In this document: positions 1 through 64,000 of the stretch, in pieces
Layout: every line of letters begins with the position of its first letter
Position numbering within the stretch: position 1 is the stretch's first letter
Source of the DNA: Paramacrobiotus metropolitanus
Taxonomy: Eukaryota > Tardigrada > Eutardigrada > Parachela > Macrobiotidae
Direction: 5' to 3'
DNA length: 64,000 bases
Assembly: GCF_019649055.1 (NCBI RefSeq)
Contig: NW_026570235.1
Span: 1,364,001-1,428,000 of the forward strand
The notes under the pieces: generated by a model
What the model was told of the DNA's origin: nothing
Databases searched by the model: none
Seen by the model: only the letters and a program-made list of their open reading frames with translations
Program-made: the position numbers and the translations under genes

Positions 1-324
1 AGCCTCGGTGCATCTGTGTTTGCTAAACTGCATTTAGTTGTAAATCCAATGAAAATTAAAATTCTATATTATATTTTGATACAAAAAGCTAAATTTAGGC
101 CCCAATAAGTGTTTCTATGAGCATCTGAAATTAACACAGGCGTCTACGCAGTATGGGTGAAGAGCTCGCGCCGAGTACTTCGACTGCTCCGTAAGCTTTT
201 CATAGTAAATTGAATTAGCTGAAGAATCTTTTGTTTGTGGACAAACTGCTCTTACTTAGTATCAAAAAACTTCTCTTTCTTCTCCGAATTTTCTCTTTCT
301 TCTGATTTACTCGGCCTGCCAATC
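1..324. other. Non-coding left edge
   Basis: No open frame with coding character was seen on either strand. The stretch is AT-rich with pyrimidine runs near 265-305 and leads straight into the inverted-repeat element at 325. It may be intergenic or belong to a gene beyond the left edge. Confidence 0.5.
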
Positions 325-496
325 AACAATTGACCAATTCACATATTAAACCACGTGGTAAGCTAGTCACGTGGTTTCAGAAATGCTGCAGCAGTCTGTA
401 CAATCTACACCTGCTGGACGATATTAGGCAAACAAACCACGTGACAATCGACCAATAGAATGCTAGTCCGTCCTATATGTGAATTGGTCAATTGTT
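325..496. repeat. MITE-like element with 22-bp terminal inverted repeats
   Basis: Positions 325-346 are the exact reverse complement of 475-496 (22 of 22 bases), enclosing 128 bp without coding capacity. This is the layout of a miniature inverted-repeat transposable element. Inside, 348-357 and 368-377 form a second inverted repeat built on CACGTG. CACGTG occurs three times (352-357, 368-373, 438-443). I see no clear target-site duplication, so the superfamily is not assigned. A regulatory hairpin is an alternative reading. Confidence 0.6.
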
Positions 497-1445
497 TAAA
501 CTTACTGTAGCAGCTCGAAAGTTACGGGATTTGGCAACTGCAGCCGTTCTAATCGACGCAACTGCCGCCGAGAGCGGTTGCTATTTCGCAGCACTCAACG
601 GTATGCTTGACGATATCTAAGCTTTCAACCGTCAATCCTATCGTCAAACGGTCCGATAAGAGTACGCCGTGATGACGTGCAAGAGCCTATCGTATACGTA
701 CCGTATATCGTAAGCCTTTTTGTGCTTGCGAACACAATCTAATATGACGTGGTATAAGTTTGCTGTAGCGTAGTGGCAGCAGTAACAACAATCGCCAGCT
801 CATGTAACACACGTCCCGCACGGGCTGTCTATCGTTTCTCGTTACATGTCGAATGATTCCTTAAATAAATCATTGTCCGAAGTTTATGACATTGTTCTAC
901 TGCGATATTTTAGTATATGCGTACCAAATACCCTTTGTTCGTGTAAATGGAAGCACAGTTTACGGGTCTGGAGTACGAGTGTGAGGATCTTTCGCGTTTA
1001 AAATTATTGATATAAAGATGATTTCATACCGGAAAGTGTGTACTTATGCATATTTATACCACCACTCAGATGTTCCGAAAAGTCAGGTTTAACGCTTCTC
1101 ACAGACTCCCAGTCAACAGCAGAGATCTCCAACGAAATTCAAACCAACAAAAAAAACAGATAGGTAATAGTGGTTGCTTCATAAACCAAAGCTTTTGCAA
1201 GCTAATGCTAAGTACTGTACAAGATGGACACATTATTTTAACATTAACGCGCCGTTGGCACCCTGAGTCAAAAACAAACAAAACATTAATCGACAATACA
1301 ATCAAACCTAAAACGCAGAACTCTAAAAATATTTCTTTTACTAAGCTCAGAAAGACATAACCACCTAACCTAAAAGAGTTACCATTTGAAATGAAAGACA
1401 GCCCATCACAACAAAGATTCGCAAAATTCATAGAACAAATCTATT
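497..1445. other. Non-coding spacer and probable 3' flank of the PRDM10-like gene
   Basis: This stretch lies downstream of the minus-strand stop codon at 1446-1448, so its right part is probably 3' UTR. The overlapping 104- and 110-codon frames at 1046-1431 on opposite strands show no recognisable domain, and I treat both as chance. Confidence 0.45.
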
Positions 1446-4400
1446 CTAATACGGTGGATGCTTTTCATGCATGTGACGTGCATGCGGCCCCGGCCGCAGA
1501 AAACCAACCCGGCATTCTTCACAGCGATAGGGATAATCCTCCAGCGCTAAATCTTTCCGGCTGTTCCGCGACGGCACTTCCCCGCGGCTCTGTTTCGCCA
1601 GCAATTTCTCTTTGATTTTCACGCGCATTTCCGTTCCGTGCATGTACTTGACATGTTGTCGCAAATATTTGGACGTATTAAAACGCTTCCCACAGGAATC
1701 GCACAAGTAGTTCAACGTTTGGGTATGCGTTTTCATGTGCCATTTCATCTGGAACCTGTTTTTGATGATCTTTTGGCAGACTTCACACACATGCAGCTGT
1801 GAGACATCGTGGTTCTTTTTAATATGGATCAAGATGGATTTGTAGCTGACCGATAGAAAATCACAGCTCGGACAGGGATATTTACTATCCTTTACATGTT
1901 GTTTCTCCACATGCTCCAGCAGTTCCTTTTTCTTTTTGAAGCGTTTGGCACACATATAACACTGCAGTACTCTCTTTGTCTGAAACGAACAATGACCGTT
2001 ATTAATAAAATTAATAATTTGTAAGTTCGTCGCATGTCTTCTGTATTACCGGCAATTTCTTCAAAAACTCATACCCTTTTTAATATTTAAATCTGCTTCG
2101 ATACAGAGAATTTTGAAACGGTTATAATTTTATCCACATGTGTAAACCAAACTTTACGACGTATCTCATATTTTGTATTGATTCAAGCTTACACATTGAT
2201 GTCGCTTCAGGACCAGCTCCGAGGGATAACGTAGGAAACAGCGGGTACACTGATAAGGAAAATCCAAGGATATTTTTTTAAAATGTTCCGGATGACTCGC
2301 TCGTGTGTGCTCGACCATAGAAGGAGTAGTGTGACTGTTGGAGGAGCGGAAGGGAGCGTTACATCCACCCACAGAACAAATACACTGCGGATCGCCAGCT
2401 CGCACTCCGTGTCCGGTGATGTGCTCCGCTAGGTTAACACTATCCGTGGCCACGTAATTGCACTGCGAGCAGACCAGTGAATCACTTGGCACCGGCAATC
2501 CCGCACAATGCACCAAGCGATGCTGCTTCAACAAAAATTCTGTACAAAACCATCGCCGGCAATCAACGTTGCTGCAGGGATGAAAATAGCAATGGGGGTG
2601 GTCAGCGTGCTCCGGATCGGATCTAATGACGGCCGCATTGTCGTCCAGAATGACACCATGTTCGTCCACATGTTTCGCCAGCTCGGCTTGATTCTCACAC
2701 TTGTGATTGCAGTCGATGCACTTCACCGGCGCAGCATCCCCGTTTTCCAATTCCGTTCCGTGTTGGTAGCGATGGAATGACAGCAGTCGGGTGCTGTAGA
2801 ACCGCAGCGGACATGCCGGGCACTGATAACGATACAGAAACGCTTCGTAGTCTTCTCTAAGTTTTTCGCGTTCTGTCCCCATGTACTGTGCGTTTGGCTT
2901 AGGTTTCTTCTTTTTCATGGATTTCGATTTCTTGTACGTTCTGCCCAGCTGCACGTTGGAGGTTTTCGCAGTTGTTGATTTTTTATAGTAATATTTTCTA
3001 TTTTTATAGTATTTCTGCTTAGCTCTGAGCTTCTTAGCTTCCAGCGCCTCCAACAGTCTTGTCTGTGTTCGTGTTTGCCGTCGTTCTGGATTTGGAAGTT
3101 TCACCACTATCCGGTTTGTAGTTGGTTTAATAGCACGCTTAGATCGTCGGGTGATCGTTTTCGAAGAAATAAAATCACCACGGTCGGAACTGACATTCAA
3201 AGTATCTGCAAAATCGTTTTCAATTTATTTGTATTCAATAACCAACACAACCATGAATTCACTTATTCACCAGTACAAACTTGACTAAATCGCCCGTCCA
3301 GGTTTTTTAAAAAAAATATTTGTTTGTACTAAAATTTGCAAAATTCTCTTTTAGAATGCTTAATTACAAATCCGATAGCAGAAATACTGATGAGTCAAAA
3401 ATACTCGCTATAATTACGAAGTTTTCTTCGTTACCATTTTCCATCACAGGATCGGCAATACTGGCGTCAACATTTCCACTAGCCATTCCGCTGATCGGAG
3501 CACTGCTCGTAGGTTCATTCTCGCCGTAATTACCGGCACCATCGACATCATCGGCGCCATTTTCGCCAATGCCACTTTCGGTACAAGCGATTTCACCATA
3601 AGAATTATCAACGAGGGCGTTTTCGCTGCTATCACCATCGAGAATCATATGTTCTACTATTTCGCCACTGATTTCACCAGCAGTATCCTCCGAATTCACA
3701 GCAGTGATCCCATCATTGTCAGCAAGGCGAGGATGCTTTCGTGGTCGACCTCGTGGGCGTTTTACAATGCTGGTATAGCTCGGCAATTTTGGCGGCTTTT
3801 TTGTACTGCCTGGTGGTCGTCCTCGAGGTCTTTTGAATGGGTTTTCAACGATCATTTCGTCATCCATAAGAGAGCGTGGCAATTTTGGAGTGTTTCTGGT
3901 GCCTGGAGGTCGCCCTCGTCCTCTTTTAATCGGGGTATCGATAATAATTTCATTATCCACAGTTTCAGATTTCCTTGGTCTCCCCCTAGGCCTCTTGAAT
4001 GGATTTTGGATGACAATTTCAGTGTCTAATGATACTTGCTTTTTTGGCCTTCCTCGTCCTCTCTTAACCTGGCTGTCAGCTTTAGCCATGGCCTCCTCTA
4101 ACAAATTCAAAGAATTGTCGGCCGGAGATTGCTCATCTCCTGTCTGATGATCTTCGGTTTGATCAACAACGTCATCGGCATCACTGTCAACGACAACTGC
4201 GTCTCTGCAGGACACATAAGAGTTAGCGGAGCTTGTGGAACACGTTTCCGTAGCATCCGAATCATAATCCGCATACCCATTTGACGCATCAAAGTTCCGC
4301 TCCTGGTGAATTTTTTCTGGTTCATTAGACGACTGTCCCTCGCTTGAAGGGAGAAATGTGTTCGAGCTTGAACACGGAAAGCTATTTGCAAAATTTCCAC

Positions 4401-5811
4401 TAAAGCCTGCGGAATGTGTGCTCGCGAAACTTCTTCCCGCGGCCGTGGAGCACGAGTTAAGACTTTTCACAGCGCTGATCCGTGTACTGAGCCGGAGCCT
4501 ACGGCCAGAAAACTCTTCCGAACAATGGAGATCTACAGGCGGATAACGTTCGTCGGCGTTTTCCTCCTCAAAATCAGTATCAAGAGGCAGCCCTGCCCCT
4601 CTGTACTCGTCCGGTTGTGCACATGCACCATTGGTCGGAATTTCGGATTTACGTGGCACCCAAGAAACAACAACCTCCGCATGGGCTTCCGACGAAGTGG
4701 GAAGAAATACGTCATTTCGCAAACCCCGTGCATTTTTCAGAGAAACCGTTGCTGCTGCCTTTTCCACACTCGCACTCTTAGTGGTAGTTGTGGTTACAAC
4801 TTCCATACCGACATCGTCAGAGTCAACAGTGATATTCGGTGTATGGTGAAACACAGAAGCCGCATTATCCTGTACATGCGCTGCCAAATCCACAGGAAAA
4901 TGGATCTTTAATTCCTCCCCGGGATCAATGGCGCGTGTTGTGACAAACATAACATCATTATCGCGGGAACACACGGCCATATTCGGCTCTTCGCTGGTCG
5001 CGGCGATGCGGACGTATTTCATCCAGTTGCAGAAATAATCATTCTCAAACTGGAAACACTCGAATCTTTTGGCAGTTGGTGGCGGACCATCCGTTTGGAA
5101 TTCGGAATGGACCGACGGCGCGATGACCGGTCCAAAAACAGTCTGTGCGGGGATGGATGAGCGCGTGTACACGGATTTGTCTAAATAAAGCAACGCACAA
5201 ACAGTCACCGATTTATTTATCAACAGCAGTCAGGCCACAATGCCATTCCTCCTCATCGCACTCCTGCAGCTACAATAATAATTTCAAATCTACAGAAATC
5301 TTGGAATTATATTTCTGTAATTATAAAAAAATTACGAATATTCCGCTGCACCAGAAACAAAACGGGCAGCTTAGCAAAGTATAATTTGACACAAGTGTCT
5401 GGCCGAGAGAATGGCTAGCAAATTCCCGCTATTACCGCACTCAGACACAAACTGATATAAAATGCTGTTAGACGAAACTAACACCTATCCAAGTACTGTG
5501 TTGGTACTGTAATAAGTCCCTACTGCAGTATGCTGATATGCATTTTCTCAGTTTCCTCGAAGAGAGTTGAGCTGCAATTTGAACTCACGATCAGGAAGCA
5601 GTATGCCATTTTGCTCCGCCGTTCCATCTGCAGGCTCAAAATACAGCTCCTCGGGCAGGCTGCTAATCGCAAGAGGAATGCTGGGTCGATCGGGAATGGT
5701 GCGCGCATGGATCCAGCACGGAGCCAGGTGAAAATCACGGCTGCATTCGATGCAGTCTACAAGATGTGGAACATGAACAAACGGTCTGACATTCTGCCAG
5801 TACGTAATTTT
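1446..5811 (-). CDS. PRDM10-like PR/SET-domain, AT-hook and C2H2 zinc-finger protein (5' end incomplete)
   Basis: Probable nuclear transcription or chromatin factor. Exons on the minus strand: 5811-5589, 5180-3435, 3205-2193 and 1979-1446 (stop TAG); phases are consistent and give about 1,171 residues. The first exon reads a zinc-knuckle-like CIECSRDFH, then IPDRPSIP and SLPEELYF, as upstream of the PR domain in PRDM10. The PR domain continues in the next exon with RSSIPAQTVFGP, CNWMKYVR and PGEELKI. About residues 440-560 hold five AT-hook cores (GRP flanked by R/K). Exons 3 and 4 encode about eleven zinc fingers, including YQCPACPLRF, YPCPSCDF, HVCEVCQK, YLCDSCGKRF and YRCEECRVGF; the finger spanning the last intron is C2HC. 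The PR domain lacks an obvious SET catalytic motif, as is usual in the family. The start codon was not found; the acceptor at 5812-5813 requires at least one more 5' exon. PRDM15 is the main alternative. Confidence 0.82.
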
Positions 5812-6187
5812 CTGTAGTAAAGCACTGTCGGTCGGTACTCACGGAACATCTTGAAACAGCGATATCCAGACGGTGTGGTCCAAAGAGTAAGAAATTACAA
5901 AATACACGTAATGGCTGAAGTGCCATAAACGATGTTTTCGAATGATAAGGACGTGGTAATACATTGTACGTCTGCTGTAAGTGCTGTTATGCGGATGCCA
6001 GGCGGTACGAAAATATGAAAGACTATTAATTAAATACACCGATCATGAGCAGAAACTGGAAGAAAAGGATTATATTTTCGAAACAGCAAAAAAATAGAAG
6101 GAACCTTCTATCAGCTCTGTCAAACTTGTCACGATTTTAGCTGCAAAACAAGGACACATTCCTTTTATTGGCAATTTCGGCACTCAC

Positions 6188-6330
6188 CGTGCGCAAAATT
6201 AGCGCCCGCGCTGCACAGCGAACCGCCCGTAACGGTGACTGGAATACAGTTTTTGTCACCAGAGAAAACGTGGAAGCTACACTGCCCAGTGCCCATTGTC
6301 CCTTCCCGCGTTGGTGTTTGCCAACTTGCC
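6188..6330 (-). other. Candidate coding exon, possibly 5' exon of the PRDM10-like gene
   Basis: A strong donor (GTGAGT, 6182-6187 on the plus strand) and a plausible acceptor ending CCTACCAG near 6331 bracket an open stretch. Two minus-strand frames are open through it; one ends in phase 0, as the first recognised PR exon requires. No domain is recognised in either frame. Placement in the PRDM10-like gene is inferred from strand and proximity only. Confidence 0.25.
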
Positions 6331-7158
6331 ACTGGTAGGGATGCCAATGGAAAACTCGTTCAAAGCGCATATGGATCTAATCATCCTATCCCCTCACTAA
6401 CGCAGTTATTATAATGGTAAATAATAGCACAGTATGTAAAAATAAAAATTAATACAATTCTTTGCGTACGTATTCTGAATACTTCTACTCGCAGCGCTAA
6501 TGGTTATGCCCCGAACCGGTCTCGTCGCCGAATAAATTTATGGCTTTGACTTTGTAATTTATATATGATAATAGCATACTACAAATGACAAGTGTTTTAT
6601 TCTTTCGACATCGTTCCCTATCTTTCTCAAGCGAGTTGGATGTAGATCTGTAGAATGTAGATCTTCTCTTCCGTTAGCGAGCCATGTTTTCTCGCTGCTA
6701 TATACGGTTTATGAGGGTCACGATCAAGATCCGGATGATCGGATCCAGTACTTCCGTTCACGATACAATAAGCGTAACTTACAGGTGTCAAATTAATTTC
6801 TTGATTACAATTTCCAGTATACAGAACTTACATAAAGACACAAAACCGTGAGCACTGGTTAACAGCTGTCCGGAAGAACAGCATAAAACGCAACACATAA
6901 AACTGAAAAACTGCTCAGCAAACTGAGTTTCGTCTCTACATGGGATAAAACCACGGTCGGGTCAGCAAACGAACTCGCACAAATCATCAACAAGAACAAA
7001 CTCTATAAAAGGAATTCTATCACATTTTGGTCCACTTTCCTTGTCCTGCCAAGTGGAGACGATCCACAACGAGAAAGCAACAGAATTATGGCACACAACG
7101 GTGCAACCGCGCCTGGAAGAAATATTTGTCGAGTGATTGGATATCTTTGTCCGTCCGT
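6331..7158. other. 3' flank of the latrophilin gene
   Basis: No coding frame is supported. It follows the latrophilin stop on the minus strand and contains a candidate polyadenylation signal at 6596-6601; the part nearer 7158 is probably 3' UTR. Confidence 0.45.
6596..6601 (-). promoter_or_regulatory. Candidate polyadenylation signal for the latrophilin gene
   Basis: TTTATT on the plus strand reads AATAAA on the gene strand, about 560 bases past the latrophilin stop codon. Only the hexamer supports it. Confidence 0.3.
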
Positions 7159-10100
7159 TCAACATTCGCTGTACGATAGCGGCTGTTCCGGTGGCTTTGG
7201 CATGAGCGGCAAGCGTCTCACCATCTTCGATCCATCACAGAACGAAGTGAGCCCGAATGCATTGTAGTTCCCCTGTTGCAGGGGAATGTTCATCGTCCCA
7301 GGCATCCCAACTGCTGGCATTTCAAGCGGCAAGTGGCCGTGCACGTTAGGCATTGCCGCTGAGTTAACATACGCTTGATTGTCCGGGATGAGCATGACGG
7401 GTTGGCGGGGTGCGGTATGACGGATACGATGGGAATTGGTGGAGCAGCATGACCGGCAACCTAATGAATGCTTGCCATCCACGGGCATGCGCCCCATGAA
7501 GTTAATCAGCGGTTTATGCTCACTGGTCCCGGTACTGCTCAGGCTGGGTCGATAGCTGGGCACTTTGCGATGTCCGTCTGCCTCGCACACCCAGGGCATC
7601 CGGCGCGAGTGCTCTTCGTCCGTACTCATATCCGACCCGCCCTGCTGGTAGATGGACGTGTTGGACTCGTCTGATTCACTGTACGGACACATTTCCTCTT
7701 CCAGCTGCTGAGCATCAATTTCCGCGTAAATATGCTCATTAGGATCCAGACAGTGGCGTCCGTACAAGTGGCGGGCGTTGCGGGCGGCAACACGTGCCGC
7801 GACAGCCGGATATTCTGCTTGCAGGACTTGGGAGGCCTGCTTACGGGCCACGGAAGGGGGATACAAAGTGCGCTGGTGGATGTGAATGGGCTGCATGGGC
7901 GGTGACTCAGCGCTGGGACAGGAGACAGATTCATGCCCGGAATCCCGATTGGAACTGCGGGTGGAGCTCTGCTCCGGGCATTCAGGGTGTTCGCAAGTGC
8001 ACTGCAACACGGGCGCTGGAGAGTGAGGCGGAAGCGTGCTGGTGACGGTGTTGCGGCGAGACGTATCGTAACGTGGTCCATAATAAGGAGCATAATTATG
8101 CATGTACTAAAAAAGACAAATCCAAAGTTGAGTACACATTCGGCTGCGTATTCAGTAAGAACCGTCATCAGTTTGTTATCAAATCCAACTCTATCGTCTC
8201 AACATTTTCCAAAAATTTTTAAAATGAGAACATTCCTTCTAAGCGTTTTGAAAACACATCAAAGTCATTCGGATTACAAAATTCGGAACACCAAATGAAA
8301 GTCAGGAAGTCAGTAGAATGAAAAATAAACGTATAAACCATGTGCTGACAGCCCTTAGATTGCCTTGATTGGGAACCGCAATTTCAAATTACACATACCG
8401 GTTGTTCTTTGTCCAGAGGCGGCGAGCACTGGTAAAATCCTTGACCAGTGGATGGATTGTTGTCGGAAAACGATGATGTTGAACGTGTGCATATACTGCT
8501 AGCAAAGCGCTCGGACTGATTGGAAATAAACTGCCTCAGAGCGATTTTAACCTATTTGAGAGACGAAGACAAACATATATACTAACCAATAAATCAAATC
8601 ATTGCCCCGATAATATGAAATTGATCGACCCAAATTACCTTATCGTTTCGCAGACAAACGAGCACGAAGATGAATAGCCCCTGCACACTATTCAAGAATG
8701 TGAAGATATATGCAAATATGATCGTCTCCAAATTGCCAACATAAAGGAATCCAAAAACCCATGTAATGCTCATGAGAAACGTCAGGCCAATTGCACCGGA
8801 AATCCATGTTTTGATATGCATCCACGAGCTAGGATCACGCGCACGCAGTGCCGTTTGTCGTCCATGATTTTGGCACATAAAGTACATGGCCATTGAAAGA
8901 AACATGACGTTCAGCTGTCAAAGAAACAACCATAATTACCATGAATTTTCCTGCGCAAATTGCTGTTTACGACAATCCGACCGCCGGTCACTTACCACAA
9001 TAATTAGTCCAACAGGAATAACGAAACTCAGAATGAAGTAATTGTCGGCGCGGAGCCAACAGTAATCCGGTGTCGCATAACTGCGCCAGTCCACCGCCAA
9101 ACACACGGCCACAATTAGCAATGGGACACCGTAGCCAGCCAGATAATAATACACGCGACGCGATTTTTCGGAATCAAAAACTTCAACCAGCATCCACCAT
9201 AAATTTAATCCCTCAAATAATGACCAGGCAAACGTGGCCAAGAAAAAATAATGCATCAGCGCGGAAAAAATGTGACATCCCACGGGCAGCTGGGTCTGGT
9301 TAATGCCGGAAATGAACATTATCTCCGCCATCATCAAGCAGAAGGCCAAATTTTTGTGAATGGTCGTGCGCTCCGATTGCAGGCTTCTAAACAATCAAGC
9401 AAATGAGTTGGAGTTGTTTTCAGCAATGTAAATTGTAATTCACTAAGAGCAGCTATAAGTAACATCTACTTTTTAGTAATAATTTAACAAAACCATAAGT
9501 ATAAGTGATAGTATGCATACGCTTTATGTGATATATACACACTGTTTAATCATATTTTAACTTACCGGAACGACCAGAAGATAATTAAAGTAACCAGCAA
9601 GCAGACGATGGAGATTGAGCAACCTATGATCGTTATTTTGGTCAATGCATCGTTATGGGGCGAGGTCCCTATCGTGCCCGTAACATCCATCAAAACTAAA
9701 AAAATCAAATGGTAAAGTGTCGAATGAACCGAATAAAGTTAATCTGATGTTAATTACCGGCAAAATTCGTCAAATGGTCGCACTCGCACACGGTCTTATG
9801 GCTGTAGCTCTTGACCACCACACAGCCGCGCGTCGACCAAGCTCCTTGGAAATTCATCTCCTTATCGTTTTTGTAATCCCAAAAAGCACACATGGTTGGC
9901 TGGCCATTTGCCGGAACAGTGTGTTCGAGCGTGATGATAACCGGTTCCTTCAGCTGAGTGGCTCGATGCACACCATTGATTGCCGCCGATATAACCTTCG
10001 AATTGACAACCATACCAGCCGGCACATTACCGGTCGACGTCGTGCCCACCGCTTCCAAATATTGACCAACATTGTTATAGGACAGGAATACCAGCTTGAC

Positions 10101-13100
10101 CATATTTTCCTGGGTATGATCCTGCAATGCCGCCGCTGTGAACTCTATGCTGTCCGCGGTGTATACTCCCATGGTATCGTTGTTCTTCGGTGGTAACTTG
10201 TAATTTCTTTCCATCTGTTTCGTATGAAATTTCCCAACACCCATGACGATATTATTATCGAAACTCGTCAGAATCGATCCCACGGGAACGTTCTCCGCTA
10301 GCATGAACGCCGTAGTTTCCAGCGATACGATCAGTGTCGTCGCCGTCTCAGCGCGGTTCTCCTCGCTCAGTTCCACCCAGGAGGCATTATGCCGTACGTC
10401 CAACAGATTGCTTCCCGCCTTCAAGACCTGTTCCCCCAATTTCTGCACGCCAATATCTTGTGTGTCATCGGCCACCATTCGTGCCAGCGCCCGCTGTCCT
10501 CGTACCACGATCTTGTTAATAAGGTCCACCGCGCTCGACATGTCACCGCCGGATTTCAGAGCGTTTCTAGACGTCTGGCGTGCCAACTCCTCGGCAAGCT
10601 TTTCCGGTTGTACGTCCCCGCCGGCCTTCCGGCGGATGTCGTCCATCCAGGAACTGGTGCACTGGCGGATATCGGGGAAGCCCTTCCATCTCGGCGGATT
10701 GGTGTCCTCGCAAGTCCATTCGGCGAAAGCTAATCGAAGAAATAAGATACACACGTCAGATGAAGTAATGCTTAACCGTTACACAAGTGACGCAATAGAT
10801 GTATTCTGCGCTATGTTGCTTTGGCCGATCCCCTAATCTCCACAAATCTGGCGGTATTAATCAGAATTACGCGCTCGCTGTATTGTGTAGCACCAATACG
10901 ATCATCATTCACGCACATTAAGGAAAAACAGTCACAATACCGCTTCTACCGTGCAATCTGCCAGTGAGCATTGATCCTGCTACTAATATACCCAATTGCG
11001 TAACATCCACGGACAGCTGTTTTGGTTAGGCAACACGCATTCGTGCGTGTGAATTACTCATATTAATTTTCAAGTCTTCCGGCATACTCCTTTTACTCTC
11101 TGTGCCAATCCATTGTCAGATGTGGAAGCCATGTGGAACGCCATGAAACAAGTAATTTGGGATGGGTGGTGGGCCATTGGGGTGAGGTCTAATTTAAAAG
11201 ATTTTCCGCTAAGCAAACATTACACAGGGATCGCCAATAAATGTGGCCACAATAAACCCACTGATTTAACCTAAATTTTCCTTCAATGAAATGTCCACCC
11301 GTTGTGGCAACAGGTCATTGCTCGACTGTAGCAAGCTAACTTAGCTAGTGAACGTGATATATTCGTGCCAGCATCGGCAGCACAGCGGGTCTTGATTAAT
11401 ACGCGCTGGTTGGAACGCACTATTTTCTCTCATACCTTCAGAATTCTGCAGACACTTTTGGAAGGCCGTGGCTCCCTTTGGTGTAATGGGCCAACGGATG
11501 CCTAGGCGCATGACAGATGGACAGGATTCTGTCGCTGCCGGCGACTGCACCGAATCGGACGGCTGCTGCACAAATTGACCCGGAAGATTGTAACTCGGTG
11601 CATTGTTCGACTGAGGAGAATCTTGCATCCTCGTTCTCCAATTCGGCCTGCCTGTGATTGAACCGGTGTCAATCAATGGCTCGACAGGTGCCGTTGTCGG
11701 GGGCTCGGCAATTAAATCACTTGTTGTCGGCTGTGTGGTGCTTGTTGTCGGCGGTGAAGTGGGTGTTGTGCTCGTTGGTTGAGTCGGGGGGCTTGTTGCC
11801 ATTGTTGTACTCGATGGGGTGGTAATTGTGAAAACGACACTGTAAAACGCGGCTGCGGCCGGTCGTGTGGGCAGCGCTGGCTGCAATGTCTCCGTTGGCC
11901 TCGGCGTTGCAGTGTTTTCTATTAAACAAAAAAATGGAACATAGTTAAATCAATGGAGAAAACGGTAAACACCTTTAACATTATCCGGATGTTTACAAAA
12001 TCGATTAGTAAGTAAATAAATGGGTGGTACATAAACTAAAAAAACCATCTCGATTATTTCTGGATTTTACGGAATCACTCAGCCCGTTTAACTTTCGAAA
12101 TCAGGATTTAAAATTTGTTTGGCGGCGCTACTTATTACAAAATTTTACAGTGCGCGGTACTTTGAGGCAAACTGGATAAAAATAACTGCCGCAATAAAAA
12201 AAGCGCTCTTTCATTCTGATTAGTATTCAAATTTCAAAGCTGTATTGAGTCACTGACTGTGAGTATTCCCATTATTATAACACTTGAACCACAGCCGTGG
12301 CGGTGTCAGTGCAGAGCGCAGCATAATTTCAACATACCGGAAGTGCACTCATAATGAACTTCGAGATATTTGAAGGTGTCTGGGCAAGGGTCATCACCGA
12401 ATGTCCGATCGGCCACTTCCACTGAGCAGGAAGGCTTTTTACTGCATCTGCAATTTAACAAAAGGAAAAATGCATAAATTTGCCGGCTTTATCCAAACTA
12501 ACATCAGCTGTCAATATGCTCGTATTATTCATACTTTTCGGTCAAGACTGGTACTGATGTGTGCGAGGTGCACTTTGTTGACCAGCTGGAGACTCCATCG
12601 GGATTACACACACTGACGCTAAACCGTCCATAATTGGCACGAACGATGCGTATTCGCTGGCCGGGCTCCTCTCCCGGATTATCACATTTTATGTTGAGAG
12701 TGGCTCCTTCGCAAGCATAACTCTGTCGTAATGGCCGCGTATTGCCTGCAGAGCAACAAATAAATAAGCATATTATTAGCTAGCATCCACACGTCAGGCC
12801 TGCTTGCGCCCGATTAAATGCAGCTGCCCACTGGATGTGAATCGCCTTGGACACTGGTCAATAATTACATTCCATGTCGCTCTTAAACTCGATTATCACT
12901 TAGCATAAATCAAGTAACTGTGTCCGTAATTAGCCTCTTGCTCTTCCCACACGCACGCAATACACTCGAACCCACGCAATGTTTCCCGTTGATCAGTAAT
13001 TTCCAGTGCCACTTAGCCCATTCTGCGATCGGTCAGGATGACCAACGTAACCCTATCATTCTTCACCCGGTTTTTGGCACAATTATAATTTAAAACTGCA

Positions 13101-15343
13101 TGGTTTTCGACTTTTCGTATTTCTGTCCCCGCCAGTTTCGAGCATTTATTTAATGTCGTGAAATGCTGACCTCACTGCAACAATTAGGTTTTCACAACTA
13201 TGCGTTCTCACAAATATATACTGGATAAAACATCTCCTTTGTTGTTTTATTTATGTCAACGGGACGCCGATCAATAGGGAAAACGCTGATATAATAGAAC
13301 TTATAATTGAGCAATTATTAGGCTCCAAAAAAAGCTGTTTGCTGCAACCGCACATTTGTCAACTGTAATTATTGACATTTACACTTTGATATTGATTTTT
13401 TGTGTCTATAATAGCCAGCAATTCGTCGTCCGTACACACGGAACGCTCTGAGCGCGTTATGTTGGCCGTAGGGTTCGTTTGATGGTGCAAATCAACAGTT
13501 CAATACAACCCAACAGTTTCCCGCCAACGATCTGCCTATATCGATTTAAACTGAAAAAAAGGACCTCTCCTTTTCCTCACCACAAACAAGCAAAGCAATC
13601 AGCACTATGGTTTATTGTCCGATATCTAAAACGTTCGTTCGCTCTTTTCTTATTTAACGGAGAGTTTTCCTTCCGCGCGCGAGAGAAGCAACGGAAACTT
13701 TTAACAATGTTTTCATTTCATAACGGTTTGGACTTTCCTTCTGCGTAGATCTCTTTCCTTTCCTTACAACTAGAAGACATAAAATGCAACCGGCCTGCCT
13801 AGTTTAATTATCAAACAATAAAATGCCCCAAGCGTCCGATAAAAAGTCTTTTACACATTTTTGATGCTTCACGGTCCTCTTGCACGTACAAAATGAGTAA
13901 AAAGAGCAATAAAAATTTGTCCTACGGATGGGCGATCAAAAAGATTGTTTTTGCACATCTCACATGAAGTACCATACTATAAAGAATCAGCCGGCTAGCA
14001 CATCCGCAATTCTTTAAAGCTGATGTATTCTTTTGAAGGAACGATCTGTCCATCATGATTTGAAAAGAATTTCGTGTCATTATATCAAAAGAGCAGAAAA
14101 ATTTGGAAAACAGCAATCGTGAGGACACTTTAATGCACCGGCAGTTCTCAAAGAATACCCTTTAACAACCTGAAGACAACCCGATTTCCTCGATTAAACT
14201 GACCACTCTCGGTGACCACAAACAAAGCGAATAATATATCATAACTATAACGCTAGATACTCCTGCACTGAAAAGAAACTGTAGAGATTGACCTTGGATA
14301 ATCAGGTATTGATCGGGTGGGAAAACCCTAAACTGTCAATACGTAATCCTTCTAATTAACGTTTGGGAATGTTAATCAGGCTCTGAGAGACAAATTCTTT
14401 TTCTTAGGGGACCGGATTAGTGATGCCTTGCATGTTATACTATGCATACGAGCAGCTGTCTCAACCAGCTCATGTGATAAATGCCAGACCTCACTCCAAA
14501 TCAACTCTCAAGATCGATGCAAAACAACAACAATACGCGATTTCTCGGCTAATCTGTCCTTTGAAAAAGTCAGCTAGACGTGATTAAAAGTCTGAATCAC
14601 TGCCGGATCTAATTCAAACATTTGAGAAATTGCTGATCCATTCTTTAACAGATGATTCATTTATTCTGACGAGTTTCAACAAAAAAAAAGTGGGAAAAAT
14701 TTATCAACGAAACTGTCAATAATTGATCTTAGGCGATAAAATAACAGACAATACGCTGCAACACATTTTTGGTAGATGGTCAAAGCTATTACACTGATGT
14801 GCCGTGTCTCTCGTTTTCTCTGCAATATTGAATAACAAAAGCAAATGCCGCCGGTCATTAATGCTACACTGAAATAATCACTGTGCACACAGGAAGCGAA
14901 ATGATTGTCGGCTAGTTACACGCAAGAAAAAATCACCCATTACCATTTTCCTTAAAGATTGACTGATGTCCGACAATGGTAGTTAACGAGTCTGTGCAAT
15001 AGTCTTTATGGCACATACAGCGCCGCTTGAATAATTACAGTCAAACATTCAAATTGCCGATTATCGTTAATGAACACCATACTGAATTTACCTCCTCCTC
15101 TGTCTCAAGAGATTCTACAGTTTCTACTATCTCAACTTAAATTTTAATAAATTGTGCACCTGCATCGACTAAAGGCAGATAAAAACATTTTGAAGTGATC
15201 TTATTAAAATTTAGACGAGTATTCAAACAGCGTTTTTCGTTCGATATCAAAAGCTTACCAGCAGCGTTTTTTATGAATAATCCAATTAACACAGCCAATA
15301 TTATGAGCATAGCAGATTTCCGGAAAATCCAACTGTTCGCCAT
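7159..15343 (-). CDS. Latrophilin/Cirl-type adhesion G-protein-coupled receptor
   Basis: Plasma-membrane adhesion GPCR. Ten coding exons on the minus strand (15343-15259, 12745-12574, 12447-12338, 11918-11436, 10729-9758, 9695-9566, 9386-8996, 8914-8639, 8551-8399, 8106-7159) join with matching phases into 1,239 residues. Order: signal peptide (1-28, hydrophobic [12 protein letters not shown]); SUEL/RBL lectin domain (about 30-122, with [24 protein letters not shown]); Thr/Ser/Pro-rich linker; HormR domain split by an intron ([10 protein letters not shown], then [14 protein letters not shown]); GAIN domain; GPS near residue 604 with [11 protein letters not shown], where cleavage at HL|T is expected; seven transmembrane segments ([21 protein letters not shown]-like [13 protein letters not shown]); and a long cytoplasmic tail ending YSEC. 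There is no olfactomedin domain, as in other invertebrate latrophilins. The start was chosen because only the exon at 15343 supplies a signal peptide with the required phase-1 donor. The intron after it is 2.5 kb. Confidence 0.93.
12746..15258. other. Large first coding intron of latrophilin
   Basis: This is the only long intron of the gene, lying between the signal-peptide exon and the lectin exons. Donor GTAAGC and acceptor CTGCAG are clear and the phases agree. I see no gene, repeat or structured RNA inside it on either strand. Its length could accommodate enhancers, but nothing specific was recognised. Confidence 0.7.
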
Positions 15344-18300
15344 GGTGTCCGTTGCAGAGCGTTAAATTCCGCTGTGTTCAGCAAGCTTTTCTTCTATGAA
15401 AGCGTCATGGGATCCGCATCATCTGCACAACAAAAAATCGCTTGTTGTAAACTTATCGCGTTGCGTGTCAAGCGCGAAAAAATGAATTAATGGTGTGTCC
15501 ACTTAAGATGCATCGACACGAATTACTAATTTCTCTCATAATAACTTGACACAGATAAAGTGTTGAATAATGACGGTAATAAATCGATTATCAATAACGT
15601 CGACAAAAACGCACACTGCCGTGGTGGAAAGCATAAACACCAATGCCGTAAAATGTACAGATACAACATATTCGGTGACCGGTATCATTTGGCGGCATAA
15701 GTTACTGTGTGAAACCAATTTGGTCAGCGTAGTCGAGCAAACATGCCGTAACATCATCGATCATCGAGATCACCTAATACCAACAAAAACAAACACATGT
15801 TTTCCCACTCTGAACAGCAGTTTATATTTGCATGTTAGAGGAGAATTCGCTGTATTTTTAATATCACAGCTTATATGGGTTTAAACTGCTTGTTGAAGGA
15901 AGTTTTGTACTGGCTAAACTAAATACACGCAGCGCAGGACATGGTCATTTATAAACTGCACTATTCGGCCACCGAGGAAAAAACTGCACCTTGCGAAATT
16001 CTAACCTTGTTAGATTAGGGATGTCTCTAACCGCAATGAAAAACTAAAATCTCATTTTCCATCGACATAAAGCTAATGGAAAGACATCGACATACTCTAT
16101 TTAAGCATGGCGGCAAGGTTGTGGACTGGAACATATTACTTGTTAATTCTATACAGAATGATGTGGGTATGCCGACGAAATCGGCCAGTAACGCGTATAT
16201 GATGCTGTCCACCACCCCTTGAACGTCTCAACATGGTCTTTTCTCAACTTTTGTTTCTTCCAAAAGAATCTTCAGAAGGTTTGCGCTCTCAACCCATCCC
16301 TACCGATATTCAGTGCAGTTCAAAAGGGAAAAGCGATAAAAGAATAACTTAACTCGTCTTCAGACATCGATTGTCTTCAAGATCTCCACCAGATTATTCT
16401 CTTCCATTCTGCATTGGATTCTCACTAAAGTAACCTGCCGAGCAATAGGGGAAATATTATAATAAAACAAAGAAAACTCCAGCAGATATTTGCCCAAGTT
16501 GATTGCACTCCTTACTGACAACCGAGTCCATCCACCAGTGCCGGTGGATTGTCAAGTTTAACACCTGCATTTTCTTTTTTAATGGGCTTCTAATCAGCCA
16601 AAACCATAAACCCAGCATCAAGCCGCAGCCGCTTTACGAGCGGCTCTAAAGTTATGTTTTGACCGTTAAACATGGTTAGTAAACGATTGTTAAGTATTGC
16701 AGATTGCTTGGCTTATCAGGCAAACAGCCAGTTTTACCGGATGGATCAAGATAAACCATAGAGAAAAGAGTGAAATGTGTGGATATAAGGGAAGAAAACT
16801 TGTTTTGCTTGCGTCAAAGACAGAGAAATTGCCGGTCTATCGAGGGAAATTTTTGTTTGGATATGTACACCTGTAATCCTTCGGACAGTGCCCTGTACAG
16901 GCCGCGTCTGGCTGATTATTATGCTGGCTGTAGTGTGCGAGTATGATCGAAATGATCAACTTTCCACCCCTTCCCCAAACTTCAACATGCGCACACACAG
17001 GAAAGGGCAAATGCACAATAAACATAAATGTCCGTTCTTCCATCTACCAGCGAAAGGCTCTTATAACGGAACAGCTATGGGTCAGAAAGGGTTCTAGCTG
17101 CTCCATCGACAAATATAAATGTTAGATCATGTTTACTTTAGGCCCTGAATGCCTTTGAGGCGATAAATTTGATCCTGCATCCCATTACCATGTGTTAAGC
17201 TGACCCGCTGATGGCGATACGATAGACTGACCACCGTCCAACGTGCACATAGTTCTTTTAACGAGTGTCAGGGCAAATCGACATTTCTGGGTTTTATTGT
17301 TTCACCAACACTGAACGACTCCAAGTGCCATTATCTTTCTAGTTAAAGGAAAGTCTTTGTTTCAGCCGCAAGTTTATTTTGTTTCCATTTAATCGCGATA
17401 AGTCCCATACAGCAAAGGGCATGCGAACGGTAGATAAAGAACGAACAATAATTAGCAGTATCATCTTAATTACGTACGTCGGCCAGTATCATTTGCAATT
17501 CGCGCGCGGCAGATCATTTGATCCAAATAAACTAGAAAACGGTCAACCGGAAACAGGTCCATGCAGTTTACCTTCGAATCGCCAGAAAGGTTAAATTTGA
17601 GAAAATGCTAATACCGCGGGAAATATTTTCGAAATAAGTAATCAATCAATTCTTAATTTCCAACATTTAACATTTATCTAACCACGAAGGCGAAATTATT
17701 AGCCACCAAGATGAAAAGGTGCGTGCGCTGAATTAAAGAAAACTTCAATTCTATAAGGAAAGGGTTTAATGACATTAATTCGCTTGTGCATGCTAAGCCA
17801 TGCTTGCAGTTTGAGACGTTGCAAGCTGCAACATAACAAAAAGAAATAAACAATCCTAAATGAGGAATATTTTATTGCTTTTCAAGGTGCCTGGCGGGTT
17901 TGGTGAGCGAGCAAGTCAAGCATTACAAATTACGGCCAATTACGAAGACCATAAAGCATCGAGCAAGCGAACACCGTCACGTAACACAGACCCGTATCAT
18001 CATGGAGCTCCTTCCAGTCAAATAGCCACTGACTCGTAACCAATTCTGCTTTCAAAGCATGTAGCGAATAACTGACCCTAAAATTCTATCGCGTATTACA
18101 TTGACAAATTTTTACGGCTTTGGTTTTTCAGCTATCTGGTAGGAATAAGAACGATTCTGTAAAGCATATTGATACACTATGGAATTAGCAGGTCACTACT
18201 GACAAACCAATTAGCTTTCCAAAGCATGAATTATTTTTGCACTCTGCGCATGCACCATTTCCTCTGCAACGACGATCCTTCATAGCTGACAATTAACATT

Positions 18301-19527
18301 CGAAACTTTAAGGTGCTTATATCGATACTGCTTATAATCATGAGAAGAATTTTAAAAAAAATTGTCACTTCTGTACTGGTGAGCCGCTGCAAAAGCCAAA
18401 AATAAATTTTTAGAAAGTCCACCAATCGGCGACTACCCAAAACGAACACATACTGTTTAATGTAGGTTTCTTTAATTTAAAGGACATAAGTGGAGTATGG
18501 GTTCAGAATCCTGCAAGCAGTTTTCAGTTTATCCTTTGTCCAGACATATTAAGTACTGACAGGTTTAAGAGTCTACAACGGTCGAAAGCGCACTGGACTG
18601 TGTGCACCTTCTTTGAAGTTTCGATCAGATTGGGCCTACTTATGCCCATTTTCTCATGTACCGCAAGTCCAGCCAAAGTCAGCGCGGTCGCACAATCATC
18701 CTAAACAATACGGGTTGTCCATCTTATCACCACGGCGCCATTAGACATAATTGACCAGTTCTGTTAAATTTCAGCCAAGCATCATGCCACAAAATGCGCC
18801 CATGCCAGAAGACCATTTTCTCAACAGTGGAAAAATGCTTAGTATGCAAATATACAACACATTCATAAGTTCTATAAACTCTTACATAGTTAGGTGAAAG
18901 TTTAAAAAGCGTTCAACAGCAGCTATTCGGACTTGGAGTCAACAAAAATCGAGCACTGGGCCAGTGGCAACGAGCATGATAGAGAGGTGAAGATGCTCAA
19001 GAGCCTCTGTTGGAGCGGCTCTACAATTAGTCAGATCCTCCTGACTGTGTAAGTTGAAAACCTTTCAAGTCCTCAATACTATGTCAAATATTTTGCGCAT
19101 TGCAAACATTTACAAATATTATCACATCTCGGACAGTCAAGTCAGTCAAAACAAGACCGTAGCAGCACCGGAAATGGCCGAGATGCGGTGAAAGCTTCCG
19201 ATTCCGATTTCAAAATTGAAGTACAAAAGTGTTAATTTGATGCAGTGCAATTAACAACACGCTCATAAGTTGCAGTACTCAATGAATACTTAGAATAAAA
19301 AAAATAACTACTTTTTTCGTACAATATTATTAGAGTTAGAGTTTCTGAGGTAAAACCGTAAAATGTATTTAACCTGGCAAACGTTTTGTGCTCAGCATCA
19401 AGACAACTTCCGGTAAAATCGCAGGTCTGAACCGTATCACTTTCTGCCACTTTGTGAATACAAATATAGCACAGTGTAAGCACATTTTCCCAGTTATTCT
19501 TAGCATGCTGGAGCCTTTGAGAACAGA
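15344..19527. other. Non-coding upstream region of latrophilin
   Basis: The 5' UTR and promoter of the minus-strand latrophilin gene should lie here, but no TATA box, initiator or upstream exon could be fixed. Open frames are 60-104 codons, mutually overlapping and without recognisable motifs, so none is called. Confidence 0.5.
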
Positions 19528-22372
19528 AAACTCTTTTCATATCGTACACCAAAAATATTTTTACTGATAAATAAACATTAGAAATGAAGTTTAGGGTAGA
19601 GAGGAGAACCAAACCGTATTTCCATACAGCCAGTAAGCGAAGAAATCATGCCATACAATACCAATATGGCCGGTCCGATCGAATATTAAAGCCACCGGTC
19701 AATAAAGATTTTCGATCAGATTTCAAAATCAGTTAGAAACAGAATGCAGAATCATTCCTCTCGCCACGACTATCAAATTACTTTCTATAAAATAGTTCGT
19801 ATTGTGTACTCCGTGGAAGCTTTGTGTGTTTGCAAATATGACACAATCACTCTACTTTATTTTCATACTATATTAAGGAAAAGCATAGCTTTATACAACT
19901 ACAGTACAATATTTAATCTTACCGGTTCCCAAATCATCGAATTTCTGTTCAACGTAACAAATTACCCCACAGAATTAAATCAAACTGTCTTGGTGTATAC
20001 CCTGCTAAACAAATCTCTATAGAAGTACAGATGGTGTGCAATAACTTGAAAAAATCGTGAAACCAATTTACGTTCTGCAACCAATTTACGTTCTTTCAAA
20101 CGAAAATCGAGAAACGAAGATACTTCTACAACAGTACACGTTATTTAAAGCTAGTAACTATCCTGCGCACGATCTGATCGGATGAGTTATTAGAAGATGC
20201 TGCCAAAATTATTACTATTTCGTAGAGTATTACGGATTCTGAATTTTGTATACCACGAAGTTATAGTTGTCCCTCACAGGAATTGTAAATCTTACCACAT
20301 ATCATAATCCACACCGCGTAGCCATTGTCCGAAAAACTGCGTGCACATTAATATCCATAACGATCCATTAGTCTCTATGCAGTCAAGGGAAGATTTTCTT
20401 AATCCATGTTATTTACAACAATATTTAGGTTTTTGTAAATAAGCCCGTTATACAATTGTCAGGAAAGGAAATTGCGAAGGTAATAATTTAGCGATCAGTT
20501 CCTAGCCAAGATGCTAGCTAATACAAGTTCCAGCACGCATTGGTAGACTGAGTGGGGATAAACGTTAACGCAAACGTGATGTAGTGTGAATACTATGAAA
20601 CCCCAATAAGCGAATGAAGCAGAGGCGGAGTACTGAATCAACGACGACCAATCATAACTGAGCATGTTACCGCCAGTCTTGACCGGCGTCCGGTAAGCAA
20701 TGGTGGACGCAAGGGGAAGCTACCGATGACTCATTATCCTTCCACTAGTTAGCGGCATTCACGTCGTATGTATGCAGTGTGGTATGCAGTGTGGGAAATG
20801 GTAATTTTGGGTTTTTTAGAATTACTTTGTAGCAATAATTACACTTCATAGTCAAGCTACTCTGTATATGCAGAGCTTTTATGCTATAGTATAAATTTTT
20901 TGGAACGACACAGTGAGCTATGAATTTTTATCTTCTAAGAGCAGTGTAAGAATAGAATAGGTGGTACATAATAGATATATACAATAGTACATGCTTATTA
21001 CCGAATGCAACTTCTGGACAGCCGAAGCAGACGTGTAGTGACCACACATTCAATAAAGCGACAGGGGGTAATGTTCTGTTGCCTGTAATAATCACAGCGG
21101 TGCGCGAATGTGTTTCCCCGATCGACTACATATTTGCGGGGGACTGATGGCTAGGTGGATATTCTTGTGGCATGCCATTTTGATTCCTTAACCAGCCGCG
21201 TCTTGCAGATTAAAGATACCGGTTGGAAAAGCTAAGACCGCAGACAATCTAACACCGATCGACGCAACAACTGACCTTCGTCTGAGTAATGTAACTTTAG
21301 CAAATAAACACGACCCAGATTCCGGTAATTCCTCGTTAAGTCTTGTGCGCATTTTCGATTTCTTTTCAATAAAAGCCAAATCTACTAGATGGGGAGAGCT
21401 CTAACAGCATGCCAAAAGGCACACAGTGCTGTGAATCATTTTGTTGACAATCGGAACAATAGAGTTGACTAAATTGGATGCAATAATGTTACGATCAGGG
21501 GCTGTAATTAAACGGAGAGCGGCAGGTGCATCCTGCTCGAATGGCAGCCAATTTTGTAGCAGTTTTCTGACAGCACTACTAATTAAGACTTTATAATTAA
21601 GCTTCCCAGTGGCCGCCATGCTAACTATCGACATGCTCCTGCATGTTTACGCTCTCCCAAACCGCTTGTGTTCTGGAGGATAATGCGATTCACAATACGA
21701 GATATTTAGATGTTAAGCCAGAAATAGCTATTTGCACCCTAAAGCGATGTATGGAGCGATTATCACAGCCTGAGCCGAAGCAGTTGTTGTGTACAGGAGG
21801 CAGCAATTTCCCAGTTTATGCCGATATATGCAATCTAATGGTCTTGTCTGCAAATTGCCTACTTGCTGCAACAGTTGCAAATTACTGCAATGCAGATGGC
21901 GACCTTTCCCATTTGCCGCAAAATTATGCGAAATAAAAACTCCTGTACGTACGTACGCTGACTACGCATACAGCAAAGTCACAAAATTTCTTGGTCAGTA
22001 TTATTCTGTTTTCCTGGTCATTAAGACTGGTAAATCACTAAAATCACAGGCTAAACTTATTTGGAATCGCACTAACTGAATTTCCGTAACAAGTGGAGCG
22101 TAACTGATACGGCTGCCAGTCTTCACTACTTATGCACGCTTCCTGCTTGTACGATAATTAAGAGGCCACATCTCCTGATATTCTCTTTGGGCCGATATTA
22201 ATCCATATGGGAATGTATGTAAATGCATTTCATTATCAAACTCATCATTTCCAAGTGATTATTATGAACAAAACCATAGAGGTCCGTTGCACACTTCAAT
22301 TTCGCGCGACCATACCGCTCTTCCCAGCGCACACGCCTACTCTGCCTGGGCAATTTAAATGATTTATCAAAC
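19528..22372 (+). repeat. Tandem direct duplication, copy 1 (about 2.85 kb)
   Basis: The sequence starting AAACTCTTTTCATATCG at 19528 reappears almost unchanged at 22373. The two copies run collinearly to their ends (GATTTATC at 22361-22368 and 25161-25168). Differences are scattered substitutions and short indels; for example a segment of roughly 20 bases near 20407-20430 is absent from copy 2. A 92-codon frame at 19744-20022 recurs in copy 2 with three differences, all amino-acid changing, which argues against it being a conserved gene. Confidence 0.92.
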
Positions 22373-25168
22373 AAACTCTTTTCATATCGTACACCAAAAA
22401 TATTTTTACTGATAAATAAACATTAGAAATGAAGTTTAGGGTAGAGAGGAGAACCAAACCGTATTTCCATACAGCCAGTAAGCGAAGAAATCATGCCATA
22501 CAATACCAATATGGCCGGTCCGATCGAATATTAAAGCCACCGGTCAATAAAGATTTTCGATCAGATTTCAAAATCAGTTAGAAACAGAATGCAGAATCAT
22601 TCCTCTCGCCACGACTATCAAATTACTTTCTATAAAATAGTTCGTATTGTGTACTCCGTGGAAGCTTTGTGTGTTTGCAAATACGACACAATCACTCTAC
22701 TTTATTTTCATACTATATTAAGGAAAAGCATAGCTTTATACAACTACAGTACAATATTTAATCTTACCGGTTCCCAAATCATCGAATTTCTGTTCAACGC
22801 AACAAATTACCCCACAGAATTAAATCAAACTTTCTTGGTGTATACCGTGCTAAACAAATCTCTATAGAAGTACAGATGGTGTGCAATAACTTAAAAAAAT
22901 CGTGAAACCAATTTACGTTCTGCAACCATTTTACGTTCTGTCAAACGAAACGAAGATACTTCTACAACAGTACACGTTATTTAAAGCTAGTAACTAGCGC
23001 TCGATCTGATCGGATGAGTTATTAGAAGATGTTGCCAAAATTATTACTATTCCGTAGAGTATTACGGATTTTGAATTTTGTATACCACGAAGTTACAGTT
23101 GTCCCTCACAGGAATTGTAAATCTTACCACATATCATAATCCACACCGCGTAGCCATTGTCCGAAAACTGCGTGCACATTAATATCCATAACGATCCATT
23201 AGTCTCTATGCAGTCAAGGGAAGATTTTCTTAATCCATGGTTTTTGTAAATACGCCCGTTTTACAATTGTCAGGAAAGGAAATTGCGAAGGTAATAATTT
23301 AGCTATCAGTTCCTAGCCAAGATGCTAGCTAATACAAGTTCCAGCACGCATTGGTAGACTGAGTGGGGATAAAGTATAAACGTTAGCGCAAACGTGATGT
23401 AGTGTGAAAGCCCAATAAGCGAATGAAGCAGAGGCGGAGTATTGAATCAACGACGACCAATCATAGCTGAGCGTGTTACCGCCAGTCTTGACCGGCGTCC
23501 GGTAAGCAATGGTGGACGCAAGGGGAAGCTACCAATGACTCATTATCCTTCCACTAGTTAGCCGCATTCACGTCGTATGTATGCAGTGTGGGAAATGGTA
23601 ATTTTTGGTTTTTATAATTACTTTGTAGCAATAATTATACTTCATAGTCAAACTATATACAGAGCTTTTATGCTACAGTATAAATTTTTTGGAACGACAC
23701 AGTGAGCTATGAATTTTTATCTTCTAACCAGTGAGCGCACTGTAAGGTGGTATATAATAGATATATACAATATGTACATGCTTATTACCGAATGCAACTT
23801 CTGGACAGCCGAAGCAGACTTGTAGTGACCACACATTCAATAAAGCGACAGGGGGTAATGTTCTGTTGCCTGTAATAATCACAGCGGTGCGCGAATGTGT
23901 TTCCCCGATCGACTACATATTTGCGGGGGACTGATGGCTAGGTGGATATTCTTGTGGCATGCCATTTTGATTCCTTAACCAGCCGCGTCTTGCAGATTAA
24001 AGATACCGGTTGGAAAAGCTAAGACCGCAGACAATCTAACACCGATCGACACGCAACAACTGACCTTCGTCTGAGTAATGTAACTTTAGCAAATAAACAC
24101 GACCCAGATTCCGGTAATTCCTCGTTAAGTCTTGTGCGCATTTTCGATTTCTTATCAATAAAAGCCAAATCTACTAGATGGGGAGAGCTCTAACAGCATG
24201 CCAAAAGGCACACAGTGCTGTGAATCATTTTGTTGACAATCGGAACAATAGAGTTGACTAAATTGGATGCAATAATGTTACGATCGGGGCTGTAATTAAA
24301 CGGAGAGCGGCAGGTGCATCCTGCTCGAATGGCAGCCAATTTTGTAGCAGTTTTCTGACAGCACTACTAATTAAGACTTTATAATTAAGCTTCCCAGTGG
24401 CCGCCATGCTAACTATCGACATGCTCCTGCATGTTTACGCTCTCCCAAACCGCTTGTGTTCTGGAGGGAATAATGCGATTCACAATACGAGATATTTAGA
24501 TGTTAAGCCAGAAATAGCTATTTGCACCCTAAAGCGATGTATGGAGCGATTATCACAGCCTGAGCCGAAGCAGTTGTTGTGTACAGGAGGCAGCAATTTC
24601 CCAGTTTATGCCGATATATGCAATCTAATGGTCTTGTCTGCAAATTGCCTACTTGCTGTAATAGTTGCAAATTACTGCAATGCAGATGGCGACCTTTCCC
24701 ATTTGCCGCAAAATTATGCGAAATACAAAAACTGTACAATACGTACGTACGCTGACTACGCATACAGCAAAGTCACAAAATTTCTTGGTCAGTATTATTC
24801 TGTTTTTCCTGATCCGCATTAAGACTGGTAAATCACTAAAATCACAGGCTAAACTTATTTGGAATCGCACTAACTGAATTTCCGTAACAAGTGGAGCGTA
24901 ACTGATACGGCTGCCAGTCTTCACTACTTATGCACGCTTCCTGCTTGTACGATAATTAAGAGGCCACATCTCCTGATATTCTCTTTGGGCCGATATTAAT
25001 CCATATGGGAATGTATGTAAATGCATTTCATTATCAAACTCATCATTTCCAAGTGATTATTATGAACAAAACCATAGAGGTCCGTTGCACACTTCAATTT
25101 CGCGCGCGACCATACCGCTCTTCCCAGCGCACACGCCTACTCTGCCTGGGCAATTTAAATGATTTATC
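22373..25168 (+). repeat. Tandem direct duplication, copy 2 (about 2.80 kb)
   Basis: This is the head-to-tail second copy, about 50 bases shorter than copy 1 through small deletions; the offset between copies falls from 2,845 to 2,798 bases along its length. The junction at 22369-22376 is only a few bases of AAAC, suggesting microhomology or slippage. The 141-codon frame at 24397-24822 is disrupted differently in copy 1, so it is not supported as a gene. Uncollapsed allelic sequence is an alternative to a true duplication. Confidence 0.9.
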
Positions 25169-28100
25169 CAAGCAGCGGGCCGTTCCTTTGTTAATGCGTA
25201 TTCTGTCCCGTTTCACCTATTCGGCATTCCTACTTATTATCTCACAGAAAGCTGTTATGTGCTCGTAACTGAAAACTTCAACTTATGGGCCATTATGTCA
25301 TAAAGTTATGCCAAATTAAAGTTGAACCAGCATGACGACGACGTTGTCTTGGGAGCTGGGACAGAGGATTTGGCTTTTAGATTATGTACGCGGCGCTGTG
25401 GCTGCGGGCTAGCCGTTGTCCACCTTTTGAAAGGCGGCCAGCGCGCTGTGCGCTATAGCGGCTAACAGGTTCGGCGCACCGAAGCTTACCAAATGACTGA
25501 TTCAACTAGACATTAGGCAGCAACTAATTTGTGTTTTCATGCCTTGTCAAAGTCTATAATTTGCCATGGAAACCTTGCCGAGTGAGCTTGCAACTACTCA
25601 TTGGATTCGCCATAAGAAGGTGGCAGATTTGGCCGGTAAACTTTCCCTTGAGCATATGCTCCGATAGGCTGTGCAGGAAAGGGACGGAACGTTTCTATCT
25701 GATCATGTTAAAATCAGAATTGTCCGCGCCAACCGTCTGTTCGCCGAAGGAACACTACCACAGTCTTAACAGTCTTTCTGCCTTCTGGCGAGCGGTCAGA
25801 TTTTACGATCGGTCATAATTTATCAAAACTGCCCCCACATTACAAAGTACGCGGCGCTTAAAAGCTGTGCTGTGCATGACGCGGTCACACGGGCCGGTAA
25901 AGTAATAATGATGCGGTCGTATAACTCTTGTGCCATATATATATGATCGATTCGGAAACATTGGAAAATGAATATGTTGCATCGGGGTGCATCACTCTTT
26001 GCACGACAAAGAACCCATCACTATAACGTAAACAAAGCTTTTTAGCCGCCTAACCCACTTCCATAACATGAATATTTAAATTTTTAAACTTTTCTACATG
26101 CGAAAAATAATGACAAGTTGCTCTGGCCGGAGATGATCGAGCAGACAAAAGGGCACGGAGTGTACACTCAGTACACTGTGTACGATTCGTTTGCAGCGCG
26201 CTGCCGTCTGCACTGACCGCACATAACCACACCCTGGAGGTAGAGTGAGAACAGTGTACGCGCCGTCCGTGGTCGGAGATATCCTGTAATTACCAATTGT
26301 TTAACCTGGATTAATTATCGATCCTTTTCACCGGTCTGCTCAGGCTGAAAAGTCGCCATTTGTGCGCCATTCATACAGTAAAGGGAAATATCGGCGACAC
26401 ATCCGGTTGATTTGCGCGCTTGGCCTACTAATTAAATGCCTAGTTATTAGCGCTGCAGCGAATCTATTGTGTTGTGCTGAACGAAAATGCTTTTATCCGT
26501 ACTGATTCACCGCTGGCGCAAAAGGAAGTCTGGCCGTATCATTCACATTTTCCTCCCAAACAGCATTAACGGAAAATAATAGTAAAGATGCACAATCACG
26601 CTTGACCAAATTGCGCGTTAGTAGGTGAACTATTTGACAGATGGATCCTGAAACCGAGCCTTTTAACGTATTACAAAAACCGTTTGACGGATTGCGCACA
26701 CCGGAAAAAAAGAGAAATATGCTCGTTTTCACCTGCTTTATGATTGGTTTTCCGCTGTATGATTTTGATCCAATGAACTCGGCTTTTACCGTACAAAAAA
26801 AGTTTAAGTATGAAAAAATTCTCTTGCTGAGCAGAGAAAATGAACAAGGCTCAACAAGCTAATAAGCTTCTTAAGAAATTTATGTGACTTTTTGCGCTGG
26901 GCGTTTCCGCATCACGTAAACCTTGGGAACCAGCTAATTCTGGGTAGAGATATCAGTTTTGGAACAGTAGTTAGTTTTACCCGGAAAACGGCAGATTCTG
27001 CAATTACGTTCCGGTAAGCTTTCAGACACAAATCATAATATTATATGAACGTCGGTAGCTATTGCCGCTGATAAGTTAATACTCATAATTCAGGCAAAAC
27101 CTGTTGTATCCGCATATTAAGCAGACATACATCAATAAAACAGTAATCTCAATTGCATTTGAGCTGGACAACACATCTTCACAAAGCTGTTAGACAAGAT
27201 TTGATCGGATGATTCGAACAACCGAAAAGAGAATGCATCATTCGAGTCCTGCCGTGAGTGCTTCACTCTCTCTCGTCTATCTTGCGCGGATGTATGCATT
27301 TGTCCAGTTTCTTTCCGATGCAGGCTTTCTCTATGCACCTTTTGTCAGTTATGTTCCACTGGCAAATATTGAAGTGTTTCCAATGTACCAAAGCAATATA
27401 AAGCGCCCAAAGGGATTTCGTCAAGGATAACTGATGGTTATGAGTGTCTGTATGACAGTCATAAGAAGATTTTAAAATGCAAAGCACAATCATCTATCCG
27501 CGGCGCAACGAGGAGGAGATTTGCAAGCCCCCAGCGCAGCCGCGGCGCAAGTTGTCTCTCGCTGGCTGGACATAACACAAAACCACGCAGTGGTGGTGTG
27601 AGATGTGCGGATCACGCGTTACTACTTGAGAAAAGGGACAGTTTGTATTGACCCGACAGGCTGTCTAGTGGGCAGCGCGCCGGATGGATTTTCAAATTTG
27701 ATCCGCGCGCGAGTCTCCCTCTTGTGTTTAAATTCCTCCCTTTCTACGCCGTATGGATGATACGACATAAGACACAAATTTTCCTTTGAACGTCTTAGAA
27801 ATGCTATTACAATTCAGCCTCTTGTGTGCGATTCAAATATCCGTTCGTGATCTAGAAAATTTGTTTTGTTGTTGAAAGTGCCCCTAATGAGCAGTCTCGT
27901 AATGAAGTGTCAGGATTGGCACTAGAATGTCCGCTGTTACTTGGGTGGCAGTGTCTCCCCGACGTTCGTTTACTGACGAATTTTCGGTTAATTTAACTAC
28001 CGCGTGCAAACCGTACTAAATTTAATGCGGATCATATTACTTTGATCTAGGATGCTACGGCTGTGTCCATCACAACGTTGAACATGAGACGAAAATGTTT

Positions 28101-31100
28101 TGACATAATTAGACGCGGCCTGCAGTCCATGAAATACAATGATATTTACTGTGCTTAGGCTGTATATATGCAGAGACATATTTGATTTATCGCTGGTTTC
28201 GCCATTTTTGGTCATGACCAAAACGTGCCGATTCGGTTTTACCAATCCAACAACAATTTTTTTACACTAATGTGGTCATTAATCTCAATTAGGAATGGAA
28301 AAATTTATTCATACATCCTCGCAATAAACTTGTCGAAAATTTAGGCACAATAAAGCCGCCGAACCATTCGTTATCTTTACCACGTTGCGATCAGCGTTGA
28401 TGTCAACGAAAGAAAAGATTAACCTCGAATATACGTAACTGTTTTTGGTAGTAAATTCTTCATCGAACAATAATTATTTTTCGACGTGCCTAAAGCATGT
28501 CAAATTGCATCAGAATAAATAACACACTGAAAGCTGTGCATTCTGGACTTTGGTTACGCATATCTCTATGGATAAATATACACTTCTACGGATACATAAA
28601 GTTACGGTAGCTGGCAAAAAAATGTACGTGCACAACGTTAATGATTTTTTGAGTATCAAAAGTTTACAAAGGCTGTACAAATGTCATAAAAATTTATGTA
28701 GGCGGATCTGGGTCTACGGTTCTGGTGTTTATAAATTGAAGCGACAAAGAATCACTGAGATCCAGTCGTATTTCGTTTTAAAAGAGCATTTACACTCTCA
28801 TTCCTGTCTGGTCATTTGCATTTATATCACCACAAAGCAAAGCCGCAAAGATACACAAGCTGTTCGGGTCGTATAAATTGATCATCAGCGAATTCATTTG
28901 AGGACACTAAAGATCTATTTTAGAAGAATGAACAGCCTGAAACACCGAATACACCAGCCAATTTCGGCAGAATATTTATTTCAAATAAACCGCCTGATTA
29001 AATATTCGGCGTCAACGCGACGTTATGGTAAACTCCGCAAACAAGTGTAGCACAAGCCGCCATTTTTAACAAATGTTTAATTATTTTTTTTAAATTGCTT
29101 TTGAAAATTAACATTTTTAAACTTTCATATCGAACTTTGAGTTAAAGAAAATTTTTATGAGCGGGTTTTGCTACAACTACTACTGATAGAATTTGATAGC
29201 ATTTGACTTCTGAGAACAACGATATCAGCGGCAATATCATTTTGAAGATTTTCTGTACCAGCTGGATGTGGATTTGCAAATGGTAGCCAGTTGGTTCTTA
29301 GCAAATTAAATGTGAAAGCAAGCGGAACGTGATGGAGACAGCGGCATGCGCAGTAGCGGTAGGGAGGCAGTAGACAATAACCAAATGAGAGTCAAATCTG
29401 TCTAGTGATCAGTATGCACCTTAAAATGGGATCGGAATAAGTAAGCGTACTAATGCTAAGATGGGCGCTGGCGCGCACACATATGCCGTATCCGGCGCAC
29501 CGCCAAGAAATTCTCTTCCACCGAGTGCCGACTAACAGATTTGTAGCCGATTTCCTGTTTTGCATATTCGTTAAATTAACGACCAATTTAACCTTAAGTA
29601 TAGGTTATACCGGCATGTCGCGATGTACATGTACGGTCGGGGAAACGAGGAAATCTAAGGTCAGAGTTGGCAAATAAATTGTTCTTTGATTGGTCCGGCT
29701 CAGACACTTGAAAATTCCCATCTTTTGTTGACCTTCAAGAGGGGGATTATCGTTTTTGCTGCAGCGCGGGGTGAGTGCAGCACTAGCACTTTGGGATGGA
29801 ATGGTTGTTGATTGAGCAGATCCGTCCTCCAAATAAACTTGAGTTGTGGTGTTTAGCCTTTAATTAAGCTGCCTGAGCTGTAACAGCTGCTCGGCATCCA
29901 ACTGGTATTTACACCAGCACACGCTCTACCACTGGGCGTATTTCGAATATCCGTAGAGAGAAGTGGAAATCAGATTGAAATTATGCGCAATATATAACTG
30001 GGACTCGCATAATACTTCATTTAACAAGCAAAACGCCGTTACAAGTGGCTGGTTCAACATTTATTCAATAGTGTGTGTACTGTAAAATTTCCCAATGAGA
30101 AATGTATGGCTGTAAGGGTTTCGGATCTAAATTCCTATCGGCTTGCGCTATTGTGTCCGTATTTATTATGGCCAATGGGCATTCGTAAAAGAAATTAGTC
30201 CTCTTTTGTAGGAAAAGTGGAAGAACTAACATAGTGCCACAGCCATGTTATGCATTAACATGAGGGTTGTCAGAATCATCCACGAAATAACCGGTGCAGC
30301 GTGTAAAAATCGATAAGAATACCATACACCGAGCACCATAGCTAGCCTTTAAATTCCAAATGGACAACCATTTTAAGCGCGCCTGGCGATACATATATGT
30401 GAGCAAAATGAAAAGAATACGCTAATCACACTAAGTGCTACCACCAACTGCTTCGGTATTAGTTGCGCGACAGTCATTTATTTTAATGGCTCTGACCACA
30501 AACTTTGTGTTTTGGATATTTTTCCAGCTAGCGGCCTTCACTTTAAAAGCCCTGTCCATTCCATTATCGTTTGGGGAATAGCGTGTATAAAATTATCCCT
30601 CAACCCAACCGAATGGGATTAGCAATGGGATACATAATTAGCAATGCATGGATTTGCCAGCCAAAGCTGCAATCATGCACGCATCATATATTAGAATAAA
30701 AGTCAGAAATGCAGAAACAAATAATTTAGCCGCATTCATATTTGCGCGTCCGGGAGATGTGCATATACTACATTGCAACCTATATGTTTTGTATATACGG
30801 CAAATGATATCGCGACGTTTTCCCCTTTACGCTTCCAGCCCGGCATGGGACGGCGATGATACTCTGTGTGCTAGTTTTCCTCGACAGGAGGAAACGTCCG
30901 CCACGTCGATGATCGGCTCCGTGCGAGCGCCGGAGCGATCCAGTGAAACATGATAACCTGATGTGATTCTGTTTCGGTGGATACAAATACATCATCCCTG
31001 GCACTATACAGTGCACACACTGCCAGAGCCTTTTATTTCTTTTGACTGCTATGGCAATCATCGCTTTAACCAGCTCGTTTCCTTTTCAGATGTATCCCCA

Positions 31101-34100
31101 CATCATTTCATGGAGCAATTGGCTCAGCCGCACTTTTACTGCTTCGCAAATTTGTTAACTCGTAAAATCACGGTAGCGCGAAATTTGATTAGCATATCTT
31201 TAATACATATAACATCCGTTTATTTCACCCATAGACAGATTCAATAATAGCGATGTTCGCCAAGCGTGTTGTGGGAAATTCATCAGCCCATCAGATCAAT
31301 CGTTTTCTTTCCATATTATACGACACTGAATACTTATCAATATTTATTTTGTTATAGCAAATTCAGAAAAGCCGTTGTATCTAAAACTGATACTAATATT
31401 ACCCGATTTAGAAACACATAATTACTGTAGCTGGTTTGGTGGTCACAAATAATTAGTGCAAAATTAAAAACAACATTCCAAAATGAAAGGTTACTAAAAT
31501 CACGCGTACGTACGTTTGTAAATAAGACTCGGAGGTGATTCATACAAGTTATTCATTGTTTACCTAGCCTTACAAGTAAAAGTAAGTATCAAGTAGTTTC
31601 AGTTTCTGATAACAATTAGGTCGTTTGATAGTCAGCAGCAAATTAAATTAAACCAACGAATTGTCTACTTTATCGGGCAACTACGGAACACCGGTTTCGT
31701 AAATTTTCAGTTTTCAAAACGAAATTTTCGATTTAGTTGCATGTCGCAAAACGTTTTCGCAAAATGCAGAAAGGTTCATATTGCCAAAACGAAAGAAATG
31801 TTAAAAATCTGAGCAATGAAACCTATGCTTCCGGTAGAGCGGTATCACATTAACCACTGCTCAGACGCTTACCGTGAAGTTCACAATTTTGCCGGCACCG
31901 GAAGTCATAACTTATCATAAACCCAAACTTCAGATTTGTGACACGCAATTCGATCGTAATAAAAATGTAACCAAGTTATAACGCTCCTTTGTAGATCTTT
32001 TAAATCAATTTAGCTTCTAGTGAAGTCGATGCCTTGCAGTTTTTATAATTTGCAAGGACTTTTAATTTAGTCATAACAAATGGATGATATAAGTAGATTC
32101 TCACTTACCCGGCACACTCATCAATTCTGCAGTACAAAAGATTGGAAAAGCCAAGACGTGGGATGAGAATGTGAAGTGCAATCTAGAGCATTCTGATCGA
32201 AGATCCGCCAATGTTCCTCAGTTTATTACAGCTGGGTCGATATGTACACATATATACGAGTATGATTTCTACACATGTATAATTCTTCGTTGATGAGTAT
32301 GTTGATCGGCGGAGCTATCAGCGCTTACCCCCGAATTTTATTGTAGAATTAACGCAGGTAGATCTGCAAAGTAAATCCAGAAGTAATCAGCTGGTGACTG
32401 TTTGTTTTGCACAACATATCGTTTAACACCGTGCAGACTTTATCGCATTGTTAACACACGTTTGCATTTTATATTTAACTGATAAGCTACCTGCACAACG
32501 TCGCGCCACTGAATAATGTTTTACCAATGGCTTAGCACGGATTATGCGCACACACTTTACCATCGGTCAAGCGAGAAAAAACAACGCCGGAAAAAAACTC
32601 TGCCTCCTTGATAAAAGCGTCTTAACAACACATGTACACGCGTACATACAGTTGACTGCACTCCGTGCCGCTATGTGCCAAACCACCCGTGGTTTGAATT
32701 ATTACTCTAGCCAATTACGCCATAGAGACGTTATCGAGAACATCTTGTGAAAAATGGTAACAATAACGAGTTTAGACGAGGCGTTTGGGAATACGCTTGG
32801 CAGTTGTGATTATCAGATTGCCGTATACAACGCGTCCGTTCATAAACGACATGCTAAATGCTTCTCACACGAACCGGGAATTTTAAGGATACTGGATATT
32901 CTCATCAAAACGGCAGGGGAAGGGGAGCAGCGGTGCTATAGAAAACTTAAAAGAAAACAACACTTTTATATACGTACATCAAATTAAAAGCGCAAAGCAA
33001 GTTTTCACATTTGGGCACACATACATATACACACTGTTGACAGTGCAGCAAGCTCATCGATGTTTCTTGCCCTGGAAACTAACTAAGAGACACAATGTGC
33101 ACAATTCATGAGAAATTTGGGAATCAGTACTCAAAAACGGAAATACAAATTGATTGTGTCCTATGGGTGCAAGTGAGAAGGCGGACTATGAAGGGAATAC
33201 TGTGATGCGCACAGATCTGGGCGTTAACCATTCTGGAGCAACAACAGGCATATACACACATAGTGAAACGTACTGTGGCTTCGGCTCTGAAGACTGTACA
33301 TTGAAAATATACACAGCAGTATCTACGGTAGAAAACAGTCAATATCCTACTTTTAACCACATTAAAATTCGTATATGGCATAAAAATAAACGAGTGCCTA
33401 CTGAACGTGCACATAGTTCACCTGCTAGTAAGAGAACCATCTTCTCATATCTGCAACAATATTTGTCTATACGCACTCGGAATTATTATGTAAATTTCAC
33501 CATAAAGCGCAAATGTGAAATGGCATCCGCATGCGGATACGATTATATTGCTCGGTCCTGTTAGTACCGGAAATTTCATTTTACGTGCACGTATAAAGCA
33601 CCTGAAATGCTCTCTTGATTTGTAGTTCTTGCAACTAAACCGGATCACCGACTTCGCTGCAGATCTTTGCCGTTATGCGGTTGTCAGTATTGTCAAAATT
33701 TTTGATTTTTTTCAGACTGGAAAATGAATAACAAGAGCGTTTATTAAGTCGAGAAATGAAACACTGAACTTTGAGCGCTGTATAGCATAACTCTTTCTTG
33801 TGAGTACAGTTTACGCAAAATCAAGCATAAACAGAATGAAGTACTCTTCCAAGGAAAAGTTAAAAAATGCCGGTGCAGCGTGGTTTTCTTGCAAACTGAA
33901 ATACAATAAAAGTACACAGAAAAGAATTAAGTATTTTAGGCCGGATGGACGGCTATAGCTACCGATTCGTCACTGCAGTCGTCAAAGCAATCTGCGTAAG
34001 ATTCCCGAAATTCCCAAAAACGATTGGTACTTAAATAAGGGCATATTAATAATCGCCGTTTTCAGACACGGCAGGCCAACATTAAGCACAATGACTGGCA

Positions 34101-37100
34101 ACATTTAAAAAGAGCGGTCACGAGTGTGTTGCACAAGCTTGTCTTTGTGGTATTGAATAATCAATCATGCAAAATCAACCAAGGTGATCCAGTTGGGTTA
34201 AATCTTATTCATCAAAATCCTGTCGTGTGTTGCCAGTTTATTTGTCAATGAAATGCCCCCGCCGAAGCATGCATATAAAATTCAGAAGCAATTTTGCGTA
34301 TCGGAACTGCTCGATGACGACGTCGCGATCATCAAGTGCAAATGATGCACTATATGTTCCGCATCGGCCATTGAATCATTGTTACTGACAGGGACATTCC
34401 CTTGACTGCCTGCATAACCTGATGAAGCGAACCCATTTGCAATTTTTTATGGGGGGTTTCAGGAGCAGGTTGTCAATTTACCATGTACCAAATGCTCCAT
34501 ACACGTGGGACTTCTAGATCGCTTCCAACACACGTCCTGCAAGTGATAAATAATCAAGCAAGTAATTAGTTTTGAGTGCTTCGCACAGTGTATGACAGGT
34601 GCTTCTTCCGTTGCCCTTTTGGCAAAAAAGCCACGCATACCAATCTATCTACTCTTCCAGCATCTTAGCAGGACAGCATAAATGCCCTGTCGTGAACCGG
34701 AACATGCACATCTGCAAAGCTGCATTTCGACATATTGTACAATATGCTGGGGTTGAAGTACACATAGAGCGTTCATCGCCGTCTACGGCAAATAATTTAG
34801 AATACTTCTATAATATATGCACGTAATTTTCTCCGAATAAATCAGCCATCATAAGAATTCTGAGTTTTATACGTGCTTATTAATTTTATCAACGCTACCG
34901 ACTACCGGTATACCGGTAGCTGGGAAAATCATAATATTTACCTGGAAAAACTACCCGTTGGATAGCTCGTGTAGTCAGTACAGATAACTTGACATGCACG
35001 TTCAGATTTTTTTAAAAGTGAGGAAAAACTTATTATTCATTTTTTTTCACTGAATAGACATAATTCAGTACTGCACAATCATTGTGTTGCGTTATTTAAC
35101 GCAGATCGTTTCGCACATTTAACCGCAGCCTAGATAATCTGATAATGAAGGTAGAGCCAAAATCTTCTGCTGGATGCAAGCAGTACAGATATATAGCTTA
35201 TAGATCCGAAAATTGTATGGATATATGGAGTATACACAAAATCTCTAAATGGTCAGTGTCGATTGCCAGCCAAAAACGATAATTATCCATCTCCGGATTG
35301 CTCTCGGAGCTGAATAGCCGTCCTTTTGCAGCTAAATAAATGATTATTTAAATGTAGAGCAGTCACCGCTGTACAGGGCAGGAAGTCTAAAGGCTTGTCC
35401 CATTTATTTTTGGATGCAACTTCGTATTACCCTGTGATGATACAACACACAGCAATTTGACGGTTAAATTGCACATTAACCTAGAACGCTAAACCACAAT
35501 GTGCTCTCAAAGAAAAGGCGTTTTACAAAATTAATGAATTTTTTCGCTTGTGTTGATAGGTTTCCTGGTGAGCAATATGTATTTTACTATTTCAAATTTA
35601 TTGCTGGATCGGCGCAAATAGATTAGTTAACGATAGTATCGGGAGTAAGTACATGTAAAGCTTGAGAGATTTTAAGATTACATCGTAACATTTTTGTTTA
35701 GTTGATATATAATAAATATTTACGCGTTTGCCGTTGCATTTTTAATTTGCAGCTGGATTTATTCAGCACCTGCTGTATAATATCACAGATACTGCTTGGT
35801 GTATTCATACCCAATATTGCAATGTTGGCGTTTAGTAATTTGCCGCTAACAACACAAAAGAGTTATATCTGTCTGCTAGCGGGGAACAACTGTTGTTGGT
35901 TAACAATCCACCCGTCTGATACAGGGGCTCCCACTGTTCCTCCTTCCATTGATATGCAATTATATTGCACATTTCTTGTAAATTCAAATTGTTCAACCAC
36001 CATATAAAGTGACACTTTTTCATTCCTTCCGTTCTGTTCATACTCATCATCATCCCATGTGTCCATCGTGCCCAGCAAGTCAAGCCGAAAATTTTGCATG
36101 CTTAGAACACCTTTTAGTTAGCTGGAAACTTGGTATTCCGACAATGCATGGGGCGCAGTTTATCTGAGGTCAAAGCGTGATCCCGTCGTATAATAAAAAT
36201 CATGATTCGTGACAAAGTCAAATTATCCATTACAGGTATCGCATTCTGTTCGAAAGGGCATTCTTCCTGCTGGAAATAGGCCATATAATCATAGCCTTAT
36301 TTGAAGACTATGCTCTAACGCATGGCTTATTTCTTGCGTGCAACCATCAAAGCCTGTCGAGTTTGGTAAAGGATTGATCTCACCGGCACGTTCCCAAGAA
36401 CAATTGATGCATTTTTCTGCCAATGTGCACCACTTCACTACTGATTCACTGGAGTTTTGAGTTGGAACAAAACAGAAAAAACTAACAAAATTGAAAAGAA
36501 TCGAGGATTTTAGTGATGTACGACGCAGTTATACCGAGGTTTACTTATCACAGGGAAACATTCTCTAGCCTGCCACCTTTATATGTACTATATATATTTG
36601 CATTATATTTGTACTAAGTACTCGTATACTGATAATTTTGTTTTGATACAATAAATGCATTTATTAACGTTCGTGTCATTTATTGCATCACGAGTCATTT
36701 AATTGATCTGCTAAAAACGGTGCCAGATTGCCCGATCGGGCATACAATAGCAATACTTAGGCTGAACAAATACTTTATATACTTACTTTTGCAATCAACC
36801 GCAACATTACTTGAATTAAAATTACCATCATGTTGTGGGGTAAAAAGAGGGGTTGTGGGGTAGTAATGCTGCATCGCATATTTCTGTTTTGTAAATTATA
36901 ATATTACATACAGTACTTATCTATTTGCAGGCTGCATGCTACTCGTATCTCGTTAAACATTTGCGCTAATATCCTTCTGGTTATTGTTACTTGTGAAAAT
37001 TAATAGCTCTGTGGCGCAATTAGTTGAATATGAAAGTTACAGACTTACAAAAACGATGTTAATTCCAAAAACCAAGAAAAATGATTATGGCAGTGCCAGT

Positions 37101-37483
37101 AATTAATCTTCTGCCATCATGATCTGATAAGGAGCATTACAAGACAGTGAAGACACACACTCCATGTCAGTATTGAATTCTGTTGCTTGCCAAATAAAAG
37201 TTATAGTACTCGTATATCGGATTTTTATCCCGAATTATCGCAGCGCAACAATAACGCAACTAGCCAGTGCTGTATTCAGAAATAATGTTGTCAAATACTG
37301 ACAAATAGCTGATATTTAAAAGTAAAACTAGAATCAATATGTGAGGCAAATCGCACAGTTATGGCAACAATAAGATTTTTCTGAGAAGACTACTGAAAAA
37401 AGGGTCGAAACCGGCCCGAAATTGAAGACAGTACATGTAATTAAGAAACCAACAAAACATTTGGAAAGGAGGCTGTGACTGAA
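25169..37483. other. Gene-poor intergenic region
   Basis: About 12 kb without a supported gene. GC-richer patches occur at about 25,380-25,460 and 27,490-27,580. Many short frames exist (for example 136 codons at 33,154 plus), but none shows a domain, splice pattern or codon character like the genes on either side. No complete tRNA cloverleaf, rRNA or CRISPR-like array was found by eye. Distant regulatory sequence is possible but not shown. Confidence 0.5.
34902..34919. repeat. Perfect 18-bp palindrome
   Basis: CTACCGGTATACCGGTAG equals its own reverse complement over 18 bases, with no spacer. A CTACCG half-unit lies just upstream, at about 34,895. It could be a protein-binding site or the core of a decayed repeat; nothing in the context decides. 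Confidence 0.6.
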
Positions 37484-37875
37484 CTACTTCGCATTAATCA
37501 TCCTCATTAGCATACCACAATCCTCCTCAACTGTATGTATAAAGTTCAAGATGGTTATGACATCGCATGTGTGATCTTCTTGACCTAATACTACGGAATC
37601 ATTTAAAAATGGCTGTGCTTGAACTACAGCGCTGTTCATTTTAATTTGTGCTGAAGGAGTATCAATTCTAAAAGCTCTTAGCTTTGAAGCACCCACTTGC
37701 TCTTTAATTGCCCGGATCTGTTACCTTTATAGACCACGAGATCCAAATTGAAAAATTTCTCACACTTCTTCAAGAAGCGTGAAGATGGCGCCGTTGTCTG
37801 CCCGGCTGGACATCGGCTCACTTGTATTACACCGTACTCCACCTTCTTTATACTCGCTGTTCTTACATTAATCAC
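37484..37875 (-). pseudogene. Unidentified coding-like stretch in two frames
   Basis: Minus-strand reading gives a protein-like segment (VEYGVIQVSRCPAGQ, then FLKKCEKFFNLDLVVYK) up to about 37,730. It is followed in another frame by IRAIKEQVGASKLRAF, then FLNDSVVLGQEDHTCDVI, to a stop at 37,484. The frame change sits next to GGTAACAG, so a tiny intron, a frameshift or chance are all possible. No family is recognised. It could be a decayed gene, terminal exons of an unseen gene, or noise. Confidence 0.25.
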
Positions 37876-40800
37876 TGCTCAGTTTATGTGAGAACTAACG
37901 GTAGGTAGTGAAAATATGTTCATACAGAACACAGTTCAGTTTAAATATAATACAGTTCGGTAATAAGCGCCAGTACGACTCGTACGCATACCAATACGTA
38001 CCCAAAAAGCATTATTTCCGAAACTGAACGAAGTACTTCAGTATGAAAAATATTGTTCTGGAGGCCTGGATCTTATACTATATTTTCAGACCGTTTATTT
38101 TCGCATACATAATGATAGTTGATGGTAAATATATATATTTATAGGAATTTAAAAATCGAACGATCAAGAGGTTTAACTAGATGGTAATTTCTAAAAATTT
38201 CGTGCGTAGAACACAACTGATAGTATTTTTCTTTGTTGTTCCTTAATTACTTATATGCAAATGGCAGATCATTTGATGGACTTATTATTTTGCACGCTAA
38301 ACCTACTGCAGTTGTTTAACAGCGAGCAGTATCCTCAGACAACCTTTGGAACGGTCAGCCAAGGCCATTCCGATAAGGATCAAGTTGTAAAGGCTTATCA
38401 GTTCGAAATTTTCTTGTCAGAATTGATAGAATCTTAATGGACCGGTGCAAATTGTCGGCAAAGCTTTTGTTTTCCTTTTACTCTGATTACTGTTTTGGGA
38501 GCAGATGTCTTCTAGGATTACCAGTAATACAAGAAAGGAATTATGGAAGGGGTTGCTTCTTAATGATCAGGGATGCGGATTTGACAGAAAAGCATATAAA
38601 TTTGGCTTCTTCCGACAACGTTCTGAAACGCCACATAAAAACTTAAACTTCGTTTTGTTTATCAGATGCAAATAGCGTATGGTCAATTAGCAGCCCTCCC
38701 TACTTTGTCACTTATTTTGTATGTGTCCGGTTGAATAATTTTTTATGAATGTGGCTTGAAGTACTGTTCATAGATGCGCTTTAGACTACTCTTAGCGCAG
38801 CGGGTTCTTTAAGCTGAATATACGATTATTGCACTTCTATCATTATTTAAATTCTGGTCCTTATACTGATGTTAATTTCCAGTTAAAGTGTAAACCGCGC
38901 CTTGCATACTCGATGTCCAGACAAACTGTTGTAGTGCAAACGTTAGTACGTAGGCATTTAACTGCGACAGAATTTTTTGTAAGTAGGCACGACGTAAAAT
39001 TCTCACATCCTACTCTATACCTTATCGTTACTAACATAATATTATGCTGTATCACTACACCTTGGTATAGACTGAAGGATCTCGATATTGGCATAATTAA
39101 TAATTGGCATAAAGCATCAAATAAAGCCGTCCTTACTTACCTGAATGTAAAGCTGAAAGGGTGAACTAACTGCAAACAGATATACTGCAAATATACTCCA
39201 TTCCAAAATATTGACAGATAAAAAACTCGTCAGTTTCGATTCTTGCGAGAACATTTATACACAAAAGTTTAAACTGTGAAAAATGTTATTTGTAAAGGTC
39301 ATCCACAAGAGTATATTATATACACCTACCTGTACTTCATGCTGAACGAAATTAAAAATATTTGATTCATATAGTAGAAAGTGAATTTTCAATCAAACTG
39401 TATAGCGCCGAAGTCACTCTTGGAGTTACAAGTTAAATATATTTTGCAATCCAATTCATGCAGACGGAGCATTGACCATCGTCTTAATCATCAACCGGAT
39501 TGGTTGCATCAGATCCCACTTATTCTGATTCTCTTTACTGATAATCCCTTACACTTCCATTGCACAGAGTTACAGTGAATATTCCCTGATAGAACCGAAA
39601 TTAATTTCTATTTTATGCGAGAAGTAGATGACCAACAAGTCTTTATGCGGCTATTAGAAAGGATCGCTGGAAGCTTAACTAGCCCAAAGACGGTTTGACC
39701 CAAACTTTCACCAAAATAGCGCCAAATTTAATAAAGTTTATTGATTTTGGGAAGAGTGTAAATTGTTTGTCATGGATCCGAACTTAACATTTCATTATTA
39801 TGCCGTTGCAGTTTGTGGTCAGCGTGGCCAGAGACAGGGACATCAATAAGTACTAGTAGCACTGAATGGATACACGCTACTTTAGGCATCGTATGTGCGT
39901 AAATATTACTTCTACATATAGATATGAGCGATTTTGACGGTCTACGGTATAAGTGAGTATAGTCTGTTATACATATATTAACGTTCCAGGGCTAGGGCTG
40001 ATAATCAATGTAACAGCATTTTGTTGCTCGTAGAATAAGGAAACAGGATTCATAATAAAACCACCTCGCCGCACTATTGTATAGCAGAGAACTGACCAGC
40101 TCACCGTACATTTTTTATTGGTTTCAAACTGTAACAAAGATATCCCAGTTGTTCAGCAAGGAATTATAACTGATGGATGCATGCATATATGAAAACACGC
40201 CATCATAAATAACCCAGCATCATTGTCATTCAGAAAACTTTCGCGGTTTGACTTTGCTTAAATACACATTTTCGGTCATACGTTTGTCAAATAAACTTCC
40301 AGAATATACTTTTACGCACGAATTACTTCGCACCAAATCCGGCTGCCAGTCTGGTGGACCGTGGACTCGTATCGGCCATTTCCACTTTAGCATTGTCGAG
40401 ACGGTAATTGCGAACAATCAATGCAGGCTTGTCAGCTTCCGGTGATTTTCGTAATAATCAAAATTAATGTCAAAACTAACAGTAAGGTCTTCTGTTAAGG
40501 CCTTTGTTGCTTCAGTTGTTACGAGAATAATGTGGTGACCTTTGGTTATCAGCTGGCTATAAGGCTAATTTTGTTTCTTGACTTTAAGCAATATTTTCTA
40601 AATTTTCTCCCGGGTGCCAGCGCAAGTTCCAATTCCAGTAGTCGCATTTGTCTGGTATCACCATCACACCGTCTGCACGGAAAGTCTACTGTAGTAGACA
40701 CACTACTCGTAGACAGTAGTAGTGAGACTTGGGCGGAGCAATATCGGCATACGTCAATGAGTCATTATTCTTGCGCATTGCCGCTACTTCCAGCTTTCAA

Positions 40801-41033
40801 CCGGTTCCCGTTACCCGTATTGCATTTCCCCAGTGTACAGTTAAAAAATTTCCTCTTCGTTTGGGTTGCGCGACATCCGTAGAGTTTCAACTTGTCATCC
40901 TGAACAAGCTGTAATTTCGTTACGCTGTTTGCGGAAACTCTAGCACAGTTAACTGCTTTTACTATTAATAAAAACGGGATAGCGTATACTAGTCACGGCA
41001 TTTGAAATACGCTGATCCGGGCTGAGAAACTCC
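37876..41033. other. Spacer and presumed promoter region upstream of adenylosuccinate synthetase
   Basis: No supported gene. The last few hundred bases should contain the adenylosuccinate synthetase promoter and 5' UTR, but I found no convincing core element. Adjacent short frames at 38,255-38,646 and one at 38,829-39,164 have no recognisable features. Confidence 0.45.
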
Positions 41034-43801
41034 ATGGCGTCCACCCAAGTAAATGGTCTTCAGAACAAGCAGCGAAATCGCGCTGTCGTTATCGTTGGGG
41101 CCCAGTGGGGCGACGAAGGAAAGGGAAAGATCGTGGACCTTCTCGCTGTCAAAGCCGACGCTGTATGCCGTTGTGCGGTAAGTCAGTGGATTGCCAATTT
41201 GGCCAGTGATATTCGGGTCCCTCGATTTCTGTTCGCTTTCGGAAGAGCGGACTCAAACGATTCGCGTTGCGTCGTTGAGATGATCGGGTAAACCACAAAG
41301 CTGTTTGTAGGGCGGCAACAATGCCGGTCATACGGTTGTGGCGGGGACAACGGAATACGATTTCCATTTGCTGCCTTCGGGAATTATTAACCCGAAATGC
41401 ACTTCAATAATAGGTAAGGGTCCATGAGACTGCATTAAGGCACGGGAAAGGTAATCGTAGTATATTATTCCTGGATAATTTAAGTGCTGACTTTTTCTTC
41501 TGTATTTGAAAAAGTATAGTGCCGGGCAAATTTGTTCACAAATAGAAAGGTATCGAGTATTTCTGATGCGCATATGCAAAGCAAAAGTTCTAATCGCTGA
41601 CGGAAGGCTATCGTTATCAGCAATTAAGTAACGAATTATTACGGAATGACAAAACCCGCCGGGTCTTTATTAAGATTAATATGAAGTACCGTTCTTCGTT
41701 ATTGGTAACTAAGAATTTTCCGTGCAGCCTTACAGCTTTGTGCCATCTTTTGGAATAGTCGCGCTGATGAAAATTTATCACAATTTAATGAATTCTTGAT
41801 TGAAAAACTACATATAAAGCTAAATATTGTTTACATAAATGACAATCTGATATCTGTAAAATCTTGTCGCCAGTTAGCAAGATACTTCCGCAAATGAAAT
41901 GAGTTATTCTAGTCTGTCAGTGTAGAAAAAAAACCGTCGTGGCTTTCGGAATGAGGTACAGCAGTAATGGCTTAAAATTGTTAATGTTATTGGAAAACTT
42001 TTCCCAGCGCAGATGAATGCGTATCTTTATGTTTCGGATTGTGTTTTGCTAAGCTAACTTCTGTAACAAAAATTGATTTTCCTTATTCAGGAAATGGTGT
42101 GGTAGTGCATTTGCCCGGTTTATTCGAGGAAATCTCTAAAAACGAAGCTAAAGGGTTGAACGGAATTCGCGATCGTTTATACGTTTCCGATCGAGCCCAT
42201 ATCGTTTTCGATCTGCACCAGTCGGTGGATGGTTTACAGGAGAGCGAGAAAGGATTGAAAAAGTGAGTATGCCGTTTTTGACTCAAAGTAAAAATATCGA
42301 AAAATTCCAATTTCAGGCAACAGTTGGGTACGACGAAAAAAGGCATCGGTCCGACCTACGCATCCAAAGCCAGCCGTCATGGGATTCGCATTTCCGATCT
42401 AATCGGTGACTTTGATCGTTTCAGCGAAAAGTGAGTGTGCACAATGCAATTTAGTTTGGTAAAATCAGCTGGTGAAACCCGAATGTACGCATGTAGTTAA
42501 CTATACGGCGGGTGTGTCACGTTAGTAAATCTTGGCTGTGATTTCGCATGCCGCTCATTCATTTTGGCGAGTATTTCGAAGCGGTTTATGTGGTGACGGC
42601 GTTTTTACTACACTGGCAAACATTCGCACTGTTCTTGTACGGTTGTGAGAGGGTGTTGCGTAAAGTTGTGTAGAGTCAGTGCAGACTACGAAAGGTAGAA
42701 ACCCGTTTGAAAGTGCTGATGTATTAATAGACAAGGAATGCTGTGACGTAGGGCTTTTTATAAGAAAAACTACTGACGTGCTTTTGGTGTAATCTGTCTG
42801 GAGTCTCTGGACAACCTTATTTTTAAAATTCGATTTATCGATTTTGCTAACAAACTCATGCCACTGTACAAGGGTGCAGGCTATAGAAACGGTACTTTAA
42901 GTTTTAACTGTGAAGATAAAAAACGAAGGCCCGGCAAATTGAGACAGTTATAATATTTGGAAAAATTCGGTAAAGTTGGTTTGTGGTTAACATTTTATTC
43001 TTTTTCAGATTTCAAAATGTTGTACGCCTGCATAAACAAGCCTTCCCGTCCTTGGAGGTGGATGTGGACGCCGAGATCGCCCGTTATCGGCACTTTGCCG
43101 AAGAGATACGTCCCTTGGTGAAAGACACGGTGTTTGTTATGAACCAGCTGATCACCAATCCCCAGTCCAAGTTTATCATCGTCGAAGGCGCCAATGCGGC
43201 CATGCTGGACATTGATTTCGGTACGTATCCGTACGTGACATCCTCGAACTGCACCGTGGGTGGGGTTCTGACGGGTCTGGGCATTCCCGCCAACGCCCTG
43301 GGTGACGTATATGGCGTGGTGAAAGCGTACACTACCCGCGTCGGTGACGGGCCCTTCCCCACAGAATTAAAAGAAGAACTGGGCTCCATGATACAGCAGC
43401 GGGGTGCGGAGTTTGGGGTTACCACGAAACGACCGCGCCGTTGTGGCTGGCTGGATTTAGTGGTGGTGAAATACACGCACATGCTGAACGGGTATGCAGC
43501 ACTGGCGCTGACGAAACTGGATATTTTGGATGTGTTGGATGAGCTGTTTGTGGGGGTGACGTATAAGTATAACGGCAAGCCGCTGGATTCCTTTCCGGCG
43601 GAATTGGATTTGTTGGAGAAGGTGGAGGTGGAATATGTGAAGATGAAGGGCTGGAAAAAGGATATTAGTGGGGCGCGAAAGTTTGAGGAGTTGCCACCAG
43701 AAGCTCAAGAGTATATATCCCTGGTGGAAAAGGTCGTGGGTGTCCCGGTGCGATGGATAGGGGTGGGCAAGCATCGCGATGCTATTATCTTCCGGGAATA
43801 G
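41034..43801 (+). CDS. Adenylosuccinate synthetase
   Basis: Catalyses the GTP-dependent joining of IMP and aspartate to adenylosuccinate, the first committed step from IMP to AMP, in the cytosol. Five exons (41034-41177, 41311-41413, 42091-42262, 42317-42430, 43009-43801) with GT-AG borders and matching phases encode 441 residues, normal for the family. Diagnostic motifs in order: [14 protein letters not shown], with the catalytic Asp and the GTP loop; [85 protein letters not shown]; and ALTKLDILD. The first ATG gives a short Gln/Asn-rich leader before the conserved core, as in animal enzymes. It is convergent with the OGDH gene, with 1.09 kb between stop codons. No truncation or frame break was seen. 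Confidence 0.96.
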
Positions 43802-44385
43802 TTTCGCTGGTATACTTGTTTAGTAATCTAATGTTGGATTATTTTTAATTTATTTTATTTGCTGCACTTATCGCTTTGCTACATTTGAATGTGACTGGAC
43901 CAACGAAAGTTACCTTGTTTCCCCTACGGTGAAAATTGTGGGTCTGGGTAGTTCTCAATTACTTACGCTACGCATTACGGTGTCTTTTAAAATGCTGCTG
44001 CCAGATTTTTTTAAATGGCGTTCAATGCTTTACCTTGCGCTGTTGAATGTTCTGACGTGTTTTTGTTACTGAAATTATTTACAGGAACTCGCCAGCTTTT
44101 AAACTTTGTTTGTATTCTGTACGTAAAAAAGAACAATTCATTCAGATACTTGAGGATCGGGTTGTACTGAAGAATGATGTTGTACTGAATCTGGTTGTAC
44201 TGAATATTCGATCTGCTGAAGCTACCAGCTTAAGTATTTTAAGGTTCGTCAGAACCAGCGAAATCCACAAACAATCATCACAAAAAAATACCACCGGCAA
44301 GTTAATTAACTTGCACAATTTGATTATGGTCCTACTGGGGTCAACGGATTTCAAACTCAGAGCAATTAGAGCCAGCGCGCAATTA

Positions 44386-44687
44386 AAGCTCAAAGATTCA
44401 GTACTTGTGCATAAATTAAATGGATTTATATAAATCTTGTTACGCGCACACATCTATACATCCTAAATAGCTGCTACCTCGGAAATACAAAATTAATCGT
44501 AAGTGCTTCCAGAAAAGTAAGGAGGAAATCGATTAGTGTAACTGGCACAGCAGCATATATGCAGTTTTATTCGGTTGACAAAGGTGCGCCACGGACTACA
44601 GCTTACAGACTTTCAGAAGCTCAAAGATCAATAAATTGAATGGACAAACATAAATCTTGTTTTTATACATCCTAATGAGCTGCTACC
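44386..44687 (+). repeat. Imperfect direct repeat, two units about 231 bp apart
   Basis: Units at about 44,386-44,478 and 44,617-44,687 share the ordered blocks AAGCTCAAAGAT, ATAAATTrAATGGA, ATAAATCTTGTT, TATACATCCTAA and AGCTGCTACC, separated by small indels. This indicates an old local duplication in the 3' flank of OGDH. Confidence 0.6.
44566..44571 (-). promoter_or_regulatory. Candidate polyadenylation signal for OGDH
   Basis: TTTATT on the plus strand reads AATAAA on the gene strand, about 320 bases beyond the OGDH stop. Only the hexamer and its position support it. Confidence 0.35.
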
Positions 44688-44892
44688 CTTTTAAAAACTA
44701 GCCTCTCGTACGTGACCAGAGATTTTATCTCTAAACTCTTAACAGAATTTGCATATACTAAGAACCGCCAACTTTTTCCACATACACACATACACACGCA
44801 GTAAAGGGAAAAAACTAGAAGGAAAAATAGACATCTGAAATCGCAGCCGTAGCATCCAAAGGACGATCCCGAACACAGAAAGCAAGGATCAA

Positions 44893-47800
44893 TCAAGCAT
44901 CAATATGCATAGCATCCGAAATGACTTTTGCTTGCTCAATCTGCAAAAGATTTTGAAACGAAGTTATTAATGGACCAAATGCAACGTATCTTGAGAAGAA
45001 GCCACAAACTCCTTTGCTTCCCACGCCCTTACGGTCTTACCAAATGCTGACTCTTGTTGCCCGTCGCGGGTGATGCTGCCGCAATTCGTCCCACATACCT
45101 ATGAATTACAACCGCATTACTGGGAAATCCGCATCTCCAAACCAAACAAAGTAAAAATACGATACACTAACGTCAAAATAACGTATCTGATCAGGAGTAA
45201 CCAGAGCAATGTACGCACGGGATAAATGGTGCATAGAAACGAAGTTAATTTTGTATAACCATGGAGCGGAATTTACATCAAAACAAGATGCAACTACGGC
45301 ATGAGGTAATCAAGCTTACTTAATGCGGCGCCTTTCCTTGATGTGGTGACGCAAGATGTTATCAATGCGTGGTTGAACATACATCCATGCGCCGGCATTC
45401 TTATGTTCTTCCTGTACCCATGTAATTACCGCATTCGGATACAGCTCCATTTGCTGACGGACTAGGTCATACGGGAACGGACAAATCTGGAAATGGATCT
45501 TTTAATTTAAAGCCGCATTTCAAATTATACCTGTTGTGTCATACGGACATACGTAGGCAAGAAAGGTTAAGTGAGATTTAAGGATTTAGTGTTGAAAAAG
45601 GGGAATCTAAGCACCGAAAGTCAAGAAATTTTCCATGGAATTTTGAACTAAAGCATCACTTGATTAATAACAAAGCATGCTAAATCGATACATTATGCAA
45701 ATATGCTCAGCGATTCCTGGTATGCCGGCCTCCACACATTCATTTTATATCTACTCCTCCTCCAAATTTATAATCGAACTGAAATCATTCCTACCATTAT
45801 TTTCATATCGTACCTGTTCAACTCGAACGATGGCGATATCGTTATCCAGATTTTTCCCAGTTCGTTCTTTAGCCAATTCATAATAGATCTTCCCACTGCA
45901 GAAAATCAGTCGCTTGACACTATCCGGCTTTTCTTCTGCTTTGCCCTGGTCAGAATAGATGCGCTGGAATTCCCGATCAGGTAGCATTTCATCGAAACTG
46001 GAGCGGGCTTCCGGTAAACGGAGGAGACTTTTCGGTGTCATTAAAATGAGTGGCTTACGGAACGGGGTCTTAATTTGACGCCGCATTGCATGGAAATAAT
46101 TGGCCGGTGTTGAGATGTTCATTACTTGCCAGTTAGTGTCACGCAGCTGATCAACAACGTATGTCGGGCTGGATTCGGTCGAGAACGAATCCGGGTTGTC
46201 GCTGGATAACTGCAGGAAGCGCTCTGGTCGTGCGCTAGAATGCTCAGGACCCTACAACAATATAAAATATCAAAATAAAATAAGACTAAGGCATTTCTCA
46301 GATTTCAATTTAAAACAATTCTGAAATAGTGCATGTTTTACCATTCCTTCCATGCCGTGCGGCAACAACATAACCAGACCGCTTTGACGGATCCATTTCG
46401 CTTGACCGCTGGAGATGCACTGATCCACGATACATTGTGCGGTGTTAAAGAAATCGCCAAACTGTGCTTCCCACATGATCAGCGCATGGGGATTGGTCAT
46501 CGAAAACCCTAATTCGAAGCCCAAGACTCCATATTCTGACAAGGAACTGTTGCACACCGTGTAGGGTGCCTGATCAGGCCATAGGTGATTCAATGGTCGG
46601 TATGTTTTTTTATCGACACTCTGGTCGTGCAGTACATGATGGCGATGACTGAAAACAACAATTTTAGCCCAAATTGCAGTTTTCTGCCTCTATAAGCGGT
46701 ACATTCTCACGTGCAAATATCCTTACATAATGCTATTTATTTGATCTTGTTTCAGTTTATCACCGTATTTATTCCACCATGATTTCGCAACAGCAGAGGG
46801 TTTTTACCTGAAAGTGCCTCTTTCGACATCCTGTCCAGATAATCTGACATGAATGCCTTCTTTCAATAACGATCCCCATGCGAGGGCTTCTCCCATCGCC
46901 CAGTCAGCCATGCGCTTTTCAGTCAGCTCTTTTCGCGTCGTTAGGATTTTCTTAATTCCTGTTTGCGCATTACATCAGTAACAGAATTATCGATTTTCCA
47001 GGCATCATCACGCAAATAGTCATTACCTTTATGAATATCCAGGTCTGGTGGCGCGTTACTGAAAACAGTGGCAATATGATGAAGGACTGATTCGTCCACC
47101 CCCGTTGGCTCGATTACTTTCTTGTTGCGAGTACTGAAAAAACCCTTCCCATGGAGAGTCAAGCCAGTCCGAGAATTTAACGTGCGTGGCTTGAGAAGCT
47201 GTTTTGAATGCATCTTCGCAGATGCTCAAATAACTTCCAATTTCTTGCTATAAAAACAAAAAGGTTTAACTCGTGTGTTTGTAGTTGAAAAAAATATTTG
47301 AATTAACCTTAAAGTAATGTTCATCCACAACTCCCTCTATCATCAGCTGAGCGGCGTACTTCTCTACAACGGGTTTGGTCTGGCGAATTTTCTTGTACAT
47401 TATCGGCTGTGTAAACATGGGCTCGTCGATTTCATTGTGACCGCTGCGACGATAACACACCTGCCATAAAATCGGTCACTCCAATTGGGCATGATTTGTA
47501 TAATAATTGCGCACTTTGATTATTTATACAAAAAGGAAATAACAAAGCTCAAATTACCAAGTCGATAACAACATCCTTATGGAATTTCGCGCGCCATTCA
47601 GCAGCCACGGCGCAAACATGCTGCACAGCTTCCGGATGATCAGCATTCACATGGAAAATCGGCGCGTTCACGACACGAGCCACATCGGTACAATACGGTG
47701 ACGAACGAGAAAATCGAGGATCGGTTGTAAATCCAACCTACAAAATTTGTACAGATAGTAACATCAGCTAGGAAACCGGTTCTCAAGCGCACGATATCGA

Positions 47801-49742
47801 ATTTTTAATGCCTAAAAATGGAAATAACGCAAGTTTTACAAAGCGATTACCAAGGCCACAGTAAGAAATAATTATGATACCGGCAAGGTTTTTACCGACA
47901 AAATATTTAAAAATTCATGGTAATCGAATCAAAAGGCTGCCTGACCTGATTGTTGACAACCACATGGATCGTGCCATGTGTGGTGTAATCCGGTAGCTCC
48001 GATAAATGGAACGTTTCATACACAACTCCTTGACCAGAAAACGCGGCATCACCATGCATAATTATGCTCATAACTTTGTCTCCTTCCACGTCTCCGCGAT
48101 AAAACTGTTCCGCCCGTACCTTTCCTTGCACAATCGGATCCACAGTTTCCAAATGGGAAGGATTAGCGCACAGAGCCAAGCGCATCGGTTTATTAGTGAC
48201 GCGATTGATCCGCTCGTGTGACAAGCCGAGATGATACTTTACGTCACCCGAACCCTCATCCGCTGCTTCCAGACTCTTAAATTGTGTTAAGATGGTCTCT
48301 AACGGCTTGCGACAAACGTTGGCCAGAACGTTCAGCCGGCCACGATGGGGCATACCGATGACGATGCTGTCCACACCGCGGGCACTGGATATGTCGATAA
48401 CCGCCTTCAACGCCGGGACCAACACCTCGCAACCCTCCAGACCAAAACGCTTCTCCGACGGCCACTTTTTAGCGAAGAAATCTTCAAGACTGAAAGATAA
48501 AATATTCCTCCAAACATCATTTAAATATATTATGCAGGCATAAATTACCCGGCAGAACGAATTAAACGCTTCAAGAGGGTTTTCTTCTCATCTGCATCAA
48601 GTTTAGTAACACCGGGCACCTCAAACTGCTGCCGCAACCATTCCTGTTGATCTTTGTTGTTGATGAACATGTATTCGACACCGATGACGCCACAATAAGC
48701 CGTCTGGAGGCGCTGAATAATTTCGCGGAGTGGTAGCGCATGCTTTCCGCCGCCGATGTATGTTGTTTCGGGTAGAACGAACACTCGATCCATATCCGCT
48801 TCGCCTGCGCAAATATTTAAAAGCCTGATACATTTTTTTCTAAATTATGGAATTCCGATAATTATGCATATACCAAGATTGTAAGTCGATAACTGCAATT
48901 CAGGAGGCATGAAATCATAGCGCATCGATTCCAGACGCAACGGATCCAAATCCGCAATATGATGTCCGCGCACCTAAACAATGACACGTTCTCATCTGTA
49001 CGAGTATAACAGGTATGAGGTTATAGGTACTGTATAGCTTATAGGTCCTTTTAGAAGTACATAGAATAGTGCGCGAAGACGTACCTGGTAAGCGCGGATA
49101 ACTGCCTGCACTGCGAGATGATCACGAACAGTTTTCTCCAGATTTTCCGGAACGGCTGCCAGATCCAGTGCAGCACCGTATTGTCTGGGTTGAACAGCGG
49201 GTTGTGCTCCACTGAGAGATGGCGGAGACTGATAGGCCTGACTGGGCTTCAAAGCCTTTTGAGACGCTGCTGAAGTAGGAATCCCATGACTATCGAACAA
49301 AACACAATGAAGACATGCAGCGCTAAACAACCGCCCAAAATTTGCGTTAATATTAAAATTCTTTAAACAAGTCACAATAAATTACCAAATCATCAACTCA
49401 GGTAATTCCACAATCAACAGCTGTTGTAAAAACCATGCACGGGAGATTTTTGTTACAAATACTTTTGTGATCCCTTTTGAAATATTTTCAGAAAATTTAT
49501 GATTTAATTCTGAATTCACGACTGACCGGATGAACACTGTTTGGGTTCTTCTTCCATTGTTGGTACATGTCCTCCACATAAACCGAGCTAGATCCCGAGA
49601 GAAAGTTGTCTGCTTTTAAATCAGTGCTGAAGCATCGTCGTGCACCGTCCGCAGCCGAGATGGCGCGTTTCCGGACCGTCATGGCTCCGAAGCGCCCGGC
49701 CAGGTTTAGAACCGCACGACCACGAACAGCTGGTGGATACAT
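44893..49742 (-). CDS. OGDH: 2-oxoglutarate dehydrogenase E1 component, mitochondrial
   Basis: Thiamine-diphosphate decarboxylase of the 2-oxoglutarate dehydrogenase complex (TCA cycle, mitochondrial matrix). Fourteen minus-strand exons: 49742-49527, 49289-49085, 48973-48874, 48804-48549, 48489-47946, 47737-47558, 47460-47308, 47247-47027, 46958-46808, 46648-46342, 46251-45814, 45486-45320, 45098-45041, 44940-44893. The Arg-rich N-terminus fits a mitochondrial presequence. Conserved blocks include [77 protein letters not shown] (ThDP site), [76 protein letters not shown] and [17 protein letters not shown]. Two single-base frame breaks, at 49257-49260 and 47137-47142, interrupt the model. Discounting them, the length is 1,013 residues, close to animal orthologues, and every exon phase agrees. 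Confidence 0.94.
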
Positions 49743-52700
49743 CTTGATAGCTTACTGACTAAAATCCTGAAACATTGGGAAGTAAGATTGGTTAGGCATG
49801 GACCAGATACTGGCGAAATACACTGCCGCGAATTCAGCACCCACAGCAACTGTTTCAGACTAAATATTCAGATTAAACTGTTGAAGTAATTTTACTATTT
49901 CAGGCTTATAAATTTTAACGCAGAGTAAGAAGATACTAATCATTAATGCTATTGACCACCTAATTTTTCTATATCCGTAAAGAAACTCGTCTTACGATAA
50001 GGAAAACTCTTTACTGGGTGTAAACTGTAGTCAAAAGTTGTTGTCTTTTCGCATTTATGACGAAAACAGGCCTCAGGGCTGTCAGTTTTTGGCTGCGTAA
50101 ACTTGAATTCTTGCAGATTGACGCACTTACTTTTGCTCTTAAATCACAGTGCCTAGATCCAGTCGAACAAATTTGAACCTCCTCCCAGATGACAAACGGG
50201 AAGACGGAGGTAGGAATTACAAAACCAAGATACCGTGCTTCCACACCAGCCAGCGCCTTCTGCCAGTAATTCTGCCTATTACCATACGCCCAAGTAGAAC
50301 GTACGTGCGGCTCCTTCAAAAGTCGTTGTTATCTCTCGATGCCGTCACACAGGGTGTCGAAAATTAAAATACGAGTACTTTAAACAGTAACACGCGCTCG
50401 GAACTCGGAAGTACGAACGAACTATTCTGAATTTTAGCGTCCAGAGATAGTTTTTTATTCTAAAAATAAACTCAAAGAGTGCTGTAGTGCATGACTATGG
50501 AGTACAGACTACAGTAGTACATACAGTACAGTACGTTCCGTATGTACAGGCGGACTATAAACCATAAAGCACAAAGCGACAGACAGAAGCTGCCATCCGC
50601 CTTCTCATGACGCATTTGTCATACGCCGCACATTTGCACCGGCTGGCGCAGATTTCAGAGTTTGGGCAGTCATGTTTTCGCTTGTGGGCTATTTTGCTTT
50701 TAATCGTAAATTTATTGTGTTTGCTGGAATACTGTTATTTTAATATTAATAATAAGATGTGTAAAACTAGTTGAGCACATACCTTTAAAATTATTATGGC
50801 CGCAATGACGCAATCTAACGGTCGAGGAAAATTGGTACGAATTCGCGCGTGCGTATAATTAGTAGAATAGACGAGATCTCAATTTTTTTATGTCCTGCCA
50901 TACTAATTTTAAAATTTCATAAAAACAAAATGATTTAAAATTCCCCAAACTCTTTGTGCTGCTTTATCCCATTTTTCCCAAATTTTAAACAGGAAGATTT
51001 TCATTTTAGGCGTTTTTGGTGCTCATTCGGCTTACAGATGGCGCATCAGCTGTAGTTGTCGCTGACTCTGATTACGCAGAGTCGTACGAGCGACGTAAAC
51101 GGCATTGCAACACTGGTGCGCGTCGCAGTGTATCTGATTTTAACGGTGTTGGATTCGTTAACAGTGTAAAGTGTAATAGTTGTTAGAATTTTCTGTTCCG
51201 TTGATATCTTAATGCTGCTGCCTGTTTACTGTTTAGTCTTAACAAATTATTGATTTTGTAGTCCGCCAGTATACCTATGAAGCTTATTTGATTAACGTCA
51301 GCGTCTGACGGATACCATATGAAGAGGAGATGGGAATTGGCTTGTCTGTGGAGCATTCCTGAATCCCGATCGTGATCAGTCGTGCTTCTCACTGCTGCAC
51401 TTGAAATCGTTACGGATAAACCCCTATATGCGCGGTGAAGTGGTGTTTCAGTAGGGAACCGTAACCGTGGAAGAATGAAATACTTATTATAATAATTGTG
51501 AATAATCTACACGAAGACTGCATTAGTCAAATTTGGGAGTCTTTCATTTGGATACGGGAGCTACGCGATTTCAGCAACAAATCATCGCGAACTTGGAGCT
51601 ATGAATCCAGGTAATACCCACTCGCTTTTGGTAAACAGATGTACAACTACAGCCCCATGAAGCATTAGCATTAGCCGAGAAATTTCTGTGTGTGAAAAAA
51701 TATCTCTTAAATTTTAAAATTGTGATTAGTTTTGACCCTGGAAAATGCATGTATTTTACTGAATGATTTGTTTGTAGCAGCTGTAGCACAGACATTTTGA
51801 GTTTTAACCGTTTTTACTTTTAATCATAATAATGCGCATTATACGGGCAGAATGTTATTGAAGCCTGAATTTGTCCTTGAATTTTGCCATGCCTTTTAAG
51901 CCATAGCAGTCCAGTATGATGCGGGCACGGTTTGTGTTCACGATCTATTGGAGGGCTACAGAGTGTGTACATTTGGTTGTTGTAATTGTGTGGGAAAACC
52001 CAATAATCAGGCTGCACTCTGCACTTGGGTCTACACACACGCAGGAAAATTGCAATGGTGCGCGTAACAGACTTATCTCTGTAGTGGCTTCCGATTTATT
52101 CCGGCGGTATTGCAGTTGTACGGAATTTTGTTGTACGGAATTTGTTTAACGAAAGCCAGTTGTCAGAAAGTGCAGCTGTTTTGTTTTAATCTTGTCAGCT
52201 TTTGTGATGTGCTGGAAATTACAAAAATCCACTTCACGAATCCTGACTTAAACAAAAATAAAAGCTGACTCTGTTAATTATGTACGAAGTAAAATTATAG
52301 ACCGAAAATCGAAAATAAATTTGGATTCTTCTGCTTGAAACGATTTTGGCGCGTACGTATAATCGCGTACGACCTTCCAAGGACATTATTTTTTGTCCGC
52401 GGGCAAATTGTTGTGTTGATTCTTTCGAAGCCGTATGCTTTCATCAGTTTATGCAGTTTGTTTTTAATAGATGGCGCATTACGCATGTGCTTGTGTGAAA
52501 TAAATCACTGAATGTTGTATGATTTACAGCCCATAACTCCGTGTGCCAATGGGCAATGGGCAGTGAGATTGCGGGAAAATATTTAATTAATAATTTTTGA
52601 AAATTTTTACTGAACTGCGGAATCAAGATGGAAGCGGATCGAAAGATTTTGTCAATTGTTACCACCATTAATCACTTTTTGATAAGCGTTTTATCATAGA

Positions 52701-54018
52701 AATTCTTTGTTGATTGAAATATAATGCCGTGCGATTACCTTTGCTATCTTATGTTTATTAAATTATAATATCCTATCCCGTAATTCGAGTTTCTTCAACA
52801 GTTTTTATAGATTCTTGACTGATTAATTTAGGAGTTTTCAGATCGCGTGATGTGAGTTTTATAGATACCTTTCGCTGTATAACAGTTTTCCTGTACCGTT
52901 TATAAAAAGTTATGGAACCAGTATAATTGTGGGCTTGACGTGAAATTTTTGTACCGCTTGGGTGCGCTACATTTTTATCTTTTTACGAATCACACAACAT
53001 TGATTAGCGCCAGAAAACATCTCCACGCAGTAGATTTGGATTTTGGACAACGATTTTAAGCGACCTTTGAGTTATGATTTAATTAGCAAGTAAGCTGTAG
53101 TACTTGTAATTAGAGTTTAGACAGCTAGTACGTTGATTACGTTCTGCGTACTACTACTGTGGTTTTAATAATCACGTGCAATTATGTTCAGTATCAAGGA
53201 AAGGGTTGCTCTTTTCTGAAAATTTTACAATTAGAATATCATTTTTGGATATATACAAAATGAAGTACGGTTAGCATGGCGAGTTAGTTCTTATCAAAGC
53301 CAGAATACAGTGGAGATAGACGTCGCACGTCATAAGGGATCACTAATCAGCATCATCCCGGTTCATGATGATAATTTCGTTTGCATTACAAAACCAGGTC
53401 AGAGTAATGAGAGATTTCGTATGAGCGGTGTTAGGTGGTGGTGGTAGGCTTGTACCCGTAGTACATAATACTTATTTGAATGGGTAGCCCCATTACACGA
53501 GAGATCTGTGTGGTGCGAAACCTTGATTCGCAATGGTGTTCATCGATATATGTATTTACTATTTGAGGTCGTCAACGTCATTCGTAATAATTAGATGCCA
53601 AAGAAATGTGTGCCATAGCAAACGATTGAACAGATTGAGGTCACTGCAAGAACTGATTGAGTTTGCAGTTTTATTCCCATTGGCAGTTTTAAGGGGAATA
53701 CTAGGGAGTAGCCCTTATTTTATAGGGTAGTACTTATGGTTAGCGTTAAAATCTAACAGGTAGGTTTAGCCGTTTTATGACTCCAGTCACTCCACGTAAT
53801 TGACCATGGAGTGCGCGGCGGGCGCTATGCGATCTACCCGGGAAAATTTTTGATCAGGTAGCCTCGATCCCGTCAATGTTCGATACTGTTAGGAAATTTG
53901 TGATTTTAAAGTTCCTTTACTCTTTAGAATTCCAGTAGCGATGTGGGTGCTCGTTTTCGAAGACATTAATAAGGCGTGTCTTGTTGTAGGTACCAAAGCG
54001 CTCCGCGAAGCAGTTGGA
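49743..54018. other. Divergent intergenic region between OGDH and the cytokine receptor
   Basis: The two flanking genes point away from each other, so both promoters should lie here. No supported coding exon was found. A GC-richer patch at about 51,000-51,170 containing ACAGATGGCGC could be a transcription start region or 5' non-coding exon of the receptor gene, but this is a guess. Remaining frames are short and without motifs. Confidence 0.45.
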
Positions 54019-57000
54019 ATGTCGAATTTAAAGATTCTTGGTGCGGTATTAGTCCTATCCGTTATTAAAACTGGTTTTTGTTCCGGAAAGTGCAATGCAT
54101 TTCTCGATGCCGCATCGCAAATTGGTCGTAAGTGATTATGCAGATTTCGGATTCACTAGTCCTACCTTGCCCGTTTTCAAACGAGTTATGTTTTGATTAT
54201 GCCTGGTAGATATGCAACCGGATGAGGCCGTAGAGGTTGAGGAAACTTCGACACTAGAACTGTTTTGTTCCTTGTCGGAAGACTATATAAAACGAACCAA
54301 AAACAACTCTATTGACGTGAACGCCAAATCCATTTTTTGGCAGCACTCACGCGATAATAACAACGGCGACTATATCCATGAAGACCTTACGGCCTTGATG
54401 AATGATAAACGGTTCCAGAATGAAATAATCAATGAGACTACAGCAAAAATGATTTTGTCCAATACCACCCTCAAGGACAGTAGCCATTACAGATGTTTGG
54501 TCAACGAATCGATAGATGAACCGCAGCGGATGGTGTGCAGTGTTACAGTTACCGTCGGAGGTGATTTTGGCTGAACATATCGATTTAATTTTTGGCTTGT
54601 CATACAACGAGAATATGGTAATCAAATGCTGTTGTTTCCTATTTAAAGGTCCTCCAAAGCGATATAAGGACTTCGAATGCCGATCGATGGATCATAAAAT
54701 CTTACATGCACATTCAGGAGAGATGATGCATACTATGGGCAGTCCGTGACGAAGTTTGACGTCACGTATCGAGTTGCACTGGATGAACATGCGTAAGTCG
54801 TGTTAAGTTTTTTATTTGCCGTGCCAGCCTCGAAATAAAAGCAGGATTATTTATTATTTGACTGATATGTTGAATTTGTCGATCATTTCGCTGTTTTTCA
54901 GGAATACAACACTGTTCGCTGAACGTAACTGCTCAAACTTTAGCCGACCTGAGAGGGGAAAATCCTCCTATTCATGCTTTATTGGAGTACGCGAGTCGTG
55001 CCCGAAAAACGAAACCTGTCGACCAGCTTTCATGAATCAGTATAAATACATCTTTACGATAAAAGGAACGAATTCGATGGGAACGGATACTTGGACGGAA
55101 ATTGTGGATCCTAGTCAAAGCAGTACGTTGTGCGAATTTTTAATTTTTTTACAAAGGTTTCCTGAATTTCAGTTATGTTTGCTAGTTCTGCTGTCGAAAC
55201 CCAAGGAATTAAATGCTACCTCACTGGATAGCCATCGGTGTGCGGTTGAATGGAAACTGACGCCTGAGTTACAGACTTCGCATATCGTAACTGAGCTGGG
55301 TGTTGTAAGCGAAATTCAGTATCGGAAACTTGGTGGCCATCATGACTGGAAGGTGAGTTTGTGGAAGACATGGGCCATCGACATTAAATACTTCGGTATT
55401 GGTTGTCTTTGTAATGTGAACGCTGGTCGTCACTGGTCAGTGTCGCTATCGGTACCATGTGGATTCTTTAAGTAATTCGTGACTAACCGAAGCGTCATAA
55501 TTCGTGAACTGATCCAAGCTTTAAACGGAGATCTGTTTAACAGCATGCGGCAGTTGAACCCCGCGAACAGCGTGTCGAATTGGACGATTTGGATGCCTAT
55601 GCGACGTATGAGATCCAAGTTCGATTGCGGATGAATAATAACATGTTCTGGAGCGAATATAGCCAGACGCACTGTACAACGCCAGCTGCTAAACCGGCCG
55701 GCAAGCCGGGTGCGGTTCAGGGAGCCTTCGATCAGACTGTAAATGGACCTAAGGGTCAGAGAAAGGTCATTTTGTACTGGCAGGTACGTAGAAGGTGTTT
55801 CAGTTCTTGAAATATTAGAAGGACGAATTTTTTATGTAACAATTATTTGCATTATATTTATTGGGATATCTGCAGGGTATTCCGGAAAGTAAAAGGAATG
55901 GTGAAAATTTCCGCTACGAAGTGTCCACGTGGACCGATGGAACAAAGGATTACCCAATTCATCAGAAGACTTACAGTCACAGATACGCAAACATTGAAAT
56001 AAGGGATCTGCCTTCCAATGAGGCTGTTAATGTAGAGATTATTCCGAAGAACGATGAAGGGAATGGTGAAGCTGAGATTGTGCGCATACCGGCTGTTCAA
56101 GAGAATTCATGTAAGTGCTGGTCGGTGTCACCCTGAGTTTGGTTGGGTTAGTTTTTTGTAGATAAACATATTATGCACGAAAAAAGAAATAAAATCTCCT
56201 AAGTGATACAAGGTAGGCGGTGTTGTAAATCACTGCTAGTGGTGATTTTGTACACAACTTCCGGTTAGCGAAGCTTAAGTGCGGTGTTACGCTAATTGGA
56301 TTGCCTTTTGTACGTCCACCCATGGCAGTGTTTTGTTGGTCAGTATCACTGCTACAAATCGTTTTTTTTGTTTAGTGGTTGTGAAGGATATCCGAGTTGT
56401 GAATTTTACTTCATACCTGGAACTGTCATGGAATGTTTCGGGGAGTTCTAGTCCTGAAACGCGTGCCTTCGATTTGTTTTACTGTCCAACATTCCTGGAA
56501 CCACATTTTGCTTGGTGTACCGAAAATATGCACCACGAAAGCCTCTCTGGCCATACGTTTGCCTATAATTTTACACCACAACATGGAAAACACTATCGTT
56601 TTGCATTGGCGGCAAGAGAAAATGTGTCGGATCGTGTAATGTACAGCGGCATGAACTGGGCATTACGGACATGCAATCCACTTGAGAGTGCGTAAAAATG
56701 CTTCAACTGTTGATATCCCTCTTGTAATTTAGAATAAAAGTTCAATTGTAAAAACTGTGGTCATCGGGTTAATCCCTGATTGTGACAGTTTCCTTTTGCT
56801 TTTGATGTGGAATGATCTTTTGGTTTTCGTTCTAATGTTAAAACTAATTTTAGAACATGGACGTTTGGATGGTCTGAACGTGACTGCTTTGCCCAACGCC
56901 ACGGTTTTGGTGCAATGGACCGAACCGTGCGAACAGAGATTTATGCCAATACCTCCGGAGTATCAAGTCAGTTATTCCCCATGTGACAGTCGAATTTGTG

Positions 57001-58783
57001 GTAAGTGATTTTCGTAATCGTGATGGACTAATTTTTTAGTGCATAGAAGATATTGGAAATGAATGTTTTGTCTGTTTGCAGTTGCCGACCAGATTCAAAA
57101 GACCAACTCGACTTCCGTTATTTTGAGCGGACTGAAAGAAAGTTCTCGCTATTGCTTTTTTGTGGACGTTAATAACTCCAGTACTGGTATTGACTTCGAT
57201 CCAGCCCAGCAGTGCGTAAGGACAACCGCTATTGGTAAGCGACATAGTGTTCTTCAGATATAAATGGATTTTGCGGTTGCACGTGATTCGTACGCAGATG
57301 TTAAATCATTTTATGTAACTGGATGTTTGTATCTGGTTTAGATCACGAATTTCCTGTTGCAACTGGTGTTGGTATCGCTCTCGGTACGGCTGTTTTGCTG
57401 ACGATCCTGGCAGTTGCACTATGGCGAGGAATCAGACGGTACGAAAACAATGTCGTAATTCACTCCAACGTGATAACTTTGCGTAATTGTTGGCAGCATA
57501 GAATCGTATAGCGTGTCAGTGTTTTGCTAATTATTTTTGGTTGGGTTGAAATAGCATGCAGAAAGATTTCAAGGAAATTCAACGAGAAAGTCGAAAAATA
57601 ATCATACCGGCTTCGAAAATTGGCAAGGATGAGGATGAATTCGATGAACAGGGTATCGCTTATTACAGCAAGATTGATTATGGAGAAAAGAAAAAGTCCT
57701 ATTCACGTCAGCTTAGTGACAATAGTGGGAGCAGCTCCGGTCATGGAAGTTTATCTTCAGAGTTCACGGTCAAGGTATGCGCTGCTAATATCGAATTACT
57801 CTGCATCAGAATTTTTTGGCTGCATCGTGATCATTAAACCTCTTGTTGGCTTGTTAAAAAATCTGTTCTGCTGATTGCATTAGATGTTTACAGAGTGCTG
57901 TGTAGTCTCCTTTAAGCTTTTTGTGTTACGAATTGGTTAGTTGAGAAATGTGCAAAATATTCCTGCCCTATAATAAATAGGGAAGCCCGTTAAGTGTTTT
58001 TTAACATGATTGTTTATTTTGGCGCAGTCTTCCGGCACGACCACCGCGGATGATGCCCATTTGATCGTGGTTGACAAACGTGAGCCTAGTCAGTTGGCCG
58101 GCGTTCACCGGCCTGCCAGTACCATGCCGAAAAAGCATCGTCATCGTTTATCGCATGTTGATCTGAGCAGTGCACGTACGGCCCTGCAACGTGATAACGA
58201 TGCCGCTGAGACTGTCAGCCTTGGCCGCTCCAGTTACGGCTATGCAAACAGACCGTTCAAGTTGGAGTCGTTGTCGCATTTAAAACTAAATCTCAAAAAA
58301 CCACCACGTCGACCTTCCTCGTTGGTGCGCGTGATATCCGAGACGGAGTCAACACATGCGCCGGTGGATTCCGGTCTGTCGGGAGCGAGCGAAGATCCCG
58401 CTACCTTTGGTTATGTCCCTCCGTCCAGCCTGCAGGCTAACGCGTCCAGTGGATCCAGTACGGGCAATAACACGGGCGGTACGGGGTATGTCTCGCATCC
58501 GTCAACCCTACATGACACCAGTGGTATGACCGCTGAAGTCTCGGGGGATATTGAGATGAGCTCCCCCGTACACGGGCGCAGTGCGGGCAAATTGTTCGTG
58601 GATGCGACACAGCCGCCCGATGGGAATGAGGACGTGCGGTCCAAATTCTTGGATAATGAATTCGATAATCGGTCTCCGGTTAGCAGTGGCCAATCGTCCC
58701 CGATTATCCCTACAACGCGGTTACTTAGTCCTCCGCATTTTGTAAAAGAGACAGTAAGCAATGGATATGTCCCATGGCCGTAA
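54019..58783 (+). CDS. Class I cytokine receptor, gp130/Domeless-like
   Basis: Single-pass receptor expected to signal through JAK-STAT. Thirteen exons (54019-54127, 54210-54560, 54649-54792, 54902-55122, 55186-55352, 55544-55783, 55876-56110, 56376-56687, 56854-57000, 57082-57234, 57342-57438, 57555-57774, 58028-58783) give about 1,050 residues. Order: signal peptide (LKILGAVLVLSVIKTGF); Ig-like domain ending DSSHYRC; cytokine-binding module with FECRSMD and LTCTF cysteines, then a second half ending in a WSXWS-like WSEYS (near 55,655); three further FN3 domains; transmembrane helix in exon 11 (VGIALGTAVLLTILAVAL); and a tail of about 325 residues with GYVPPSS, GYVSHPS and GYVPWP. One base appears missing in the A-run at 54696-54699; allowing for it, all phases agree. 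The ATG at 54019 is preferred because it starts the signal peptide; an in-frame ATG lies upstream at 53941. Confidence 0.85.
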
Positions 58784-60587
58784 AGGATTGGAAACGAAAT
58801 GGAATAATCCGGCGTTTTGTGCTTTTATTTTGATCTGTTGTTCCCTTTCTCGTTTGTAAGCCGACAAAACTGCATCGATGGATAAAGTTTTCGTTTGGGG
58901 AACGGAGACAGTATTATGGCCATATGGCATGTGATTTCCGTTGCGTTGGCTGTCGCGGGGACAGTGAGTTGGCAAGATCCAGGTTTTGCGATGAATAGCC
59001 ACAGGAAGATGGATTAAGCTGCATGTTTTGTGTATTTCTGTGTTCTGGTGTCTCGGTCTGCCTCGGTATTTCATTGTTTTCGTTTGATTTATTTGGGTTG
59101 TCGGGGTGTTATTTCTGGTCACTGGGGACCGAGAATTGACCGAATCTGAACTGAAAGCCGGGATTTTGTTTGGTGATTTTGCACGCCCGCAAATAACTGC
59201 TGTTGGACATTCGTCTGTATTTATGTTATTTATGTATAGGATGATGGCTTCTTGTCGTTTTGCGTCCCTTTGAGATAAAAGATAGATACTATTGTGTTTA
59301 TCGGAATTTATTTGGTTCTTAACGCTCAGAATGTAATATATTTTCATGTTTTCTTGCTCGCTTACGGATACGATTATTCTGTAAGCTTTTTTAGGAGTTG
59401 TTTTTTCGTGCTTTCTTGAGCGCGCACACCTCTTGGCATTAAAGAGTTATGGAATGCGTATGTCATTTCGGTTGAGTATCCATAATTTCTGCTCTGGTTT
59501 TTGCTTGTGCAGTGATTTGAGATTTAAATTATCTTGACTTGTTCTGACTACTTTTTGTTGTGGAGTACGATTTCATGTCCATGAAAATGGAAAGTGGTCA
59601 GTTATTTGTCGAAGTTGCTAGTATCTGCAATGAAAGTGCTTTCAAAGCCCAAGAAGCGAATGTCACATCAAATTATCAGCTGCACGAGTTAAATTTTCTT
59701 CTGGCTATTTCTAGTTGGGATAAAATACTGTAGTTGGAAATTGTACTTAATTGGATGCTGTAACGTAAATTGATCATATACTGAAATCTACAGACCGTAG
59801 CATTTATTGTATCAGCAGGAAAATTAACGCCACCATTTTAAAATTTTGTCCAGATTCAACGACAGAGCAGAAGTCCCGAAAGCCGTGCCGTGTTGACAAA
59901 TTTTGCAAGCGGGTTTAAACTTTAAAGACAACCAAAGCCGCCGGTCGGCTACGTAACTTTACTTTATCCATCCGCTCAACAGTCTACATTCTAAAATTAA
60001 ATCACCCCTCAGTGACCCCTCACCCCTGTAATCCGCGTTCCCCTTGTACAGCTTATGGCTATTAATCAAATTATTTATTGATACTCCGTTTAAATTACCG
60101 TAGCCAGATTCTGAAGAAATCGCGTAATGACAGTAACGCTTTGGTTTCCGACCTTCGATCGCTCTTTCGGTGCACGTGTGCTAGTAATGTAACAGAAACC
60201 TGCAGGAACCTGCAGGATGCTGGAACCACCGGAACGTGGAAATTAGCTGACCAGCCACCGATGGCGGTTGGAATAAGCCAATGGTTCACGTCTGGTAAAA
60301 CCGTAAAAGGTAAAAAAGTGGAAAAGGTGTCTTTCGGAATTTCGTTATTTCGGTCTTCTGTTTGGTTTTCGTGACTTGTCAGAATTTTTCTGATTGATTT
60401 GTCAGAAAGTTTGGACCATCTTAATACAACTATTAGCACGAGGTTTTTAAATTGCGCTGTGAGTGTTTTGGAACTGTATTGATATTCACTAGCAGCTTCC
60501 AGATCTGAGTTATCGCGGACGTGCTGGATTATTGTTTGTCTCTTGATTTGATTCTGAGTTAATCAGTTTAATCTTCTTCGAAAGAAA
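58784..60587. other. 3' flank of the cytokine receptor and upstream region of ROMO1
   Basis: No supported gene. The first several hundred bases are probably receptor 3' UTR, and the last part should hold the ROMO1 promoter. A 208-codon antisense frame (58,721-59,347) overlaps the receptor's coding end and has no recognised features. A direct repeat of CCTGCAGGA occurs at about 60,199-60,219. Confidence 0.45.
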
Positions 60588-60979
60588 ATGCCAGTCTCAG
60601 CAGTCCCCCAGGCAAGGCAGGGAATGCAGCAGCCCAGTTGTTTCGATCGGATGAAACTGGGATTCGGGATAGGTTTCTGCGTAGGAATGGCATCCGGAGC
60701 TTTGTTTGGTGGTTTCGGAGCGCTAAGGTAAATATTACTGACGGTCTTATCTTAGCCGCAGCTGTGATTCTTCAAGATATTGCATCATGTTTTACCTGCC
60801 ATGTGCTTCGTACAGTAAGAACATGCCCTAGCTATTCTTCAGCCTTCTAACTGGTGTGTCTACTTTTCAGAGCGGGATTTCGTGGTCGCGAACTAATTCA
60901 GCACGTGGGGAAAACCATGTTACAAGGCGGAGGCACTTTTGGCACTTTCATGGCCATCGGCACGGGAATACGGTGCTAG
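60588..60979 (+). CDS. ROMO1: Reactive oxygen species modulator 1 (ROMO1)
   Basis: Small mitochondrial inner-membrane protein linked to ROS production, mitochondrial fusion and protein import. Two exons (60588-60727 and 60871-60979) joined in phase 2 encode 82 residues, against 79 in humans. Diagnostic features: [20 protein letters not shown]; a glycine-rich helix ([13 protein letters not shown]) continuing across the intron; then [33 protein letters not shown] and the stop. The terminal GIRC and two Gly-rich membrane helices are hallmarks of the family. Either ATG near the start is possible, but the first gives the usual leader length. A candidate polyadenylation hexamer lies at 61241-61246. 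Confidence 0.96.
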
Positions 60980-61900
60980 TTCGTGTTTTTCGCAATATTA
61001 TTAAAGTTGTTGTCGTATCGCGTGGTGCGTCCTTGATTGTGCTTGGATTTACATTTTAAAACAAAGAAAACCACGACATGGATATGTTATCTGTCCAGTT
61101 TGATAGCCGGTTCTTGCTGTTTTAACTGTTTATTGGTTATTTCCGGATTGTAGTTCGTTCAAACTAAAACTGGGAAGTCAGTCGCGTGTCAACATTTTAT
61201 TCCGGTTCCCGATTGTCGCTCTGAACGCTTCTCTTTTTCGAATAAAATGGGTATTCTTGCATCATAACCGTGTGTCAGCTGAGACGAAAAAATTTCTTCT
61301 TCCGTTCGCAGATGCCAAAACAAGATCTAATAATTATAAATATTAAAAAAAAGGAGTTATTTGTTACGTATTGTGGTAGGTCTAGCCTCGTCAAAAAACA
61401 AACCTAAAATTTCATAAGAAACTATTCCCCCATTGGTTTAGAGTCTTTAGGCATTCGCCAAGAAGAATTTAAAATCGGCAGTTTTATGCTTATTTATTGT
61501 AATTTTTAGCTTGAGACAGCAACAGGAAATAAAGAAAACGTAGTTAAAGTATTAAAGTAAGTATATAAAAGGAAAAACACACAGAACCGAAAAAAAGACG
61601 ATTTAAGCCGACCGCCTTCGGGAGTGGCAATTCACGGCGGTTCACGGCGTCGATGTCCGCGGCTCCGTTTGGTTTTTCGCTGTTTTGTTTAGTTGAGGTT
61701 TTGCACTTTTGCCGTTGCTAACTTCTATGGAATAAAGGCTAAAGGACAAATCGCTTTATAAAACTAAAAAGAACATTAAAATGTATTGATTTATCATTTT
61801 TATGTCGATGCCTTCATTGTCTTGAACGTTGAACATTTTACTGTTGATTAACGATGCATCGCTATCTTGAAGCTTCCACGTGTTCGTCATGGTTAGTGAC
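60980..61900. other. 3' flank of ROMO1
   Basis: No coding frame is supported. The first part is ROMO1 3' UTR; the rest is AT-rich spacer ending at the TTAA boundary of the mobile element. Confidence 0.5.
61241..61246 (+). promoter_or_regulatory. Candidate polyadenylation signal for ROMO1
   Basis: AATAAA lies about 260 bases past the ROMO1 stop codon on the same strand. Confidence 0.4.
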
Positions 61901-62955
61901 TTAACGCGAAGTGGCTAGCGAATTTTCAAAATAATTCTCAAAAATTACCTTTGCTCATCTTACAGAGCGCTTTTTATACTACATAAAGCGATAATTGGAG
62001 TGAGTATACCTTTTTTCGTTAACAAGCAAAAAATTAAAGTTGTACGAGTGGTAGAGGGGGGCACATAAGGTGAACCGCAAAATAATGGGTTGCGCCGCGC
62101 TTATTGTGAGTGATGGCATATTCCTTCAATCGCCACCGACATCACTGGTTGGCACTGAAGTAATCGCAATCAGGTGCGATCAAAATCTGCAACTGCCCCA
62201 TCCAGCTTTGTTGAGCTTGTTGGCAAGAAAGAGAAACAAAAGACGCCATAAAAGCAAATCTGCCGTCTGATTGCGGTCTTTTGTTTTAGTGTCTATGACT
62301 GCATCAGTCTGCATGAATGTTATATGGCTGCCTGCCTGTTCTGCGTTGCTCCACATGTGCATGTGCTTTTGGGTGCGGCAGCCAGCACCTCTCGGTACCG
62401 GCACCAAAGCCGTGAAAGAGGTATACTTTTGCAAGCTAACAGTGAACAAAACGTAAAAAAACTTTGAAAATCAGCTGTGAATACACTTGTTTGCCAAAAA
62501 TTACGAATAAAATCGCAATAAATAAAGTACCGCAGCCTGAGCTTATTATACGGACAGAATCTCTGTTTAGGGTTTTGTTCGGCAGATATGGTCAGAAATA
62601 TCCAGGGGTAGGGTGCCCCAAGCACTTCTTTGGCACCCCCGATTTTTTTTCTTTTTCTGTTTTTTATCAATCAAAATTCTGTCCGTATAATAAGCTTCTA
62701 ATACTTCACTCTACAAAATTACCGTTTCAGAATATTTTTTTTCATATCTCTACTCTGTAAAAATCGACTTTCAATTTTTCACTTTAAAAGCTGATTTCTC
62801 AGTAACAACAAATGCGGTACTATTACTGAACCCATTTTAAAGTACAAAAATCATTTCTGTATGTGTCATATGCTACGGTTTTGCCTAAAAGTGTAACGCG
62901 TCGACGGTATGCCCGTTTCCGCAGAAGGACCGAGTTGCTAGCCACTTCGCGTTAA
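61901..62955. mobile_element. Non-autonomous TTAA-flanked transposable element
   Basis: Positions 61901-61919 are the exact reverse complement of 62937-62955 (19 bases). The outer four bases on each side are TTAA, leaving 15-bp terminal inverted repeats (CGCGAAGTGGCTAGC). TTAA is the target and duplication site of piggyBac-superfamily transposons. No transposase frame is visible, so the element would have to be mobilised in trans. The termini do not begin with the CCC run common in piggyBac, so the assignment is tentative. A smaller inverted-repeat element sits inside at 62540-62696. Confidence 0.68.
62540..62696. repeat. MITE-like element with 21-bp inverted repeats, nested
   Basis: Positions 62540-62560 and 62676-62696 are perfect inverted repeats (21 of 21) around 115 bp. 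Inside is a second, imperfect hairpin formed by GGGTGCCCCAAG and TTGGCACCCCC. There is no coding capacity. It lies wholly within the TTAA-flanked element, which suggests later insertion, or else an internal structural part of that element. Confidence 0.65.
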
Positions 62956-63453
62956 CTTGAAAGTGTGCACGCCTTTGTCCCTTCAGTTACCTTGCCGTGC
63001 TGGCAAAGGGACCAGACATATAAGTACTCCTATGTTCCCGCAACGAAATGAAAACTGGAACTCTTATCTCCCATATGTCCGGCCATTGATGATCCCGAAG
63101 ATGTCCGCTTATGACTGACACAGAGCTTCGAGATGTATCAATAAAATCAGACTGTGTTCACTGTAAGCATACTTTGATAACTTATGTATTTCACCGTTTC
63201 TGTTTTTATTATAATTCAGCAAGATTTTTTAAAAATTTCTCCGTTGTTCCAGGTACAAATTCAAACAGCGGGTCTACAGTACCCTGTACACAGCAGAGCA
63301 TGGTCTGCTGAGTGCTGAAACTCGATTTTTAGTGAATTACTTCGCGCAGCCAGAGCTAAAATACCGCGTATCAATCACATCTTTTTATTTTAAACGTGAT
63401 CACATGTCTGCGGAGTCCGATTCGACTCGATGTCTGGATAAATTCATGCCGTG
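62956..63453. other. Upstream region of the coiled-coil protein gene
   Basis: No supported coding exon. A possible acceptor (TTCCAG at about 63,247-63,252) may mark a 5' non-coding exon. An in-frame TAA at 63439-63441 closes the downstream reading frame on its 5' side. Confidence 0.4.
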
Positions 63454-64000
63454 ATGCCCATGTCCAAGAATTTGGCTCGTTCCACGGTGTCCAGTCGTGC
63501 GCACCGCGTCCATCCGATGCAGTACCGCAACCATTCGCCTGTTGCGCTGCCTGTCCCGATGCGATCGCGCCCGTTGCAGCGTTCGCAATCCTGGACCCGG
63601 AGTAATTCGCGCCGATCAGAAAATTTTAACCAATCCAATGTGTATTCCGAATCGGAGTCCAGCGCCGATACGATCAGTGTTAACAAGACGGATTTCGACA
63701 ATACACTAGATTTACTGAAGCAGTTGAACGGTCAGCTGGAAGCGGAGAAGAAACAGAATGCGGTCTTGTTGAGGGAGCTGGAAAAGGAGCGGCTGTATGG
63801 GAAAGATCTGGAGGCGCGTCTGGAGCGGAATCGCCAGGCAGTGAATCCCAGTAATCAACCTTCCGAATCCAAGAGGCGGATTCTGGATAATGCCAGCAGC
63901 CAGGGGGACGGGACAGCGCAGGAAAATGTGAAATTAAGGAATCTCTTGAAACAGTACGCCGAGGCTGTGCATGATCTGAAATTGGTTACTAGAGAACTGC
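63454..64000 (+). CDS. Coiled-coil protein, N-terminal part (runs off the window)
   Basis: An uninterrupted frame begins at ATG 63454, five codons after an in-frame TAA at 63439, and continues past the end of the window (at least 182 codons). A second ATG at 63460 is an alternative start. The first 75 residues are basic and rich in Ser/Arg (RPLQRSQSWTRSNSRRSENF), then acidic (ESESSADTI). From about residue 85 the sequence is a heptad-rich coiled coil (NTLDLLKQLNGQLEAEKKQ, LLRELEKERLYGKDLEARL), resuming after a short linker as VKLRNLLKQYAEAVHDLKL. It resembles cytoskeletal or centrosomal coiled-coil proteins in general character, but I do not recognise the family. Codon use resembles the neighbouring real genes. 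Confidence 0.8.
   Translation, partial: MPMSKNLARSTVSSRAHRVHPMQYRNHSPVALPVPMRSRPLQRSQSWTRSNSRRSENFNQSNVYSESESSADTISVNKTDFDNTLDLLKQLNGQLEAEKKQNAVLLRELEKERLYGKDLEARLERNRQAVNPSNQPSESKRRILDNASSQGDGTAQENVKLRNLLKQYAEAVHDLKLVTREL

Follow-up and report, generated by a model that had tools for sequence, protein, structure and literature searches.

The question raised by this locus is whether the gene read at positions 54019–58783 (+) of the window (the whole stretch of 64,000 nucleotides that was analysed) encodes a cytokine receptor of the gp130/Domeless type with an immunoglobulin (Ig) domain at its N-terminus, as the original prediction had proposed. The analysis presented here leads us to regard its product, with good confidence, as a class I cytokine receptor that crosses the membrane once and is laid out like gp130.

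That the receptor gene is real was confirmed by its structure. Indeed, its 13 exons (table 1) join at GT-AG in every case and in consistent phases, from an ATG at 54019 to the stop codon that ends at 58783, and the boundaries proposed earlier proved to be exact. The 12 introns measure 63–265 bases, and the product, of approximately 1050 residues, is arranged as a signal peptide (residues 1–21; hydropathy 1.50), one Ig-like domain, a D1–D2 cytokine-binding module, three domains of FN3 size, a transmembrane (TM) helix (mean hydropathy 2.22) and a tail. All the features that had been reported as directly seen were recovered, namely DSSHYRC, WSEYS (residues 367–371), the hydrophobic helix and the paired cysteines, which in D1 pair by spacing as C-X9-C and then C-X14-C.

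Table 1. Exons of the cytokine receptor gene, with the part of the product that each encodes and, where given, the basis of the assignment.
Feature	Positions	Strand	Content	Basis
Exon 1	54019..54127	+	Start codon and signal peptide (MSNLKILGAVLVLSVIKTGFCSG...); ends in phase 1	
Exon 2	54210..54560	+	N-terminal Ig-like domain in one exon, phase 1-1; holds DSSHYRC	
Exon 3	54649..54792	+	First half of D1, cysteines 1–2; one frame change within 54698–54746	
Exon 4	54902..55122	+	Second half of D1, cysteines 3–4 and a C-x5-C pair; phase 2 in (own frame), 1 out	
Exon 5	55186..55352	+	First half of D2 (HRCAVEW); phase 0 out	IL-2R beta alignment and gene model
Exon 6	55544..55783	+	Second half of D2 with WSEYS, then start of FN3 leg 1; phase 0 out	
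Exon 7	55876..56110	+	Remainder of FN3 leg 1	PDB matches
Exon 8	56376..56687	+	FN3-size domain 2 in one exon, phase 1-1	Size and position
Exon 9	56854..57000	+	First half of FN3 leg 3	Pfam fn3
Exon 10	57082..57234	+	Second half of FN3 leg 3	Pfam fn3
Exon 11	57342..57438	+	TM helix, residues ~699–719	Hydropathy
Exon 12	57555..57774	+	Tail next to the membrane, with one YXXQ (YSRQ) and without P-x-P	
Exon 13	58028..58783	+	Remaining tail up to the stop codon; GYVPP, GYVSHP and, at the C-terminus, GYVPWP	

The cytokine-binding module carries the assignment to class I. Taken alone, the D1 piece exceeds the cut-off of the Pfam family LIFR_D4 (8.5e-6; 26.3 bits versus a cut-off of 25), the next family, EpoR_lig-bind, staying below its own (0.18), and the D2 piece exceeds that of fn3 (1.6e-5; 25.5 bits versus 25); in a scan of the whole protein, fn3 is found at 1.3e-12 and LIFR_D4, below cut-off, at 0.0059. 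When the whole ectodomain is compared with PDB, LIFR is the best match (3.8e-8, residues 232–508), over a range that begins with the second half of D1 and runs through D2 and FN3 leg 1 as far as the start of leg 2, the start of D1 contributing nothing to the match (-2.3 bits); IL-2R beta comes second (1.1e-6 over D2) and contactin-6 third (2.9e-5). For D1–D2 alone, at E up to 10, class I receptors make up 12 of the 13 PDB rows (seven IL-2R beta, three LIFR and two IL-7R alpha, with a sperm protein, at 0.36, as the thirteenth), the E values being 2.2e-7 for IL-2R beta and 2.9e-4 for LIFR. All eight rows at E ≤ 0.001 are class I, from two molecules only (IL-2R beta and LIFR), and the seven rows for IL-2R beta all represent the same receptor in different versions, aligned mostly within D2. 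The reversed D1–D2 used as a control retrieved neither a Pfam family at E up to 10 nor a PDB chain.

The motifs of the module were also compared with those described for class I receptors. The D1 motif is printed as C-X(9-10)-C-X-W-X(26-32)-C-X(10-15)-C in the excerpted source, and the pattern found here is C-X9-C-X-F-X35-C-X14-C, the first spacing of which includes one X placed at the frame change of exon 3; D1 thus departs from the printed motif by CTF for CXW and by 35 residues versus 26–32. In D2, WSEYS keeps three of the four fixed residues of WSXWS, a box that the excerpted description calls slightly variable among class I receptors, and it occupies the corresponding position in the alignment with IL-2R beta. 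As for class II, no D200 domain was found, D1 matching LIFR_D4 (over cut-off) and EpoR (below) instead, and Interfer-bind exceeds its cut-off (22.6 versus 21) for the whole protein only, with its best stretch in FN3 leg 3; on pieces, it scores 19.2 on leg 3 and 13.8 on D2. Both PDB and Pfam matches hence support a class I cytokine receptor with a gp130-like domain order, as had been claimed, the match of D1–D2 to class I receptors being a significant one.

The domains on either side of the module are less uniform in their matches. Exon 2 is likely to encode an Ig domain: five Ig families are detected by Pfam, all below cut-off (best 0.0023), and 43 of the 47 PDB rows belong to the Ig superfamily by molecule name, the other four being amidase, with a best E of 0.0048 and no row at E ≤ 0.001. 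Reversed, the same exon gives no Pfam family at E up to 10 and, against PDB, one unrelated chain (E 1.2). A single-sequence structure model of the exon (pLDDT 51) has five strands and two helices; the best 50 of its 1903 Foldseek matches are, judged by title, nearly all Ig entries such as antibodies and T-cell receptors, together with one transporter entry, the best E being 0.06 and none reaching E ≤ 0.001. The scan of viral contigs with this exon found no relative. The N-terminal Ig domain first proposed is thus likely in view of its Pfam families and PDB rows, but weakened by the Pfam scores below cut-off and by a low-confidence model without a significant Foldseek match. Similarly, two of the three FN3 domains announced can be recognized, the third by Pfam (leg 3: fn3 1.2e-6, 29.0 bits versus 25) and the first by its PDB match, whereas the middle one, in exon 8, has no Pfam or PDB sequence match of its own; its structure model, built without an alignment (pLDDT 47), has five strands and one helix. 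As pieces, legs 1 and 2 are both without a Pfam match.

A neural adhesion molecule with Ig and FN3 domains, such as a contactin or Dscam, has some matches in its favour. Searched alone against PDB, the FN3 legs match contactin-6 at 3.7e-6, ahead of gp130 at 0.018, both in leg 1; contactin-6 is also the third match of the ectodomain, and a DSCAM FN3 profile is detected within D2 (residues 318–358), at 0.0018 in the whole protein and 0.031 in the D2 piece, both below cut-off. A better placement among such molecules, which the original prediction named as something that would speak against it, therefore holds only in part, for the legs but not for the module, since all the D1–D2 rows at E ≤ 0.001 are class I, no adhesion molecule appears among the 13 rows obtained at E up to 10, and D1 exceeds the LIFR_D4 cut-off. 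Moreover, contactins and Dscam have several Ig domains in series before their FN3 domains; the present product has no such series, its single Ig-like exon being followed by D1–D2, and, together with the matches of the module, this single exon, the TM helix and the long tail make an adhesion molecule extremely improbable. A second doubt, which is compatible with the class I reading, is whether the locus could be a decayed copy (pseudogene) of such a receptor, making no product. It arises from exon 3, where stops lie at 54665 and 54695 in one frame, at 54747 in a second and at 54724, 54757 and 54784 in the third; a stop in each of the three frames implies a single frame change between 54698 and 54746, and for translation both sides were read separately and joined by an X, no base being added. 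Decay appears quite improbable to us, as the other 12 exons are open, phases and splice signals match over approximately 1000 codons, and exon 13 stays open in none of 5000 mononucleotide shuffles. With the other 12 exons open, the frame change is probably a sequence error, which is also the simpler explanation.

The last alternative retains a class I receptor and concerns its signalling: the protein could be a decoy or a co-receptor, or its tail could serve other adaptors, so that it would not itself signal through JAK. In JAK-coupled receptors, Box 1 is a P-x-P near the membrane; no such P-x-P is present near the membrane here, the only ones lying at 625 (outside the cell) and 1048 (at the C-terminus). 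The tail, which counts 326 residues from 725 and has no Pfam match, contains nine tyrosines and one YXXQ (YSRQ at 775) that may be due to chance, as well as GYVP motifs at 927–930 and at the C-terminus; a G-Y-x-P sequence is likewise found at the end of gp130, a resemblance to be taken as no more than a lead. YXXQ is given as a STAT site motif in the excerpted text of PMC2914635, and YSRQ 775 as well as the GYVP motifs may bind STAT or adaptors. In the fly, Domeless does have a relative that does not signal, Latran, the intracellular part of which is described in the same excerpt as shorter than that of Domeless and as lacking the STAT site (PMC2914635). Unlike Latran, the present receptor combines a tail of this length with nine tyrosines and a YXXQ, and a receptor that does not signal through JAK is accordingly unlikely in our judgement, even with the missing Box 1.

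For a signalling class I receptor of this layout, we infer a ligand, dimerisation, and JAK and STAT steps. D1–D2, perhaps together with the Ig domain, would bind a secreted helical cytokine, and the three FN3-type legs would hold two receptor chains in such a way as to bring the membrane helices together. A JAK kinase on the membrane-near part of the tail would then become activated and would phosphorylate tail tyrosines, those of YSRQ and of the GYVP motifs being the candidates. STAT proteins would dock on the tail and subsequently move to the nucleus.

Parts of the window outside the receptor gene were surveyed as well. The window contains 107 open reading frames (ORFs) of at least 85 amino acids, and 19 of these plus one shorter ORF were scanned with Pfam, besides the receptor pieces, half of the 20 giving matches. 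Near the receptor gene, these matches correspond to an adhesion GPCR, a PRDM-like zinc-finger gene, adenylosuccinate synthetase (ADSS), 2-oxoglutarate dehydrogenase and ROMO1, a set consistent with an animal host; the ADSS ORF shares 159 of 264 residues with its best PDB match, an entry titled as isozyme 1. Taken with the short introns, this identity would suit an invertebrate, and the compactness of the introns had prompted a guess at a tardigrade. A six-frame scan of 12–42 kb at E up to 0.01 detected only two exons of ADSS and one of a SUEL lectin. Neither JAK, STAT nor cytokine families occur among the matches of the 20 ORFs and of this six-frame scan.

The exon layout provides a further element of comparison. 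The intron phases before D1, within D1, between D1 and D2, and within D2 are 1-2-1-0, the phase 2 within D1 being taken from exon 4 because exon 3 changes frame. Class I genes also show 1-2-1-0 phases; the excerpts from the literature matches listed print no intron phases for them. In class II, the excerpt of PMC8863823 gives 1-2-1-0-1-0 for most IFN-upsilon-R1 genes, in comparison with other IFN receptor genes, and the phases of the present module equal the first four of these; the fifth (1, after D2) has no counterpart, as exon 6 also encodes the start of FN3 leg 1 and is left in phase 0. The cysteines are distributed as in chicken IL2/15R beta, in which exons 3 and 4 hold two each and WSXWS lies in exon 7 according to the excerpt of PMC3360756, the receptor gene likewise splitting its four evenly between exons 3 and 4 and having its WSEYS later, in exon 6. 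In fly Domeless, by contrast, the module is a single exon, and a Ciona gp130-like gene resembles GP130 in splicing, as far as the excerpt of PMC1963337 describes them. The receptor gene thus resembles the chordate layout, since its phases and cysteine-bearing exons match, unlike the single-exon module of the fly.

It no longer holds that protostomes have few such receptors and that Domeless is the known one. In the excerpt of PMC4833078, Domeless is listed for six of seven non-insect arthropods (Daphnia, Strigamia, Metaseiulus, Tetranychus, Ixodes and Parasteatoda, and not Mesobuthus), and IL6R is traced to Mollusca in that of PMC13203501, which places IL6R-type receptors in molluscs. The present receptor is therefore an addition to a known family. 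Among the literature matches listed, a 2026 survey apart, no title or abstract reports an Ig-bearing receptor from a tardigrade or another protostome, and what gives this gene its interest is that it combines an Ig domain with exon phases like those of chordates. Tentatively, the gp130 plan (Ig, a four-exon module with phases 1-2-1-0 and three FN3) might represent the ancestral bilaterian state, with a module layout predating the split between class I and class II, and might have been retained in this lineage; insect Domeless would in that case be derived, having acquired the LDHR and dispensed with both the Ig domain and the introns of the module. If the host is a protostome, the gp130 plan with its Ig and the accompanying exon layout occur outside deuterostomes, fly Domeless would poorly represent the ancestral receptor, and the phases 1-2-1-0 could serve as a marker for divergent cytokine receptors missed by sequence searches.

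Among known receptors, LIFR gives the best PDB match of the ectodomain through its second module (D4–D5), the module to which the D1 piece is also related by the LIFR_D4 profile; LIFR has two cytokine-binding modules, whereas the present receptor has one, with its Ig-like domain at the N-terminus. Drosophila Domeless, as described in the excerpt of PMC2914635, shares with it a module, three FN3, a TM helix and a tail with a STAT site (a candidate one here), but has an LDHR of approximately 200 residues after the module, which is lacking here, D2 continuing into FN3 leg 1 within exon 6. The module, moreover, occupies four exons versus one in the fly (PMC1963337, excerpt), and the receptor carries an N-terminal Ig-like domain, a difference drawn from descriptions of Domeless and not from its sequence, no Domeless chain being found among the PDB matches of the ectodomain, D1–D2, the Ig exon or the FN3 legs. 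For Domeless of shrimp, the excerpt of PMC5645147 gives five FN3 in addition to an IL-6R alpha domain. The Ciona gp130-like gene, likened here by description only, belongs to a chordate and shows the gp130 topology with a gp130-like splice structure (PMC1963337, excerpt). As for gp130/IL6ST itself, it is absent from the PDB matches of both the whole ectodomain and D1–D2, its profiles as named in the excerpt of PMC12162339 (Lep_receptor_Ig and IL6Ra-bind) are absent from the Pfam matches of the whole protein and of its pieces, and the receptor differs from it by WSEYS, CTF and the lack of a P-x-P Box 1. According to the excerpt of PMC13203501, IL6R and gp130 normally combine an Ig and an IL6R domain with three to four FN3 and a transmembrane region; the weak match of leg 1 to gp130 apart, it is in the order Ig-like domain, cytokine-binding module, three domains of FN3 size, TM helix and long tail that the likeness of the present receptor to gp130 lies.

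Pfam scans of selected open reading frames (ORFs) placed several genes around the predicted gp130-type cytokine receptor gene, as listed in the table below. The main ORF of the adenylosuccinate synthetase gene shares 159 of 264 residues with its best PDB match, and the three PRDM2-like ORFs possibly form a single gene.

Features in the neighbourhood of the receptor gene (window coordinates)
Feature	Position	Strand	Basis or remark
PRDM2-like PR domain, AT hooks and C2H2 zinc fingers	1446-5229	minus	Pfam; three adjoining ORFs
Adhesion GPCR exons	7159-12461	minus	Pfam 7tm_2, GPS, GAIN, with SUEL lectin exon
SUEL lectin exon	about 12345-12461	minus	Pfam; part of the adhesion GPCR stretch
Adenylosuccinate synthetase gene	41088-43801	plus	Pfam and PDB match
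2-oxoglutarate dehydrogenase E1 exons	45751-48587	minus	Pfam
ROMO1 exon	60558-60731	plus	Pfam; downstream of receptor

Six-frame Pfam scans covering 12-42 kb gave no domain match with an E-value of 0.01 or lower in the interval from 12.5 to 41 kb, which separates the SUEL lectin exon from the adenylosuccinate synthetase exons near 41.1 kb; this interval may consist of long introns or be a gene-poor stretch.

Within the receptor itself, a G-Y-V motif recurs in the cytoplasmic tail (58028-58783), as GYVPP, GYVSHP and, at the C-terminus, GYVPWP.

Two other ORFs in the adhesion GPCR stretch were without Pfam match, and the exons assigned to this locus are Latrophilin/CIRL-like.
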